A stretch of 64,000 nucleotides of DNA from Bacillota bacterium (GTDB taxonomy: Bacteria; Bacillota; Dethiobacteria; DTU022; UBA8154). The notes beneath the pieces were generated by a model that saw only the letters and a list, made by a program, of their open reading frames with translations, ran no database searches and was not told where the DNA came from. Positions 1-64,000 of this stretch are shown piece after piece (position 1 is the stretch's first letter; every line of letters begins with the position of its first letter). The stretch is taken from positions 1 to 64,000 of the forward strand of contig JAAYFF010000046.1 in NCBI GenBank assembly GCA_012728375.1, written 5' to 3'. Both the position numbers and the translations under genes were made by a program.

Positions 1-142
1 GCTGCAGCTGGCCCTGGCTGGCCCTATGAAACATGGACACCAGGGGCCCCATGTCAAGGGCGGCTGCTCGAAAACAGAGTAATTTTTAGTAAAGGTAATG
101 TTTTAAGTGTATAATCTCCAATGACAGGGGGTCAAGCCGAAT

Positions 143-307
143 CCACGCCCCCGCACGGGGGCGTGGATTGAAACAAAAAGCCACGCATATAAAATCATCC
201 GACAGCTCGTCGCCCCCCGCACGGGGGCGTGGATTGAAACTCATTACAAACAATTTAATATAAAATAGTTCTTTCGTCGCCCCCCGCACGGGGGCGTGGA
301 TTGAAAC
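143..307 (+). CRISPR. Short CRISPR array end, type I-C-like 32-nt repeat GTCGCCCCCCGCACGGGGGCGTGGATTGAAAC; three repeats (143-174 variant, 209-240, 276-307), two spacers (34 and 35 nt)
   Basis: Two identical 32-nt repeats plus one variant differing in the first 5 nt; spacer lengths 34/35; repeat ends in ATTGAAAC as in I-C/I-B type repeats; no cas genes in the window. Confidence 0.93.
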
Positions 308-369
308 GGAATTAATTAATCTTTTCCACTACCGAAAGGATTTTAACTTCCACTAAGCGAACTACCTAT

Positions 370-426
370 GAGGAACCTCTGCCTCTTTCTAGGGGGTATT
401 CATTCTTGGCGAATGTGAGGTTCCTC
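370..426 (+). promoter_or_regulatory. 10-bp perfect inverted repeat GAGGAACCTC...GAGGTTCCTC in the leader of the ClC gene
   Basis: 370-379 pairs with 417-426; lies between CRISPR array and CDS. Confidence 0.5.
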
Positions 427-512
427 TTCTATTGATCGGAAAATCCTCCCTGAAAAAACCTACGGCAATTTTACACTAACAAGCGGAGAAACACTCGTAT
501 GGAGGGAAGAAC

Positions 513-2090
513 ATGGATACAACAAATCGCAATAGTACTTATAATATTTTAGTACACTGGCATAATTTTAAATTAAAGCTTGTGTTTGAGGGAATTGTGG
601 TAGGGATACTTGCCGGCTTATTAATTGTATTCTATCGTTGGACACTTGAACAGGCAGCGCTAGTCGTCACGGGGATTTATAAGGCTTTATCGACTAGGCC
701 ATTTCTTATTCCTCTTTGGGTAGGGGTATTGCTCGTGATCGGTTATATAGTCGGGAGATTGATTAAATATGAGCCGATGATCAAGGGCAGTGGCATTCCC
801 CAGGTGGAAGGATTGCTCATTGGCAGGATTAATATGGATTGGTTAAAGGTTATTATCGGTAAATATATCGGCGGAGCCCTAGTTATCGGGGCGGGGCTTT
901 CACTGGGCCGAGAAGGCCCTTCGGTGCAATTAGGCGCAGCAGTTGGACAAGGATTTGGTAAAATATTTAAGCGTATGAAAATAGAAGAAAGATATCTTGT
1001 GACCAGCGGCGCAAGCGCCGGCCTTGCTGCTGCTTTTAATGCCCCTTTAGCCGGGGTTATGTTTGCTTTAGAAGAAGTACATAAAAGCTTTTCCCCTTTT
1101 GTCCTCCTTTCTGCTTTTTCTGCAGCGATCGCCGCCGATTTTGTATCAAGCGGATTTTTGGGGTTAACACCTGTTTTTAATTTAGATAATGTGCCTTCCT
1201 TACCTCTAAATTATTATGGGCATATCATCATTTTGGGAGCAATGCTTGGGGTATTTGGTGCTGTTTTCAATAAAACTCTTCTTGGGACACAAAGGATCTA
1301 TTCAAGGCTAAAACAGATTCCCCAAGAATTATGGGTAACCATACCATTACTTATAACCGTGGCTCTAGGATTCTTCTTACCACAGGTTTTAAGGGGAGGA
1401 CATGCGTTAATTGTTTCGGTTCTGACGACAAAAAATTTTGCACTAAAAACTCTCCTGCTGCTGCTTTTGGTAAAGTTTTTATTTACAATGGTAAGCTATG
1501 GCTCCGGAGCCCCTGGAGGGATCTTTTTCCCCTTACTGACGATCGGAGCCTTAATCGGAAGTATATATGGAACAGTGCTGGTTAATTTTTTCCAATTTGA
1601 TAGTATGTATCTAGGCAATTTTGTAATATTGGCAATGGTCGGTTATTTTACCGCTATCGCCAGGGCTCCCCTGACTGGAATTATCCTTATCACTGAACTG
1701 GTGGGGTCTTTCAGTAATTTTTTGTCAATTACCGTTGTATCCATCACAGCGTATATATTTGCCAATCTTTTACGCTCAAAACCGATATATGAATCCTTAT
1801 ATGAAAATATTATTCATGAACAGGCTCAAGGGACGACAACCCAAAATAATCATTACAAGGTCTTATTAGAATTACCGATCAGTATGGGATCTGTCTTGGA
1901 TGGACAAAAAATTAAAGCGATCAAATGGCCGGCAAACTGCCTATTAGTAGCAGTAAAACGGGGAGAACAGGAAATAATCCCTAGAGGGAACACCGTGATG
2001 CAGGCAGGGGATTATTTGCTGGTACTTACCAATGAGAATACGGCACCTGACGTACATGATCAATTAATCCAAATGAGCAACCACCAATAG
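513..2090 (+). CDS. ClC-family chloride channel/H+-Cl- antiporter with C-terminal TrkA-C (RCK_C) domain
   Basis: Motifs GSGIPQVEG, GREGPSVQLG, GAPGGIFFP; C-term TrkA-C-like; SD ggaggga upstream. Confidence 0.95.
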   Translation: MDTTNRNSTYNILVHWHNFKLKLVFEGIVVGILAGLLIVFYRWTLEQAALVVTGIYKALSTRPFLIPLWVGVLLVIGYIVGRLIKYEPMIKGSGIPQVEGLLIGRINMDWLKVIIGKYIGGALVIGAGLSLGREGPSVQLGAAVGQGFGKIFKRMKIEERYLVTSGASAGLAAAFNAPLAGVMFALEEVHKSFSPFVLLSAFSAAIAADFVSSGFLGLTPVFNLDNVPSLPLNYYGHIIILGAMLGVFGAVFNKTLLGTQRIYSRLKQIPQELWVTIPLLITVALGFFLPQVLRGGHALIVSVLTTKNFALKTLLLLLLVKFLFTMVSYGSGAPGGIFFPLLTIGALIGSIYGTVLVNFFQFDSMYLGNFVILAMVGYFTAIARAPLTGIILITELVGSFSNFLSITVVSITAYIFANLLRSKPIYESLYENIIHEQAQGTTTQNNHYKVLLELPISMGSVLDGQKIKAIKWPANCLLVAVKRGEQEIIPRGNTVMQAGDYLLVLTNENTAPDVHDQLIQMSNHQ

Positions 2091-2220
2091 CATCCAAAAG
2101 TTTATGAAGAGGATGCCTGTGCACGGCTCCAACGAAGACGTTCAACTTGGCCGGCCTACAGATAAGTAAAAAAACAAAAGATTTTGGGTTTTGTCGAATC
2201 CGTTAAGGGGTGGAATCATT

Positions 2221-3606
2221 ATGAAAATAAATAAAATGAGGGTAAAGGCTGTATTAATATTGTTTATATGCTGTTTATCGGTGTCTAGAGCAGCCTTGGC
2301 CAATGCAGGACCGGTTTACATGGAGGGATATCCCGGTTTCGGTATTGCGGCCATGGAAGAGTGTCCGGTGCGTGTGGAGCGAGAAGAGCTGACCTTTGTT
2401 ATTGACGAGTACTCTGCAAGCAACACATCTGTTGAGGTGAACTACACTCTCCGCAACACTGCCTCGGAAAAAATAATCGTCCCCATGATTTTTCCGATTG
2501 TGTCATACAGACGGGGGTATAGCGGCGCTCAAATAGAATTTAACGGCAAAGCCGTTGATTATGAAATTTACCTGGCCGGACATGTTGACGTCAAAGATTA
2601 TCTGGAGGATCCCGCAGCCTTCAACAGGCAGGTGGACATTAACACCATCATTAAAAATCTCAATGAGCCCCCGTATGAGCCGCAGTTTTTTGACGATAAG
2701 GGCGATGCCGTTTTATATGAGCTAACCTACAAGCCGCCTGTAGAAAGACAGAGCCGTATCAGTTTCACCTTGGACTCGGAAAAAACAAGGGCCATATCAT
2801 TCGGGTTCACGGGATTCGGCGTTAATGCAGATGGGGAGTGTCATGTCTCCGCCTATGTAAGAGAAGATGACCTGGAAGAAACGGCATACCTTTTAGTGCT
2901 GGGCGAAGATACTCTTACCGACCTGTGGGTCGATTATAATGACAAATTAGTTAAGTCAAGCGTTAATGTTAAAGATTTTCTTTGTACTTTTCTCAGCAAT
3001 AACTATGCGTATTGGAATATGGAAAAAAGAAACAGAGACAATTTTTATGCTGCGTTTATCAAAGAAATTGATCAAAGTTTTTCTGAGTTTCAGCCCGTGT
3101 TTTCCGCAAGCATGACCATGGATAACTTATTTAACCGCAATAATATCTCCGTAGTGTTATATGAAGTTGCCTTTGAGGCAAACAGCCAAAATGAGCTGCG
3201 CCTGACATATCCCATGCGCGCCACCATTGACAGGAGAGAAACCGGGGATTATATCAACACTTTTGCTTACATTTTAAATCCCGCCCGGAATTTTATGGAT
3301 TTCGGGGGAGTGGATATTCGCATCGAACTAAATGAGAACAGTCCATATATAATTGAAAGCAGTTTGCCGCTTCAGGAGTCCGGCAAAGGGATATACGTAT
3401 TATCATTGGACAGCTTGCCTGATGAAGATCTGGTTTTTTCAACTTATTCCAAAAAGGAAATAAGCTTTTGGGATGGCGCCGGTACGAAGGTCTTTAAATA
3501 TGGATATGGCGGGTTATTTGTAAAATCCCTGACGATAATTTTGCTTTTTTATATTGCCCTAAAGACGGTGGTTGTAATTGTTAAAAAAAGGAACAGGCAT
3601 AGTTAA
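2221..3606 (+). CDS. Hypothetical secreted/membrane-anchored protein (signal peptide, C-terminal TM)
   Basis: Long ORF; likely ATG at 2221 rather than 2191; N-terminal signal peptide and C-terminal hydrophobic helix plus basic tail. Confidence 0.75.
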   Translation: MKINKMRVKAVLILFICCLSVSRAALANAGPVYMEGYPGFGIAAMEECPVRVEREELTFVIDEYSASNTSVEVNYTLRNTASEKIIVPMIFPIVSYRRGYSGAQIEFNGKAVDYEIYLAGHVDVKDYLEDPAAFNRQVDINTIIKNLNEPPYEPQFFDDKGDAVLYELTYKPPVERQSRISFTLDSEKTRAISFGFTGFGVNADGECHVSAYVREDDLEETAYLLVLGEDTLTDLWVDYNDKLVKSSVNVKDFLCTFLSNNYAYWNMEKRNRDNFYAAFIKEIDQSFSEFQPVFSASMTMDNLFNRNNISVVLYEVAFEANSQNELRLTYPMRATIDRRETGDYINTFAYILNPARNFMDFGGVDIRIELNENSPYIIESSLPLQESGKGIYVLSLDSLPDEDLVFSTYSKKEISFWDGAGTKVFKYGYGGLFVKSLTIILLFYIALKTVVVIVKKRNRHS

Positions 3607-3834
3607 TTATTAGGAAAAGTTCTCCCCGGAGGTAAACTGCCGGATGTCGCAGTTTTTAGGATGAAAGTTAATGCTCCTATTTACGCATCCGTTAGTGACC
3701 TTGCCTAGACCGGGAGAAGGGATTTGCGGTTGACCTCTATGACAGAAAATTGTTATAATTGCTCCAAAAAAAAGCAAATGCCTTTTTCCTATTTCTCATC
3801 TCTGCCCCGAAAAATATTTTTAAGGAGGAAGATT

Positions 3835-5241
3835 ATGGCTCAAATAAGCCTCGCCTCACTGCATGCGCTTTTTTATCCGGAGCGGGTGGCTGTCATCGGT
3901 GTTACCGATTCCCCTGAGCGGGTAGGTTACAATATTTTGAAAAGCATTCTGTACGGGGGATTTGCCGGAAAAATTTATCCGTTGCACCCCCGCCATGAGC
4001 AGGTGCTCGGGTGCAAGGTTTATAAAAGTTTGGATGAGCTTCCGGAGCCGGTCGATATGGCGGTGATCTGTCTGAATCAGTACGCGACTGTGGAGGCCGT
4101 GGAGAGCTGCGGCCGTGCCGGAGTGAAAGGGGTCGTCTGCAATGCCGGCGGATACCGGGAAACAGGGGAGGAGGGAGATGAACTCGAAAGACAATTGATC
4201 GCCGCGGCGAGAAAATACGGGCTGCCGATTATCGGCCCTAATACTCTGGGGATAATCAATAACGATGCCAATCTGTACTGCACTTTTTATCCCATGAGAA
4301 TACCGCAGGGGAAAATATCCATTATTTCTCAGAGCGGTGGTGTTGGATTAACCATTATTAACCTGGCTCTCGACGAAGGGATAGGGATAAACAAATTTAT
4401 CGGGGTCGGCAATTGTTCTAATTTTGATTTTGCCGATTGCCTTGATTATTTGGAAAATGATGATTCAACTGCCGTGATCGGCGTCTATATCGAAGGCACA
4501 CGGGATGCCGGCCGGTTTGTCCGCACCGCGGGCCGGGTAGCCCGCAAGAAGCCAGTGGTGGTCTATAAAGCGGGACGGATTTCGGGAGCTGACAACTACA
4601 CGCAGACCCATACGGGAAGCTCCGCGGGATCATTTAAACTATACAGGGATATTTTGCACCAGTACGGTGTTTTCATGGCAGAGAGCCCTACCGAGCTGGT
4701 GGCTGCCTGCAAGGCCCTGGAGCTCCTGCCCCTGCCGGGAGGGAATCGTGTGGGCATTTTGACGCACACAGCCGGGCCGGGAGTCGTTATGATCGACCAT
4801 CTGGCACAGGCCGGATGTGTTATCCCATCGCTCCATGAAGGGACTATCGACCGGGTAAAAGGGATTATCGGAGACGATAACCCTCCGGTTGTGCTGCAGA
4901 ACCCTCTGGATGCTGCCGGCCTGGCCTTCAGCCGGCCAACCTATGGCGGTCTGGCGGAGGCGATGCTGGCCGATGACCATGTGGACCTTCTTCTGGCGGT
5001 GTATGCTATGCATGAAACCTGGGAGCTCCCCGCGGCAGAGCTGCTTGACGCTTACAAAAAATACAAGAAACCTTTAATCGTTAATTTTATCGGGAATTGG
5101 TTGGGATGCCGTGCAGACCGGGATTTTCTGCAAAGCGCCGGCGTACCGCTCTTCACCGCACCGGAGAAAACCGCGGTGGCTGCTGCTGCGTTGGTGCATT
5201 ACGGAATGAAAAAGCTTAGAGGCGGTGTTAAACATGCTTAA
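3835..5241 (+). CDS. Acyl/acetyl-CoA synthetase (ADP-forming), alpha-type subunit (CoA-binding/succinyl-CoA ligase-like)
   Basis: N-term CoA-binding domain, GxxCNAGGYRE, SQSGGVG; AAGGAGGA SD before ATG at 3835 favours it over 3724. Confidence 0.88.
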   Translation: MAQISLASLHALFYPERVAVIGVTDSPERVGYNILKSILYGGFAGKIYPLHPRHEQVLGCKVYKSLDELPEPVDMAVICLNQYATVEAVESCGRAGVKGVVCNAGGYRETGEEGDELERQLIAAARKYGLPIIGPNTLGIINNDANLYCTFYPMRIPQGKISIISQSGGVGLTIINLALDEGIGINKFIGVGNCSNFDFADCLDYLENDDSTAVIGVYIEGTRDAGRFVRTAGRVARKKPVVVYKAGRISGADNYTQTHTGSSAGSFKLYRDILHQYGVFMAESPTELVAACKALELLPLPGGNRVGILTHTAGPGVVMIDHLAQAGCVIPSLHEGTIDRVKGIIGDDNPPVVLQNPLDAAGLAFSRPTYGGLAEAMLADDHVDLLLAVYAMHETWELPAAELLDAYKKYKKPLIVNFIGNWLGCRADRDFLQSAGVPLFTAPEKTAVAAAALVHYGMKKLRGGVKHA

Positions 5242-5917
5242 TGCGGATATTATAAGCTTTGCCCTGTGCTCCGGGCGGAATTTACTCTTTGCCGACGAAG
5301 CAGGAGCGTTATTAAAGGCGGCCGGTATTCCGGTAATCCCTTGCCTGGCAGCGGCTACTGAGGATGAAGCCGTGCAGGCAGCAAAGGAGATGGGCTTTCC
5401 GGTGGCGCTCAAGGTGCGCTCGCAGGCCGTCGTACATAAGACCGATGCCGGGGGCGTTCGCCTGGGGCTGACGGATGAGAGGGCGGTGCGGCTCGCTTAC
5501 CGGGAGATTATGGAGAAGTTCCGTATACTTGACCTGGAGGCGCGGGTGACGGTCCAGCCCATGGCTCCGCCGGGCCTGGAGTTGTTGGTGGGTATGACCA
5601 CTGACCCCCACTTTGGCCGGGTGGTTGCCTTCGGTCTTGGCGGCACCTTTGTGGAAGTGCTCGATGATATCACCTTTCGCCTGGTTCCGTTGCTGGATAA
5701 AGATGCCATAGATATGCTTAATTCCATCAAGGGGAGTGTCCTTCTGAAAGGTTTCCGCGGCGCTACGCCCGTTGATATAACCGCCTTAAAGGAGATTATT
5801 CTTAGAGTCTCCCGCCTCGCGGAGAATGAGCCGCGGATTAAAGAAATAGAACTAAACCCGGTCTTTGCCTACCCGCAGGGAGCCCTGGCGGTTGACCCGC
5901 GCATTATCATCCAATAA
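5225..5917 (+). CDS. Acyl/acetyl-CoA synthetase (ADP-forming), beta-type ATP-grasp subunit
   Basis: ATP-grasp sequence (GFPVALKVRSQAVVHKTDAGGVRLGL); overlaps alpha ORF by 17 bp. Confidence 0.9.
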   Translation: MLNMLNADIISFALCSGRNLLFADEAGALLKAAGIPVIPCLAAATEDEAVQAAKEMGFPVALKVRSQAVVHKTDAGGVRLGLTDERAVRLAYREIMEKFRILDLEARVTVQPMAPPGLELLVGMTTDPHFGRVVAFGLGGTFVEVLDDITFRLVPLLDKDAIDMLNSIKGSVLLKGFRGATPVDITALKEIILRVSRLAENEPRIKEIELNPVFAYPQGALAVDPRIIIQ

Positions 5918-5954
5918 AAAGGCTTCGCAACAATTCCGGGCTGATTTAATCAGA

Positions 5955-7091
5955 TTATAACACCTTCAGTTTTGTCAAAGGCCGCAGGAGGTAAGTAATT
6001 ATTTTTAAAGGGTCGTGTCTTTTGCTGTTTAGTATTCTTTGAGCGATTTCCGTATTTAATAAACTTATAACCTTATCTAATTGGTTATTATCCAACTGTT
6101 CCAAGGTTTTACGCAGAATAAGAGCGTTTTGATAGCTTTTTTGCAGGGGTTTGACCAATTTTAAATAACTTGCCCTTCCGGCTAAATCTTCGGCTGCGTA
6201 TATGCCCGTTAAAATAGCCGGCAATTGGCCAAAGCCAAAAGCAGGCATAATTGAGCCAAAACAGTTTCCCACAAAAAACGTATTTCCTAATCTGGGGTAA
6301 AGACACATACCAATAATGTATCTGGTCACTTCAAAACGATCAGTTATTTTAAGGTCTTGGTTAAAGTCTTTGCAAACACGTTGGAAAAATTTTTCCCATA
6401 AATCATCTAAGTTTTGTTTTTGATTATGTATGTAATCCGGATAACCTATGGAAATACAGGCCTCTTTTTCGGAGTAAGGCAGTAAATATCCGTACCCCTG
6501 GGGTGCGAAGCTATTATTTAGCCACATACCAACTGTATAACGATTAAATTTTCCTTCAACGGTAGCCCCTTTAAGGGTAACGGTCAAATCAACTTTATAA
6601 TCCTGTATTTTTGTAGTATAAGCGGCATCGCCGGTTGCCATTATCACATGGGTAAATTCTTTCAATAATTCTTCATGAGTATATTTCGAGTTAAATAAGA
6701 TTTTTGACTTAACCTGCCTTGAGAGCTGGTTTTCAAATGATTCGTTTTCTCTTCCGCGAATATTTATAAATCCTAAGTGTCCCTCAATACTTGCAGTTTT
6801 GTTCTCTGAAAATATGTTAATTTTGCGTATATTGCTCAACGGCTGCAAATAGATGCCGTAGGTATCGGCAAGGTAAGCGATGTCATCATTAATTGGTCTG
6901 TTTAAGACGGGCAATAAAGCTTCTGCGTTAACAAAACGATCCCCAACTTTGTTCCTCTTTTCAAAGATGGTTGGAGATATGCCGTATTTTTCCAACATTA
7001 TTGCACAAGTAAGGCCGGAAAGTCCCGCGCCCATAATAGCAACTTTCAAAGCAACAGCCTCCAGAAAAACATTTGAACCTTCCTTCAGCAA
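5955..7091 (-). CDS. NAD(P)/FAD-dependent oxidoreductase (geranylgeranyl-reductase-like)
   Basis: N-term Rossmann motif GAGLSGLTCAIMLEKYG. Confidence 0.82.
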   Translation of the reverse strand: MLKEGSNVFLEAVALKVAIMGAGLSGLTCAIMLEKYGISPTIFEKRNKVGDRFVNAEALLPVLNRPINDDIAYLADTYGIYLQPLSNIRKINIFSENKTASIEGHLGFINIRGRENESFENQLSRQVKSKILFNSKYTHEELLKEFTHVIMATGDAAYTTKIQDYKVDLTVTLKGATVEGKFNRYTVGMWLNNSFAPQGYGYLLPYSEKEACISIGYPDYIHNQKQNLDDLWEKFFQRVCKDFNQDLKITDRFEVTRYIIGMCLYPRLGNTFFVGNCFGSIMPAFGFGQLPAILTGIYAAEDLAGRASYLKLVKPLQKSYQNALILRKTLEQLDNNQLDKVISLLNTEIAQRILNSKRHDPLKIITYLLRPLTKLKVL

Positions 7092-7255
7092 AAGGCAGTA
7101 TTTTTTTTAGTATATGGTAATATTGCCGGAGTATATTATGTAAAAAAAGTTGCCTGTTCCAGTAATACCTAATCACAAGTTATCGAACAAAAAGAAAAAC
7201 TTTTTGCGCTTTAAACAGTCATTATTAATAACAACACCTTGGCTCAAATGTTGAA

Positions 7256-7813
7256 TTGCCGCATAACATTTTAATTCTAAAGGGGTATTTGAAAATAAAA
7301 AAAGGGAATCTTGTGCTGTTCATCATCCTGTCAGCTTTTTCAGCACTAATTTTAGGGAGTTACATAAATTTCAGGCTGTTGAGGATTGACAACCTGTACC
7401 ATGATGAATTCAAAGAGAAATTAACCGCTGCCGTCCAAGAGGAAACCTCTTTCTGTTTGAAAGATCTGACACCTTTTGAATGGGAAAAGGTGTTTATCAT
7501 TCATCCCTATACGACTAAAACCGAAATGCAGGAAATAGTGGGTAAAAAGTGGACCACGCGCAAAACTTATGCAGGTTACTTGTTTGAAAAGACCTATTTT
7601 AGAGAACACCCTTTGGATGACGATATTTTTCATAAACTGATCTTCGTGCAAGGGGAGAGAATCGTCCTCGATGTAACAATTAGAAGGTCAACTGCCGATT
7701 TCACACGGGTTGCCGGCTTTAAGCGGCCACGACATAATGTCATCCATTTTGGTAATGATTTATTAATAATAAAAAAAGAAAAGAACAATTATCCACTGAT
7801 AGTAAGAGAATAA
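7256..7813 (+). CDS. Hypothetical membrane-anchored protein
   Basis: ORF with N-terminal TM; alternative start codon. Confidence 0.55.
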   Translation: MPHNILILKGYLKIKKGNLVLFIILSAFSALILGSYINFRLLRIDNLYHDEFKEKLTAAVQEETSFCLKDLTPFEWEKVFIIHPYTTKTEMQEIVGKKWTTRKTYAGYLFEKTYFREHPLDDDIFHKLIFVQGERIVLDVTIRRSTADFTRVAGFKRPRHNVIHFGNDLLIIKKEKNNYPLIVRE

Positions 7814-7898
7814 AATGAAGCAGAATAAACTTTTCTTTTGGCCATGATTTTGTGTTTGCTGATCAGCTAACCGTTCTTTAAGAAAGGGGTTATTATAC

Positions 7899-8057
7899 AT
7901 GTCCATCAGTATTATTGGAGGAGCAGATGGACCGACACAGATTTTTGTAACATCGAGCCTGAGTTCATATACCACTATTGCTGCCATAGCTATTGTATGT
8001 ATTGCTGCGGTTGCAACTATTGTTTGGAAGATAAGAAAAGGGAAAAACAAGAACTAA
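7899..8057 (+). CDS. 52-aa small protein with GGADGPTQIFV motif and one TM helix (Na+-translocating decarboxylase beta-subunit signature)
   Basis: Manual translation MSISIIGGADGPTQIFVTSSLSSYTTIAAIAIVCIAAVATIVWKIRKGKNKN*; SD AGAAAGGGG at 7881-7889; below ORF-track length cutoff. Confidence 0.8.
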   Translation: MSISIIGGADGPTQIFVTSSLSSYTTIAAIAIVCIAAVATIVWKIRKGKNKN

Positions 8058-8102
8058 ATGGATACTGTCAGTTTTCCTTTAATGGAAGGGTGGAGATCCG
8101 TG

Positions 8103-8429
8103 ATGAAAATCGACGTGACAGATTGGCTGTTGGAGGAAAATAATCCGTCAATTCAATACCTGACGTTGAAAGAACTGCTGGGTAGAGACGAGGGCGACCC
8201 TCAGGTAGTAAAAGCAAAAGGGAAAATACCCCAAAGCAAGGAGATCCAATTACTTTTCGCTCGTAAGGAATTGAACGGCGGGCCTTTCTGGTCCAGGCCC
8301 GATGGAAATATCTATTGGGGTAATTTTTCTACCGGGAGCGCTCTCTGCTTTCTCGCCGAAACGGGCATAACAAAAGAGGACCCCATGATTGCCGGTTTGG
8401 GCGAGTTCCTCAACCAATACCAGCGATAA
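8103..8429 (+). CDS. Short protein resembling the N-terminus of prenyltransferase/squalene-cyclase-like proteins; possibly truncated
   Basis: WLLEENNPSIQYLTLKELLGRDEGDP...GPFWSRPDGNIYWG; ends abruptly at 108-123 aa. Confidence 0.5.
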   Translation: MKIDVTDWLLEENNPSIQYLTLKELLGRDEGDPQVVKAKGKIPQSKEIQLLFARKELNGGPFWSRPDGNIYWGNFSTGSALCFLAETGITKEDPMIAGLGEFLNQYQR

Positions 8430-8611
8430 AAAGAATCTGTATGTAAAAGCTTTTAATTGCGCAAACAAGCGATCTAACAAGTATCTTAATTAAACTGCCA
8501 ATATCTGCTGTGCCCATTTAAATAAGTGCGAACTTTTTACATTTTTATTAGTCCATATTTATAGAACAGATTTCTGGCCAGAAAAGCAGAAAGACAAAGG
8601 GGGAAGAGCGG

Positions 8612-10771
8612 GTGTCAAAGAAGAAAGGAAAGTTTTGTATCTGGGCCGTCTGTATGCTGCTTCTTTTTGTTGCTGTGGCGGGTTGCGGTGGGGAAAACGA
8701 AAAAGTTGAACAGGGTCAAGGGGAAGGGGCGGTCTTTTCGCCGGTACCCCTGGACTTGGATTTCGCTGCTTACACTGAGGTGCCGGTTGATTTTACCCCG
8801 GTTGTTAAGCCCTATGAGGTGGAACCCGGGCTCGCCAATGTCACCAACAAGGATATGTTCATATTATCCCCGGAAGCGGAGCGCATGTTGGTAGAAAACG
8901 GATTTGTTGTGGTTCCCGGCCAAAATAGGGAATTTTTTATGCTCTACGAAATTAACAGCTATGAGCCGGTCCCCAGCTTTATCACCACTGATTCCATGCT
9001 GCATAATTACCACCTCTTTTTTAGCCACCTGCTGCGGGTTACGGAAAAGGAAAAGCTGGCGCCGGAGTTAAAAGAGCTCACTGCGGCCATGCTTTCTGCC
9101 AGCGAAAGGCAATACGCCGCGCTTAAGGGCACTGCTTGGGAGAATGCTGCCAAAAGAAACGTGGGCTTTTTTGCTGTGGCGGGAAGGCTTTTGGACCCGA
9201 AAATGCCTGTTCCCGAACAGGTGAAGAGCGAAGTGAAAAAAGAGCTCGCTCTTATTGAAAAACATGCCGGCATCCAGGAGTCTCCCCTCATGAATATGGG
9301 GCAAGATTTAGCGGGGCCGGAGGCTTTTAAGGAGGATTATTCCCAGTACACTGCCCGGGGCCACTATGATACCGACGAACTGCTGCAGTCCTATTTTAAG
9401 GCCATGATGTGGTACGGGAGAATGACTTTCCGGCTTAAGAGCGAAGATGAAACCAAATCCGCAGTTTTAATTACCCTGGCTCTTGCCGAAGGCGATAACG
9501 GACAAAAATGGGATAGAATATACCAGCCCACCTGTTTTTTCGTGGGTAAGAGCGACGATCTGTCCTTTTTACAGTACCAGGAACTGCTGGAAGAAATCTA
9601 CCATGAAGGGGCGGAGCTAAAGGAGATTGCCTCCGGCGGAGAAAAATGGGGGGCCTTTATAAAGGCTGCGGCAGAGTTAGAACCCCCGTTTAGTAACTCC
9701 ATCCCTATCTTTGAGGAGGAGATACAGCCCGACCGCCAAAGAGAAATATTGGGCTTTCGCTTTATGGGGCAGCGCTTTACTCTGGACGCTTCCATCTTTC
9801 AGCGGCTGATTTACCGGGAGGTGAAAGAAAACAGCCGGGGCGAGAGAAGGATGTTGCCCAAAGGGCTGGATATCCCTGCTGCCATGGGCTCAGAAGAAGC
9901 TTATGCCATCCTGGAGGCAGAGGGGGAAACTGACTACGAGGGCTACCCGGAAAACATGAACAAGCTACGGCAATATATCGCCGGCCTGGATAAAGAATAC
10001 TGGACTCAGAACCTGTACTGGGGCTGGCTTTATACCCTGGAATCCTTGCTCGGCGAGAAGGGGGAAGGTTACCCCTCCTTTATGCGCAGCAAAGCCTGGA
10101 CCAGGAAAAACTTAAACACTTATTTGTCCAGCTGGACCGAGCTTAAGCACGATACCATTCTTTATGCCAAACAGGTTTATGCGGAAATGGGCGGCGGCGC
10201 AGAAGGGGTGGATGACCGCGGTTTCGTGGAGCCAAACCCGCATCTTTATGCCCGTCTGGCCGCGCTGGTGAAGATGACGCGGGAGGGCCTTGCGTCACGG
10301 GATCTTTTGGAGCAAAGGGACCGGGAGAGCCTGGAGCGGTTGGAGCAGCTGGCCCTCTCTTTAAAAACAATATCGGAGAAGGAACTCTCCGCTATCCCCC
10401 TTACAGACGAAGAATATGACCTGATCCGCTCCTACGGAGGGCAACTGGAGCATTTTTGGCTGGAGGCCCTGCGGGATACGGGGGTGGACCACCGCTCAGC
10501 GATCGGTGATAACCCGGCGGCTCTGGTGGCTGATGTGGCCACAAATCCCGGAGGTATTGTCCTGGAAGAGGCCACGGGGCACATTTTTGACATTTACGCT
10601 GTGGTACCTGTTGACGGAAGCCTTAGAATCGCCCGGGGCGGAGTGTATTCCCACTACGAGTTTCTCTGGCCGATGGAGGATCGCTTAACGGATAGAAAAT
10701 GGCACGAGATGCTGGACTTGGAAGAGGCACCGCCTCTGGCAAAGTGGACCGAAATTTTTATCGCCCCGTGA
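8612..10771 (+). CDS. DUF3160-type lipoprotein
   Basis: Lipobox VAGC; DUF3160-like FITTDSMLHNYHLFFSHLLR region. Confidence 0.85.
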   Translation: MSKKKGKFCIWAVCMLLLFVAVAGCGGENEKVEQGQGEGAVFSPVPLDLDFAAYTEVPVDFTPVVKPYEVEPGLANVTNKDMFILSPEAERMLVENGFVVVPGQNREFFMLYEINSYEPVPSFITTDSMLHNYHLFFSHLLRVTEKEKLAPELKELTAAMLSASERQYAALKGTAWENAAKRNVGFFAVAGRLLDPKMPVPEQVKSEVKKELALIEKHAGIQESPLMNMGQDLAGPEAFKEDYSQYTARGHYDTDELLQSYFKAMMWYGRMTFRLKSEDETKSAVLITLALAEGDNGQKWDRIYQPTCFFVGKSDDLSFLQYQELLEEIYHEGAELKEIASGGEKWGAFIKAAAELEPPFSNSIPIFEEEIQPDRQREILGFRFMGQRFTLDASIFQRLIYREVKENSRGERRMLPKGLDIPAAMGSEEAYAILEAEGETDYEGYPENMNKLRQYIAGLDKEYWTQNLYWGWLYTLESLLGEKGEGYPSFMRSKAWTRKNLNTYLSSWTELKHDTILYAKQVYAEMGGGAEGVDDRGFVEPNPHLYARLAALVKMTREGLASRDLLEQRDRESLERLEQLALSLKTISEKELSAIPLTDEEYDLIRSYGGQLEHFWLEALRDTGVDHRSAIGDNPAALVADVATNPGGIVLEEATGHIFDIYAVVPVDGSLRIARGGVYSHYEFLWPMEDRLTDRKWHEMLDLEEAPPLAKWTEIFIAP

Positions 10772-11520
10772 AACTCTCCCTGCTGGTAGTGACCTTCTTG
10801 CTGGCCGCGGGGGTGATGTGCTGCCCCGGTGCACTGGCCCCGCGGCAGCACAGCGGCAGCGGGGAAATTCATGACATTGCCGTCTTCCAGGAGGCCCGCC
10901 TGAGGCTCCCGGAAAAAAGCGAGGCATCTTTCCCTGTGGAGCCGGGGGAGCTTCCGGTGTGGGACAGCGAAAAAGAAATTTTTGTTGCAGGAGAGCAGTA
11001 TGCAACCCGGACCAGGCAGTCCCTGCAGAAATACCGGCTGATGCAGAGCCGGGAAGCGGATTTGGATGGGGACTGCCGGCCGGAAAAATATACTTTGCGC
11101 AACGGCAAGATAACGGTATGCGCAGACAACCGCATTATTTGGCAGTCGCCGGATGAGTGGTGGGTGGATTATTTTTTTGTGGGCGACGCCAACAACGACG
11201 GCAAGATAGAGCTTAACCTTCTGGTCTGGAAAGAGGGAAGCTTCGGAAGCCGGAAGCCCTTTTGGGTGGAAGAGGACGATCCTGCCGTTAAAAACCATCT
11301 CTTCATCTTTAAGCTGGAAGGGGATACTTTCAAGCCTGTGTGGCAGTCCTCAAACCTGGATCGTCCCAACTACCGGGCCGATCTCGTCGATCTTAACGGG
11401 GACGGTGAAAACGAGTTGGTAGTTGTGGAGGGCAGTTACTCCGACCCTTCAGAGGGGATAGTTACCCTGTGGAAATGGAACGGCTGGGGCTTTTCGCGTA
11501 TTGATTTGGAGGACTGGTAG
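10768..11520 (+). CDS. Secreted FG-GAP/VCBS-like repeat protein
   Basis: GTG at 10768 overlapping upstream TGA (GTGA), followed by signal peptide; DLDGDCRPEKY, DANNDGKIELN, DLNGDGENELVVV repeats. Confidence 0.72.
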   Translation: MKLSLLVVTFLLAAGVMCCPGALAPRQHSGSGEIHDIAVFQEARLRLPEKSEASFPVEPGELPVWDSEKEIFVAGEQYATRTRQSLQKYRLMQSREADLDGDCRPEKYTLRNGKITVCADNRIIWQSPDEWWVDYFFVGDANNDGKIELNLLVWKEGSFGSRKPFWVEEDDPAVKNHLFIFKLEGDTFKPVWQSSNLDRPNYRADLVDLNGDGENELVVVEGSYSDPSEGIVTLWKWNGWGFSRIDLEDW

Positions 11521-11552
11521 AGTCTACTAGAATGATAACGGAGGTTTGATAG

Positions 11553-11936
11553 ATGGCTTTAAAAAAAAGGAAAATATTGAAGGTAATAGGAATCGTAGCT
11601 GCTTTTATGGCTACTATTGTGATTGTGGGCATGATATTTGCAATGCGCGGGCTCTCTGAAATGCAGGAACTGGCTATCAATGATGTGGACCTAACGGAGG
11701 TCCCAGACGGGGTCTATACGGGTGAGTTTAACCGCTACAGGTGGTCCAACACAGTAAAAGTTACCATTGAAAATCACAAAATCGTGGACATACAGACGAC
11801 AAACGAGCAGGCTCTTCATGAGGAACTCGCCAGGCGTATCATTGAGCAACAGACATTGAAAGTTGATGCCGTCTCCGGTGCTACAGTGTCCAGCAATGCT
11901 TTTTTAAAGGCTGTGGAAAACGCCCTGTCGGATTAA
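11553..11936 (+). CDS. FMN-binding domain protein, membrane-anchored
   Basis: N-term TM and DAVSGATVSSNAFLKAVENAL flavinylation-type motif. Confidence 0.88.
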   Translation: MALKKRKILKVIGIVAAFMATIVIVGMIFAMRGLSEMQELAINDVDLTEVPDGVYTGEFNRYRWSNTVKVTIENHKIVDIQTTNEQALHEELARRIIEQQTLKVDAVSGATVSSNAFLKAVENALSD

Positions 11937-12020
11937 CCGGACCAAAAACTGCCGCGCGACGTTGAAAACCTTTAACTATTAATATTAGTCAGTATTATGG
12001 AAGAATAAAACAAAGGGGGA

Positions 12021-12911
12021 ATGATCCTCTGGGAAGAGGGCAGCCTGATGAGAATATGGACTAAAAAAACCAGACTAGCATTATTATTCGTCATACTCAT
12101 TTTAGGTTTTATCATATTCTGTATTTATCAAAGCAACAGCATCGTTATTACAAAATCGAGTTATTATAATCCTAAAATACCGGCTGATTTTGATCGCTTT
12201 TGCATAGCCCATATCTCGGATTTGCACAATAAAATGTTCGGAGAGGATCAGGCTGAACTATTAAATAAAATCACCAACCTTTCCCCTGATATAATAGTTG
12301 TGACAGGGGATCTGATCGATCGGCGAAAATATAATTTGGATAGTGCTATGGCATTTATTTCAGGAGCCGTAAAAATAGCTCCCGTATATTATGTTTCAGG
12401 GAATCATGAAGCATGGTCGGGAAAATTCCCTTTAATAAAGGAGAGTTTGCTTGCTGCCGGCGTTCATATTCTTGATGATGCGGCAGTTGGGCTCTCCAAA
12501 GGCAAAAGCTCTGCACAGATCATGGGCCTGGCTGATCCTGATTTCCTGACATCCAATTATTTTGAAGGTACAAATATTAGTAAAATTAAAGAACAATTAA
12601 ACCGGTGGTCAACAGATGAAAATTTTAAAATTTTACTCTCACACAGACCCGAGCTTTTTGACCTGTATTGTGAATACAATATGGATCTGGTTTTTACAGG
12701 GCATGCCCATGGCGGACAAGTCAGAATTCCCTTTATTGGCGCATTGGTTGCCCCTGACCAGGGGCTGTTTCCCAAATATACAAGCGGCAGTTATACTAAA
12801 GATTCAACGACAATGTTTGTAAGTAGAGGTTTGGGCAGTAGCGTTATTCCAATAAGAGTATTTAACAGGCCGGAAATTGTCGCCGTCACTTTAAGAAACA
12901 ACGATGTTTAA
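12021..12911 (+). CDS. Metallophosphoesterase (YaeI-like), membrane-anchored
   Basis: ISDLHN, VTGDLIDR, SGNHEAW, FTGHAHGGQ motifs. Confidence 0.93.
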   Translation: MILWEEGSLMRIWTKKTRLALLFVILILGFIIFCIYQSNSIVITKSSYYNPKIPADFDRFCIAHISDLHNKMFGEDQAELLNKITNLSPDIIVVTGDLIDRRKYNLDSAMAFISGAVKIAPVYYVSGNHEAWSGKFPLIKESLLAAGVHILDDAAVGLSKGKSSAQIMGLADPDFLTSNYFEGTNISKIKEQLNRWSTDENFKILLSHRPELFDLYCEYNMDLVFTGHAHGGQVRIPFIGALVAPDQGLFPKYTSGSYTKDSTTMFVSRGLGSSVIPIRVFNRPEIVAVTLRNNDV

Positions 12912-12957
12912 GATTGGCCTGTGGGGCAGAACCGATTTATTACCAGGAGGTGTCAAA

Positions 12958-14181
12958 GTGAAGAATAAATTAATTGTTGTTACCCTTGCAGCTGTACTGT
13001 TCATAATAACAATAAACGATACAGCCTTTGCAGGTGCTTTGAAGCCTTTGACCGGGAGTAGCAATAGGCTTGGGGTTGTAAAAGAAGTTGAAACCCCTAT
13101 TGGTTTATCAGCTGAGGATAGTAAAGAGGACCTATCTAGTCCCTATGCCTTTGTGATAAGAAGCAATCCCGATCAAAAAATGAGAGTACAGTTTGTGGGC
13201 AACCAAATGTATCACGACGACAAATGTTTGGGGTTTGGTCTTAATGGAAAACCGATGCTTTCCCTGAGATATTTTTCGGAATGGTTTGGATTCAGGGTAG
13301 ATTATGATGCCGGCAGCAGCACAGTTTCAGTGAGCAATGGTGAATATAGCTTCCGGATTAGACCCGGTGGCGATGCGGCTGATATATATTGGGCCGGGGA
13401 GAAGGTTAATGAATATGGGCTCACCGTAAGCGCTTTACTTAAGAATAACATACTTTACCTCTACTCCCTTGACATCAGCGGCCTTCTCGGCTTAATGACA
13501 TGCTGGGATGACAGCACAAGAACCTGGGATGTTCTGTACAGGGATTATACATACCAGGAACTTGGTTTTCCGACCCACGTTAATGATGATTTATTGACTA
13601 TTATGGGCTTGCTTTTTGACGATGGCCAGTACAATACACCCAGTCTGCAGATTAAGGATATTAACAGTGATATATCTTCCCACACGAGTTTCCTTGGAAT
13701 TAAAGAATCCGGTACAGATTCCATACAAGGGTATGAAATAAGCAGTAGTATCAGGCTGCTTGAAAAAACCAACCGGCTGCGGGTTAGCCTGAACTTGGGA
13801 GGAAGAATCATTTTCGCCAAGGATATTGATGTTATTTCTGATATTGAAGCCAAGGAATTAGTAGTGGCCGATCCGTCCTACGAATTTACCAGTCCGACCC
13901 AAGGATACATAAAGGTTGCTCAGCCCGAAGTGCTTATCAGCGGTTCAGTTGATATTGACGATTATGATCCCGGGGAAGTTGTCCTGTTCGTGAGAAAAGT
14001 TGATGATACCGAAATAATGCTTAAGAAAAGCATTCCCATAACCAACGGACAATTTATGTGTGAGCTGAAGTTGGAGAAAGGAGAAGGCTTATACAAGGTA
14101 ACAGTCAATTCCGTTATACCGGCACCGCGTGAGCCTGCGTATCCAGAGATCACCAACTTTTATGTGGAATACCGGAAATAG
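12958..14181 (+). CDS. Secreted protein with copper-amine-oxidase N-terminal-like (stalk) domain
   Basis: GTG at 12958 after AGGAGGTG SD; signal peptide; GKPMLSLRYFSEWFGFRVDYDAGSSTVSV. Confidence 0.65.
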   Translation: MKNKLIVVTLAAVLFIITINDTAFAGALKPLTGSSNRLGVVKEVETPIGLSAEDSKEDLSSPYAFVIRSNPDQKMRVQFVGNQMYHDDKCLGFGLNGKPMLSLRYFSEWFGFRVDYDAGSSTVSVSNGEYSFRIRPGGDAADIYWAGEKVNEYGLTVSALLKNNILYLYSLDISGLLGLMTCWDDSTRTWDVLYRDYTYQELGFPTHVNDDLLTIMGLLFDDGQYNTPSLQIKDINSDISSHTSFLGIKESGTDSIQGYEISSSIRLLEKTNRLRVSLNLGGRIIFAKDIDVISDIEAKELVVADPSYEFTSPTQGYIKVAQPEVLISGSVDIDDYDPGEVVLFVRKVDDTEIMLKKSIPITNGQFMCELKLEKGEGLYKVTVNSVIPAPREPAYPEITNFYVEYRK

Positions 14182-14257
14182 CTTGGAGAGGGTTGTCGAG
14201 GGGACGGAGTTATTGACAACCTCAAGCCTTGAAAAAAGAGATTTTAATGGATAAGTA

Positions 14258-14300
14258 AAGGGTTGTGCCTGGTAGATTTGTATTAGCACAACCCTTTTAT
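14258..14300. terminator. Hairpin AGGGTTGTGC...GCACAACCCT followed by T-run
   Basis: Inverted repeat between convergent genes. Confidence 0.75.
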
Positions 14301-14320
14301 TTTGGGAGGTTAAGGCAGGG

Positions 14321-14614
14321 TTAGCCTCTTACGCCGGTGGGAATGCCGGCTTGCGAACCGATTACCGCCTGCGCACTTTGAATATCCATTTCGATTTGCC
14401 GGTTCATGTCATTGGGTATGTAGTAGCCCTTATTTATCATGTACTTAGAAACTGCGTCGTGAAACTCAATGGCGCTGTTTAAATGTCTTTGAAGGACGTT
14501 CTTGACTTCATTTGAGGTCGTTTCGGTTAATGCGTAGGCGTAGTTTCTCACCGCCGACTTTGCACCAATCAATAAATCAGTGGCAATGATTTGGTCCTGG
14601 TTTATATTCATCAT
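14321..14614 (-). CDS. Spore coat protein, CotF family
   Basis: Coat F-like sequence ATDLLIGAKSAVRNYAYALTET...RQIEMDIQSAQ. Confidence 0.85.
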   Translation of the reverse strand: MMNINQDQIIATDLLIGAKSAVRNYAYALTETTSNEVKNVLQRHLNSAIEFHDAVSKYMINKGYYIPNDMNRQIEMDIQSAQAVIGSQAGIPTGVRG

Positions 14615-14636
14615 TCTGCCTCCTTGTCAATTTTTT

Positions 14637-14843
14637 CTATTGCATTGTGCCTTGCAATAAACCCTGTAATTCCTGAATCTGTATTCTTGCATTGCTGATA
14701 TCCTGATTAAGCAAGCCCTTTAGCTGTGCATCCTGCACTTGATTTTGCATCATTGAAGCTTTAGCGGCGCAGACAGTTTTAAAAGTCAGCAACTCGTGCA
14801 ATTCCAGCTTTTCGTGAACCGCCAGATCGTGTGTATATGCCAT
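14637..14843 (-). CDS. Small spore-coat-associated (CotF-like) protein
   Basis: MAYTHDLAVHEKLELHELLTFKTVCAAKASMM; adjacent to cotF-like gene. Confidence 0.65.
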   Translation of the reverse strand: MAYTHDLAVHEKLELHELLTFKTVCAAKASMMQNQVQDAQLKGLLNQDISNARIQIQELQGLLQGTMQ

Positions 14844-14897
14844 CACTTTCCCTCCTTTCATTTCGAATTACATTGAGCAACTCTTTCTATGCGCCCG

Positions 14898-16157
14898 TTA
14901 GACTCTGGATAGTTCCGGGGATTTTGTTCTCCCTATGGTGGTATTGTCTTCTTTACGGTTTCTCAATGCCTCAACCGGATGCGGCCGAACCTCGGCCCGG
15001 TAATCTTCACCCTTCATCCTCTGGTGCCGGTCAATTACCAGGTGGCTGGCAACAGTATTGACATCATGGTTTATCTTATCCTGATACATGAAGAATGGGT
15101 GATTATCCGGCAAATCATGGACGTTTCTGACCTTTTCTTTATCCAGGGTCAGTTCCACCTGCTCGCCGAGAATCTTACGCAAATAATCACGGGTATCGTG
15201 GAATTGCAGCAGCTTGGGGAATGGTCCGGGAACAACTTCCTGCCACTGCTTGTTTTCATATTTGGCCAGGAGTTCGGCTGCCTTGTGCAGGTGGGCAATT
15301 TCCTGATGGAAGTGTTTTTCCCAGATCGCCTTTACATGTGGGTCCTTTTCATCCTGGTAGAAGGAGTAGTAGAGATAGCATTCGTTATACTCGTGCAGTA
15401 AAAGGTTTTCCAGCCAGGTGGCGTTTGGGTCGAGCAACGAACCGTATTGGCTTACATGCTGTTCTTCAATCATGGCGATTTCCATGTAGAGCTGACGGCC
15501 AAGGTCATTGTAATATGTGTTGCCAATGTTCATATAAAAATTCATCGTCTGTTGTTCTGCCGCCAAAATGGTAAGGGTATTCACCTTGGTGCGAATATCG
15601 GCTGTCTTGAAATCAGTATAACCCCTCACCGCCTCTTGAGGGTGGCGGTGTTCGGCAATGGTTGGCCGTCCCGGAGTGATTTCCACATAATTTTTAACTA
15701 GCTGGTGTGCGGGAATGTTTTGATCAAGGTCCATTAAATTAGCGTAACGATAAAGGTGATCAAAGTCTTCCAAAAGGGCAAAGTCCAGTGTTTCTTTGAC
15801 ATAGGGGTCGGGTTCGTTCTGGGCCAGCCAGGCCGTTAGATCCACGGCCACATGTTCATAGCCGATTGTATTTTCCAACTGAGTTTCATCAATGGGTTTC
15901 AGCCAGTTAACATGTTTCTGCTGCTGCTGCTCAATGCGCCTGGTCATGGCCAGTTCGCGGCGTAGGTTATTGTCGGCGCAGTTGCGGTGAAACTGGTGAG
16001 AGAAAAAGACTGCTTCTGTCTCAATGCCATTCATGAGAATGATACGGACTTTTGTATAAGGGTCCACATCATGCTTAGAATATGGTTTGGGGTACATGGT
16101 TTCCCAGTCCATAAAGCTGTCGTTGAGCGGGATTGGTTTTTGTTCAAAAGGGTTCAT
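14898..16157 (-). CDS. Ferritin-like/DUF protein (hypothetical)
   Basis: Long ORF with several helical ExxH-type motifs; SD upstream. Confidence 0.65.
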   Translation of the reverse strand: MNPFEQKPIPLNDSFMDWETMYPKPYSKHDVDPYTKVRIILMNGIETEAVFFSHQFHRNCADNNLRRELAMTRRIEQQQQKHVNWLKPIDETQLENTIGYEHVAVDLTAWLAQNEPDPYVKETLDFALLEDFDHLYRYANLMDLDQNIPAHQLVKNYVEITPGRPTIAEHRHPQEAVRGYTDFKTADIRTKVNTLTILAAEQQTMNFYMNIGNTYYNDLGRQLYMEIAMIEEQHVSQYGSLLDPNATWLENLLLHEYNECYLYYSFYQDEKDPHVKAIWEKHFHQEIAHLHKAAELLAKYENKQWQEVVPGPFPKLLQFHDTRDYLRKILGEQVELTLDKEKVRNVHDLPDNHPFFMYQDKINHDVNTVASHLVIDRHQRMKGEDYRAEVRPHPVEALRNRKEDNTTIGRTKSPELSRV

Positions 16158-16353
16158 TAAGAGTACAAAACCTCCTTTTTGGCTTTTTTTTAGTATGTCG
16201 TTATTTTAGCAGGATATACAGTTGCTTAAGTGCTTCCCAGTGTAACGGTTTTTTTTTAAGCAAAGAAGGTTATTTGCATGCCGGCGCAGAAGGACACTTA
16301 GGAAACCTATGATAAACGGGACAGTTTGAAGTTAAGGGGGCAACGGCAGAAGA

Positions 16354-17139
16354 ATGCAGCTTTCGTTGGTTTCAGACAAAAAGATCCTTTCCATGTCCAG
16401 GAGAACGGATCCGGCCTGGTTTCCGGAAAAATTTTGCCGCGTGCTGCAAGAGAAGTACTCGCCTGAGAGGGTTCATACCATCGTCATCTGGACAAAGCAT
16501 CCTGTAGTTTTTTTGCAACAGCCCTACCGCGATCTTTTGTCCGAGTATGATCAGCTGTACTTTCACCTTACCATTACCGGTCTGGGAGGAACCGAGATCG
16601 AGCCCAATGTTCCGAACTATAAAGATGCGCTTTCTCTCATCCCTGACCTTAGCGCTTTTGTCGGTTCCCCTGATCGCATCCGCGTTCGTCCTGATCCTCT
16701 AATCAGGGTTCGGAAAAACGGCAAAGTTATCGAAAATCTGGAACGGGCTCTGGAGATCGTGCAATCGGCTTGCAGTTACGGCATCCGCAATTTCTCAACG
16801 AGTTTCTGCTTTCCCTACCTAAAAGTTGTCCAAAGGCTTGCCAGGCATGGATTTACCCTGCTGCCATATTCAACGGAAATGCAGCTGGAGATCTTAAGCA
16901 GGCTGAAAAAGTCGTCCGGACAGGGAGTTGTTCATGCTTGCTGCATACCTGGTGCGCCGGTGAGCAGGTGTATCGATGGAGAATTGCTCAGCAGGCTGCA
17001 CCCGCAGGGAGAACAGTGTGCCGCTGTTAAAGCCAAAAATCAGCGAGAATTGTGCGGATGCACCTCTTCAATTGATCTGGGCTGGTACGCGATGACCTGT
17101 AAAAGCGGTTGTCTCTACTGCTACGCGAATCCAGGCTGA
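16354..17139 (+). CDS. DUF1848 family protein
   Basis: SMSRRTDPAWFPE N-term; C-term CGCTSSIDLGWYAMTCKSGCLYCYAN cysteine cluster. Confidence 0.85.
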   Translation: MQLSLVSDKKILSMSRRTDPAWFPEKFCRVLQEKYSPERVHTIVIWTKHPVVFLQQPYRDLLSEYDQLYFHLTITGLGGTEIEPNVPNYKDALSLIPDLSAFVGSPDRIRVRPDPLIRVRKNGKVIENLERALEIVQSACSYGIRNFSTSFCFPYLKVVQRLARHGFTLLPYSTEMQLEILSRLKKSSGQGVVHACCIPGAPVSRCIDGELLSRLHPQGEQCAAVKAKNQRELCGCTSSIDLGWYAMTCKSGCLYCYANPG

Positions 17140-17180
17140 TAGGGCAATACTTAAACAAGTAACTAATATATCAAAAGAAG

Positions 17181-17855
17181 GTGTGTGGAAAAATGACTCA
17201 AAAAAGGTGTGGGAAAACGGCTCAAAAATTTGATTTTAAAAAAGAGTATAAGGAACTCTATCTGCCCAAAAATAAGCCTGCCCTTATTGATGTGCCGCCG
17301 ATGAACTTTATTATGATCGATGGTGCCGGGGATCCTGAGCATGAGGAGTACCGTAATAGTATAGAAATCCTTTATGCACTGGCATTTACCATTAAGATGA
17401 GCAAAACGAGCGGCAAACAGCCGCAGGGGTACTACGAGTATGTGGTGCCTCCCCTTGAAGGATTGTGGTGGGTTTCCGATGGAGCCTTTTCCTTTGAAGA
17501 ACGCGACAAATGGCTGTGGACATCCATGATCCGCCAGCCCGAGTTCGTTACTCCGGAAGTTTTTGCCTGGGCCTGCGAGGAATGCCGGCGCAAGAAGCCG
17601 GGGCTTGATGTGTCTAAAGCCCGCCTTGAAATTTTCACCGAGGGCTTGTGTGTCCAGATAATGCATACCGGCCCCTATGCCGAAGAGCCGCGCTCAATTG
17701 CCTTGATGGACGGGTTTATTGCTGAAAACGGCCTGGTTGACCAGACCGGCAGTACAAGAAAACATCACGAAATCTATTTGTCAGATCCGCGCAGAACAGC
17801 ACCTGAAAAACTCAAAACAGTGTTAAGGCATCCCGTTGCTTATGCCGGAGAGTAA
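17181..17855 (+). CDS. GyrI-like small-molecule-binding domain protein
   Basis: PPMNFIMIDGAGDP...YEYVVPPLEGLWW; start possibly ATG 17193. Confidence 0.85.
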   Translation: MCGKMTQKRCGKTAQKFDFKKEYKELYLPKNKPALIDVPPMNFIMIDGAGDPEHEEYRNSIEILYALAFTIKMSKTSGKQPQGYYEYVVPPLEGLWWVSDGAFSFEERDKWLWTSMIRQPEFVTPEVFAWACEECRRKKPGLDVSKARLEIFTEGLCVQIMHTGPYAEEPRSIALMDGFIAENGLVDQTGSTRKHHEIYLSDPRRTAPEKLKTVLRHPVAYAGE

Positions 17856-17882
17856 AACTTAAATTGACATATTTAAATGTGT

Positions 17883-19031
17883 TTATTGCCTTACCGTATG
17901 ATCGCTTACTACTCCTATTTTCCGTATGGAAGGGTCTTCGGCAAAGGAGACGGTGTTGTAGACCAGCAGTATTTGTTTAAAACCGTGCTGCTCAATATAG
18001 GGCCTGACCGCGGAGTTGAAATGGCGAAGGTCGATCATGTGGATTTCATCATAGTGATTGGCTAAAAAAGGCACTAAGGAATTGGCGTAAGAGTCTTTGA
18101 TGATGAGCAGTTTCCTGCCTGTTTCGTTTTGTGCGGCAATGCGCACAAGCGCATGGTTCCCGCCCAGGAAAACGGCATACTGGTCTTTTTTCAGCAGATA
18201 TTCCCTTTCATAAAGGCTGTCTGCGGTTCGTTTTTCATGGACGTATTCCACCCGGCAGGAAAGTTCCCTTTTCGGCATGAAGAGCTGGATAGCATCGGGC
18301 TGAATAAAACGGTGGCCGCTTTTGGAATAGAGCGTGCCGTAAAAATTGTCGCTGACCTGTTCAACGGTAAAGTCATCCAGATCCAGGGCTGCGTAACCCA
18401 GCGCCGTTCCTGCTTCCCTGTACGCATAATATGCCCCTGTCGAGGTCCAGTGGTGATCAGTTTTATAATAGATGTATTCCTCCCTGTGCGCAGCCAGGGC
18501 TTTGCAGGTGTCGATTAGCTGAATGTACGGGGCGAGTTGTTTATTGATCTTCTGTTGCAGTTCTATCTGTTGCCGCGATTCGGCAAACCGCGGGAGCCTG
18601 TCTTCCAAAATTTGCGCAGCAGACGGTGCCGGGAGGAAATAAACTTGCGCCGGAAGGGTTTCGGCAAACCGGTTGATAGCCGCGATATTTTCCTCTAATA
18701 CGTCCGTGTCCGCTTGCTCCGGCTTCTGCAGCAGGTAGCCTTCTTTGCCGAAATAAACGCCATTGTTATCTTTTTTTTGCAGCAGGAGCTCCGCAGCGCA
18801 TTTAATGCCTACCCATGAGTCCCGGAAGGGGAACTGGTCGGCCACGTACTTTTCAGCGGCAAGGCTGAATTTGCCGGATATGAGATGATCCCACGAAAAG
18901 AGAGGCATTTTTTGCAGCATACGGTTTTCCGATTCTGAAAAATCCTGATCGGGCATTATCACGAAAAGCAGGGAAAAGACGGTTAGAAAAGCGAGCATTG
19001 TTATGGTTAATATTCTGTTGAAAAGATGCAC
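17883..19031 (-). CDS. DHHW-family (AlgX/AlgJ-like SGNH) protein
   Basis: YYKTDHHWTSTGAYYAYREAG motif; N-term TM. Confidence 0.88.
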   Translation of the reverse strand: MHLFNRILTITMLAFLTVFSLLFVIMPDQDFSESENRMLQKMPLFSWDHLISGKFSLAAEKYVADQFPFRDSWVGIKCAAELLLQKKDNNGVYFGKEGYLLQKPEQADTDVLEENIAAINRFAETLPAQVYFLPAPSAAQILEDRLPRFAESRQQIELQQKINKQLAPYIQLIDTCKALAAHREEYIYYKTDHHWTSTGAYYAYREAGTALGYAALDLDDFTVEQVSDNFYGTLYSKSGHRFIQPDAIQLFMPKRELSCRVEYVHEKRTADSLYEREYLLKKDQYAVFLGGNHALVRIAAQNETGRKLLIIKDSYANSLVPFLANHYDEIHMIDLRHFNSAVRPYIEQHGFKQILLVYNTVSFAEDPSIRKIGVVSDHTVRQ

Positions 19032-19054
19032 GATATCCCTCCCGGCGCTTTGTT

Positions 19055-20458
19055 TTAAAAACGAAAATATAAGAACGGGTTATAAGCGGCATCGACAAGG
19101 TAGGCAGTGGAAAGCAGAAGCACCAACAGACAGGAGAGCACTGCCGCTGTATAATAGAGCGGGGCCGACCTTTCCAGCAGCCTTTGTTTAAAAGTTCCGC
19201 CGAGGGGGGTAGAGGCGAGAAGAGCAATAAGGATTAACGCGGCATGGGTATACCAGTAGTAAAGCGACTGGTTGTCGAAAATTCCCCCGCCGCTCAGTCC
19301 AAACATAGCCTGCAGATAGTGGGTGCCTGCGGTTAAATTGTCAAAGGCAAAGAGCACCCAGCCGAGCAGTATCAAAAAAATTGCATAAGCATGGCCGATA
19401 AAGCGGGGAGCCCGGCAGAGCCGCTTTAAAAGGAAAGTTTTCTCCAGGGCTATAATCAGGCCATTGTATAGCCCCCAGAGGACAAAATTCCAGGCTGCTC
19501 CGTGCCATAAGCCCGTCAGAAACCAGACCGCGAACAGGTTTCTGTAGAGTACCAGCCTGCCGGAGCGGTTTCCTCCCAGGGGAATATAAACGTACTGCCT
19601 GAACCAGGTTCCCAGGGAGATGTGCCAGCGCCGCCAAAATTCCGTCATGCTGCGGGAGATATAGGGATGGCAAAAATTCTCCGGGAATGTGAATCCGAAC
19701 ATCTTGCCCAGGCCGATAGCCATATCCGAATAGCCGCTGAAATCAAAATAGATCTGCAGGGCAAAGGCAATAATCCCCAGCCAGGCTGTTAGGACCGGCA
19801 GTTCAGAGGGTGGCACCTGCCGGATTTGTTCCCACAAAAGGCCGATATTATTAGCGAGCAGCACTTTTTTACCCAGCCCGGCCACAAACCTTCTTACCCC
19901 TTCCCCGAAAGCGTCAAATCCCTCCATTCTCTGCAGTAGCTGTTTGGATACCGTTTGGTAGCGGATAATCGGTCCTGCGATCAATTGGGGAAAGAGCGCC
20001 AGATAAGTGCCGAACGCGATGAAATTTCGCTGCGGAGGGGTCTCTCCCCGGTAAACATCGACGATGTAAGAAAGCGCCTGAAAGGTATAAAAGGAGATGC
20101 CAAGGGGCAGCGGCAAGCCGGGGCCAGCCAGCGATGTCCCAAGAACACTGTTTAGGATCTGCAGCAGGAAGTCACTGTACTTAAAAAAACACAGCAGTCC
20201 CGCATTAATAAAGATGGAGAAGAACAGGGCCGGCCGGGCGTCCTTTTTCCTTTCTTTATCCCTGCTGATCAGCAGCCCGAGCGTATAGTTAACTGCCGCG
20301 GAGAAAAGCATGAGCAAAATATAAACGGGTTCGCCCCAGGCGTAGAAAATTAAACTGGAGATAAACAGGATGAGATTTCTGCAGCGCCGCACCAGATAGT
20401 AAAGCGCCAGCACCAGGGGCAGAAAGACAAAGAGGAAAAAAAGACTGCTGAAGACCAT
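19055..20458 (-). CDS. MBOAT-family O-acyltransferase (AlgI-like)
   Basis: Polytopic protein; RRWHISLGTWFRQYVYIPLGGNR and LWHGAAWNFVLWG motifs. Confidence 0.95.
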   Translation of the reverse strand: MVFSSLFFLFVFLPLVLALYYLVRRCRNLILFISSLIFYAWGEPVYILLMLFSAAVNYTLGLLISRDKERKKDARPALFFSIFINAGLLCFFKYSDFLLQILNSVLGTSLAGPGLPLPLGISFYTFQALSYIVDVYRGETPPQRNFIAFGTYLALFPQLIAGPIIRYQTVSKQLLQRMEGFDAFGEGVRRFVAGLGKKVLLANNIGLLWEQIRQVPPSELPVLTAWLGIIAFALQIYFDFSGYSDMAIGLGKMFGFTFPENFCHPYISRSMTEFWRRWHISLGTWFRQYVYIPLGGNRSGRLVLYRNLFAVWFLTGLWHGAAWNFVLWGLYNGLIIALEKTFLLKRLCRAPRFIGHAYAIFLILLGWVLFAFDNLTAGTHYLQAMFGLSGGGIFDNQSLYYWYTHAALILIALLASTPLGGTFKQRLLERSAPLYYTAAVLSCLLVLLLSTAYLVDAAYNPFLYFRF

Positions 20459-20511
20459 TGCGTGTTTCCTTTGTTTCCCGTAATTTTTTGCTGCTTGCTT
20501 TTACTGCTCGT

Positions 20512-21039
20512 TTAGTTGAAAAGCCTGTCTAATTTTGTTTTTACTTTTTCATTGTCGTCTGAAATGCACAGGATGACATATTTATCCCGGACCAAAATAA
20601 AGGGGTCGTTAAGTTTGGGCAGCTCTGCCGGCAGGTAATCCTTAAAACTTGCTTGCTGTTCCGCGACCCGCTGTAAAACAGCCTTTTCAATTCTTTTTGC
20701 GGCAACAGCATCCGCGGCCTCAAAAACTGCTATTTCCTCTGCCGTTGCTCCGCTGCTGACATACACTTTCTGTTTGACCGCATCCTGTTCGCTGATTTGA
20801 TAAAGCGTTGTCGCCATTTCGTCGCTGACTGCCGTCAAAATGTCCTGAAAAGCAATTGTTTCCAGAAGCACGTCAGCACATTCATCCACATCTAAAGTAA
20901 TCTCAATCTCAGCGGCAGGTTTGTTGCAGCCGGATAGAGCTATGCAAACGGCAAATAACGCTATCAGCACAAATCCCCCAAGCCTTGGCATTATTTCACC
21001 CCCTTTTCCGGTCAGCATGAAAAATCTCCTCCTTTTCAA
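20512..21039 (-). CDS. DUF4358-like lipoprotein
   Basis: Lipobox IALSGC; size and layout typical of DUF4358 proteins next to MBOAT genes. Confidence 0.7.
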   Translation of the reverse strand: MKRRRFFMLTGKGGEIMPRLGGFVLIALFAVCIALSGCNKPAAEIEITLDVDECADVLLETIAFQDILTAVSDEMATTLYQISEQDAVKQKVYVSSGATAEEIAVFEAADAVAAKRIEKAVLQRVAEQQASFKDYLPAELPKLNDPFILVRDKYVILCISDDNEKVKTKLDRLFN

Positions 21040-21058
21040 AAACCATTACGCTTTATTC

Positions 21059-22039
21059 TCATTCCTGAGCAACATAATGATGCCTAAGATAGTCCAGCCA
21101 CAGATCGCAATAAGCTTTATTCAGATGGATCCCGTCGGTGGACGCATCGCTGCAGAGATTCCCCTCCCCGTCGGCAACGCACCGCGCCACGTCCAGGTAA
21201 TACACTTTTTTCTCCGCAGCCATTTGTTGAATCAGCTCATTATACTTGCGGATATTGGTATTGTTGTATATTTCATCGCTTTGGGAGCGCTTCTTAGTAA
21301 CCGGGAGGATCGACTGGACGTAAATTTGTGCCTCCGGCTTTATCTTCCGGATTTCAGCAATGACTTCGGCATATTTTTTTATGAACAGGTCGCTGTAGAC
21401 CCAGCCCAGTTCGTTAATGCCGAGCATGATATAGACTTTCTGAAATGGTTCCCTTTGCAAAGCTTCAAAAATGGTTATCTTTTGCCCGCCCGGGGTTTTA
21501 ACAACCTCCCGGCTGAAAATCGTATCCACTTTTAAGCCCTTGGAATGGTAATACGCGGCATTTTGCGGGCCGCTGTACAGTTGAAATCCTTCTGTGCGGG
21601 AATCGCCGATAAAAACGGCATCCTCAAAGTAGTCTTCCGTAAGGGCAATATCCGCTGTAGGCACCGGTTTGCTAAAATCATATGCCCTTGCCGCAGGCAA
21701 CTCTTCTGCAGGCGCAGGATCTGCGGCCGGCGGTCCGGCATCGCTATCTTCCGCAGCTGCCGGTGCATCCTCCCTCTCCATGCCGTCAGGCAAAGGGACG
21801 GTAATTTGCCCTACCGCTAAGCCGACCGCTGGGGGCAGAACGCTTCTTTCCGCTTCCCGGGAATTACCCGGCGAAAAAACAGCGGCCAAAGCTGCAAAAA
21901 GGAAAAAAGGCATCACAACGAGGCAGAAAGACGGCAGGTGCAAAGGGCGTCTTGTTCTTGCATATCTGTTTCCCACTGATAAAAACATCCCTTCTCCGAA
22001 ATAGTTCTTAAGGAAAAGTTTGCTCTCCTTAATTTTCAT
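21059..22039 (-). CDS. Membrane-anchored SGNH/GDSL-type esterase
   Basis: FIGDSRTEGF block I, LGINELG, DGIHLN catalytic block. Confidence 0.88.
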   Translation of the reverse strand: MKIKESKLFLKNYFGEGMFLSVGNRYARTRRPLHLPSFCLVVMPFFLFAALAAVFSPGNSREAERSVLPPAVGLAVGQITVPLPDGMEREDAPAAAEDSDAGPPAADPAPAEELPAARAYDFSKPVPTADIALTEDYFEDAVFIGDSRTEGFQLYSGPQNAAYYHSKGLKVDTIFSREVVKTPGGQKITIFEALQREPFQKVYIMLGINELGWVYSDLFIKKYAEVIAEIRKIKPEAQIYVQSILPVTKKRSQSDEIYNNTNIRKYNELIQQMAAEKKVYYLDVARCVADGEGNLCSDASTDGIHLNKAYCDLWLDYLRHHYVAQE

Positions 22040-22193
22040 TTTAACCGCTTTGTTTCGACAATGATTTACAGAGCAGTTGAAAAATGGTTACAGAAAAGTT
22101 ACAGTTTCTGCAAGGGGAAAGTTTCAGGTGGAAAAGGCCTGCAGGAATATAGTACAATAGCTTAAGAAGAAGGAATGCGGGAGTGAGCGTTTC

Positions 22194-22901
22194 ATGCAGT
22201 CAGGCAGAGCGAAAGTGCTGGTCGTGGAAGATGAAGTTTCCATACGGAAGTTTATTGCCGTTAATTTACACAGAAATGATTTTGAAGTGCTTGAGGCCGG
22301 GGACGGGGAGACAGCCCTGGAGATAGCTGAAAGCTGCTTGCCTGATGTGGTTGTGCTGGATGTGATGCTGCCTTCCATGGACGGTTTTGAAGTATGCATG
22401 CAGATCAGGCAGCGGATGCCGCAGGCCGTAATTATCATGCTGACGGCCAGGGGAGAGGATATGGATAAAATCATGGGGCTGGAACTGGGAGCCGATGATT
22501 ATATGGTCAAGCCCTTTAACCCTCTGGAACTCATTGCCAGAATCCGGGCCAACCTGCGAAAAGTGCCCCGTCATTCCCCTGCAAAAGGAAATTGTCTTTT
22601 CTTTCAGCAGCTCATGCTGGACCTGGAAGGGCAGCGCTTTTATAAAAACGGTCGGGAAATAGAGCTAACACCAACTGAATTTGCCATCATGAAGGTGCTT
22701 CTCAGCAATCCCGGAAAAGCATTCAGCCGGAACGAAATTATGAACAGCGTGTGGGGCCGGGATTACTTCGGCGATCTGAAAACAGTGGATGTGCATATCC
22801 GCAGGATAAGGGAGAAACTGGAAGACGATCCGTCTGCTCCCCGCTGGATAGAAACAGTCTGGGGCGTCGGCTACCGCTTGGGAGGAGGGGAGCGCTTCTG
22901 A
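22194..22901 (+). CDS. OmpR-family response regulator
   Basis: Receiver domain and winged-helix DNA-binding domain (GVGYRLG). Confidence 0.96.
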   Translation: MQSGRAKVLVVEDEVSIRKFIAVNLHRNDFEVLEAGDGETALEIAESCLPDVVVLDVMLPSMDGFEVCMQIRQRMPQAVIIMLTARGEDMDKIMGLELGADDYMVKPFNPLELIARIRANLRKVPRHSPAKGNCLFFQQLMLDLEGQRFYKNGREIELTPTEFAIMKVLLSNPGKAFSRNEIMNSVWGRDYFGDLKTVDVHIRRIREKLEDDPSAPRWIETVWGVGYRLGGGERF

Positions 22902-24301
22902 GCATTAAAAGCAGGATAATCTTGAATTTCATGTTTATCATTGTCATTACGGTGATCATTCTGGAATTTTTTCTCATTGCCAACATCCGGCAAAACTATT
23001 ATAAAAACCTGGAGGACACCCTCCTCAACCAGCTGCAGACCTCCACAGACTTATATGTAAGGTACTTTTCCGCTACAACCCTGTCCGATAATATTTTAAA
23101 TAATGTGGATACCTTTTGGAAACAGGTAACTGCACAGGTGGAAATTATTGGCATGAATGGGCGCGTCCTCATGAATTCCCAGGGAGTCATCGACGACCCT
23201 GCTGCCGGAATGGGCGATGTGCAGGCTGCATTAAGGGGAGAAAAGGGCGTCTGGGTCGGCCGGTTTTCCCCTGAAGCGGAAAAGGTCATGGCCGCCTCAT
23301 GCCCCATCGTGGTGGCCGGAGAGCAGGTGGGGGTTTTACGGTTTGTTGCTTCCTTAAAGGAAGTGGACCTGGAAATTAGAAACGTTGCCGGCAGGTATCT
23401 TTCTTTCGGCGGCCTGGTTATTCTTATTTCCGGGCTGGTGAGCATCATTTTGGCCAATACAATCACTGAACCGTTGAAGCAGATTACCAGAGCAGCCGAG
23501 GAAATGGCCAGGGGGAATTTTAAAGTGAAAAGCCCCTACCGGTCCAAAGATGAAATCGGTAGGCTCTCCGGGACCCTGAACTATCTGGCCAGCGAGATTT
23601 TAAAAAAGGATGAGCTGAAAAATGATTTTATTTCCTCAGTCTCCCACGAGCTGCGCACTCCCCTGACTTCCATCAAGGGTTGGGCCGTGACGCTGAAACA
23701 GGGCTTTGAAAACAGGGAGTTTTTGGAGGACGGCCTGGATATTATTGAAAAGGAAAGTGACCGGCTTGCCCGGATGGTGGAAGAACTTTTGGATTTCTCC
23801 AGGTTTGTTTCGGGGAAGATTACATTAAAAAAGGAAAAGGTTAATATTGCAGGCCTTTTGGAACACCTGCGCATCCAGCTGGCCCCTCGGGCTGAGCGGG
23901 AAGAGATAGACTTTCAGATTAAGTTTAACGGCGGAGACACCCCTTTCCTTTATACCGACGAGAACCGCCTGAAACAGGTGTTCATCAATCTGCTGGACAA
24001 TGCTTTTAAATTTACAGCTCCCGGCGGGAGGGTTTCCCTGACGGCTCTGTACGGCGACGGATGCTACTGCTTTTATATTGAGGATAACGGTTGCGGGATT
24101 CCGGAGGAAGAGCTGCCCAGAGTAAAAGAGAAGTTTTATAAGGGGAAATCCAGCAAATCGCAAAGCGGAATCGGACTGTCCATATCCGATGAAATTGTCC
24201 GGCTGATGAAGGGAAAACTGGAGATCAGCAGCGAAGTCGGCAAGGGCACGCGGGTTGCCGTTTATTTGCCCCTCAAGTCTGAAGACAACGGTGGTGCGTA
24301 A
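22898..24301 (+). CDS. Sensor histidine kinase (HAMP, HisKA, HATPase_c)
   Basis: SHELRTPLTSIKGW, DNAFKFTAPGGRV; likely CTG start at 22898 with GGAGGAGGGG SD overlapping RR stop; ORF track starts inside the RR gene. Confidence 0.9.
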   Translation: MSIKSRIILNFMFIIVITVIILEFFLIANIRQNYYKNLEDTLLNQLQTSTDLYVRYFSATTLSDNILNNVDTFWKQVTAQVEIIGMNGRVLMNSQGVIDDPAAGMGDVQAALRGEKGVWVGRFSPEAEKVMAASCPIVVAGEQVGVLRFVASLKEVDLEIRNVAGRYLSFGGLVILISGLVSIILANTITEPLKQITRAAEEMARGNFKVKSPYRSKDEIGRLSGTLNYLASEILKKDELKNDFISSVSHELRTPLTSIKGWAVTLKQGFENREFLEDGLDIIEKESDRLARMVEELLDFSRFVSGKITLKKEKVNIAGLLEHLRIQLAPRAEREEIDFQIKFNGGDTPFLYTDENRLKQVFINLLDNAFKFTAPGGRVSLTALYGDGCYCFYIEDNGCGIPEEELPRVKEKFYKGKSSKSQSGIGLSISDEIVRLMKGKLEISSEVGKGTRVAVYLPLKSEDNGGA

Positions 24302-24302
24302 A

Positions 24303-25796
24303 GTGCGCAAAACTTTTTGCCTTATTGTCTTGTTACTTCTTTTTGGCAGCGCGGCAGGCGGCTGTATCGGCCAAAATGCAGATTTTACCCTCAGGATTGT
24401 CCCGCCGCAAAACCCGCACCTGCCGCTGCAGGGGACATGGGAGATTGTGTCCGTCCTGAAGGAGGGCACGCCGAACAACCGGGAACTGGCAGAGCAGTGG
24501 GTGGGCAAAACCCTTCATTTTGGGGATAAAAATATCCTGCTGGGCGGGTATTTTTTGCCTGAATTCCGTTGTCAGGTAAAACGGGTCCAAGCAGAAGCTT
24601 ACATACTCTATCAGCAGCAGGTTTTTCCCGACGGCTTTCGTTTTCAGAATGCCGAAATCGAAGTGATCACGCTCTCCGACGATCATCTGTTTTTGTGTGA
24701 ATTTGTGCGGGAAGGTGGCGGCGAATTATTGCTGATTCTTTTTAACAATAGCTATTTGGTCAGGAAAATCTCGGATGATGTGGATGAAACAGTTTTTACC
24801 TCCGTGTCGGCAGCCGGCTTTGACATCGGCAGCCTGGCGGAACCCGGAAGCAAATTTACGGGCGTCTTGCTGGGGCTGCGCTCTCCAAACCCGGACCAAA
24901 ACAACCGGCAAAATGATCATTACCGCACCCTCTGGCTGGCGCTGGAAGACCGGAAGCTTGCTCCGGTGCTGGAAACGGAGGGGATTATCTTTCCGCGAAG
25001 AAGGGGTTTTTACCGGCTGGAGGTTGCCGCAAAAAGCTGGGGGGAAAAAGGGGAAGACTTTTTAATCGCTGTTGATATGTCGGAAGAGGAATGGAAGGAT
25101 GACCTCGAACTGTCGCCGGACCCTTTGCTCCGGGAGGGAAAAGAAGGCTATATTCACCGCAGGATTCGCTATATCGGCAATGATTACCTTTCCGTTGAAG
25201 AAACAGTAAAGCAGATACCAATAAGCCGCGGGGGTGCAAGGGAAGAAAGCAGGTTGTACACAGTCGCGGTTGACGGTTTGCCGGGGTTAAGAGCAATAAA
25301 AATTTCCGACCTTGCGGGAGACGGCGCTCTCCGTGCCATGGAACAGGGAAAAATCAATCTCCTGCGACAGCTTGGGCTGGAACAAACAGGTCCGGTGGAT
25401 GAAGAAAATTTTTGCCTGGCCAGAAAAATGGGTTACTGGATTTTCAACGGCCGCTTGAGTTATCCCAAAGACGGTGTCTTTGTAACCGCGGATTATAATG
25501 TCGATGTCATCGCGCCAAGCCATGTGGTCTTTTACAATAAGCTGAATATCCCCTGGCCCCGGGTGAAGAATTATATACCGGCCGCGCTTGATATCTTTAC
25601 TTCACCTAACAGGGACTTGGCGCTGGTTGTGACAAACAACGAAATTTTAGTTTACGGCATGTTTCAGGATAACCTTTCCGGCCGGCCTCTGGAGAGGATA
25701 TCATTAAAGGAGGGCGAAGAGGTTATCATGGCTGAATGGGCTCTGGGGCAGTACTATGTTGAAAACTGGGCCATGACCTTTCAGAACTTGCACTAG
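24303..25796 (+). CDS. Hypothetical lipoprotein
   Basis: GTG 24303 then VRKTFCLIVLLLLFGSAAGGC lipobox; stop TAG lies in the downstream repeat. Confidence 0.72.
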   Translation: MRKTFCLIVLLLLFGSAAGGCIGQNADFTLRIVPPQNPHLPLQGTWEIVSVLKEGTPNNRELAEQWVGKTLHFGDKNILLGGYFLPEFRCQVKRVQAEAYILYQQQVFPDGFRFQNAEIEVITLSDDHLFLCEFVREGGGELLLILFNNSYLVRKISDDVDETVFTSVSAAGFDIGSLAEPGSKFTGVLLGLRSPNPDQNNRQNDHYRTLWLALEDRKLAPVLETEGIIFPRRRGFYRLEVAAKSWGEKGEDFLIAVDMSEEEWKDDLELSPDPLLREGKEGYIHRRIRYIGNDYLSVEETVKQIPISRGGAREESRLYTVAVDGLPGLRAIKISDLAGDGALRAMEQGKINLLRQLGLEQTGPVDEENFCLARKMGYWIFNGRLSYPKDGVFVTADYNVDVIAPSHVVFYNKLNIPWPRVKNYIPAALDIFTSPNRDLALVVTNNEILVYGMFQDNLSGRPLERISLKEGEEVIMAEWALGQYYVENWAMTFQNLH

Positions 25797-26674
25797 GGAC
25801 GGACCCTGTTGCACAGGAATGGGTTTGACCTTAATGTAATTAACAAAAGAAAAGAGGTGCCGGCATGGCCAGACAACCGAGAGAAAAAAGCGCAACCGGT
25901 TATTACCATATCATGATGAGAGGTATCAACCGGGAGTTTATTTACCGAACAGTAAAAGAGAAGCGATACTTCATGGGCCTTCTTAAGGATGAATTGAGTC
26001 CCTGTTTAGTAGGATATTGTCTGATGGATAATCATGTTCATCTGTTAGTGAATGCCCAGTTGGATGAATTATCGTTAGCTATTAAAAAAATTAATGTTAA
26101 ATATGCGATGCAATATAATTATCATAATCAGAGAGTTGGTCACCTTTTTCAAAATCGTTATAAAAGCGAGGCTATACATACGGAGCCATATCTTATCCAG
26201 GTTATCCGCTATATCCATAACAACCCGGTAAAAGCTGGGATAATCCCAGGAGCGGAAGATTACCAATGGAGTAGCTATAGGGAATACCTGGGAGATACTG
26301 TTTTAGTCGCTGAACATCACAAGGCTTTTATCTTAAGTTTTTTCTCGGGAAATATTGCTGAGTTTATTCGCTTTCATCAACAGAAAGATGATTGCGAATA
26401 CCTTGATACCAAAGAAGAAATAGAAAGAAATCGTATCACTTTGGCACGGGACATTATCACGGAATTTTGTAACGAAATAGGGATTTTCGATCAGTCTCAG
26501 ATTAAAAATGAAGGTCGCTATATACAGGAGATAATACTTAGACTTCTCCATAAAACAAAGCTAAGTCACAGGGACATTGCACGATTATTAGAAGTGAATC
26601 GGGGTCTAGTTCATTATGTTGCTAGTAAGACAAGCAAGCAAAGGATCGTGCAATAGGGTCCGTCCCCAGTGCAC
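25788..26674 (+). mobile_element. REP-associated (RAYT-like) Y1 transposase unit bounded by inverted 27-nt repeats
   Basis: Left TTGCACTAGGGACGGACCCTGTTGCAC (25788-25814); right GTGCAATAGGGTCCGTCCCCAGTGCAC (26648-26674), inverted. Confidence 0.85.
25865..26656 (+). CDS. Y1_Tnp (HUH) REP-associated tyrosine transposase
   Basis: YYHIMMRGINRE, MDNHVHLLV (HUH), RYIHNNPVKAG. Confidence 0.95.
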   Translation: MARQPREKSATGYYHIMMRGINREFIYRTVKEKRYFMGLLKDELSPCLVGYCLMDNHVHLLVNAQLDELSLAIKKINVKYAMQYNYHNQRVGHLFQNRYKSEAIHTEPYLIQVIRYIHNNPVKAGIIPGAEDYQWSSYREYLGDTVLVAEHHKAFILSFFSGNIAEFIRFHQQKDDCEYLDTKEEIERNRITLARDIITEFCNEIGIFDQSQIKNEGRYIQEIILRLLHKTKLSHRDIARLLEVNRGLVHYVASKTSKQRIVQ

Positions 26675-26681
26675 ACACTTG

Positions 26682-27476
26682 TTATGGACTGTACGGCTCA
26701 AGAGACTGGGCCACCGCCAGGGCTTCCTCTACTGATAAATTGCACATCAGATCAAAAAGCTTTTCCTTGTTTGACCATTTAACATTGACCAGCCCGTAGC
26801 GAAGTTTTGCAGTCATGTACTCAACGCCGTCCAGGCGGTGAAAATCGATTTCTGCATCAGCCCCGTAGCCTACGCCGGCAGATCCATGTCCCATAATATC
26901 GTCCTGGGTAAAAAGAATATTGCAGCCGTTATATAAAAAATCCATCAGTATGGTCCATTTGCCGTCTATCTCGATGTACTGGACCTTTTTCAAGGTATTA
27001 TCCGGCAGATAGGAAGGATAATATATCATTTTGGGATAAATACCTGCAAGCTCTTCCAGCGAAGAATCGACCAAATTGGTGCTGTAGCTCATCATTTCTT
27101 CCGGATCCTCTTCCGGCGGAGGGGAAGGCGTCTTTGCCTCGCGACGGGCCGTTTCCTCGCCGAAATCAAATTGGATAAGGGTTGACTGCTCACCGATAAA
27201 TTTTTTCAGGCCTTGAAAGACTGAGCCAAAGGGTAAGGCTTCTCCTTTTCCCGTGAGGCCGAAAACAGTAACGGCCAACACCAGGGCAACGAATACGGAA
27301 GCAGCTTTAAACCAGATTCTTTTTACAGGTTTTTTCTTTGTTAAATTATCGCAAAGCTCGATAGTATTTTCGATTCTCCGCCAGATTCTATCCGCATCGG
27401 GCAGGGGGCAATCGGCAATTTCGAATTCAATAGCTTTTTTAATGAGGCTATCCAGATGCTCGTCATTATCAATCAA
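26682..27476 (-). CDS. Anti-sigma-factor-like protein with extracellular DUF4367-like domain
   Basis: Single TM; overlaps the sigma gene start/stop; DUF4367-like C-term. Confidence 0.7.
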   Translation of the reverse strand: MIDNDEHLDSLIKKAIEFEIADCPLPDADRIWRRIENTIELCDNLTKKKPVKRIWFKAASVFVALVLAVTVFGLTGKGEALPFGSVFQGLKKFIGEQSTLIQFDFGEETARREAKTPSPPPEEDPEEMMSYSTNLVDSSLEELAGIYPKMIYYPSYLPDNTLKKVQYIEIDGKWTILMDFLYNGCNILFTQDDIMGHGSAGVGYGADAEIDFHRLDGVEYMTAKLRYGLVNVKWSNKEKLFDLMCNLSVEEALAVAQSLEPYSP

Positions 27477-28047
27477 ATTGGGACACCCCCTTCTGAGGGG
27501 ATAATTTGCCTGGAGCAGTTTTTTCCATATTTAAAAGATAACTCCTGATCAAAAGGCGCGCTCTTCTTAAGCGGGTTTTAACCGTATTGAGCGGTGTTTC
27601 AAGGACCTCGGAGATGTCCTTTTGCGGCATTTCCAGATAGTAATACAGCACAACCAGCGCCTTTAAATCTGCCGGAAGCGAGCTTATGCCCTCTCTAATT
27701 TCCGAGACCAGCTCTTTTTTATCCATTTCCCCGGCGGGATCGGACAAGGCGCTGCTGCTCTGCTGCTCAAAAAAATCGGACGGCAGGGCAACTACCCGGT
27801 GGAATTTCCTTGTAAAATCGATGGATCTGTTTACCGTAGCCCTGATAAGCCAGGTCTTGATCTTGCTTTTGTCCCGTATATAATCAGCATTGTAGTGCAG
27901 CGTGACAAAAACATCCTGCATAATGTCTTCCGCCAGCTGAGCGTCCTTTATAATAGAGACGGCTATACGATAGACCAGGTTTTGATACTCCGTATAAATA
28001 TTTTTAACCCATTTTTTATCCATCAGTAGATGCCTCCAGCCCAGCAT
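27469..28047 (-). CDS. ECF RNA polymerase sigma factor
   Basis: sigma-70 region 2 (AEDIMQDVFVTLHYN) and region 4 (LPADLKALVVLYYYLEMPQKDISEVLETPLNTVKTRLRRAR). Confidence 0.95.
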   Translation of the reverse strand: MLGWRHLLMDKKWVKNIYTEYQNLVYRIAVSIIKDAQLAEDIMQDVFVTLHYNADYIRDKSKIKTWLIRATVNRSIDFTRKFHRVVALPSDFFEQQSSSALSDPAGEMDKKELVSEIREGISSLPADLKALVVLYYYLEMPQKDISEVLETPLNTVKTRLRRARLLIRSYLLNMEKTAPGKLSPQKGVSQFD

Positions 28048-28323
28048 TTACTTTTGGCTATTTAAAAATAAAAATCCTGCAAAAAGTTAAAAAAAAGAGT
28101 AACCACTGAGCAGTTACAGCAATTATTCGGCAGTAAAAGAAACATCCTTATAATATTAAATCACCATATAGACGAAAAATAGAGACAGAGCAGGAAAAAA
28201 TAGAGTAGATCTCGAAGTTCGTCATAGAAAAAAATTGGTCAAAGTATGCTATCTATCGCTAATGCTTCAACAAGCCTGTTTCTTTTGTTGCAATATTTTT
28301 AAGCAAGTATATTGGAGTGAATT

Positions 28324-29106
28324 GTGATTAACCTGAGAAAATATGGTAAAAAGCCATATGCAGCTGCTGTTTTACACGGAGGACCGGGTGCTCCCGGCGG
28401 AGTGGCCCCGGTAGCCAGGGAACTTTCTGCTGTTTGCGGTATCCTGGAACCTATGCAGACGTCTGCAACTCTGGAAGGACAACTCCGGGAATTGCGAGAT
28501 CTTCTTGAGGAACACGGAGAGCTGCCACTCACATTGATTGGCCATTCCTGGGGAGCGATGCTTGGCTTTATCTTTACCGCACAAAATCCCCGTTTTGTAA
28601 AAAAACTTATACTTGTCGGCAGCGGGCTCTTTAATGAAAAGTATGTCCCAAAACTGTCGGAAACACGTTTAAGCCGCCTTAACGAAGAAGAAAAGTTGCA
28701 AGCCCGGAACTTGAGGGAAGCCCTAAATACCCCTGGTCTGGAAGGGAAAAGCGAACTGCTGGCCCGCTTCGGAAAGCTGATGTTAAAAGCCGATTCTTTT
28801 GATCCCCTGCCTCAAGACAGCGAAGTAATAGAGTTTCAATACCATGTCTTTGCAAACGTTTGGAAAGAGGCCAGGGAATTAAGGAAAAGCGGCAAACTGC
28901 TGGAGCTGGGTAAACAAATCCACTGCCCGACTGTAGCAATACACGGCGACTACAATCCCCATCCTGCTGCTGGAATTACCGAACCCCTTTCCCAGGTTGT
29001 GAAAAATTTTCGTTTTATTCCCTTAGCCAAGTGCGGCCATTACCCCTGGATGGAACGTGCTGCCAGGGAAAGTTTTTTCCAGCTTCTTAAAGAAGAATTG
29101 AGATAA
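28324..29106 (+). CDS. Alpha/beta hydrolase
   Basis: HGGPGAPGG oxyanion motif, GHSWGAM nucleophile elbow, C-term GHYPW. Confidence 0.92.
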   Translation: MINLRKYGKKPYAAAVLHGGPGAPGGVAPVARELSAVCGILEPMQTSATLEGQLRELRDLLEEHGELPLTLIGHSWGAMLGFIFTAQNPRFVKKLILVGSGLFNEKYVPKLSETRLSRLNEEEKLQARNLREALNTPGLEGKSELLARFGKLMLKADSFDPLPQDSEVIEFQYHVFANVWKEARELRKSGKLLELGKQIHCPTVAIHGDYNPHPAAGITEPLSQVVKNFRFIPLAKCGHYPWMERAARESFFQLLKEELR

Positions 29107-29363
29107 GCAGTTTTATTGCCTGGGAAATGAAACCGGTTAAAGGGTTCGGAGAAATCGCCCAGGGGACATCAGGGATTTGCCGGATACCCGAAAGATTGTC
29201 CGGACAGCCGCGTTAGTCCTGGAAATGGTGCACTTTTTTTGATGAACAAGCGATAATTTTATAATTGGACTTGTTTTAATAAATAAGGTTATGTGATATA
29301 CTTAACCTGTTATTTTTCCGTTTTGTTACTATAAAAAATTGCTAAACAAAGGGGTGTTAACTA

Positions 29364-30101
29364 ATGAGTAAAAAAGTACTAATCTGGTCTCTGCTATGTT
29401 TGTTTTTTGTAACTTTATTATTTGCCGGTTGTGGAGGAGGAAACAATATTTCTGCACCTGAATCCGATGAGGAAGTAGAGTCAACACCTGCCGAACAATC
29501 AACTGCATCTGGGGAAGAAAGTTCTGTTGCGGAAATATTTGCCAAGGCCAAGGATATCGAAAATTTATATTTTGAATATGTATTGACCTCCGGGGAGGAC
29601 GAAGCTGAAGGCAAAACATGGATTAAGGGAAAACAATTTAAAAGTGAAATATGCGTTGAAGAACAAATAATTGTTAGTATTATCGACTTTGACGAGGCTA
29701 CTGCTTATACATATGTGCCTTCGCAGAATATAGCCATGAAAATAGATATCGATATGATAAATATTGAAGAATTTAAAAATCCCACTGAATACACCAAGGA
29801 CATTGATCCGCATTTATTCCGGGTAGTGGAAACAACCACGTATGAAGGGCACCAATGTAAAGTTATCGTCTTCACAGATGAAGAGGTTCAGGAAGAAACT
29901 AAAATGTGGGTTTCCGAAAAATATGGCATTCCTCTGCGCGTCGAAACCACAATTGAAGGATCTACAACTGTTTTAGAATATAAGAATCTCCAGGTCGGCT
30001 CGGTTGACGACGAGGCCTTTACAATCCCGCAGGGAGTAGAGATTATCGAAATGGACATGGGTTCGGCAATTCCCGAATTAGGTGACTTTATGACAGAGTA
30101 A
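29364..30101 (+). CDS. Lipoprotein, LolA-like/outer-membrane-lipoprotein-sorting-like fold
   Basis: Lipobox LFAGC; KMWVSEKYGIPLRVETTIEG pattern. Confidence 0.72.
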   Translation: MSKKVLIWSLLCLFFVTLLFAGCGGGNNISAPESDEEVESTPAEQSTASGEESSVAEIFAKAKDIENLYFEYVLTSGEDEAEGKTWIKGKQFKSEICVEEQIIVSIIDFDEATAYTYVPSQNIAMKIDIDMINIEEFKNPTEYTKDIDPHLFRVVETTTYEGHQCKVIVFTDEEVQEETKMWVSEKYGIPLRVETTIEGSTTVLEYKNLQVGSVDDEAFTIPQGVEIIEMDMGSAIPELGDFMTE

Positions 30102-30127
30102 AACAAGTTTGCAGTAAATATACAAAC

Positions 30128-30172
30128 AAAAGTCGCGGAAGCCTTGTGTACTAGGGACGCCGCGACTTTTTA
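30128..30172 (+). terminator. Hairpin AAAAGTCGCGG...CCGCGACTTTT
   Basis: 11-bp inverted repeat with flanking T/A. Confidence 0.8.
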
Positions 30173-30201
30173 ATCTTAAAAATTGTTGCGATAATTGACA
30201 T

Positions 30202-30231
30202 TTGACATATTTCTTTTATGTTAGATATAAT
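30202..30231 (+). promoter_or_regulatory. Sigma-A-type promoter TTGACA-18-TATAAT
   Basis: Consensus hexamers upstream of 30337 CDS. Confidence 0.7.
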
Positions 30232-30336
30232 GTTTTAAAATAATGACCATAACATAATTTGGTGCGGTTATCCGGTAATTAACAAAAATTAGTCAAATAA
30301 TGCAGGATTTTGCCTACAGAGAGGAGAACCAAGCCA

Positions 30337-30636
30337 ATGCTGGGATACCTGGATCACCTGCAGGAACGCTTTTTTACCTGGTGCGATAAGGTCGTGCAAG
30401 AATACATTAACAGCGGGGAAGCTGCCCTTAAACAGTGGTGGCCGCGCAAGAACCCGGACGGCAGTTATGAGTTGGTTTTTAAACTGGAAGCCCGCGATAA
30501 AAGTGTATCCGTGCGCAGCGTAGTCATACCGGATGAGTTTCATGAACTTCTTGAACGGGAGTACTTTATCGATCACCCGCCAGACAAAGATGAAGGGGCA
30601 GAGGACAAATCGGTGCAATTTGAGCCCCCGCGTTAA
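30337..30636 (+). CDS. Hypothetical protein
   Basis: ATG 30337 after GAGGAG-type SD. Confidence 0.6.
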   Translation: MLGYLDHLQERFFTWCDKVVQEYINSGEAALKQWWPRKNPDGSYELVFKLEARDKSVSVRSVVIPDEFHELLEREYFIDHPPDKDEGAEDKSVQFEPPR

Positions 30637-30735
30637 CGCATTTTTTTTATTATTCGCCAAACCTGCACAAGCCGGTTGCCGGTGCAAAGCACAAGTTGGC
30701 GCTGATTTTGCAGTAGGACGAGGAGGTTTGGTCAA

Positions 30736-32664
30736 ATGGGAGAAAATTTAACGAGAAAAATACTGGCCGCGCACCTCGTTGCGGGCGAGATGACCGTTGG
30801 AAACGAAATTGCCATCAGGATCGATCAGACGCTGACGCAGGATGCGACCGGCACTATGGCGTACCTGCAATTTGAAGCAATGGGTATTCCCCGTGTTAAA
30901 ACGGAGCTTTCTGTTTCGTATGTTGATCACAACACATTGCAGACCGGCTTTGAAAACGCGGATGATCACCGTTTTTTACAGACTGTTGCAGCCAAATACG
31001 GTATTTATTTTTCCCGTCCCGGCAACGGCATCTGTCACCAGGTACACCTGGAACGCTTCGGCGTTCCGGGCAAAACGCTGCTCGGTTCAGACAGCCATAC
31101 GCCCACGGGCGGCGGTATCGGCATGCTGGCTATTGGAGCCGGCGGCCTGGACGTAGCCGTGGCTATGGGCGGCGGTCCGTTTTACCTGACAATGCCGGAA
31201 GTTGTCAAAGTTGAGCTGATAAATAAGCTGCAGCCGTGGGTATCGGCAAAAGATGTTATTCTGGAGGTGCTGCGCCGCTTAAGCGTTAAAGGCGGCGTGG
31301 GCAAAGTTATTGAATATACCGGGCCCGGAGTGGCAAGCCTTTCCGTGCCGGAGAGGGCTACGATCACCAATATGGGTGCGGAGCTGGGAGCAACTACTTC
31401 GATTTTCCCCAGCGATGAAATAACAAAACGTTTCCTGGCCGCTCAGGGCAGGGCTGAGCAGTGGGTGGAACTGCTTCCTGATCCTGACGCTACTTATGAT
31501 GAAGAGCTGGTTATTGACCTTGCCGCTCTGGAACCAATGGCAGCCTGTCCCCACAGCCCGGATGCGGTTAGAACTATCCGGGAAATAGGTGAAATTGAAG
31601 TAAACCAGGTGGCTATCGGCAGCTGTACAAATTCTTCTTACGCGGACTTGATGCAGGTTGCCTCTATTCTGCGGGGTAAGAAAGTTCATAAAAATGTTAG
31701 CCTTGTTATCTCTCCCGGTTCCAGGCAAGTTTTGGAGATGCTGGCCAGAAACGGCGCTTTGGCCGATCTGATTGCTTCAGGCGCGCGTATCCTGGAGTCA
31801 ACCTGCGGCCCGTGTATCGGCATGGGGCAAGCGCCGCCATCGGGTGCCGTTTCCGTAAGAACATTTAACCGCAACTTTCCCGGACGTTCCGGCACTGCCG
31901 ATGCAAAAGTATATCTGACCGGACCCGAAGCCGCGGCAGCCGCTGCCATTACCGGCAGGCTTACCGATCCCCGAATTCTTGGCAAGTATAAAAAGATTGA
32001 GCTTCCCGAAAGGTTTTTAATCGATGACAGCATGATTATTGCTCCCGCAGAGGATCCGGAGGCGGTACATGTCCTGCGGGGACCCAATGTTAAAGCGCTG
32101 CCGGTAAACGATGAGCTGCCGGATAGGCTGGCTGCAAAAGTGCTTCTTAAAGTTGAAGATAATATTACGACGGACCATATTTTGCCGGCAGGGGCGAAAA
32201 TACTGCCCCTGAGGTCAAATATTCCCGCGATCAGCGAGTATGTGTTCAGCACCGTTGATCCCGGTTTTGCCGAGCGGGCAAAAAAGGCAGGACAGGGAAT
32301 AGTAGTAGGTGGGCATAATTACGGCCAGGGATCAAGTCGGGAGCATGCTGCCCTTGCACCGATGTACCTGGGCGTTAAAGCGGTGCTGGCCAAATCATTT
32401 GCACGCATTCATCGGGCAAACCTGATTAACTTCGGCATCCTGCCGTTAATTTTTGTCAACGAAACAGATTATGAAAGCATCGAAAAAGATGATCTATTGG
32501 AAATAAAATCATTGCGCAGCCAGCTGGAGGCAGGGGACCGGCTGATAGTTACAAACCTCCGCACAGGCAATTCTTTCTCAGTCAGCCACGGGCTTACTCC
32601 ACGTCAAAAAGCCATTATTCTTGACGGCGGCCTTTTAAATTACACTAAAAAGCAAAATATGTGA
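30736..32664 (+). CDS. Aconitate hydratase (aconitase A/LeuCD-like, ~640 aa)
   Basis: GSDSHTPTGGG, IGSCTNSS, CGPCIGMG, GGHNYGQGSSREHAAL. Confidence 0.94.
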   Translation: MGENLTRKILAAHLVAGEMTVGNEIAIRIDQTLTQDATGTMAYLQFEAMGIPRVKTELSVSYVDHNTLQTGFENADDHRFLQTVAAKYGIYFSRPGNGICHQVHLERFGVPGKTLLGSDSHTPTGGGIGMLAIGAGGLDVAVAMGGGPFYLTMPEVVKVELINKLQPWVSAKDVILEVLRRLSVKGGVGKVIEYTGPGVASLSVPERATITNMGAELGATTSIFPSDEITKRFLAAQGRAEQWVELLPDPDATYDEELVIDLAALEPMAACPHSPDAVRTIREIGEIEVNQVAIGSCTNSSYADLMQVASILRGKKVHKNVSLVISPGSRQVLEMLARNGALADLIASGARILESTCGPCIGMGQAPPSGAVSVRTFNRNFPGRSGTADAKVYLTGPEAAAAAAITGRLTDPRILGKYKKIELPERFLIDDSMIIAPAEDPEAVHVLRGPNVKALPVNDELPDRLAAKVLLKVEDNITTDHILPAGAKILPLRSNIPAISEYVFSTVDPGFAERAKKAGQGIVVGGHNYGQGSSREHAALAPMYLGVKAVLAKSFARIHRANLINFGILPLIFVNETDYESIEKDDLLEIKSLRSQLEAGDRLIVTNLRTGNSFSVSHGLTPRQKAIILDGGLLNYTKKQNM

Positions 32665-32685
32665 TCTCAAATGATTTAAACCAGA

Positions 32686-32733
32686 AAGGGCGCAGGGTAA
32701 GTGGTGATTAATTTCTTGCGCCTTATTTTTAAA
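32686..32733 (+). terminator. Hairpin AAGGGCGCAGG...TTGCGCCTTATTTTT
   Basis: Inverted repeat downstream of aconitase. Confidence 0.6.
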
Positions 32734-32820
32734 GCCTGGAGAAGCTTAAACACGTCTACAAATTTTACCTCGGGGTGTTTTCTTTTTCTCTGTGATAATA
32801 AAAAGGATGCGGGGCAATCG

Positions 32821-33630
32821 ATGAAGAGCATTGCACAGGCAGATGATGCCATGATAAGGGTAACAGGGCTGGTTAAGCGTTACGGCGATTTTTTAGCTGT
32901 GGACAATATCTCTTTTACCGTAAGATGCGGTGAAATATTTGCCTTCCTGGGCCCGAACGGCGCCGGTAAAACTACGACAATAAAAATGCTGACCACTTTA
33001 CTGAAACCGTCGAGCGGGCAGGTACTGCTTAACGGTTTTGATCCAATACGTGAACAGGATGCTGCCCGCCGTTCTTTCGGTATTGTCTTCCAGGAGTCAA
33101 GTCTCGATAATGAACTGACAGCGCGTGAAAATATGGTTTTTCATGCAGTGCTATACAACATACCGAAAAGTATTCGGGAAAAGCGCATTAAAATGCTGCT
33201 CGAGTTGGTGCAGCTCTGGGATCGAAAGAACGAGCAGGTAAAAAAATTTTCTGGAGGCATGAAGCGCAGGCTGGAAATTGCCAGGGGCCTGCTGCACCTG
33301 CCGAAGATTTTCTTCCTCGACGAACCGACCCTGGGCCTTGATCCGCAGACCAGGAACCTGCTCTGGGAGTATATCAGGGAGCTGAATAAAAAAGAACGAA
33401 TTACCGTTTTTTTTACGACGCATATCATGGAGGAAGCCGAACGGGCTGCAGACAGGGTGGCAATTATTGACCACGGCAAAATAATTGCCCAGGGATCCCC
33501 ACAGGAACTTACGGAACAGACCGGTACAGCTTCTTTGGAAGAAGCATTTCTGGCGCTGACGGGCAAAGCCCTTCGGGAAGAGGTAAGCGGCGGGAACAGC
33601 CGGATACCCAGGGGGAGGCACCATCGATGA
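32821..33630 (+). CDS. ABC transporter ATP-binding protein (DrrA-like)
   Basis: GPNGAGKTTTIKML, FSGGMKRRLEIARGL, LDEPTLGLD; start at 32821 preferred as 32701 lies in the terminator. Confidence 0.92.
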   Translation: MKSIAQADDAMIRVTGLVKRYGDFLAVDNISFTVRCGEIFAFLGPNGAGKTTTIKMLTTLLKPSSGQVLLNGFDPIREQDAARRSFGIVFQESSLDNELTARENMVFHAVLYNIPKSIREKRIKMLLELVQLWDRKNEQVKKFSGGMKRRLEIARGLLHLPKIFFLDEPTLGLDPQTRNLLWEYIRELNKKERITVFFTTHIMEEAERAADRVAIIDHGKIIAQGSPQELTEQTGTASLEEAFLALTGKALREEVSGGNSRIPRGRHHR

Positions 33631-34373
33631 GCGTAATTTATATCCTCTGGTTGCGCCAATTAAAGCGCTATTTCCGTTCCAAGCCGCGCATCATTGGAGC
33701 CCTCGGCCAACCCCTGCTTTTTCTCTTTGCTCTGGGCTACGGTTTCGGGCCGGTTTTCCAAAGGGCAGGCGAAGGCGATTATCTGCAGTTTCTGGTTCCC
33801 GGAATAATTGCCATGAGCGTTTTGTTTACTTCCCTGTTCAGCGGGATAGAAATTATCTGGGATCGCCAGTTTGGTTTCCTCAAGGAGACACTGGTGGCGC
33901 CGGTTTCCAGGGTTATAATAATGCTCGGGAGGACTTTCGGCGGTGCTACGGTGGCTGTTATACAAGGAATAATTATTCTTGCTATTTCGCTGCTGGCCGG
34001 ATTCCGGTTTTCGAGCCCGGCTGCATTGCTGACTGCCTTATTATTTATGTTTTTGATTGCTATTTTGTTTACCGCCCTGGGCACGGCGATCGCCTCTGTG
34101 CTGGAAGATATGCAGGGCTTTCAGCTCATTATGAATTTTATCATCATGCCGCTGTTTTTTCTTTCCGGTGCACTTTTTCCGCTGGATGACTTGCCTGCGG
34201 CCGTGGGAGTGATTGTTCGTTTGAATCCCCTTTCTTACGGTGTAGACGGCCTGCGCGGCGCATTAATTGACCAGGCCCAGCTGGGAATTTGGGCGGATTT
34301 TGGAGTATTGACGCTTAGCAGCCTTGTTCTGGTTGTAATTGGCGGTTATTTGTTTTCAAAAATACAGCTGTAA
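33627..34373 (+). CDS. ABC-2 type transporter permease (DrrB-like)
   Basis: Polytopic; ATGA overlap with ATPase gene. Confidence 0.92.
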   Translation: MSVIYILWLRQLKRYFRSKPRIIGALGQPLLFLFALGYGFGPVFQRAGEGDYLQFLVPGIIAMSVLFTSLFSGIEIIWDRQFGFLKETLVAPVSRVIIMLGRTFGGATVAVIQGIIILAISLLAGFRFSSPAALLTALLFMFLIAILFTALGTAIASVLEDMQGFQLIMNFIIMPLFFLSGALFPLDDLPAAVGVIVRLNPLSYGVDGLRGALIDQAQLGIWADFGVLTLSSLVLVVIGGYLFSKIQL

Positions 34374-34479
34374 GCTGTCGTTTAAGTCGTTTAATGCCGT
34401 TTAATTTAAGGAAGGCAGTAAATCGTTTGACTTCTCTCCAGGAAAGATATAGAGCACAGCTACGGGAGGTAATGAAAAT

Positions 34480-35418
34480 ATGGCACTGGATCCACAAGCC
34501 AAAGCATTTTTGGATTTTTTAAAATCTTTGGGTGCAGTTCCTGTACATGCACTGTCGCCGGAGAAAAACCGGGCCGGCATTAATTATCTTGTAAAAAAAG
34601 CAGGTATGGCTCCTCAACCGGTAGCAGAGGTTAAAGAGCAGGTGATTCCCGTTGAGGACGGTAAAATTAGCTTGCGGATTTATACACCTGAAGGCGCAGG
34701 ACCCTTCCCTGTTTTTGTTTTCTTCCATGGTGGCGGTTGGGTGATGGGCGGCCTTGATATTGTCGACTCGCCCCTTAGGGCTGTTACCAATGCAGCCCGG
34801 TGCCTGGTTGTTTCTGTAGCTTACCGCCTTGCACCTGAACACAAATTTCCTGTCCCACTGAATGATTGCTACCTGGCAACCCGTTGGGTAGCTGAGAATG
34901 CCCATTATTTCAAGGGAGACGGGAGAAGGATTGCCGTTGGCGGCGAAAGTGCCGGGGGTAATCTCGCGGCCTGCACGTGTCTGATGGCCCGTGACTGCGG
35001 GCTGCCTTCTTTAAGCTTTCAGGTATTGCTTTATCCGGTAACGGACTTTTCCGGCGGGGATTATCCGTCCCGGAGCAAATTTAACGGCATTTTTTTATCA
35101 ATGGATGATATGAAATACTATGAAAACCATTATTTAGCCCAAGGTGAGGACAGGAAAAACAGCTATCTTTCCCCTGTCCTGGCCGATAATCTGTCCGGTT
35201 TGCCTCCGGCCCTGGTGGTTACTGCAGGTTACGATCCGCTCCATGATGAAGGGGAAGCTTATGCAAAGCGCTTAAAAGAAGCCGGCGTCGATGTAGCTTA
35301 CCATTGCTTTGAAGATATGATTCACGCTTTTTTCCTTTTTGGCGGAATGATGGAAAAAGCAAATAAAGCTCTCGTTGAACTAATTGCGCGCTCGTTAAAG
35401 GAAGCCTTCACCCGGTAA
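34480..35418 (+). CDS. Alpha/beta hydrolase, hormone-sensitive-lipase-like esterase
   Basis: FFHGGGWVMGG and GGESAGGNLA motifs. Confidence 0.94.
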   Translation: MALDPQAKAFLDFLKSLGAVPVHALSPEKNRAGINYLVKKAGMAPQPVAEVKEQVIPVEDGKISLRIYTPEGAGPFPVFVFFHGGGWVMGGLDIVDSPLRAVTNAARCLVVSVAYRLAPEHKFPVPLNDCYLATRWVAENAHYFKGDGRRIAVGGESAGGNLAACTCLMARDCGLPSLSFQVLLYPVTDFSGGDYPSRSKFNGIFLSMDDMKYYENHYLAQGEDRKNSYLSPVLADNLSGLPPALVVTAGYDPLHDEGEAYAKRLKEAGVDVAYHCFEDMIHAFFLFGGMMEKANKALVELIARSLKEAFTR

Positions 35419-35553
35419 GGACAGTTTCAGCACTTTAATCAATAATGCTACAGCGCGTACAGGAGATCTAACCGGTTGGATAGGAGGGAATAACGTTTTC
35501 CAGTAGGCAAATACTAAGGTAGCAGTATAAAAATAAAAGGGAGCAATATTATT

Positions 35554-35904
35554 TTGTATAATTATTATGCTACGGCTTTACTGCTGTTTTTTTGCCTGCT
35601 GGCTCTTGCCGGAAGCATTGCCCTTTCATACCTGCTTTTTAAGCGGGCTCTCATTAGCGTAGTGAAAAGTTTTAGAAAACATAATGCCCTGGAAGAGAAA
35701 AACGCCAGGACACTTGCTGAATTGGGACTGAGAAAACGGGACTTTTGGGATAATCTTCGCTTTCAGCTGCGCGACTACAAACCCTATGCGCTGCAGATGC
35801 TTGTTTCCTGGAATATAGTATGTATAACTCCAGAGGGAAAGTATTATTTGTCGGAAGAAAAGCTGGCCTTCCGGATACCTTTTTTTCAAGAGCAGTTTGA
35901 TTAG
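35554..35904 (+). CDS. Small membrane-anchored hypothetical protein
   Basis: N-term TM; TTG start. Confidence 0.5.
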   Translation: MYNYYATALLLFFCLLALAGSIALSYLLFKRALISVVKSFRKHNALEEKNARTLAELGLRKRDFWDNLRFQLRDYKPYALQMLVSWNIVCITPEGKYYLSEEKLAFRIPFFQEQFD

Positions 35905-36001
35905 CAGCGCAATACTTATTGCCGCATTACACAAGAAAATTTTGCCGGCACCTTAAATGGTTTTTAAACGGATGATCTTATAACGGTCACTGAGCAGAGC
36001 A

Positions 36002-37777
36002 CTAACGTTTCCCCGGTACTAGTTCAAAGCGGGGTAATTTTATGGAAAATTTTTTAAGAATAGAAAGGCGGTTGTTTTCCTCGGCTTTGTAGATTAGTTG
36101 GATGCGGCGGACACGCTTGCCCAGGCGATTTAACAGCCGGGTAAAAGAATCTGCCGCTTTTTCGGATAAGATGCTTAACCCCTCGGTATTAACAACCAGG
36201 TGAAAACAATGCTTGGGGAGAAGATCACGGATATGGCGGCTCAATTCTTTCACGGTTAACCGGTCCAGGAGGCCGCGGAGAGTGAGGTAAAAGGTTCCGT
36301 TGTTCTCTGAAACATAAATTTTTAAATGGCCTGCAACACCTTCTTCAGCCAAATTCCCCGTCTTTTTAACCTGGAGCCTGCGATAAAAGAGAGGCACTGT
36401 CCTGTTGGAGCACTTCTTTTGGAAACAATCCAGAATCTGGTCATACCAGCGGTTATGCTTTTCAAAACGCCGGACTAAAAACCAGCCGACGCCCCTGTAA
36501 AGAACAGATCCCCAGCCGGTCAGAAATGCATTTTGAAAGACATGGCGGAGAGAATAAAACCGCTTCATGGCCTTGACAGTCTCTTCCTGCAGTTCTTCCG
36601 GAGACATTTGAGCAGGCTGAAAGACGACATGATGCCCATCGTAGAGCTCCCAATCCTTTGTCAGAAGCCGCCCTTCAGATTCAAGCTTCTCAAATAGCGG
36701 TGTTCCCGGCAGTGGGGTCAGCATCATAAATTGGACGCTGTCAATCCTTGTTTCAAGGGCGAAATCTACCGTTTCCCGGATGGTCTGCACCGTATCTTCG
36801 TCGCTTCCGAAAACAAACATGCCGTGTACCCTAATACCGTAATCATGAAAGCGGCGAATAGAGTTCCGGATATCCTCGACGCTTTGTCTCTTGTTATATG
36901 CTTTAAGGGTGGCCGGGTTGATGGATTCAAGACCGATATAGACAATTTTTGCCCCCGTCCGGCGCATAAGATCCAAAAGCTCGTCGTTTTTGGCCGCCTC
37001 CACACGTACCTGTGCGCCCCATCCCTTCAGTTTAATTTTACGGTCCAGCATTCCTTGCAGCAATTCCTTAGTGCGCGGGTAATTGTCTGTAAAATTGTCA
37101 TCACAGAAAAAGACATTTTTGCCCTGATAGAGGGATAGTTCGTCAAGAACGGCATTGGTATTGCGATAACGGTATTTTCGGCCAAACATCGCCGTAACGC
37201 AGCAAAAAGAACAATTAAACGGGCATCCCCTGGAAGTCATAACCGGAATAGAACCGGAGATTTTTTTACGAACAAAAAGATTAAGATCAGGAATGGGCAG
37301 CTCATTAAGATCTACCGCTTCTGTTCGGCAGGGATTATGTACCGGGACGCCGTCTTGCAGGAAAGAAACTCCGGGAATGTCAACTGGTTGTTCCCCCTTT
37401 TCCAGAGCGCGGACCAGGGGGAGGAAACTGAAATCTGCCTCTCCTCTGACGACATAATCTCCATACTGCAAAGCCTCTTCAGGGACAAAGGTTGCATGAA
37501 TTCCTCCGATTACCACGGGTATTTGGTGGGACTTAATAAAACTTGCCAGGCGGTAAGCTTCCTGGCTGGTTGAAGTTGTCGTGGAAATACCGACGAGGTC
37601 GGCATCTAAAATATCGGACCAGGGCAGATCTGTAATTGCTTCCAAATAAATATGTACCTTATAGCCTGCATTTTTTAACTGAGTCCCCAGCAAAGGCAGC
37701 CCAAGCCTCGGCATCTTTGCAGTACTAAAAACATGCTCCTTCCTGGTTTTGGGTTCAATCAGAACAATTTTTTTCAT
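36002..37777 (-). CDS. B12-binding-domain radical SAM protein with C-terminal STAS-like domain
   Basis: N-term cobalamin-binding-like domain, CPFNCSFCC, C-terminal LTLRGLLDRLTVKELSRHIRDLL..LVVNTEGLSILSEKAADSF. Confidence 0.9.
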   Translation of the reverse strand: MKKIVLIEPKTRKEHVFSTAKMPRLGLPLLGTQLKNAGYKVHIYLEAITDLPWSDILDADLVGISTTTSTSQEAYRLASFIKSHQIPVVIGGIHATFVPEEALQYGDYVVRGEADFSFLPLVRALEKGEQPVDIPGVSFLQDGVPVHNPCRTEAVDLNELPIPDLNLFVRKKISGSIPVMTSRGCPFNCSFCCVTAMFGRKYRYRNTNAVLDELSLYQGKNVFFCDDNFTDNYPRTKELLQGMLDRKIKLKGWGAQVRVEAAKNDELLDLMRRTGAKIVYIGLESINPATLKAYNKRQSVEDIRNSIRRFHDYGIRVHGMFVFGSDEDTVQTIRETVDFALETRIDSVQFMMLTPLPGTPLFEKLESEGRLLTKDWELYDGHHVVFQPAQMSPEELQEETVKAMKRFYSLRHVFQNAFLTGWGSVLYRGVGWFLVRRFEKHNRWYDQILDCFQKKCSNRTVPLFYRRLQVKKTGNLAEEGVAGHLKIYVSENNGTFYLTLRGLLDRLTVKELSRHIRDLLPKHCFHLVVNTEGLSILSEKAADSFTRLLNRLGKRVRRIQLIYKAEENNRLSILKKFSIKLPRFELVPGKR

Positions 37778-38087
37778 TTAAGAACTCCTTCCCAGGTCAA
37801 ACAACACAAATTAATGTTGCTGTTCCCAAGTCTTTTTAATTAGTATCTCTTGGAAAATGAAAATTAATCGAATACTGCAGTGGAAGTTAGAGTAAACAAA
37901 GCCTTTGGCTCGCGGCTATCTTTGCAGCAATTGTTTAAGGCTTTTATTATTGTTATATTTTACATCGGGCTTTTAAATCCTTTAAATTTTATTTGTATTT
38001 GGCCAAATATAAAAAAAAACATGTCTAGGATGCGAAAATGCTTATCCTTAAAACATGTTTCAGCAGCGATTAAATTTTTTTATATTT

Positions 38088-38390
38088 TTATTTGATGGAG
38101 ATAACCTTTTGAAGTTGAACCAAATTAAAAATCCTCTGCACATAACTGCTGTTTACATTGATAATACGCAGTTCACCCTGGTTTTCTCTTAACATTTTCT
38201 GCAATGCGCAGATTTTTCCCAGGCCCGAAGCATCAATAAAATTGGAAAGGGAAAAATCTAGAGTTATCCTGCGATACCCCTCTGCAATAAGGGAATAAAT
38301 TTGTTCCTTCAACTCGGAGGAGTTCGTCGCCGTCAGCTTCTGTCCCATGAAGACTACTGCCTCGTTGCGATTTTTTTTCTGCACTGTCAT
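38088..38390 (-). CDS. STAS-domain anti-sigma-factor antagonist-like protein
   Basis: ITLDFSLSNFIDASGLGKICALQKMLRENQGELRIINV. Confidence 0.88.
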   Translation of the reverse strand: MTVQKKNRNEAVVFMGQKLTATNSSELKEQIYSLIAEGYRRITLDFSLSNFIDASGLGKICALQKMLRENQGELRIINVNSSYVQRIFNLVQLQKVISIK

Positions 38391-38635
38391 CAGTGTTTCC
38401 TCCCGAATTTAAAGAGAAAAGAAATCATCTGTGTTAATTTATCAAACTTTTTAAATTATAACAAATCATATCATATTTATATGTTAAATATGTTAAGAAA
38501 AGGTAAATTCTTGTAAATTAATCATTAAATAATAGAAACTAGTTTTGCCTTTCCTTTTGCATAAATGCAAATATGATTCTACTGCATAAACTCCATTTGC
38601 AAAGTGTTCGCTTAAAACCAGTAATCAATCACACA

Positions 38636-39395
38636 TTAATTATCCTTTTCTATTTTATTGATAATAAGCCGGCCGTACTCGTCTTCATAATAATAAAAAA
38701 TAACTTTTTCCCCGTCCGTAAGGCTGTCTGCTAAAGTTTGCTCGCTTAGGTAAAAGGCCAGCGGTTCTCCGTTAATTTCTATTTCCACACTGTTGCTGTC
38801 AATTCTTCCCGTCAGAGTCCCCTCCGCACTGTGCAAGACAATTTCTTTTTCTGACGCGCCGTGATCGCGTGTCGCGGTGTCTTCCGGAGAGATGGGTAAA
38901 AAGGCTTCACCGGCAGTGTTTTTTATGCTGAAAAACTCATAAGCGTCTTTCAATTTGATAAGCATTGACGGATAAGTGAGTACCTGAAGAACGGCTTTTT
39001 CTTGCGAAGGCTTCTTTTCTTCCACGGTAATATTCAGGGTATCTTTCTGAACTTCTATCTTCTCTAATAATATGGAATACCCCCCGGTCCGTTTTTCACC
39101 GGAAGATATAAATATGAAAAGATCACCCCCGGTTTGGAATTCCTGCGGGCTAAATATAAAATACCCCCTTTGTTTCTTAAGACTTTGAATTGTATCTTGC
39201 ATTTGCACCGGTAATTCTTCCGGGAAAGCGCCTTCGTTTTCCCATACTTCATATTCCTCCACTATCTTAGTCTCCGGCTCGCTGCTGCCCTTTTCGGATT
39301 CGCTCTGCGAATTTTCCGGCGGGCTGGGGTTGCATCCCGCCAGGAGCAATAATGTGGCTAGGAAGGTTGCCAGTATAATAATAATTTTTTTCAAA
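38636..39395 (-). CDS. Hypothetical lipoprotein
   Basis: TTG 39395 with GGAG SD, LLLLAGC lipobox; the ORF-track extension upstream is unlikely. Confidence 0.72.
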
Positions 39396-39563
39396 GCGCT
39401 CCTCTCCTCGTTTATGTTCTCTTTAATTAGACGAAGAAGCAGCTTTTCCGTTGCAGTAATTTTGCCGGCGTTAGTTGCTTTACATCTCTGAGAAGGACGG
39501 TTAAGATAAAGGGTGAAAAAGAGAGGATGAAATGATCTTGAAAAGCACTTTTCGGGGGAAAAA

Positions 39564-41516
39564 ATGGCTCTTCTAGAGGTACGCAACATTTTTAAAGCTT
39601 ATGCTGACAACAGTATTCTTGAGGGGGCTTCCCTGCAGGTGAACCCCGGTGAGAAAATAGGGCTGGTAGGTGCGAACGGCAGCGGAAAAACCACGTTGCT
39701 GAAATTAATAATGGGTCTGGAGGAACCCGATCAAGGGGAAGTTTTTATTTCCAAAGGGCTGTCGCTCGGCTACCTGAGCCAAAAACCGGGCTTTATGCCC
39801 CGGGCAAGCCTGCAGGATGTGTTAACAGAAGCTTTAAGCGAGATATATTCAATTAAGGAAGAACTTTCCCGCTTGGAAAAAGAGATGTCCTTCTGCGGGG
39901 CAGACAAAAAGGAAACAGTTCTTGCCTCTCTTATGGAACGATATGCACAGCTTTCCCAGATTTTTGAGGAAAAAGGGGGGTATCAGCTTGAAAACCGCCT
40001 GCGAATGATAGCTCGCGGCCTGGGTTTTCAAGAGAGCGACCTGCAGCGGAGGGTGGAAAATTTTAGCGGAGGAGAAAAAACCAGAACACAGCTTGCGGCG
40101 CTGCTGCTCCGTGAACCGGACCTTCTCCTCCTGGATGAGCCTACAAATAGCCTAGACAGCGAGTCGGTTGAATGGCTGGAAAATTATCTTGGAAGCTGGC
40201 GGGGAGGGCTTCTGGTTGTTTCACATGATCGCTTTTTTCTCGACCGCATTGCCGGCAAAATTGTGGTTTTGGAAAACAAAAAGCTGCGCTCTTACAGGGG
40301 CAATTTTTCCAGCTTTATGGCCCAGCGGGAAGTGGAAAGGGTAACCCTGGAAAAAGCATATAAAAAACAGGAGGCAACAATAAAAAAAGACCTGGAATTT
40401 ATCCGCAACGCCTCTGGCGATGAGAGGGCAAAACGCCAGGCGCGCAGCAGGGAGAAACGACTGGCAAAGCTCGACCTTTTACAAAAGCCGGATGCGGCTA
40501 AGTCCTGGAAAACGCGCTTTGGCTATGCGGGTCGGGGAAACCGGAGCGTCGTTGTTCTGGAAAAGGTTGCAAAATCTTTTGGCCCCTTAACTGTTTTTAC
40601 TGATGTTACATTTAAGATCAACTGGGGGGATCGAGTTGCCATAGTGGGTCCCAACGGGGCCGGGAAGACGACCCTGCTGCGCATCATAACCGGTGGAGAA
40701 ACGTTTGATTCAGGTATTGTCGAGATTGGCCAGGGTATTCGGATTGCCTATTTTGATCAGGAGCATAAATCCTTAAAAAGCGAACTTACTGTTCTGGAAA
40801 ATATTATTGAAGCTTCGGGAATGACGGAGGCTGAGGCGCGCCGCTACCTGGGAAGTTATCTTTTCCAAGGTGATATGGTTTTTAAAAAAGTGCACTCTCT
40901 CAGCGGCGGGGAAAAAAGCCGCCTGGCCCTGGCTAAAATGGCCCTGGGAGAAAGCAATTTTCTTGTTATGGATGAGCCCACCAATCACCTTGACATCTGG
41001 GGGATAGAGGAACTCGAAACCTCACTTTCCGCCTACCCGGGGACACTGCTCATTGTTTCCCACGATCGTTTTTTTATCTCCCGCACTGCTACAAAAATTT
41101 TGGAGGTCAAAGATAAGAGAGTAACGCTTTACAATGGAACATACCTGGAATACAAAGAATTAAAGGAAAAGGAAAGCAAGAACTCCTCCTTTAATCTTTC
41201 GGAGACACCGGCCAAACAGCAGCGCCGCGAAAAAAGGGAGAGGGAAAAGGCCCTGAGGGAGGAAATCCTGGCACTGCGGCGCAAAAAACGTAAACTGCAT
41301 AGTTTAATATCCGGGATAGAAGAAAAAATTGCCCTTGGCGAAAAAAAAATCAGCTGCCTGGAAGAACAGCTGGCCAGGCCGGGAATGTATGACGATTTTA
41401 ATAAGGTGCGTCCCCTTCTGGATGAATTAACGAAAACCAGGGATGAAGTCGGGGAACTATATGAAGAGTGGGAAAAATTGAGCTTATCTTTAGACGAACT
41501 CCCGCAGGAAGAATAA
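39564..41516 (+). CDS. ABC-F family ATP-binding cassette protein
   Basis: Two ABC cassettes, linker, C-terminal coiled coil. Confidence 0.95.
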   Translation: MALLEVRNIFKAYADNSILEGASLQVNPGEKIGLVGANGSGKTTLLKLIMGLEEPDQGEVFISKGLSLGYLSQKPGFMPRASLQDVLTEALSEIYSIKEELSRLEKEMSFCGADKKETVLASLMERYAQLSQIFEEKGGYQLENRLRMIARGLGFQESDLQRRVENFSGGEKTRTQLAALLLREPDLLLLDEPTNSLDSESVEWLENYLGSWRGGLLVVSHDRFFLDRIAGKIVVLENKKLRSYRGNFSSFMAQREVERVTLEKAYKKQEATIKKDLEFIRNASGDERAKRQARSREKRLAKLDLLQKPDAAKSWKTRFGYAGRGNRSVVVLEKVAKSFGPLTVFTDVTFKINWGDRVAIVGPNGAGKTTLLRIITGGETFDSGIVEIGQGIRIAYFDQEHKSLKSELTVLENIIEASGMTEAEARRYLGSYLFQGDMVFKKVHSLSGGEKSRLALAKMALGESNFLVMDEPTNHLDIWGIEELETSLSAYPGTLLIVSHDRFFISRTATKILEVKDKRVTLYNGTYLEYKELKEKESKNSSFNLSETPAKQQRREKREREKALREEILALRRKKRKLHSLISGIEEKIALGEKKISCLEEQLARPGMYDDFNKVRPLLDELTKTRDEVGELYEEWEKLSLSLDELPQEE

Positions 41517-41533
41517 AGGGGGCAAAATAGGAG

Positions 41534-41920
41534 GTGGCAAGGGTGAGCCGCTTGTACAGGTCCCGGAAAAACAGGATAATCGGCGGTGTTGCCGGTGGAC
41601 TGGCGGAGTATTTCCGCGTTGACGTTGCTTTAATCCGTTTGTTGTGGGTGGTGGCGTCCTTTCTGGGCGGCGGGGGTATTCTGGCGTATATTATAGCCTG
41701 GATTGTTATCCCCGAAGAGAATCCCTTTGCCTCATCACCAGAAGAAACCATGGGCAGCATTAAAAGGCAGCGCAGCGCGGGCTTGTTGCTAATCGGCCTT
41801 GGAATTATTTTTTTGGCCAATGAGCTGATCGGTTCTTTCATTTATTACTTCTGGCCTTTGTTAATCATTGCGGCCGGTATTTTTCTTATTTGGCGCAGCG
41901 CAAAGGGGGCTGGAGAATGA
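41534..41920 (+). CDS. PspC-domain protein with second membrane region (LiaI/DUF5668-like)
   Basis: LYRSRKNRIIGGVAGGLAEYFRVDVALIRLLWV. Confidence 0.92.
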   Translation: MARVSRLYRSRKNRIIGGVAGGLAEYFRVDVALIRLLWVVASFLGGGGILAYIIAWIVIPEENPFASSPEETMGSIKRQRSAGLLLIGLGIIFLANELIGSFIYYFWPLLIIAAGIFLIWRSAKGAGE

Positions 41921-42258
41921 GAATAGGTTCATTTGTCGCGGGTCTTCTGCTGATCATTGCAGGACTGGTTATTTTTTTGCACAATATAGGTTATGGTTCG
42001 TGGATTTTTTTCACCCAATTATACAAATTTTGGCCGGTAATACTAATCCTGATTGGGATTAGTCTCTTTTGGGGAGGGGTAATTCCCCGACTGCTCGGCA
42101 TATTGCTTATTCTTGCCCTTTCCGGCGGTATCATCGCTTTAACTCTCCTCCATTCCTCTTCCGGTTATGAGCTCTCCCGCGGTCAAAGAGAAACAACGTT
42201 GGTTGTCGATCGTTTAAGCTACTGGGGCGTGACTTCCGGTGAAGAGGGAAAATTTTAG
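41917..42258 (+). CDS. LiaI/LiaF-TM (DUF5668)-like membrane protein, possibly truncated
   Basis: ATGA overlap with upstream gene; TM repeats; ends soon after TM region. Confidence 0.65.
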   Translation: MRIGSFVAGLLLIIAGLVIFLHNIGYGSWIFFTQLYKFWPVILILIGISLFWGGVIPRLLGILLILALSGGIIALTLLHSSSGYELSRGQRETTLVVDRLSYWGVTSGEEGKF

Positions 42259-42359
42259 TGGATCCGGAAGGGGACAGATATTAGAAGGGCTGTTTGGCGA
42301 AGCTGCAGGAGCTGTGGCTTTTTGTGAACAGAAACTGTTAAATTAGAGCAACGATTCGC

Positions 42360-42415
42360 ACCCCGGCCCTTTTTCTTACCTGCAAGGTGAATAGGATGAG
42401 GCCGGGGTTTTATTT
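42360..42415 (+). terminator. Hairpin ACCCCGGCC...GGCCGGGGTTTTATTTTT
   Basis: 9-bp inverted repeat plus T-run. Confidence 0.85.
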
Positions 42416-42911
42416 TTATGTGATCAAATTTTTATGATATATTTTAGGAGGTTGCTGCTTATAATTTAAAAAGAATGAAAATTAAGCGGTTTTTGATGTT
42501 TTTGATAACTTAAACATCTTTATTTATTATTTATTTACCTTTTAGTTGAAGATAAATAGTTTTCCCAAAACGAAAAATTGTGTTAAAATATAGACTATAA
42601 AATAAAACGACAAGGATAGCGAAGATTTAAAATTAAGGTTAAAAAACAAATAGGCGTGCAATTCAGTCATTAGTGACTGTTTTTAACTAAACCAGGTGTC
42701 AGAATTGACCATTTTTAGAAGGGGGTGAGCTTGCTTTTTCGACATAATTCTTTGAAAAAATGAGACAAATAAGAAGCTTCCCGCAAATGGCATCATTTTT
42801 GCAGTAACAATACTTAAGGTGACTTGGATATGTAGCCAGGGGGGTGGTAGCAAAATTTTCAGCAATAAAATTTTTTAAAAAAGTAGAAGAATCTAAGAAA
42901 GTAATCTTGTT

Positions 42912-43415
42912 ATGGAGGTGCACAAAATCGTGATAGTCAAAAGAGCTGCCCATAAAGTAAGCTATTTTCTTGACTACTTAGCCCGGTGGGTTTTAACGGC
43001 TCTCATGTTGCTTGTCGTAGGAAATGTAATTATGCGTTGTTTACTGAAATCCCCCATCCAAGGGACTGTCGAATTTGTAGAATTTCTCAATGCAGTTGTC
43101 ATTGGTCTGGCGCTGGCCTATTGTGCAACCCTGGGAGGACATATCTTCGTTACTTTTTTTACGGAGAGATTAAACAAAACATTACAGCTCGTTATAGATA
43201 TTGTCATTGATTTACTGGTACTGGCATTTCTAGGGCTAACTGTGTCAAGGTTATATATTTACGGCCAAAGCATGTACCAGCTGGGTCAGGTTTCCTTAAC
43301 AACCCAAACGCCCTACTATCCGTTTGTTTATACAATCGTTGTGGGTGTCCTGGCTTATTGTCTAGTCGTTGTAGGGGATATAATTGAGAATATAGCAAAG
43401 GCGGTGAAGAAATGA
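42912..43415 (+). CDS. TRAP transporter small permease (DctQ)
   Basis: 4-TM DctQ-like; ATGA overlap with DctM. Confidence 0.9.
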   Translation: MEVHKIVIVKRAAHKVSYFLDYLARWVLTALMLLVVGNVIMRCLLKSPIQGTVEFVEFLNAVVIGLALAYCATLGGHIFVTFFTERLNKTLQLVIDIVIDLLVLAFLGLTVSRLYIYGQSMYQLGQVSLTTQTPYYPFVYTIVVGVLAYCLVVVGDIIENIAKAVKK

Positions 43416-44723
43416 GCCCAATAGTAGCTGGTTTTATTGGTATTGTTGCCTTTTTAATCCTTTTGGTGCTCAGGATGCCAATTGCCGTAGCAATGGGGCT
43501 AGTGGGTGTTATTGGTTTTGCTTATATCAATTCTCCCGTAGCAGCATTAAGGATGCTGTCATCCGATATTTATACATCTTTTGCTTCCTATTCCCTCAGC
43601 GTAATTCCCATGTTTGTTTTGATGGGGTTTCTGGCCTATTATGCGGGAATCGGTTCAAGGCTTTATACTTTTGCCTATAAAGCTTTTGGCCATCTTTCCG
43701 GTGGGCTTGCCATGGCAAGCGAAGTAGCCTGTGCTATTTTTGGCTCTGTTTGCGGTTCCAGTACAGCCACCGCGGCAACCATCGGTTCAATAGCTATTCC
43801 TGAGATGAAAAAATACGGTTACAATGATACCCTTTCCACAGCAAGCGTGGCTGCAGGAGGCGCAATTGGAATTTTAATTCCTCCCAGCACTATTTTCGTT
43901 ATTTACGGCGTGGCAACGGAGCAGTCCATCGCTAGGCTCTTTTTGGCAGGCGTCATGCCCGGGATTCTTCTGACGCTGCTCTATGGCGACAATCTGGTTC
44001 ATGACCCGGCGCAACCCGTCCCTCGGACCTCCGGGACCAGGCCCGCGGCCACCCGTAAAAGAGGTTCTGGCATCCCTTAAAGGCGGTTTAATTGAAGTAA
44101 TAATAATTTTTGTTATCTCCATCGGAGGCTTGTTTGCCGGAATATTTACACCTACTGAGGCCGGCGGCGTCGGCGCAGCGGGCGTTCTGCTCGTCACCGC
44201 TTTGTCCAAGTCGATGAACTGGAAAAGATTTAATAACGCTCTGTCCGACACAACCCGGACATCGGCCATGATTTTATTCCTCGTTGCCGGGGCCATGATT
44301 TTCAGCCGCTTTATGGCCGTCAGCCGCATACCCTTTGAGCTGGCCAGCTGGGTGGGAAGTCTTCCGCTGCCTCCTTTCCTTATTCTTATTGTTATTTTGA
44401 TCCTGTATATCTTTTTTGGAATGTTTATTGAAATGATCCCTCTTATTTTGCTGACCGTTCCCATCTTTTATCCTGTTGTGGTGGAGGTGCTCGGTTATGA
44501 TCCCATCTGGTTCGGCGTGATTATCGTTCTGGTTGTAGCAATGGGCGTTATTACGCCTCCTGTGGGCATTAACGTGTATGTTATTAAAGGAGTGGCCAAA
44601 GAAGTTCCGCTGGAGGTTATCTTCAGGGGGATCTGGCCGTTCTTATTTGCAAGTATAATATGTTCCTTGCTTTTAATGATTTTCCCCCAAATCGCTACAT
44701 TTTTGCCGAATATGCTGATGTAG
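43412..44723 (+). pseudogene. TRAP transporter large permease (DctM), interrupted by a frameshift near 43980-43983 (N-part 43412-44080; C-part 43983-44723)
   Basis: Continuous DctM homology switches from GVMPGILLTLLY (frame 1) to MATIWFMTRRNPSLGPP (frame +1). Confidence 0.85.
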
Positions 44724-44772
44724 CAGATTAATTGTGATTAATTTTTAAAAATTTTTGAAAGGAGTTTTGCTC

Positions 44773-46110
44773 GTGCAGGTTAAAGGAATCGACCGGTACT
44801 GGAATCCTGTGCTGGAAACTTTGCCTCGTGAAAAATTGCAGGCTTTGCAGTTTAAAAAATTCAAAAGGGTTGTAGAGTGGGGATACCAAAACTCCAAGCT
44901 GTACCGCCGCCTTTATGATGAAGCCGGCTTTCATCCTCAAGATTTAAAGACCTTTAAAGATATCAGCAAGGTCCCCACACTGCAAAAAGAGGATTACCGT
45001 TTGGCACAGGCAAAGGAGCCTTATCCTTATGGAGACAGCCTCTGCGTCCCTCTGCAAAGGGTAACGGAGTACCATCAAACCAGCGGGACTACCGGGCAGC
45101 CCGTCTACCAGCCCGATACCTGGCAGGACTGGGAATGGTGGAGCGAATGCTGGTCTTACATTCTCTGGGCTCAGGGCTTTCGAAATACTGATCGAGTCTT
45201 TATTCCCTTCGGCTATAATGTTTTTGTCGCTTATTGGGCCGGACACTATGCTTGCGAAAAAGTGGGTTGTGAGGTGGTTCCGGGGGGAATTTTAAATACG
45301 GAGGAAAGAGTTCTGAAGATGAAAGAGCTCAGGGCCACTGCCCTGATGGCTACCCCGACGTACGTTTTGAGCATGGCGGAAACCTGCCGCAACAAGCTGA
45401 AATTGGATCCGGGGAAAGACCTCAATATCCAAAGGATTCTCTGTGCCGGGGAGCCCGGAGCCAGCGTCCCGGCGACGAAAAAACGTATGGAAGAAGCCTG
45501 GAATGCCAAAGTCTTTGATCATGTGGGAGCAACGGAAATAGGGGGTTGGTCCTTTGAATGTTCCGCGCAAAAGGGACTGCATGCAAATGAAGCATTTTTC
45601 CTTGTGGAACTGGTGGATATCGATACCGGTGAGCCCATTGAGGAGCCGGGGAAAATAGGCAAAATCGTTATTACTGCTTTTGATCGCGAGGCGCAGCCAT
45701 GTATCCGGTTTGATTCCAAGGATGTGAGTATGTGGGGTGAACCATGCGAGTGCGGACGGACTTTCCGGCTGCTTAGCGGCGGAATACACGGCCGCGTGGA
45801 TCATATCACCAAGGTAAAGGGAGTTCTGTTCAGCCCGGTAGCAGTGGAAGAAGTCGTTCGCAGCATGCCTCAGCTGGGAGATGAATATGAGCTTATCGTT
45901 TCCAAGAAGGGGGATACCGACTCGTTAACTCTAAAGGTGGAGTTATCACCGGATAACCGCGATACGCAGGAAAATGTCCTGCAGGAATTGAGCAGGCAGC
46001 TCCGGCTAAAAACGAACCTTGCTTATAACATAGAATTTCATCCCTTTGGCAGCCTGCCCCGCTACGAAATTAAAGCCAAGCGTTTTAAGGATCTCAGGCA
46101 GGGGCATTAA
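44773..46110 (+). CDS. Phenylacetate--CoA ligase-family AMP-forming ligase (PaaK-like)
   Basis: YHQTSGTTGQPVYQP, GATEIGGWSFEC, GRVDHITKVKGVLFSP. Confidence 0.9.
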   Translation: MQVKGIDRYWNPVLETLPREKLQALQFKKFKRVVEWGYQNSKLYRRLYDEAGFHPQDLKTFKDISKVPTLQKEDYRLAQAKEPYPYGDSLCVPLQRVTEYHQTSGTTGQPVYQPDTWQDWEWWSECWSYILWAQGFRNTDRVFIPFGYNVFVAYWAGHYACEKVGCEVVPGGILNTEERVLKMKELRATALMATPTYVLSMAETCRNKLKLDPGKDLNIQRILCAGEPGASVPATKKRMEEAWNAKVFDHVGATEIGGWSFECSAQKGLHANEAFFLVELVDIDTGEPIEEPGKIGKIVITAFDREAQPCIRFDSKDVSMWGEPCECGRTFRLLSGGIHGRVDHITKVKGVLFSPVAVEEVVRSMPQLGDEYELIVSKKGDTDSLTLKVELSPDNRDTQENVLQELSRQLRLKTNLAYNIEFHPFGSLPRYEIKAKRFKDLRQGH

Positions 46111-46248
46111 AGTTGTAACTGCCCCGAGGATTAAAAGGAAGGCTGTGGCACAAGGAAAGAAAGCAAACCTTTCTTGCCCTGCCGCTCCCCAGGAGCAGGT
46201 TTGATAATGCGGCGAAATGGAAATTCATCAACGAGGAGGTGTCCGGAA

Positions 46249-46434
46249 GTGGTAACAGCGGAAGTTGATTTAAAGGAAATGGATAAGATTATTAAGGATG
46301 TAAAAGCAAAAATTTTGAGGCTGGTAGAAATTTCAAAGGGAATGCAATGCGTTGACAGAAACTGCGATCGCATCCTGGCCAGTTTAAAAATGCTGGAATT
46401 AAACATATCTGATGTTGTGGAATTTCTTGATTAA
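46249..46434 (+). CDS. Small coiled-coil hypothetical protein
   Basis: GTG at 46249 with GAGGAGGTG SD. Confidence 0.55.
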   Translation: MVTAEVDLKEMDKIIKDVKAKILRLVEISKGMQCVDRNCDRILASLKMLELNISDVVEFLD

Positions 46435-46483
46435 AAAAGACTTTTTACAGAGCGCAGAGGTATAAAAACTTTAAATTGAGGCT

Positions 46484-46524
46484 AATAAGCCGCCTTTTTA
46501 CCAAGCTGAAAAAGGCGGCTTATT
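46484..46524. terminator. Bidirectional terminator, 16-bp perfect stem AATAAGCCGCCTTTTT...AAAAAGGCGGCTTATT
   Basis: Inverted repeat between convergent genes. Confidence 0.92.
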
Positions 46525-46563
46525 ATTTCCCGGCCTCTACATTGCCGGCAGTAAAAAGGACGC

Positions 46564-47391
46564 TTAAAGCATACAATTTATACCCTGCAATCCCTCAAGT
46601 GCCCTGCAGGGGATTGAGATATGGGGCGGGGAAATATGGTAATCGCGCGGGTTGATGCGTATGACAACGGCACCTTTTTTTCTTCCCAGGGTTTCGCCCA
46701 TATTGCGTATCGTGGAGATAGCGGTACCGGCACCCAGTTCAATGATTGCCAGCGGGGAAGGGGCCTGCTTTAAAAAAGCGCGGAAATTAGCTTCTTGTTG
46801 GTCTGAACGGCGGCTAATCCAGGAAAAGTCGCCGAACATGAGCACATTTGGCCTGGAAACGTCTCCGCAACGGGGACACCTAAGGATCTTCCGGGCGCGC
46901 ATGGTGTGAAGATCTACGGGAATAATTTCGGTATTTTCCCAGATGTCATCGCTGCAGGGACTGAGGCATTGCAGGAAATGGATGGAACCGTGAATTTCAT
47001 AAATTTTATCTTCAGGAAAACCTGCCTTCTGGAATTGTCCGTCTACATTGGATGTTACGACAAAATATTCCATTTTAAAGCGTTGTATCCATTCCTGGAG
47101 CAGAAAAAATCCTTGGTGGGGTCTGGTGTGGCGATAGAGGTCGATGCGGTGTGCATAAAACCCCCAGCCGAAAGGAGGATCATTTCTAAAGTGAACAGGG
47201 TTGGCCGCATCATAGTAGTTGATCCCCAGTGGTTCGTACATCGGGTATGATTTCCAAAAACCTTTTTCTCCCCTGTAGTCGGGAAGCCCTGAATCCACGC
47301 CCATCCCGGCGCCGGCAGTTATTATTAAAGTACGCGCCTTTTTTATTATCCTTGCAGCCTCTAGAAAACGGTCCTTCAAGATTTCTTTCAT
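46564..47391 (-). CDS. SIR2-family NAD-dependent deacetylase-like protein
   Basis: TAGAGMGVDSGLPDYRG, TSNVDGQFQKAGF, IHGSIHFLQC, CPRCG. Confidence 0.92.
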   Translation of the reverse strand: MKEILKDRFLEAARIIKKARTLIITAGAGMGVDSGLPDYRGEKGFWKSYPMYEPLGINYYDAANPVHFRNDPPFGWGFYAHRIDLYRHTRPHQGFFLLQEWIQRFKMEYFVVTSNVDGQFQKAGFPEDKIYEIHGSIHFLQCLSPCSDDIWENTEIIPVDLHTMRARKILRCPRCGDVSRPNVLMFGDFSWISRRSDQQEANFRAFLKQAPSPLAIIELGAGTAISTIRNMGETLGRKKGAVVIRINPRDYHISPPHISIPCRALEGLQGINCML

Positions 47392-47637
47392 AATTAAATT
47401 TTTCTCCGTTAGAATTTTTTTAAATTATTCGTTGTCAAAGAGAATAATCCTGCTTAATGGATGCGCAACCCCTAGTAGATATTCCGGCAGCACATGTATT
47501 TTTGTCAGTTTGTTGGATCAACTTTTCATACAGTTTGCATTAGGAAGAAAAATAACATTTATGTTAATCTTTGCAGGATTTTATTTCTTATTGTCGAATA
47601 ATAGTATTACTCACAATAAGGGGGGGTGTAGAAAAGT

Positions 47638-47877
47638 ATGAATACAGTTGCCCTCGGAAAGCGAATAAAAGCTCTCAGAAGGTTAAAGCGCATGACCCAG
47701 CAGCAGCTGGCGGAAAAGCTGGATCTTTCTCCCAGCCTTCTCAGCAATATTGAACGGGGAATCAAAGAGGCCCAGCCTGAACTGTTGGAAAAGATGGCTG
47801 CCACATTGAATGTTCCTCGTGAAGAGTTTTTTTTACTTTCTATGCCGATAACTTTGAGCAGAAAACAAGTACTCTAA
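47638..47877 (+). CDS. XRE-family HTH regulator (79 aa)
   Basis: LGKRIKALRRLKRMTQQQLAEKLDLSPSLLSNIERG. Confidence 0.93.
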   Translation: MNTVALGKRIKALRRLKRMTQQQLAEKLDLSPSLLSNIERGIKEAQPELLEKMAATLNVPREEFFLLSMPITLSRKQVL

Positions 47878-47901
47878 GAGCAAAAAATTATGCTTTAATA
47901 T

Positions 47902-47940
47902 AAGCCGGGCGTAATATGTATTGTATCAAGCCCGGCTTTT
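47902..47940 (+). terminator. Hairpin AAGCCGGGC...GCCCGGCTT
   Basis: 9-bp inverted repeat plus T-run. Confidence 0.85.
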
Positions 47941-48031
47941 CGTATTTTTATGCGGGTTGAAATGCCCTTTTTTTTTTGATATAATAGCGCTGTTCACAAA
48001 AATGTGCACAAGCTTTTAAGGGGTTGTCCAC

Positions 48032-48568
48032 TTGTTTGAAGAGCAGTTTCGAATTGGCGAAAAGATTATTAGTATGCGCAGGATTGAGGAAGTGGTGCAG
48101 TCTGCCCTGAAGTTGCGTTCCGAGGGCCTTTCCCAACAGGAGGTGGCCAATGCCCTTCGCCTGGATCGGTCTTTTATTTCACGCTTGGAGAGTATAGGTG
48201 AAGTGCGCAAAGGGAAAAAGGTTGCCATTATCGGTTTCCCTTTGCAAAACAAGGAGGAGATTATAAAGCTTGCCCAAAAAGAAGGGGTGGATTTTGTTTG
48301 GGTAATGAATGAAAAAGAGCGGCTGGATTATGTCAGAAACCAGACGGCCATGGATTTTTTTAATCAAGTTATTGAAGTGATTACAACACTTAAAGCATAC
48401 GATACGGTTATTCTGGCCGGCTCACGGAAATGGCAAAAAATAGCCGAAGCCCTGCTGGACAGCCAGGTTATTTTCCTGGAGCTTGGGAGCTCGCCGATAA
48501 CGGAAGACTGTTTTTTAAGCCCGGATTTATTAAAAACGGTTCTGGAACAGGTATTGCTTAGAACATAA
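48032..48568 (+). CDS. HTH-domain transcriptional regulator
   Basis: EGLSQQEVANALRLDRSFISRLESIGEV; TTG start. Confidence 0.78.
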   Translation: MFEEQFRIGEKIISMRRIEEVVQSALKLRSEGLSQQEVANALRLDRSFISRLESIGEVRKGKKVAIIGFPLQNKEEIIKLAQKEGVDFVWVMNEKERLDYVRNQTAMDFFNQVIEVITTLKAYDTVILAGSRKWQKIAEALLDSQVIFLELGSSPITEDCFLSPDLLKTVLEQVLLRT

Positions 48569-48569
48569 G

Positions 48570-49490
48570 TTGTTGCAAGAAGGATGTGAGCAAGTGAAAA
48601 AGGTTGTCAGCATCAGTCTGGGTTCGTCAAAGCGAGATCATTCAGCGGAAATTAATCTTATGGGGCAGGATTTTCTCATTAGTCGAATCGGTACTGACGG
48701 GGATATGGATAAAATGATTCAATTCATCCGGGAGAATGACGGCAAGGTAGATGCTTTCGGATTGGGGGGAATGGACCTTTATATCCAGGCAGTGGATCGG
48801 CGTTATTCGCTTCGGGATGCAGAGAAAGTTGCGGCAGCAGCAAAGATAACCCCTATTGTAGACGGGTCAGGCTTAAAGAATACCCTGGAGCGCCGTGTAG
48901 TTGAGTACCTGCTCCAGGAAACAGATATCCTTGCGGAGAAGAAAAAAGCCCTCATTGTCAGCGCTATGGATCGTTGCGGCCTGGCCCAAAGCCTTGAAGA
49001 AGCGGGCTGTGAGATGGTTTTTGGAGATGTAGCTTTTATCCTGAATATTCCCGTGCGCATTAAATCCCTGAAGACCCTTGCTTTTCTCGCTCGTTTGCTT
49101 GTTCCCATCATTAGGCTTCTTCCTTTTTCGATGATTTATCCAACGGGGAAAAAACAGGAAAAAAGCAAGCCCCGATTTCCCCGTTTTTTTCAGGAGGCTG
49201 ATCTTATTGCCGGGGATTTTCATTACATACGCCGCTATATGCCTTCGGAATTGCCCGGAAAAATTATCATCACCAATACTGTTACCAATGAAGATCTCTC
49301 TTTGCTCCGGGAAAAAGGGGTAAAAACCGTGATTACGACCACCCCGGAAATTGAAGGGCGCTCTTTTGGAACGAACGTCATGGAGGCGTTGCTGGTGGCC
49401 TATACGGGGAGTAAAAAGGAGCTCAAAGATGATGAATATTTGCTTCTTCTTAAAGAACTGGACTTTAAGCCGCGAATTGTTCAATTGTAG
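48570..49490 (+). CDS. 'Quinate 5-dehydrogenase'-like uncharacterised conserved protein
   Basis: Conserved protein recalled under this annotation in Firmicutes; likely start GTG ~48594 (VKKVVSISLGSSKRD). Confidence 0.65.
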   Translation: MLQEGCEQVKKVVSISLGSSKRDHSAEINLMGQDFLISRIGTDGDMDKMIQFIRENDGKVDAFGLGGMDLYIQAVDRRYSLRDAEKVAAAAKITPIVDGSGLKNTLERRVVEYLLQETDILAEKKKALIVSAMDRCGLAQSLEEAGCEMVFGDVAFILNIPVRIKSLKTLAFLARLLVPIIRLLPFSMIYPTGKKQEKSKPRFPRFFQEADLIAGDFHYIRRYMPSELPGKIIITNTVTNEDLSLLREKGVKTVITTTPEIEGRSFGTNVMEALLVAYTGSKKELKDDEYLLLLKELDFKPRIVQL

Positions 49491-49516
49491 CTTTCAACTT
49501 TATTGCTGAAAGGAGG

Positions 49517-50650
49517 TTGCCGGTTATAAAAAAACCGGGATGTTCGCCTATGGTGCCTGTTGATTTTTCCTTTATTTTGCATCCTTTGACCAATGAGGAT
49601 ATTTTTCGCAAACTTAAGTTTATGCGCAATTGGCCTTCCTTCCTGGTGGAAAAAACCATGCGCATGTTGCCGCCTTTGTGGACATCGCGGATAACCGGGA
49701 TCTCCTCGCCCTACAATAGCGTCGAAGGGTGTTTTATGGCTGTATTCCTGACAACAAGGCAAATGCTTCAGCTCCCTCCCGAGGTGGTGATACGAAAAAT
49801 TATTGCTGCAGGTAAGAAGGCTGCACGGGCCGGAGCCAAAATTGTGGGCCTTGGTGCAATGACTGCTGTCGTGGGGGATGCTGGAATTACAATTGACCGC
49901 AACCTGGATATTGCTGTGACGACGGGGAACAGTTATACCGTTGCTACGGCACTGGAGGGAACGGAAAAGGCAGCTGCCTTAATGGACATCGATCTGAGCC
50001 GAGCTGAAGTGGCAATTTTAGGGGCAACCGGTTCCATTGGAAGTGCCTGTGCCCGCATTTTGGCAAGAAAGGTAAACTATCTCACGCTAATTGCCCGCAA
50101 TACCCAACGCCTGGAAAGGCTTGCAGAAAGGATAACCGGTGAGACCGGGCTGGCTGTCAAAGTTACCTCCAACATCAAGGAAGCGGTGCGAAAGGCTGAC
50201 ATTATTGTGGCTGTATCCAGCTCTGCGGAAAGCCTTATTGACCCGGAAGATCTCAAGCCCGGGGCTATAGTATGCGATGTGGCCAGGCCAAGGGATGTAT
50301 CCGTCAAGGTGGCGGAAAAAAGAGATGATGTCCTTATTATCGAAGGCGGCGTTGTCCAGGTACCGGGAGATGTCAATTTTAATTTTAATTTCGGCTTTCC
50401 TCCGGGAATGGCCTATGCGTGCATGGCTGAAACGATGATACTTGCCCTGGAGAAGCGCTATGAGAGTTTTTCCTTAGGTAAGGAAATTACAGTGGAACAG
50501 ATTGACGAAATCAATTCCCTGGCAGCAAAGCACGGCTTTAAACTGGCTGGTTTCCGCAGTTTTGAACGGGCTCTTAGTACAGACGATATAAAGAAAATAA
50601 AAGAGAGGGCTAAGCTCCGCCTCGGATTTGCTACTGCCGGGAAAAATTGA
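49517..50650 (+). CDS. COG5322-type NAD(P)-binding dehydrogenase, related to long-chain acyl-ACP reductase (AAR)
   Basis: AILGATGSIGSACARIL, FTTGNSYTVA-like TTGNSYTVATAL, GGVVQVPGD, MAYACMAETMILALE. Confidence 0.75.
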   Translation: MPVIKKPGCSPMVPVDFSFILHPLTNEDIFRKLKFMRNWPSFLVEKTMRMLPPLWTSRITGISSPYNSVEGCFMAVFLTTRQMLQLPPEVVIRKIIAAGKKAARAGAKIVGLGAMTAVVGDAGITIDRNLDIAVTTGNSYTVATALEGTEKAAALMDIDLSRAEVAILGATGSIGSACARILARKVNYLTLIARNTQRLERLAERITGETGLAVKVTSNIKEAVRKADIIVAVSSSAESLIDPEDLKPGAIVCDVARPRDVSVKVAEKRDDVLIIEGGVVQVPGDVNFNFNFGFPPGMAYACMAETMILALEKRYESFSLGKEITVEQIDEINSLAAKHGFKLAGFRSFERALSTDDIKKIKERAKLRLGFATAGKN

Positions 50651-50688
50651 ATTATTACTTTCGATCAATTGTTTTTAACTAAATTTTT

Positions 50689-50713
50689 AACCCGTTTTTA
50701 AAACGGGTTTTTG
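50689..50713 (+). terminator. Hairpin AACCCGTTTTTAAAACGGGTTTTT
   Basis: Inverted repeat plus T-run. Confidence 0.85.
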
Positions 50714-50757
50714 TTTAGATTTTTCTCTCTTGCCTTACAGTTTAGGCAAATTTTTGT

Positions 50758-50786
50758 TTGACAAATGCAGCCTGTTTGTCTATAAT
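50758..50786 (+). promoter_or_regulatory. Perfect-consensus sigma-A promoter TTGACA-17-TATAAT
   Basis: TTGACA 50758-50763, TATAAT 50781-50786. Confidence 0.9.
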
Positions 50787-50813
50787 GGGAAAAAACATGC
50801 AGCTTTTATCCTG

Positions 50814-50889
50814 CCTGCCTTCGTGCCGGCAGGGCAAACAGCTACTTTTGTAAGCTGTTAATTAAGTGTCAAGTTAAGGCTTGGCACTT
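50814..50889 (+). promoter_or_regulatory. Three tandem stem-loops in the greA leader
   Basis: CCTGCC/GGCAGG; AACAGCT/AGCTGTT; AAGTGTCAAG/CTTGGCACTT. Confidence 0.65.
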
Positions 50890-50965
50890 ATTAATCTGTC
50901 GGTAAAGCTATAAAATACGGGAATATTTAAGCGGCTTAAAACATATAATGTCACCTAAATAAATG

Positions 50966-51075
50966 GTAACTGCCCAGAGGTTAATAGGAGGTGTGTCCCC
51001 GCACCTTAAGCAAAGTGGGAAGACGATGGAGCCAGCCCGAGATATAACAGATTATCTCTTAAACTGAGCAGTTAC
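50966..51075 (+). mobile_element. 110-bp MITE-like element with TIRs GTAACTGCCCAG / CTGAGCAGTTAC and 8-bp TSD AATAAATG
   Basis: TIR 11/12 match; AATAAATG at 50958-50965 and 51076-51083. Confidence 0.82.
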
Positions 51076-51120
51076 AATAAATGAATACCATGCTATTAAA
51101 CAATTGAAGGAGAGAGATGC

Positions 51121-51591
51121 ATGTCGTCCAAAGAGGTAGTCCTTACCCAAAACGGGCTAAAAAAACTGGAGGATGAACTGTTATATCTGAAATCCGTAAA
51201 AAGACGAGAAGTTGCAGCACGGATAAAAACGGCTATTTCATTTGGGGACTTAAGTGAAAACTCCGAATATGAGGATGCAAAAAACGAACAGGCTTTTGTC
51301 GAAGGACGGATCCTCACATTAGAAAAAATGTTGAGAAATGCCCGCCTTATTGATAACGAAACGAACAGGGAAGTAGTTGATTTCGGGGCAACTGTGCGGC
51401 TTAAAGATTTGGAAAACAATGAAGAGCTTCAGTTTACCATTGTTGGGTCAGCGGAATCGGATCCTGCGGATAATAAAATCTCCAATGAATCTCCAGTTGG
51501 AAAAGCCATCTTTGGTTCTCCCGTCGGCGCCATTGTTGAAGTAAAAGTGCCGGCAGGGGTCATGCGTTATCAAATACTGGATATTAAATAA
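51121..51591 (+). CDS. greA: Transcription elongation factor GreA
   Basis: [13 protein letters not shown]...[26 protein letters not shown]. Confidence 0.97.
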
Positions 51592-51650
51592 TTTACAGAA
51601 CCAGCATAGAATTATTTAAAATTAAACCGGACGGGGGTTTTATTTTTTAA

Positions 51651-53117
<1,467 letters not shown>

Positions 53118-53181
53118 ACCATTTACGGCCTTTCCCGGCCGCTTTTTTTAATTTTTCTGGCTTGGATAAGGAGGAGACAAA

Positions 53182-54372
53182 ATGTTATCCCAAAAAATTG
53201 CAGACAATTTGAAACGTTCTTCCTGGATTAGGGCAATGTTTGAAGAAGGAGAAAAACTAAGGGCTATTCACGGGAGCGATAAAGTGTTTGATTTTACCCT
53301 GGGCAATCCCGATACAGAGCCTCCGGATTCCATTAAAAACACATTTAAGAAACTTGTCCTTGACGATGTACCGGGAATACACCGTTATATGAACAATGCC
53401 GGTTTTGACGATGTCAGGGAGGCAGTTGCCGAACAACTTCAAAGGGAGAGCGGTGTTTCCCTTGCAGCGGGAAATATTGTCATGACCTGCGGAGCAGCCG
53501 GCGGCCTTAATGTTGTGCTCAAGACTATTTTGGATCCGGATGATGAAGTTATTGTCCTGGCCCCCTACTTTGTTGAATATTTATTTTATATAGATAATCA
53601 CGGAGGTAAACCGGTCATCGTCAATACTTCTCTAGAAAACTTTCAGCCGGATCCGCGAGAACTTGACGCGCACATTTCCCCTCGTACCAAAGCAATAATT
53701 ATCAATTCTCCCAATAATCCCACCGGTGTTGTTTACAGAGAAGAAGTGCTGCAAAGCATGGCTTCGGTTCTTGAGGCCAAAGAAAAAAAATACGGCAGAG
53801 CTATTTATGTCCTCTCCGATGAACCCTACAATAAGCTTGTTTACGACGGTGCCAGGCTTCCACAGGTCTTAAAAATATTTAAAAATTCCTTTGTAATCAA
53901 CTCATTCAGCAAATCCCTCTCCCTTCCCGGAGAGAGAATCGGCTTTATTGCTGCAAATCCGGCGATGGAAGATTGCAGCCGTCTTATGGACGGTCTGGTT
54001 TTTTCCAACCGCATTCTGGGTTTTGTCAATGCGCCGTCCATGATCCAGAAAGTTGTCGCCGGGTCTTTGAACGAAGCTGCACCTGTTGACCAGTACCGGA
54101 AAAAAAGGGATATTCTTTTTGAGCATCTGGTTAAACTGGGTTTTTCATGTATTAAGCCGGAAGGAGCTTTCTACCTGTTCCCCAAAGCATTGATTCCCGA
54201 TGATGTAGAATTTGCCAGGATTGCCCAAAAGTATAACCTTCTTCTGGTACCCGGACAAGGTTTTGGCTGGCCGGGATATTTCCGGCTTGCTTACTGTGTC
54301 AGTCTGCAGACCATTGAGAACTCCTTGCCTGCTTTTGAAGCCCTGGCTAAAGAGTTCAGCAGAAACTCGTAA
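53182..54372 (+). CDS. Class I/II pyridoxal-phosphate aminotransferase
   Basis: NSPNNPTGVVY, SFSKSLSLPGERIGF. Confidence 0.95.
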   Translation: MLSQKIADNLKRSSWIRAMFEEGEKLRAIHGSDKVFDFTLGNPDTEPPDSIKNTFKKLVLDDVPGIHRYMNNAGFDDVREAVAEQLQRESGVSLAAGNIVMTCGAAGGLNVVLKTILDPDDEVIVLAPYFVEYLFYIDNHGGKPVIVNTSLENFQPDPRELDAHISPRTKAIIINSPNNPTGVVYREEVLQSMASVLEAKEKKYGRAIYVLSDEPYNKLVYDGARLPQVLKIFKNSFVINSFSKSLSLPGERIGFIAANPAMEDCSRLMDGLVFSNRILGFVNAPSMIQKVVAGSLNEAAPVDQYRKKRDILFEHLVKLGFSCIKPEGAFYLFPKALIPDDVEFARIAQKYNLLLVPGQGFGWPGYFRLAYCVSLQTIENSLPAFEALAKEFSRNS

Positions 54373-54380
54373 ACAAAATG

Positions 54381-54461
54381 AACAGCCGAGGAACTTAATA
54401 AATCTAACCTACCTTAGGCTGTTCCCTGCATTGCGCAGGAGATTTAATATCCTCGGCTGTT
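54381..54461. repeat. 81-bp nested palindrome AACAGCCGAGGA...TCCTCGGCTGTT
   Basis: 54381-54405 pairs with 54440-54461; inner stem CCTGC/GCAGG. Confidence 0.7.
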
Positions 54462-54550
54462 GTTTATATTATGGACGCTTAGCAAAAAAAATATACGCTT
54501 CCCGGAAAAATTTTTTTGGAAAAATAGAGCAAAGACAAGAGAGGGTTAAA

Positions 54551-55297
54551 ATGTACCCCATTGCACATCTATATTTTGTAGAATTATTTCTAGAAAGACT
54601 TGATGATGCAGCTATTTTGGGCAGTATTTTTCCTGATTTGATTATTTTAAGCGGATTGGATTGGAAAACAAGTCATTCCCTTGGAGAAAAAATTTGGCAC
54701 CATTTTCGTTGCAGCGATGAAGAAAAAGTCCTTTTTGCCCTGGGTGTCATCAGCCACGGAATCAAGCCGCGGGGGCTTGATTATTACAGCGATGAAAAAT
54801 ATGGGACTTTTGAAAGGGGCTACTGTTTTGAGAAAGCAAGGCCTCTTGTAGATGCTGTTGTGGAAGCCTGCAGCCTTTCTTCAAATGATGGATGGTGGAA
54901 AGCCCATAATTTTATTGAAATGGGTGTGGAGCTCTATCTGTACAATCGCAGGCCCGAACTGATCTCCTATTTGCGCAGAGCATTTTGCAATGTTGCCTTG
55001 ATTGATTCTTTGATTCGCGATCTTTCTCCTGTTCTCGGAATAGAAGAAGTTAAGCTTAGAAAGAGCCTTGAAAAATTTCGGCAGTTTGCCCTGGATGAGC
55101 CCATAGACGCCCTGGCTCTTGCCCTTCGTTATCAGAGACAGATTTACTACAGTCATAAGATTGAATCTATTAATATCAGCCAGTCCATGGACATTATTGA
55201 AAGAGGGAAAAGAATGATCCTTCCGGATATTGAGGCCTTTTTTCAGTATGTCAAGGGAGAAATGGCCCGTGTCTGGCCTGATTTAAAGTATAAATGA
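54551..55297 (+). CDS. Hypothetical protein (zinc-dependent phospholipase C-like/HD-like)
   Basis: ATG 54551 with GAGAGGG SD; H..PD...H pattern; ORF-track start at 54212 overlaps the aminotransferase gene. Confidence 0.6.
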   Translation: MYPIAHLYFVELFLERLDDAAILGSIFPDLIILSGLDWKTSHSLGEKIWHHFRCSDEEKVLFALGVISHGIKPRGLDYYSDEKYGTFERGYCFEKARPLVDAVVEACSLSSNDGWWKAHNFIEMGVELYLYNRRPELISYLRRAFCNVALIDSLIRDLSPVLGIEEVKLRKSLEKFRQFALDEPIDALALALRYQRQIYYSHKIESINISQSMDIIERGKRMILPDIEAFFQYVKGEMARVWPDLKYK

Positions 55298-55306
55298 AGC
55301 TAATGG

Positions 55307-55334
55307 CAGATTATCCCTTAGACTGAGCAGTTAC
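55307..55334 (+). repeat. Solo right end of the 50966-51075 MITE family (CAGATTATCCCTTAGACTGAGCAGTTAC)
   Basis: Near-identical to 51048-51075. Confidence 0.75.
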
Positions 55335-55347
55335 GATTGTTACGATT

Positions 55348-55510
55348 AAAAAAGCAGACCCCAACAAATCTTTATCGGTCTTTCCCTTCCTCCCCGCTCC
55401 CGGCTCTACTTTCACGGACACATCTTGGTAATGTCCCTTATTTTCGTAGCCGGCAGCTTTTTTGAGGAATCTTCGGGATTAACCTTAGGACTTCTCGGGG
55501 TCTGCCTTGC
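55348..55510 (-). ncRNA. Putative structured ncRNA (~163 nt, 6S-like size), class unknown
   Basis: Closing stem GCAGACCCC/GGGGTCTGC followed by U6 on minus strand; nested helices; own promoter. Confidence 0.65.
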
Positions 55511-55516
55511 AAAAAT

Positions 55517-55545
55517 ATTCTATATTATTATCTCCAATTTGTCAA
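55517..55545 (-). promoter_or_regulatory. Promoter TTGACA-17-TAGAAT for minus-strand ncRNA
   Basis: -35 at 55540-55545, -10 at 55517-55522 (minus strand). Confidence 0.7.
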
Positions 55546-55663
55546 GTTTTTTTTCAAAAAGTTTTAAATCTTATTTTTTAAAAAAATTAATTGGTTAAAA
55601 TTGCTCTGTTTCTTTTATGTTATAATTGCTAAAAGGAATTTTAATATTCTTTCAGGAGGAGAC

Positions 55664-56650
55664 ATGGCTGTTATTACCATATCTCGGCAATTTGGCAGCG
55701 GCGGAGAAGAGGTAGCTCGTTTAGTAGCTGAAAAAAAGCGTTATCTTCTGGTGAATAAGGCAATGATCCTCGAAAATTTACGTTCTTATGGGATCAGCGA
55801 TGATTTTGACCAATTTGATGAAAAAAATATTAGAAATATTGATCGTGCCGAATACCGGGAACTGGAAAAAAAACGACGTCATTACCTGAAAACAATACAC
55901 AATTTTATTTATGATCTGGCCATTAGGGAAAACCTGGTCATATTGGGAAGGGGAGGCCAGGTTTTATTTAAAGATTTTCCACCGGCACTGCATGTAAAAA
56001 TTATTGCCCCTTTAAAATGTAGATTGAGGACGGTGTGCAAATCCTACGGTCTGGATGAAGCTGTCGCAGCACGCCTTATTGAAGAAAAGGACCGGGATCG
56101 ACAGGACTACCTGCGCCAGATTTTTGGGTATGACTGGCTCGATTTGGATCTTTATCACCTGGTAATCAATACGGGAATATTCGGATTAGAAGAAGCAGCG
56201 CTCCTGATAGTAAATGCCGCTAAAGTTAAAGAAGAAACGGGCAATGTTTTAAATTCATTGCCCGATGCGAAAATCCAGGAACAAAATTTTACAGTAAGTC
56301 AGGTTCAGGATGCTAAGGGCAATGCACCCTCTTTTGCCCATCCAAGTGAGGAAGAATTTGCCAAAATGTTGGATTTTTATCAGATTAAATGGCTTTATGA
56401 GCCGAAAACATTTCCGTTGGAGTGGGATAGCGAGGGTAATATTACTGTTGCCTTTGCGCCGGATTTTTACCTTCCGGAACAGGATCTATACGTAGAGCTG
56501 ACCACCCAGAAACAGAAGCTGGTCTGGAAAAAAAACAAAAAGATTCGGCGCTTAAGGGAGATTTACCCCCATGTTAAAATTAAAATAATTTACGGCCGGG
56601 ATTACAGGGGATTGCTCCAAAAATACGGTATTGAAGAGAAAGGGGAGTAG
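55664..56650 (+). CDS. Cytidylate kinase-like protein with C-terminal PD-(D/E)XK-nuclease-like region
   Basis: ITISRQFGSGGEEVARLVAE N-term; C-term WLYEPKTFPLEWDS..FAPDFYLPEQDLYVELTTQ; ATG 55664 after AGGAGGA. Confidence 0.8.
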   Translation: MAVITISRQFGSGGEEVARLVAEKKRYLLVNKAMILENLRSYGISDDFDQFDEKNIRNIDRAEYRELEKKRRHYLKTIHNFIYDLAIRENLVILGRGGQVLFKDFPPALHVKIIAPLKCRLRTVCKSYGLDEAVAARLIEEKDRDRQDYLRQIFGYDWLDLDLYHLVINTGIFGLEEAALLIVNAAKVKEETGNVLNSLPDAKIQEQNFTVSQVQDAKGNAPSFAHPSEEEFAKMLDFYQIKWLYEPKTFPLEWDSEGNITVAFAPDFYLPEQDLYVELTTQKQKLVWKKNKKIRRLREIYPHVKIKIIYGRDYRGLLQKYGIEEKGE

Positions 56651-56659
56651 CGCTTAGGC

Positions 56660-57241
56660 ATGTCGGGCGAAGGTGAACACCAACTGGAAATATTGTTAAC
56701 AAAAGAGCAGATTCAGCAGAGGGTTGCTGAGCTGGGCGAGAAAATTTCGCGGGATTATGCTGGGGTTGAGGAATTAATTATGGTGGCTGTCCTCAGGGGA
56801 AGCGTTTATTTTGCAGTTGACCTCAGCCGCAGGTTGAGCATTCCTTTTACCCTGGATTTTATCGGGATTTCCAGCTATGGGGCAACTGCTTACCCGCTGG
56901 GAGTTGTCCGCATTACCAAAGATTTGGACTTTAGCATTACCCATAAACATGTTTTTTTAGTGGAGGACATTGTGGATACGGGTTTGACCCTGAATTACCT
57001 AATTAAAAATTTGAAAACGAGAAATCCACAAAGCCTGCGCGTTTGTACTTTTCTCGATCTTCCAGGGAGGCGTATAGTCGATGTTCCTGTAGACTACCGG
57101 GGATTTGAAATACCTGATTGTTTTGTTGTAGGGTACGGATTGGACTATCAGGAACGTTACCGTAACCTGGAAGAAGTGGCGGTGCTGAAAAAACGAATTA
57201 GACAACAAAAAACACAGATTCCAACAGACTTTTCAGGGTAA
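56660..57241 (+). CDS. hpt: Hypoxanthine phosphoribosyltransferase
   Basis: VAVLRGSVYFAVDLSRRL, VEDIVDTGLTLNYL. Confidence 0.93.
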   Translation: MSGEGEHQLEILLTKEQIQQRVAELGEKISRDYAGVEELIMVAVLRGSVYFAVDLSRRLSIPFTLDFIGISSYGATAYPLGVVRITKDLDFSITHKHVFLVEDIVDTGLTLNYLIKNLKTRNPQSLRVCTFLDLPGRRIVDVPVDYRGFEIPDCFVVGYGLDYQERYRNLEEVAVLKKRIRQQKTQIPTDFSG

Positions 57242-57471
57242 TCTCCATCACTCTCGTGATACAGCTTTTCGCGGTGTCCTTTATGCAGGTATCTCAGGGC
57301 AATTTTCCCCTCAAATCCTATCCGGAACACCGGGTTTCCCGCTGTCCGGCTCCCAGACCTCACTTTGCATCCCTGCATTGAAAACCACCGGTGATTTTCT
57401 TCCGTCAGGGCACTTTTTCTTTGAGTTGGAGCCGGTGAGATATACCTTCTTATGCCTCTCGGAATCTGTGT
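57206..57471 (-). ncRNA. Putative highly structured ncRNA (~266 nt), class unknown
   Basis: 11-bp closing stem ACACAGATTCC/GGAATCTGTGT followed by U6; at least five further complementary helices; own promoter. Confidence 0.75.
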
Positions 57472-57477
57472 AACTGT

Positions 57478-57506
57478 ATTATCTCATAGTATGAATATTC
57501 TGTCAA
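57478..57506 (-). promoter_or_regulatory. Promoter TTGACA-17-GATAAT for minus-strand ncRNA
   Basis: -35 at 57501-57506, -10 at 57478-57483 (minus strand). Confidence 0.75.
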
Positions 57507-57678
57507 GAAGTTTTTTAAAATTTTTTAAAGTTTTTACGGAAATAATTATATTGGTAAACGCTTATTCTAGGCTAGATAAATAATGATTGCAACTGCATAA
57601 ATTATGGTTGCTGCAGAAAACGAAGTTTGCTTTATCGCTTTGCCAATGGAGTTAATGCAGTAGAATCAATAATAGGAT

Positions 57679-58659
57679 GTGAGAAAAATGACCTACAGGG
57701 TTGGAGTAGATCTGGGAGGGACAAAAATCTTGATTGCCCTGGCAGAGAAAAATGGGAAAATATTACAAAGCAAAAAGATACCCACCAGGGCAAATAAAGG
57801 ACCCGAAATAATTTTAAGGGATCTTGTTGCCGAGATTACCACCCTTTTTCAAGTTCCCCTTGAGGAAATAGAAGGTATGGGATTTTGTATGGCCGGCTAT
57901 TATGACCGGCGAAAAGGAGTAATTCTTGGCTCTCCCAATCTTCCTGGCTGGGAGAATTACCCTGTGGAACAACAACTAAACTGTTTACTAAATTTCCCGG
58001 TGATTGTGGAAAATGATGCTAATGCCGCTGCTTGGGGTGAGTACGTCTACGGAGCGGGTAGAGGGAAGGAAAATTTATTGCTGGTAACTTTGGGAACGGG
58101 GATTGGAGGTGCCTTGATTATAGATGGAAAGTTGGCGCATGGGGCCTCAGGCCTTGCAGGCGAGATTGGCCACATCCCAATACTTCCGCGGGAAGGTCCC
58201 CTTTGCGGCTGTGGAAAACGCGGCTGCCTTGAGGCCCTGGTATCCGGGACAGCCATTGCACGGGAAGGGCGTGCGCTGTTAAAAACGGGGCAGCAGACTC
58301 TTTTATGGGATATGGTGGAGGAGGTTTCCCTTCAGGCTAGGGACGTTTTTGATGCAGCCAGGCAAGGGGATAGATGTTCCTTGGAAATTATCGACCTCGC
58401 GGCCAGATATCTTGGGCAGGGACTGGCTATGGCGGTTAATCTCCTTAATCCTGAAATGGTCATTATCGGTGGGGGTATATCCAGTGAAAGGGAGCTGCTT
58501 CTTGTACCCCTGCGCCGATATTTTTCACAAATGCTCATCAAGCCCATGGCAGAAACAGTGCCTCTTGTTCCCGCTGAACTGGGGGAACAAGCCGGCGTTC
58601 GCGGGATTCTTGCGCTACTTGACAATTTTCTCTCTGAAAAGGGAAAAAAGTTATTGTGA
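57679..58659 (+). CDS. ROK-family protein/glucokinase
   Basis: VGVDLGGTKILIALA, VENDANAAAWGE, CGCGKRGCLEALVSG. Confidence 0.95.
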   Translation: MRKMTYRVGVDLGGTKILIALAEKNGKILQSKKIPTRANKGPEIILRDLVAEITTLFQVPLEEIEGMGFCMAGYYDRRKGVILGSPNLPGWENYPVEQQLNCLLNFPVIVENDANAAAWGEYVYGAGRGKENLLLVTLGTGIGGALIIDGKLAHGASGLAGEIGHIPILPREGPLCGCGKRGCLEALVSGTAIAREGRALLKTGQQTLLWDMVEEVSLQARDVFDAARQGDRCSLEIIDLAARYLGQGLAMAVNLLNPEMVIIGGGISSERELLLVPLRRYFSQMLIKPMAETVPLVPAELGEQAGVRGILALLDNFLSEKGKKLL

Positions 58660-58911
58660 TGCAGCAACCTTTTTGCTTTTAATAACGTTATACAGGTTAA
58701 AGAGCTGATTAAGAACGTTAAATTTTCATGGTAAATTGTGGCCCTGTTGAAGCGGGCAGGAGAACTAAAGACAGAAAGAGAATTATTATAGGCGGCATTA
58801 TAAGAAATAACCCCGCCCTCCTGCCGTTCTGCATAGGCAAGGATTACCACAGGAATAGTGCCAGTTGACTTTTCAAGGGATTGGCGGGCTTCAGATTAAG
58901 GAGAGGTCCAG

Positions 58912-59481
58912 TTGCTGAATGAGGATATTGAGCAGGAGATCATTTCCAGGGCTCAACAAACCCCCGAGTCTTTTGGCTTACTTTACGATCATTACTTCCC
59001 AAAAATTTATAATTATATTTATCATCGGGTACATAATACACAGCTGGCTGAAGACCTGGTTTCGGAGACTTTTTACAAAGCGCTGGCCAATCTTCAAAAG
59101 TTCAAATGGAAGGAACGATCCTTTGCCTGTTGGTTGTATACCATTGCACGCAATCAGGTGGTAGACACATTTCGGAAAAATAAACCAATACTGCTGGACG
59201 AAAGTTGGGCAGAAGATATTCCCTCCCAGGAGATTGACCCCGAGGAAAAGGTGATAGCGGATTCGACCAAAAAAGAGTTGTTCTTGACCATCCGTACGCT
59301 CAGCCAGGATCAGCAGGATGCACTTCTTTTAAGATTTCAGGAAGGTTTAAAGGTTAAGGAGATAGCCCAAATTATGAATAAAAACGAAGGTGCTGTCAAA
59401 GCGCTTTTATTCCGGGGGCTAAAAAATATGCGTAAAATAATGGAAAGAGAGGATTCCGGTGATGGGAAGCGAAAGGGATAA
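58912..59481 (+). CDS. RNA polymerase sigma-70 family (ECF) factor
   Basis: AEDLVSETFYKALANL and C-terminal region 4; overlaps next gene. Confidence 0.94.
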   Translation: MLNEDIEQEIISRAQQTPESFGLLYDHYFPKIYNYIYHRVHNTQLAEDLVSETFYKALANLQKFKWKERSFACWLYTIARNQVVDTFRKNKPILLDESWAEDIPSQEIDPEEKVIADSTKKELFLTIRTLSQDQQDALLLRFQEGLKVKEIAQIMNKNEGAVKALLFRGLKNMRKIMEREDSGDGKRKG

Positions 59482-60787
59482 AACCCTGGAAGAGTTATTT
59501 TCTCCCCTGGAAGAGCTTACATCATCAGACGAAGAAACCCGTAAGCTGCGGGAGATTGCTTCTGGTTTGTTCAGCATGGAAAAGGCTGAGTTCTCTTCTT
59601 CTTTCCGGGATAGCTTAAGGGATAGCCTGCTGCAAAAAATGCGCCGGCAGCAAGCAGTTAACGCCGGCCGCCATAAAATTTCCGGCAACTGGTTAAGCCG
59701 GTTTTATCAGGACCTTCTACGACCGGCAACAAACCGGTTCCGTCCTGTTTTTGCTCTGGCTGCAGCTGCCGTGCTAATCGTTACTGTAATAACGGTATCT
59801 TCCAACCCCCAGGAGAGCATCCCGCGCTTTAGAGCAGTTGACCACCGGAATTCCGCGGATCCTTATATTATGGCGGAAGGTTCAATTGGCACGGAGGAAA
59901 AAGTATTGCCCGAAGAACAGCCGGATTCGCAAACATCTGCAGACCCCCCCTCCTTGGAAGAGAGAAGCACCGGAGAGCCCGTCAACGAGCCCCGTGACTT
60001 GCCGTCAAACAATATTGAGCAACCGGGAGATAACTTAGGTGCAGGTGAAACACCGGGAGCAAAGGCCGCGGCAGAAGGAGCTGTTCCCAATGAAAATGAA
60101 AGTCCCGCGCCAGATGACAGCCCGGGCGAACTCCCTCTGCCGGAAAAGCCGCAGTTTCAAATTGAAAAGGAAATTGTTGATCTCCGCCTTGCAGGGGCTG
60201 TTGTCCTTTCACCCCTTTATATCGGTAATGGGGAGGAAGAGAGCTCTAAGCATGATAATGTATCCGCTAATTTTATTCCCAACAAGTATGCTGCCGTAGC
60301 AGCAGAAAATGACGCGGCTGTATTCGGATCGAATGCCTGGGCTGCTAATCTCCTCAAAAACCAGGGTTTTATGGTTAAAAGCCAGGACAGCTTGGAGATC
60401 AAGACCCAAGAGACGCAGCAGGGCTGTTTTGCCGAAATCTTTTACCAGCCCGGCGGGAAGGGAAGCCGGCATCCTGTTTTGGTTCTCCACTCCGAAGAGC
60501 AGGGGAAAATTTTAGGTTACTATTATCAGGAAAAGGGAAGAAACCGTGAAGCCGGGTACTATGCCCTGGCTTCACCGGCGCAGGTCCTAAAAACGCAGCA
60601 AATGACGGTCTTCTCATCTTCCAAGCCTTCTCTGATCTTTTCGGAAGTGGAGCTCACGTTCAATAACTTTCTGTTGAATGAGGGCGGAGTACAAAAAAAT
60701 GTAACCCTTCCGGCCTATTGTTTTACAGGCATGGATACAACTACAAACAGCAAAGTTAAAATTTGTTTGCCCGCGGTTTCCCGCTAA
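59459..60787 (+). CDS. Membrane protein with long Pro/Glu-rich extracellular linker, probable anti-sigma partner
   Basis: Single TM ALAAAAVLIVTVITV; translationally overlapping with sigma gene. Confidence 0.65.
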   Translation: MMGSERDKTLEELFSPLEELTSSDEETRKLREIASGLFSMEKAEFSSSFRDSLRDSLLQKMRRQQAVNAGRHKISGNWLSRFYQDLLRPATNRFRPVFALAAAAVLIVTVITVSSNPQESIPRFRAVDHRNSADPYIMAEGSIGTEEKVLPEEQPDSQTSADPPSLEERSTGEPVNEPRDLPSNNIEQPGDNLGAGETPGAKAAAEGAVPNENESPAPDDSPGELPLPEKPQFQIEKEIVDLRLAGAVVLSPLYIGNGEEESSKHDNVSANFIPNKYAAVAAENDAAVFGSNAWAANLLKNQGFMVKSQDSLEIKTQETQQGCFAEIFYQPGGKGSRHPVLVLHSEEQGKILGYYYQEKGRNREAGYYALASPAQVLKTQQMTVFSSSKPSLIFSEVELTFNNFLLNEGGVQKNVTLPAYCFTGMDTTTNSKVKICLPAVSR

Positions 60788-60821
60788 GCCTTGCGGAACG
60801 GACTAAAGGAGGGCTTTTTTT

Positions 60822-61610
60822 TTATATTTCTTCCCGGTAACAAAGCCATAGCCCGAGGTGGCGTAGGGCAAAAAACAATGCGGCCATCAGGAGAAAAAAG
60901 AACCAGGAAAAGGGTTCTTCGAGGGTAGAATTACGGGACTGCATTTGCAGAAGAAGCGAATATTTTTGCCCCCCTTCAAATAAGCCGGGAATGGAGAGAA
61001 GGGAAGATAAAAAAGCGGAGGCTGCCCCTGCTTTAAGGGGATCATCGGTGAGGATAGAGAAGATTATTGTAACCTGATAAATGACAGCCAGGCCGCAAAA
61101 GGCCGAAAAAGCCCCAATAACGAACGGCAGAACGGGAAGAGAAATCCCATAAAAAGAGGTAAAAAGAATGAGCAGCAGGGTTGTTCCTATAATGCAGGCA
61201 AAAAGGAGTACTAAGCCTGCCGCTACTTTTGTATCATAGATATTCCTCCTGGAGAGGGGCGTACTGGCCAGAAAAAAAAGCGTCCCCTTTGCCTTTTCCT
61301 GCGCAAAAACCCCTGCGCCCAGGATAATTGAAACCAAAATTCCGGCAAGAGCAAGCCCTTTACTATTCCATTGCTTCCAGAAATGGGAAAAAAGGGTTTT
61401 TTGTGCTGTTTCCGGGGATTTATCCAGATTTGTTTCCATGCCCGGCAGATTGTCTTGCCGCGAAAAAAAGCTTTGGGGATAAGGCCCGGATGCTGCCGGA
61501 GTTGTAATTATTAATGCTAACGCGCCGAGTAAAAGAACTCCAAAAAGAAATTTCAACGTATTTTCCCGGATTTCTTTTCTAAAAAGACTGCGGCCGAGCA
61601 TTATTTTCAT
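60822..61610 (-). CDS. ABC transporter permease (ABC-2 type)
   Basis: Polytopic; overlaps ATPase gene. Confidence 0.87.
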   Translation of the reverse strand: MKIMLGRSLFRKEIRENTLKFLFGVLLLGALALIITTPAASGPYPQSFFSRQDNLPGMETNLDKSPETAQKTLFSHFWKQWNSKGLALAGILVSIILGAGVFAQEKAKGTLFFLASTPLSRRNIYDTKVAAGLVLLFACIIGTTLLLILFTSFYGISLPVLPFVIGAFSAFCGLAVIYQVTIIFSILTDDPLKAGAASAFLSSLLSIPGLFEGGQKYSLLLQMQSRNSTLEEPFSWFFFLLMAALFFALRHLGLWLCYREEI

Positions 61611-62520
61611 CGCCCTCCCTTTTATTATCCATCAAGTAAAAATATATTTCCTCAAGGCTTAGATTGGTCAGTTCCATAGCAAAACGGGGCAGGCGGGAGC
61701 AGGCTTGCCATACTGCTTCTATATTCCGGTTCACTTTGATATAAAAGGTATTTTCCCGGCGATTGACATCTAAAATTCCTTCCATGGTAAAAAGGGAACT
61801 GGGAGGTTCTGTTTGAAAGACAACCTTAATTTGTTTCATATTCGCTTTTATTTTTTGGAGAGATGTGTGTTCCAGCACTTGCCCCTCCCGGAGAAAAACA
61901 ATCTGATCCGCCACTCTTTCAATTTCGTGAAGCTGATGAGAAGCAATCACAACTGTCTTTCCCTCTCCTATGGTTTTCTCCAGAGCAGTATTGAGAAAAC
62001 GGCGCCGGAAAATGGGGTCAAAACCCGCGGCAGGTTCGTCCAGAAACAGCAGCTCCGGCTCCGGGGCCAGGGCAATCAGAAGAGCTAATTGTTTACGGGT
62101 TCCGTGGGAGAGATTCTTAATTTTCTCTCCGATAGGGATGTTGAAGATTTTAAAATGTTCGTCGAGAAAGCGGCTGTTCCAGCGGGGGTAAAGATCCCGG
62201 CAAAAGCGGAGCAGCTCTTGAACGGTCAGAAAATCATAAAAGCGAGGCTCTTCGCTGACGAAGCAGGCGCTCCGCCTAATTTCTTCTCCCTGGGTAGCAA
62301 TATTTAACCCCAAACAAAAGCCTTCCCCTGCGCTGGGCCGGGTCAGGCCGGAGATGAGCTTGAGGAAAGTCGTTTTTCCCGATCCATTTGGGCCTAAAAG
62401 GGCAAAAACCTTTCCCTTTGGAATCTGCAGAGTAATATCTTTTAAAACAGTTTTAAAAGAATATTTTTTTGTCAATCCCGCGGTAGCCACTGCGAAGTCC
62501 ATGATAAAAACGTTTCTCAA
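61579..62520 (-). CDS. ABC transporter ATP-binding protein
   Basis: GPNGSGKTTFLKL, LSHGTRKQLALLIAL, LDEPAAGFD. Confidence 0.95.
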   Translation of the reverse strand: MRNVFIMDFAVATAGLTKKYSFKTVLKDITLQIPKGKVFALLGPNGSGKTTFLKLISGLTRPSAGEGFCLGLNIATQGEEIRRSACFVSEEPRFYDFLTVQELLRFCRDLYPRWNSRFLDEHFKIFNIPIGEKIKNLSHGTRKQLALLIALAPEPELLFLDEPAAGFDPIFRRRFLNTALEKTIGEGKTVVIASHQLHEIERVADQIVFLREGQVLEHTSLQKIKANMKQIKVVFQTEPPSSLFTMEGILDVNRRENTFYIKVNRNIEAVWQACSRLPRFAMELTNLSLEEIYFYLMDNKREGDENNARPQSF

Positions 62521-62650
62521 GATGCGAGAAAACGTCTCACCTCCATTTTTGCTTAAAAACTCTAATTCGGTTTTATTCGACGAAATTCCTTCTTTTTTTA
62601 GCAGGAAAAAGTAATTCTGGAAAAGAAACTATTCAAGAGGTGGAAAAAAT

Positions 62651-62998
62651 ATGAGCGATCAGAATACTTCTTTAGGAGAGCTTCGCGAGCTTGTCCGTGC
62701 TTTTGTTTCTGAACGGAGATGGGAAATATTTCATAACCCCAAGGATTTGGCCATATCAGTTGCCTTAGAAGCTGCAGAGCTGTTGGAACTTTTCCAATGG
62801 CGCGACGCGCGGGAACCCCTTGGAGGGGAAAAATTGCGGTGTTTCCGGGAGGAATTGGCAGATGTGGTTATTTACTGCTTGGCTGCTGCCAATGCTGCAG
62901 GAATTGATCTCTCCGAAGCAATTAAAGATAAAATAGAAAAAAATGCATTAAAATATCCCCGGCAACAATATCTTGGGAGATATTCTCTTGAAGAGTAA
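62651..62998 (+). CDS. MazG-like nucleotide pyrophosphohydrolase
   Basis: LAISVALEAAELLELFQW, EELADVVIYCL. Confidence 0.93.
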   Translation: MSDQNTSLGELRELVRAFVSERRWEIFHNPKDLAISVALEAAELLELFQWRDAREPLGGEKLRCFREELADVVIYCLAAANAAGIDLSEAIKDKIEKNALKYPRQQYLGRYSLEE

Positions 62999-63103
62999 CG
63001 GAGCAAACACTCTATTATGCCGGACCCTTGACATGGCCGTTTTATATGAAGTATACTCGGTATATTGAAGTAATTATGAATATTGAAACAATGGAGGCTT
63101 TTC

Positions 63104-64000
63104 ATGAGATCTTTTGCTCACATAAATTCTTACAGCATTGAGGAGGCCTGTGAAGCTCTTAGCGAATACCGCGGTAGGGCCCGCCTTAATGCAGGAGGCA
63201 GCGACCTTCTGTCCGTTCTCAAAGGGGATATTCTTCCTGATTATCCTGAAGCTGTCATCAATATTAAGACCATACCCGGTCTCGATTATATCAGGGAAGA
63301 TGAAAATTTTTTGAGGATTGGTGCTCTTGTCCGTCTCTGCGATATCGTGCGCTCTCCTCTTCTTAATGAAAAATATCGCCTTTTGCCCGAAGCTGCCCGT
63401 ACCGTGGCAAGCCCCCAGATTAGAAACGTTGCCACAATTGGCGGAAACCTTTGCCAGGATACCCGTTGCTGGTACTACAGGTACCCCAGGAGCATAGGCG
63501 GCCCGTTGCAGTGTTTGCGTAAGGGGAGCGGTGCTTGCCTTGCCATTAGGGGAGATAACCGCTATCATGCTATTATGGGCGGGAAAAAGTGTTTTGCAGT
63601 TTGCCCGTCCGATATGGCCGTCGCGCTGGCGGGCCTTGACGGAAGACTTATTATTGCCGGGCCCAAGGGGGAGCGTAGTGTGGAAACAGCAGACTTTTTC
63701 CATCCATTAGGGAACGATCTGGCCATGGACGAAATGGTTCGCGAGATCGAGATACCGGTCCGCAAAAATCCTTCCCGGCAGATCTTCCTAAAATTTACCC
63801 TGCGCAAACCCATTGATTTTGCCATTGCAAGCGTTGCCGCTGTACTTGTGCTTGACAAAGGGATCTGCAGAGATGCACGAATTGTTCTCGGTGCTGTTGC
63901 ACCTTTTCCTGTCAGGGCGAAAACAGCCGAGAAACTGTTGATCGGCAAACCTATCAGCGAGGAGATCGCCCTGGAGGCGGCGGAAGAAGCTCTGGCAGGT
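63104..64000 (+). CDS. FAD-binding molybdopterin-dehydrogenase subunit (CoxM/4-hydroxybenzoyl-CoA reductase beta-like), runs off window
   Basis: LNAGGSDLL, ASPQIRNVATIGGNLCQDTRCWYY, CFAVCPSDMAVAL; open to window end so absent from ORF track. Confidence 0.92.
   Translation, partial: MRSFAHINSYSIEEACEALSEYRGRARLNAGGSDLLSVLKGDILPDYPEAVINIKTIPGLDYIREDENFLRIGALVRLCDIVRSPLLNEKYRLLPEAARTVASPQIRNVATIGGNLCQDTRCWYYRYPRSIGGPLQCLRKGSGACLAIRGDNRYHAIMGGKKCFAVCPSDMAVALAGLDGRLIIAGPKGERSVETADFFHPLGNDLAMDEMVREIEIPVRKNPSRQIFLKFTLRKPIDFAIASVAAVLVLDKGICRDARIVLGAVAPFPVRAKTAEKLLIGKPISEEIALEAAEEALAG

Follow-up and report, generated by a model that had tools for sequence, protein, structure and literature searches.

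The window, by which we mean the whole 64,000-nucleotide stretch of DNA analysed here, carries two copies of a predicted structured RNA on its minus strand, and these flank a pair of plus-strand genes, C0 and hpt (also labelled C1) (Table 1). The genome holds two confident copies only, namely copy 1 and copy 2. Copy 2, which converges on hpt, covers the last 30 bases of this gene; it may be the first minus-strand RNA candidate put forward in an earlier, sequence-only reading of this DNA, in which copy 1 was the second.

Table 1 Features of the two RNA copies and their partner genes (positions are those of the window).
Feature	Position	Strand	Basis or detail
RNA copy 1, short unbranched form	55348..55511	minus	fold z -8.2; R2 match; homologs
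Sigma-A type promoter of RNA copy 1, TTGACA-17-TAGAAT	55517..55545	minus	TTGACA at 55545-55540, TAGAAT at 55522-55517
P1 closing stem, 5' strand GCAGACCCCGA	55495..55505	minus	next base, G at 55494, belongs to the G.G mismatch
P1 closing stem, 3' strand UUGGGGUCUGC	55354..55364	minus	followed by the U-tract, terminator-like end
C0, Cytidylate_kin2 and T7-endonuclease-I-like C-terminal domain; putative RNA partner	55664..56650	plus	PF13189, E 3e-36; profile search
C1 (hpt), hypoxanthine phosphoribosyltransferase	56660..57241	plus	TIGR01203, 202.7 bits, above cut-off
RNA copy 2, long form	57212-57469	minus	R2 30.2 bits, E 1.8e-5; outside the training set; fold z -7.6
Promoter of RNA copy 2, TTGACA-17-GATAAT	57478..57506	minus	sequence; promoter conservation

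For copy 1, the sequence-only reading had described a minus-strand TTGACA-17-TAGAAT promoter ahead of a stretch that folds from end to end and is followed by U6, and our analysis reproduced both the promoter and the fold, with the helices as listed there. The promoter matched 11 of the 12 consensus bases with a 17-nt spacer, and the transcript would span from approximately 55511 to the U-tract at 55348. The 165-nt strand was predicted to form a single rod with a minimum free energy (MFE) of -75.1 kcal/mol, compared with -43.0 +/- 3.9 for its shuffles (z = -8.24; 0/200). This rod consists of a basal stem (GCAGACCCC/GGGGUCUGC), further helices (GGU(U)/(G)ACC, CCC/GGG, UUCCUC/GAGGAA and CCGGCU/AGCCGG) and an apical stem (GGACA(U)/(G)UGUCC), with U6 after the rod. 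The opposite strand folded far worse (z = -4.0), indicating that the transcript derives from the minus strand. With the covariance model R2, which had copy 1 in its training set, the conserved piece of copy 1 was 55352-55505 (140.9 bits). The string GGUCCUAAGGU (window 55481-55498, minus strand), also present in several relatives, resembles what we take to be a conserved 23S rRNA string, possibly by chance.

We collected homologs by blastn in 60 relatives, by a pattern scan and with R2, whose training set contained many members of the window's family. The blastn homologs had conserved ends and a variable middle, and the carriers recovered by the pattern scan were labelled Dethiobacter sp., Syntrophomonadaceae and Bacillota MAGs. 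R2 located the RNA in 19 of the 23 genomes of the window's family and, beyond the family, returned one to four lower-scoring matches per genome for many members of the order and a few of the class. A covariance model of the basal stem only (R1) is unable to span the long insert and was discarded for that reason; those of its extra matches that we examined were ordinary hairpins or unrelated sequence. Several chance matches in coding sequence, obtained by a two-mismatch pattern search, were also discarded on inspection.

The 73 copies extracted from the order and class revealed near-invariant ends (5' CAGGUUCCGAGAG and 3' AGGUCUGUUGGRACCUG), and the sense strand was the more stable one in all 73, by a mean difference of 31.5 kcal/mol. 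Of 56 copies, 54 had an exact TTGACA upstream at a conserved position, and 55 agreed with the promoter consensus at 10 or more of its 12 bases immediately ahead of P1, a level reached by approximately 3% of shuffles. Members of the class are probably strongly transcribed. The earlier proposal of a stand-alone minus-strand ncRNA gene was borne out by its own promoter, a terminator-like end, family-wide conservation and the occurrence of related forms in the class at large and outside it, and copy 1 is almost certainly a member of an RNA class that is conserved across many Bacillota and had no prior description.

The copies share a closing structure in which the 11-bp P1 and a G.G mismatch lead into a 5-bp helix with many G.U pairs, then into an asymmetric, purine-rich loop (CUAA/GAUAAA for the window's family) and one more helix. 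Among 11 close relatives, 97% of the cells in this structure pair and 8 of its pairs differ at both positions between sequences, whereas slid controls were paired at 59% or less. In the subtype of approximately 312 nt (20 copies), compensatory change was found in 31 of the 78 consensus pairs. In most close relatives there is an additional arm, and the fold is a three-way junction of roughly 250-360 nt; copy 1 is a short form without this arm. The class as a whole ranges from about 150 to 360 nt, and many genomes carry divergent paralogs, two to several in each.

Several further features were noted in single families. In family-f1 copies, the facing strands of arm B (CGAAAAUAAG / GUGAAAGUAG; window approximately 55410-55450, minus strand) are partly invariant and, by their sequence, look like a loop-E (AGUA/GAA) motif. 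In family f3 (e.g., L117-L127 and L133-L167), the -10 extension differs by subtype, being TGCTATTATA before copies of approximately 312 nt and GATCAATAAT before those of approximately 290 nt, and the string TTATTATGTAC is conserved 3' of the closing stem in several copies of both subtypes. Family f37 has mini-forms of approximately 150 nt (L286/L300 in genome G089 and L301 in G203), with an operator-like palindrome, GTATACCGGTATAC, just upstream of their RNA promoters.

The sequence-only reading had compared copy 1 with 6S RNA (RF00013), which it resembles in length (approximately 160 nt), in having its own promoter and, for copy 1 alone, in its rod-like shape. RF00013 gave no match in the window, in the relatives scanned or in the element even at E <= 10, and the 6S gene of this genome lies on another contig (G000:C72; 98.7 bits, E 1e-20). 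None of the remaining Rfam families matched the element; no family reached its gathering threshold within the whole window, and a scan of 901 bases around the element at E <= 10 yielded two chance eukaryotic matches, both outside the element. Furthermore, the 6S fold is a single long hairpin opened by a large bubble at its centre, whereas most relatives here form a three-way junction, so that the single rod described earlier holds for copy 1 and fails for most of its relatives. Since the 6S gene is elsewhere and no Rfam family matches here, we rejected the 6S identity of copy 1, and a second 6S RNA binding sigma-A RNA polymerase is extremely improbable in spite of the comparable length and rod-like form. 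Of the two points that the reading had joined as a refutation of its proposal, a better-scoring 6S gene elsewhere in the genome is true, and a lack of conservation of the element is false.

Dictyoglomi-1 (RF01703) was the only named class with any resemblance to the RNA, and this sequence likeness is weak, so that we do not claim membership. Two relatives gave weak full-length matches (model positions 1-236; 23.5 bits, E 0.041 and 16.4 bits, E 2.3), and in these alignments they may share with the model a similar basal order of elements (CAGG/CCUG stem, one unpaired G per strand, GGUC helix, purine loop) and a branched top; the better of the two nevertheless stands at 23.5 bits against a gathering score of 150 bits. 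RF01703 matched neither copy 1 (E <= 10) nor 20 other members, and its matches in 300 genomes of the phylum all lacked the shared motifs and were rejected. Dictyoglomi-1 was described as a candidate ncRNA of unknown function, from Dictyoglomi only (Weinberg et al. 2010, PMC2864571). If it were homologous, the RNA reported here would greatly enlarge that named class, and its module with C0 and hpt would still be new.

The OLE, raiA, GOLLD and ROOL RNAs are likewise conserved, complex bacterial ncRNAs whose function is largely unsettled, and OLE RNA forms an RNP and occurs in extremophilic Bacillota (PMC11332333, PMC12286853). They differ from the class described here in size and partners, and the present class has divergent paralogs within a genome; their Rfam models gave no match, either in the window at gathering thresholds or in the element and scanned relatives at lax thresholds. 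A search of open-licence papers returned no description of the RNA class or of the RNA-C0-hpt module. We call both new because neither an Rfam family nor a searched open-licence paper describes the RNA or its three-part neighbourhood.

We then considered the genes beside the RNA. C0 was found beside 23 of the 41 RNA loci taken with flanks, nearly always with C1 (families f1, f3, f6 and f7), and the C0-C1 gene order is conserved. Over 399 genomes of the phylum, which were a partial sampling with the window's class searched more deeply, R2 gave weak matches in two further families. These weak matches led to a distinct subfamily of approximately 340 nt (AAGCUCCAAGGAAUUCCUAAGAUGG ... GAUAAAGGUUCGUUGGAGCUU) in families f17, f21 and f98, where C0 adjoins the RNA in 10 of 15 loci, and hpt does too where the contig reaches, while most other neighbours differ. 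The C-terminal domain of C0 was present in 38 of the 399 genomes, and the RNA or a clear relative, including forms that R2 missed, adjoins C0-C1 in 25 of these 38, from 11 families, a count that carries some judgement because several RNAs were recognised by reading intergenic sequence. Conversely, C0 is present in 17 of the 18 genomes whose RNA came from sequence search, versus 38 of 399 overall (nominal P 1e-18, which ignores shared ancestry and is inflated by it). The RNA class is probably linked in function to C0-hpt.

The placement of the RNA around C0-hpt varies among genomes, being upstream and divergent, downstream and convergent, in tandem, or codirectional between C0 and hpt; the last arrangement was seen in f37, where G089 has one mini-form between the two genes and another after hpt. 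This variation bears on whether the RNA could regulate the C0-hpt operon locally, as an antisense or 3'-end RNA, a role that the overlap of copy 2 with the end of hpt and the divergence of copy 1 from C0 might suggest. Such a regulator is quite unlikely, given that orientation and position are not constant, that many copies lie elsewhere, and that the conserved sequence is the closing stem rather than a stretch complementary to the operon.

Copies away from C0-hpt raise a different alternative, in which the RNA acts in trans as a structured regulator or ribozyme, does not bind C0, and owes its linkage to C0-hpt to an old chromosomal neighbourhood. Some copies of the subtype of approximately 290 nt adjoin proC-proB-proA; in genome G342 (f21), four copies of the distant subfamily (L254-L257) lie on separate contigs, none of them beside C0, with C0-hpt on a contig other than theirs; and genome G457 has the RNA and no C0 match. 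These paralogs elsewhere, together with the complex fold and its many conserved purine loops, favour a trans-acting RNA. We nonetheless regard it as rather unlikely, since the adjacency persists in 11 families although other neighbours have been replaced, and since the same two genes recur with differing RNA arrangements. Thirteen of the 38 genomes that encode the C-terminal domain of C0 showed no RNA next to C0; G342 among them has copies elsewhere, and some contigs end at this point. In families f68, f83, f99, f117 and f129, the RNA may be absent or present in unrecognised forms. One locus that carries C0 and an RNA of the window's family (L079, JAGVAS010000115.1) is labelled Desulfovibrio sp. 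and is probably a mislabelled MAG.

To our knowledge, it is rare for an RNA class to be conserved in many families while also having promoters of its own, multiple paralogs and one constant partner among the protein genes. The understood examples of such classes (6S, SRP RNA and tmRNA) are core machines or global regulators. With C0 named as candidate protein partner, the function of the present class becomes directly testable by binding and deletion.

C0 comprises a Cytidylate_kin2 domain (residues 3-170) and a C-terminal domain (residues about 226-328). A profile of the latter, searched against the PDB, matched T7 endonuclease I in all four hits (3cae at E 1.2e-4, 1m0d, 2pfj and 1fzr), with an alignment over 89 columns that covers the nuclease core and retains the PD and E motifs. 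T7 endonuclease I is a four-way-junction resolvase. Unlike this enzyme, C0 lacks the catalytic Lys (Thr occupies the Lys position of the E-x-K motif in 7 of 7 aligned sequences), is fused to a nucleotide-kinase-like domain and is encoded beside hpt; its C-terminal domain is a fold relative and probably not an active resolvase. An AlphaFold model of C0 built with ten close sequences was too poor for use (mean pLDDT 42), and PADLOC returned no convincing defence assignment, with C0 at E 0.003 to an unnamed candidate family.

The resolvase fold and the two copies flanking the C0-hpt operon in the window might point to a DNA element, that is, a cruciform or hairpin that a resolvase-like protein would recognise, such as a mobile or recombination site. 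We judge this very unlikely in view of the strong strand asymmetry, the conserved G.U pairs, the consensus promoter ahead of nearly every copy, the loss of the catalytic Lys from C0, and the nature of the flanking copies, which are diverged paralogs and not identical repeats.

The best explanation, which we hold to be somewhat better than evenly supported, is that the RNA is a subunit of an RNP with C0 that is tied to purine nucleotides; the association with C0-hpt was observed, and binding and function are what we infer. In this proposal the RNA would be the RNA subunit of a stable RNP, and the C-terminal domain of C0, with its junction-resolvase fold and lost catalytic lysine, would hold the RNA rather than cut it. 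The link from the particle to the purine nucleotide level, or to salvage, would run through the C0 kinase-like domain and the hpt product. Paralogs differing in their internal arms would form particles that serve different roles, each gripped by the same conserved end. Taken separately, direct binding of the RNA by C0, which is suggested by the domain similarity and gene adjacency, has about an even chance, and a nucleotide-related role of the RNA is a tentative idea that we put clearly lower. Since the third arm is missing from copy 1, binding would have to depend on something besides a branched junction. If C0 does bind the RNA, a DNA junction-resolvase fold would have been converted to an RNA-binding module. 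It is an evenly balanced proposition that a hitherto unrecognised RNP system, made up of the RNA (often as several divergent copies), C0 with its kinase-like and probably inactive resolvase domains, and hpt, extends across much of the phylum, its origin perhaps reaching back to the split from Dictyoglomota. In the C0 homologs of f17, f21 and f98 (L243-L253), the nucleotide-binding motif reads GSLG in place of GSGGE, which suggests that phosphotransfer has possibly been lost there, with the C-terminal domain still conserved.
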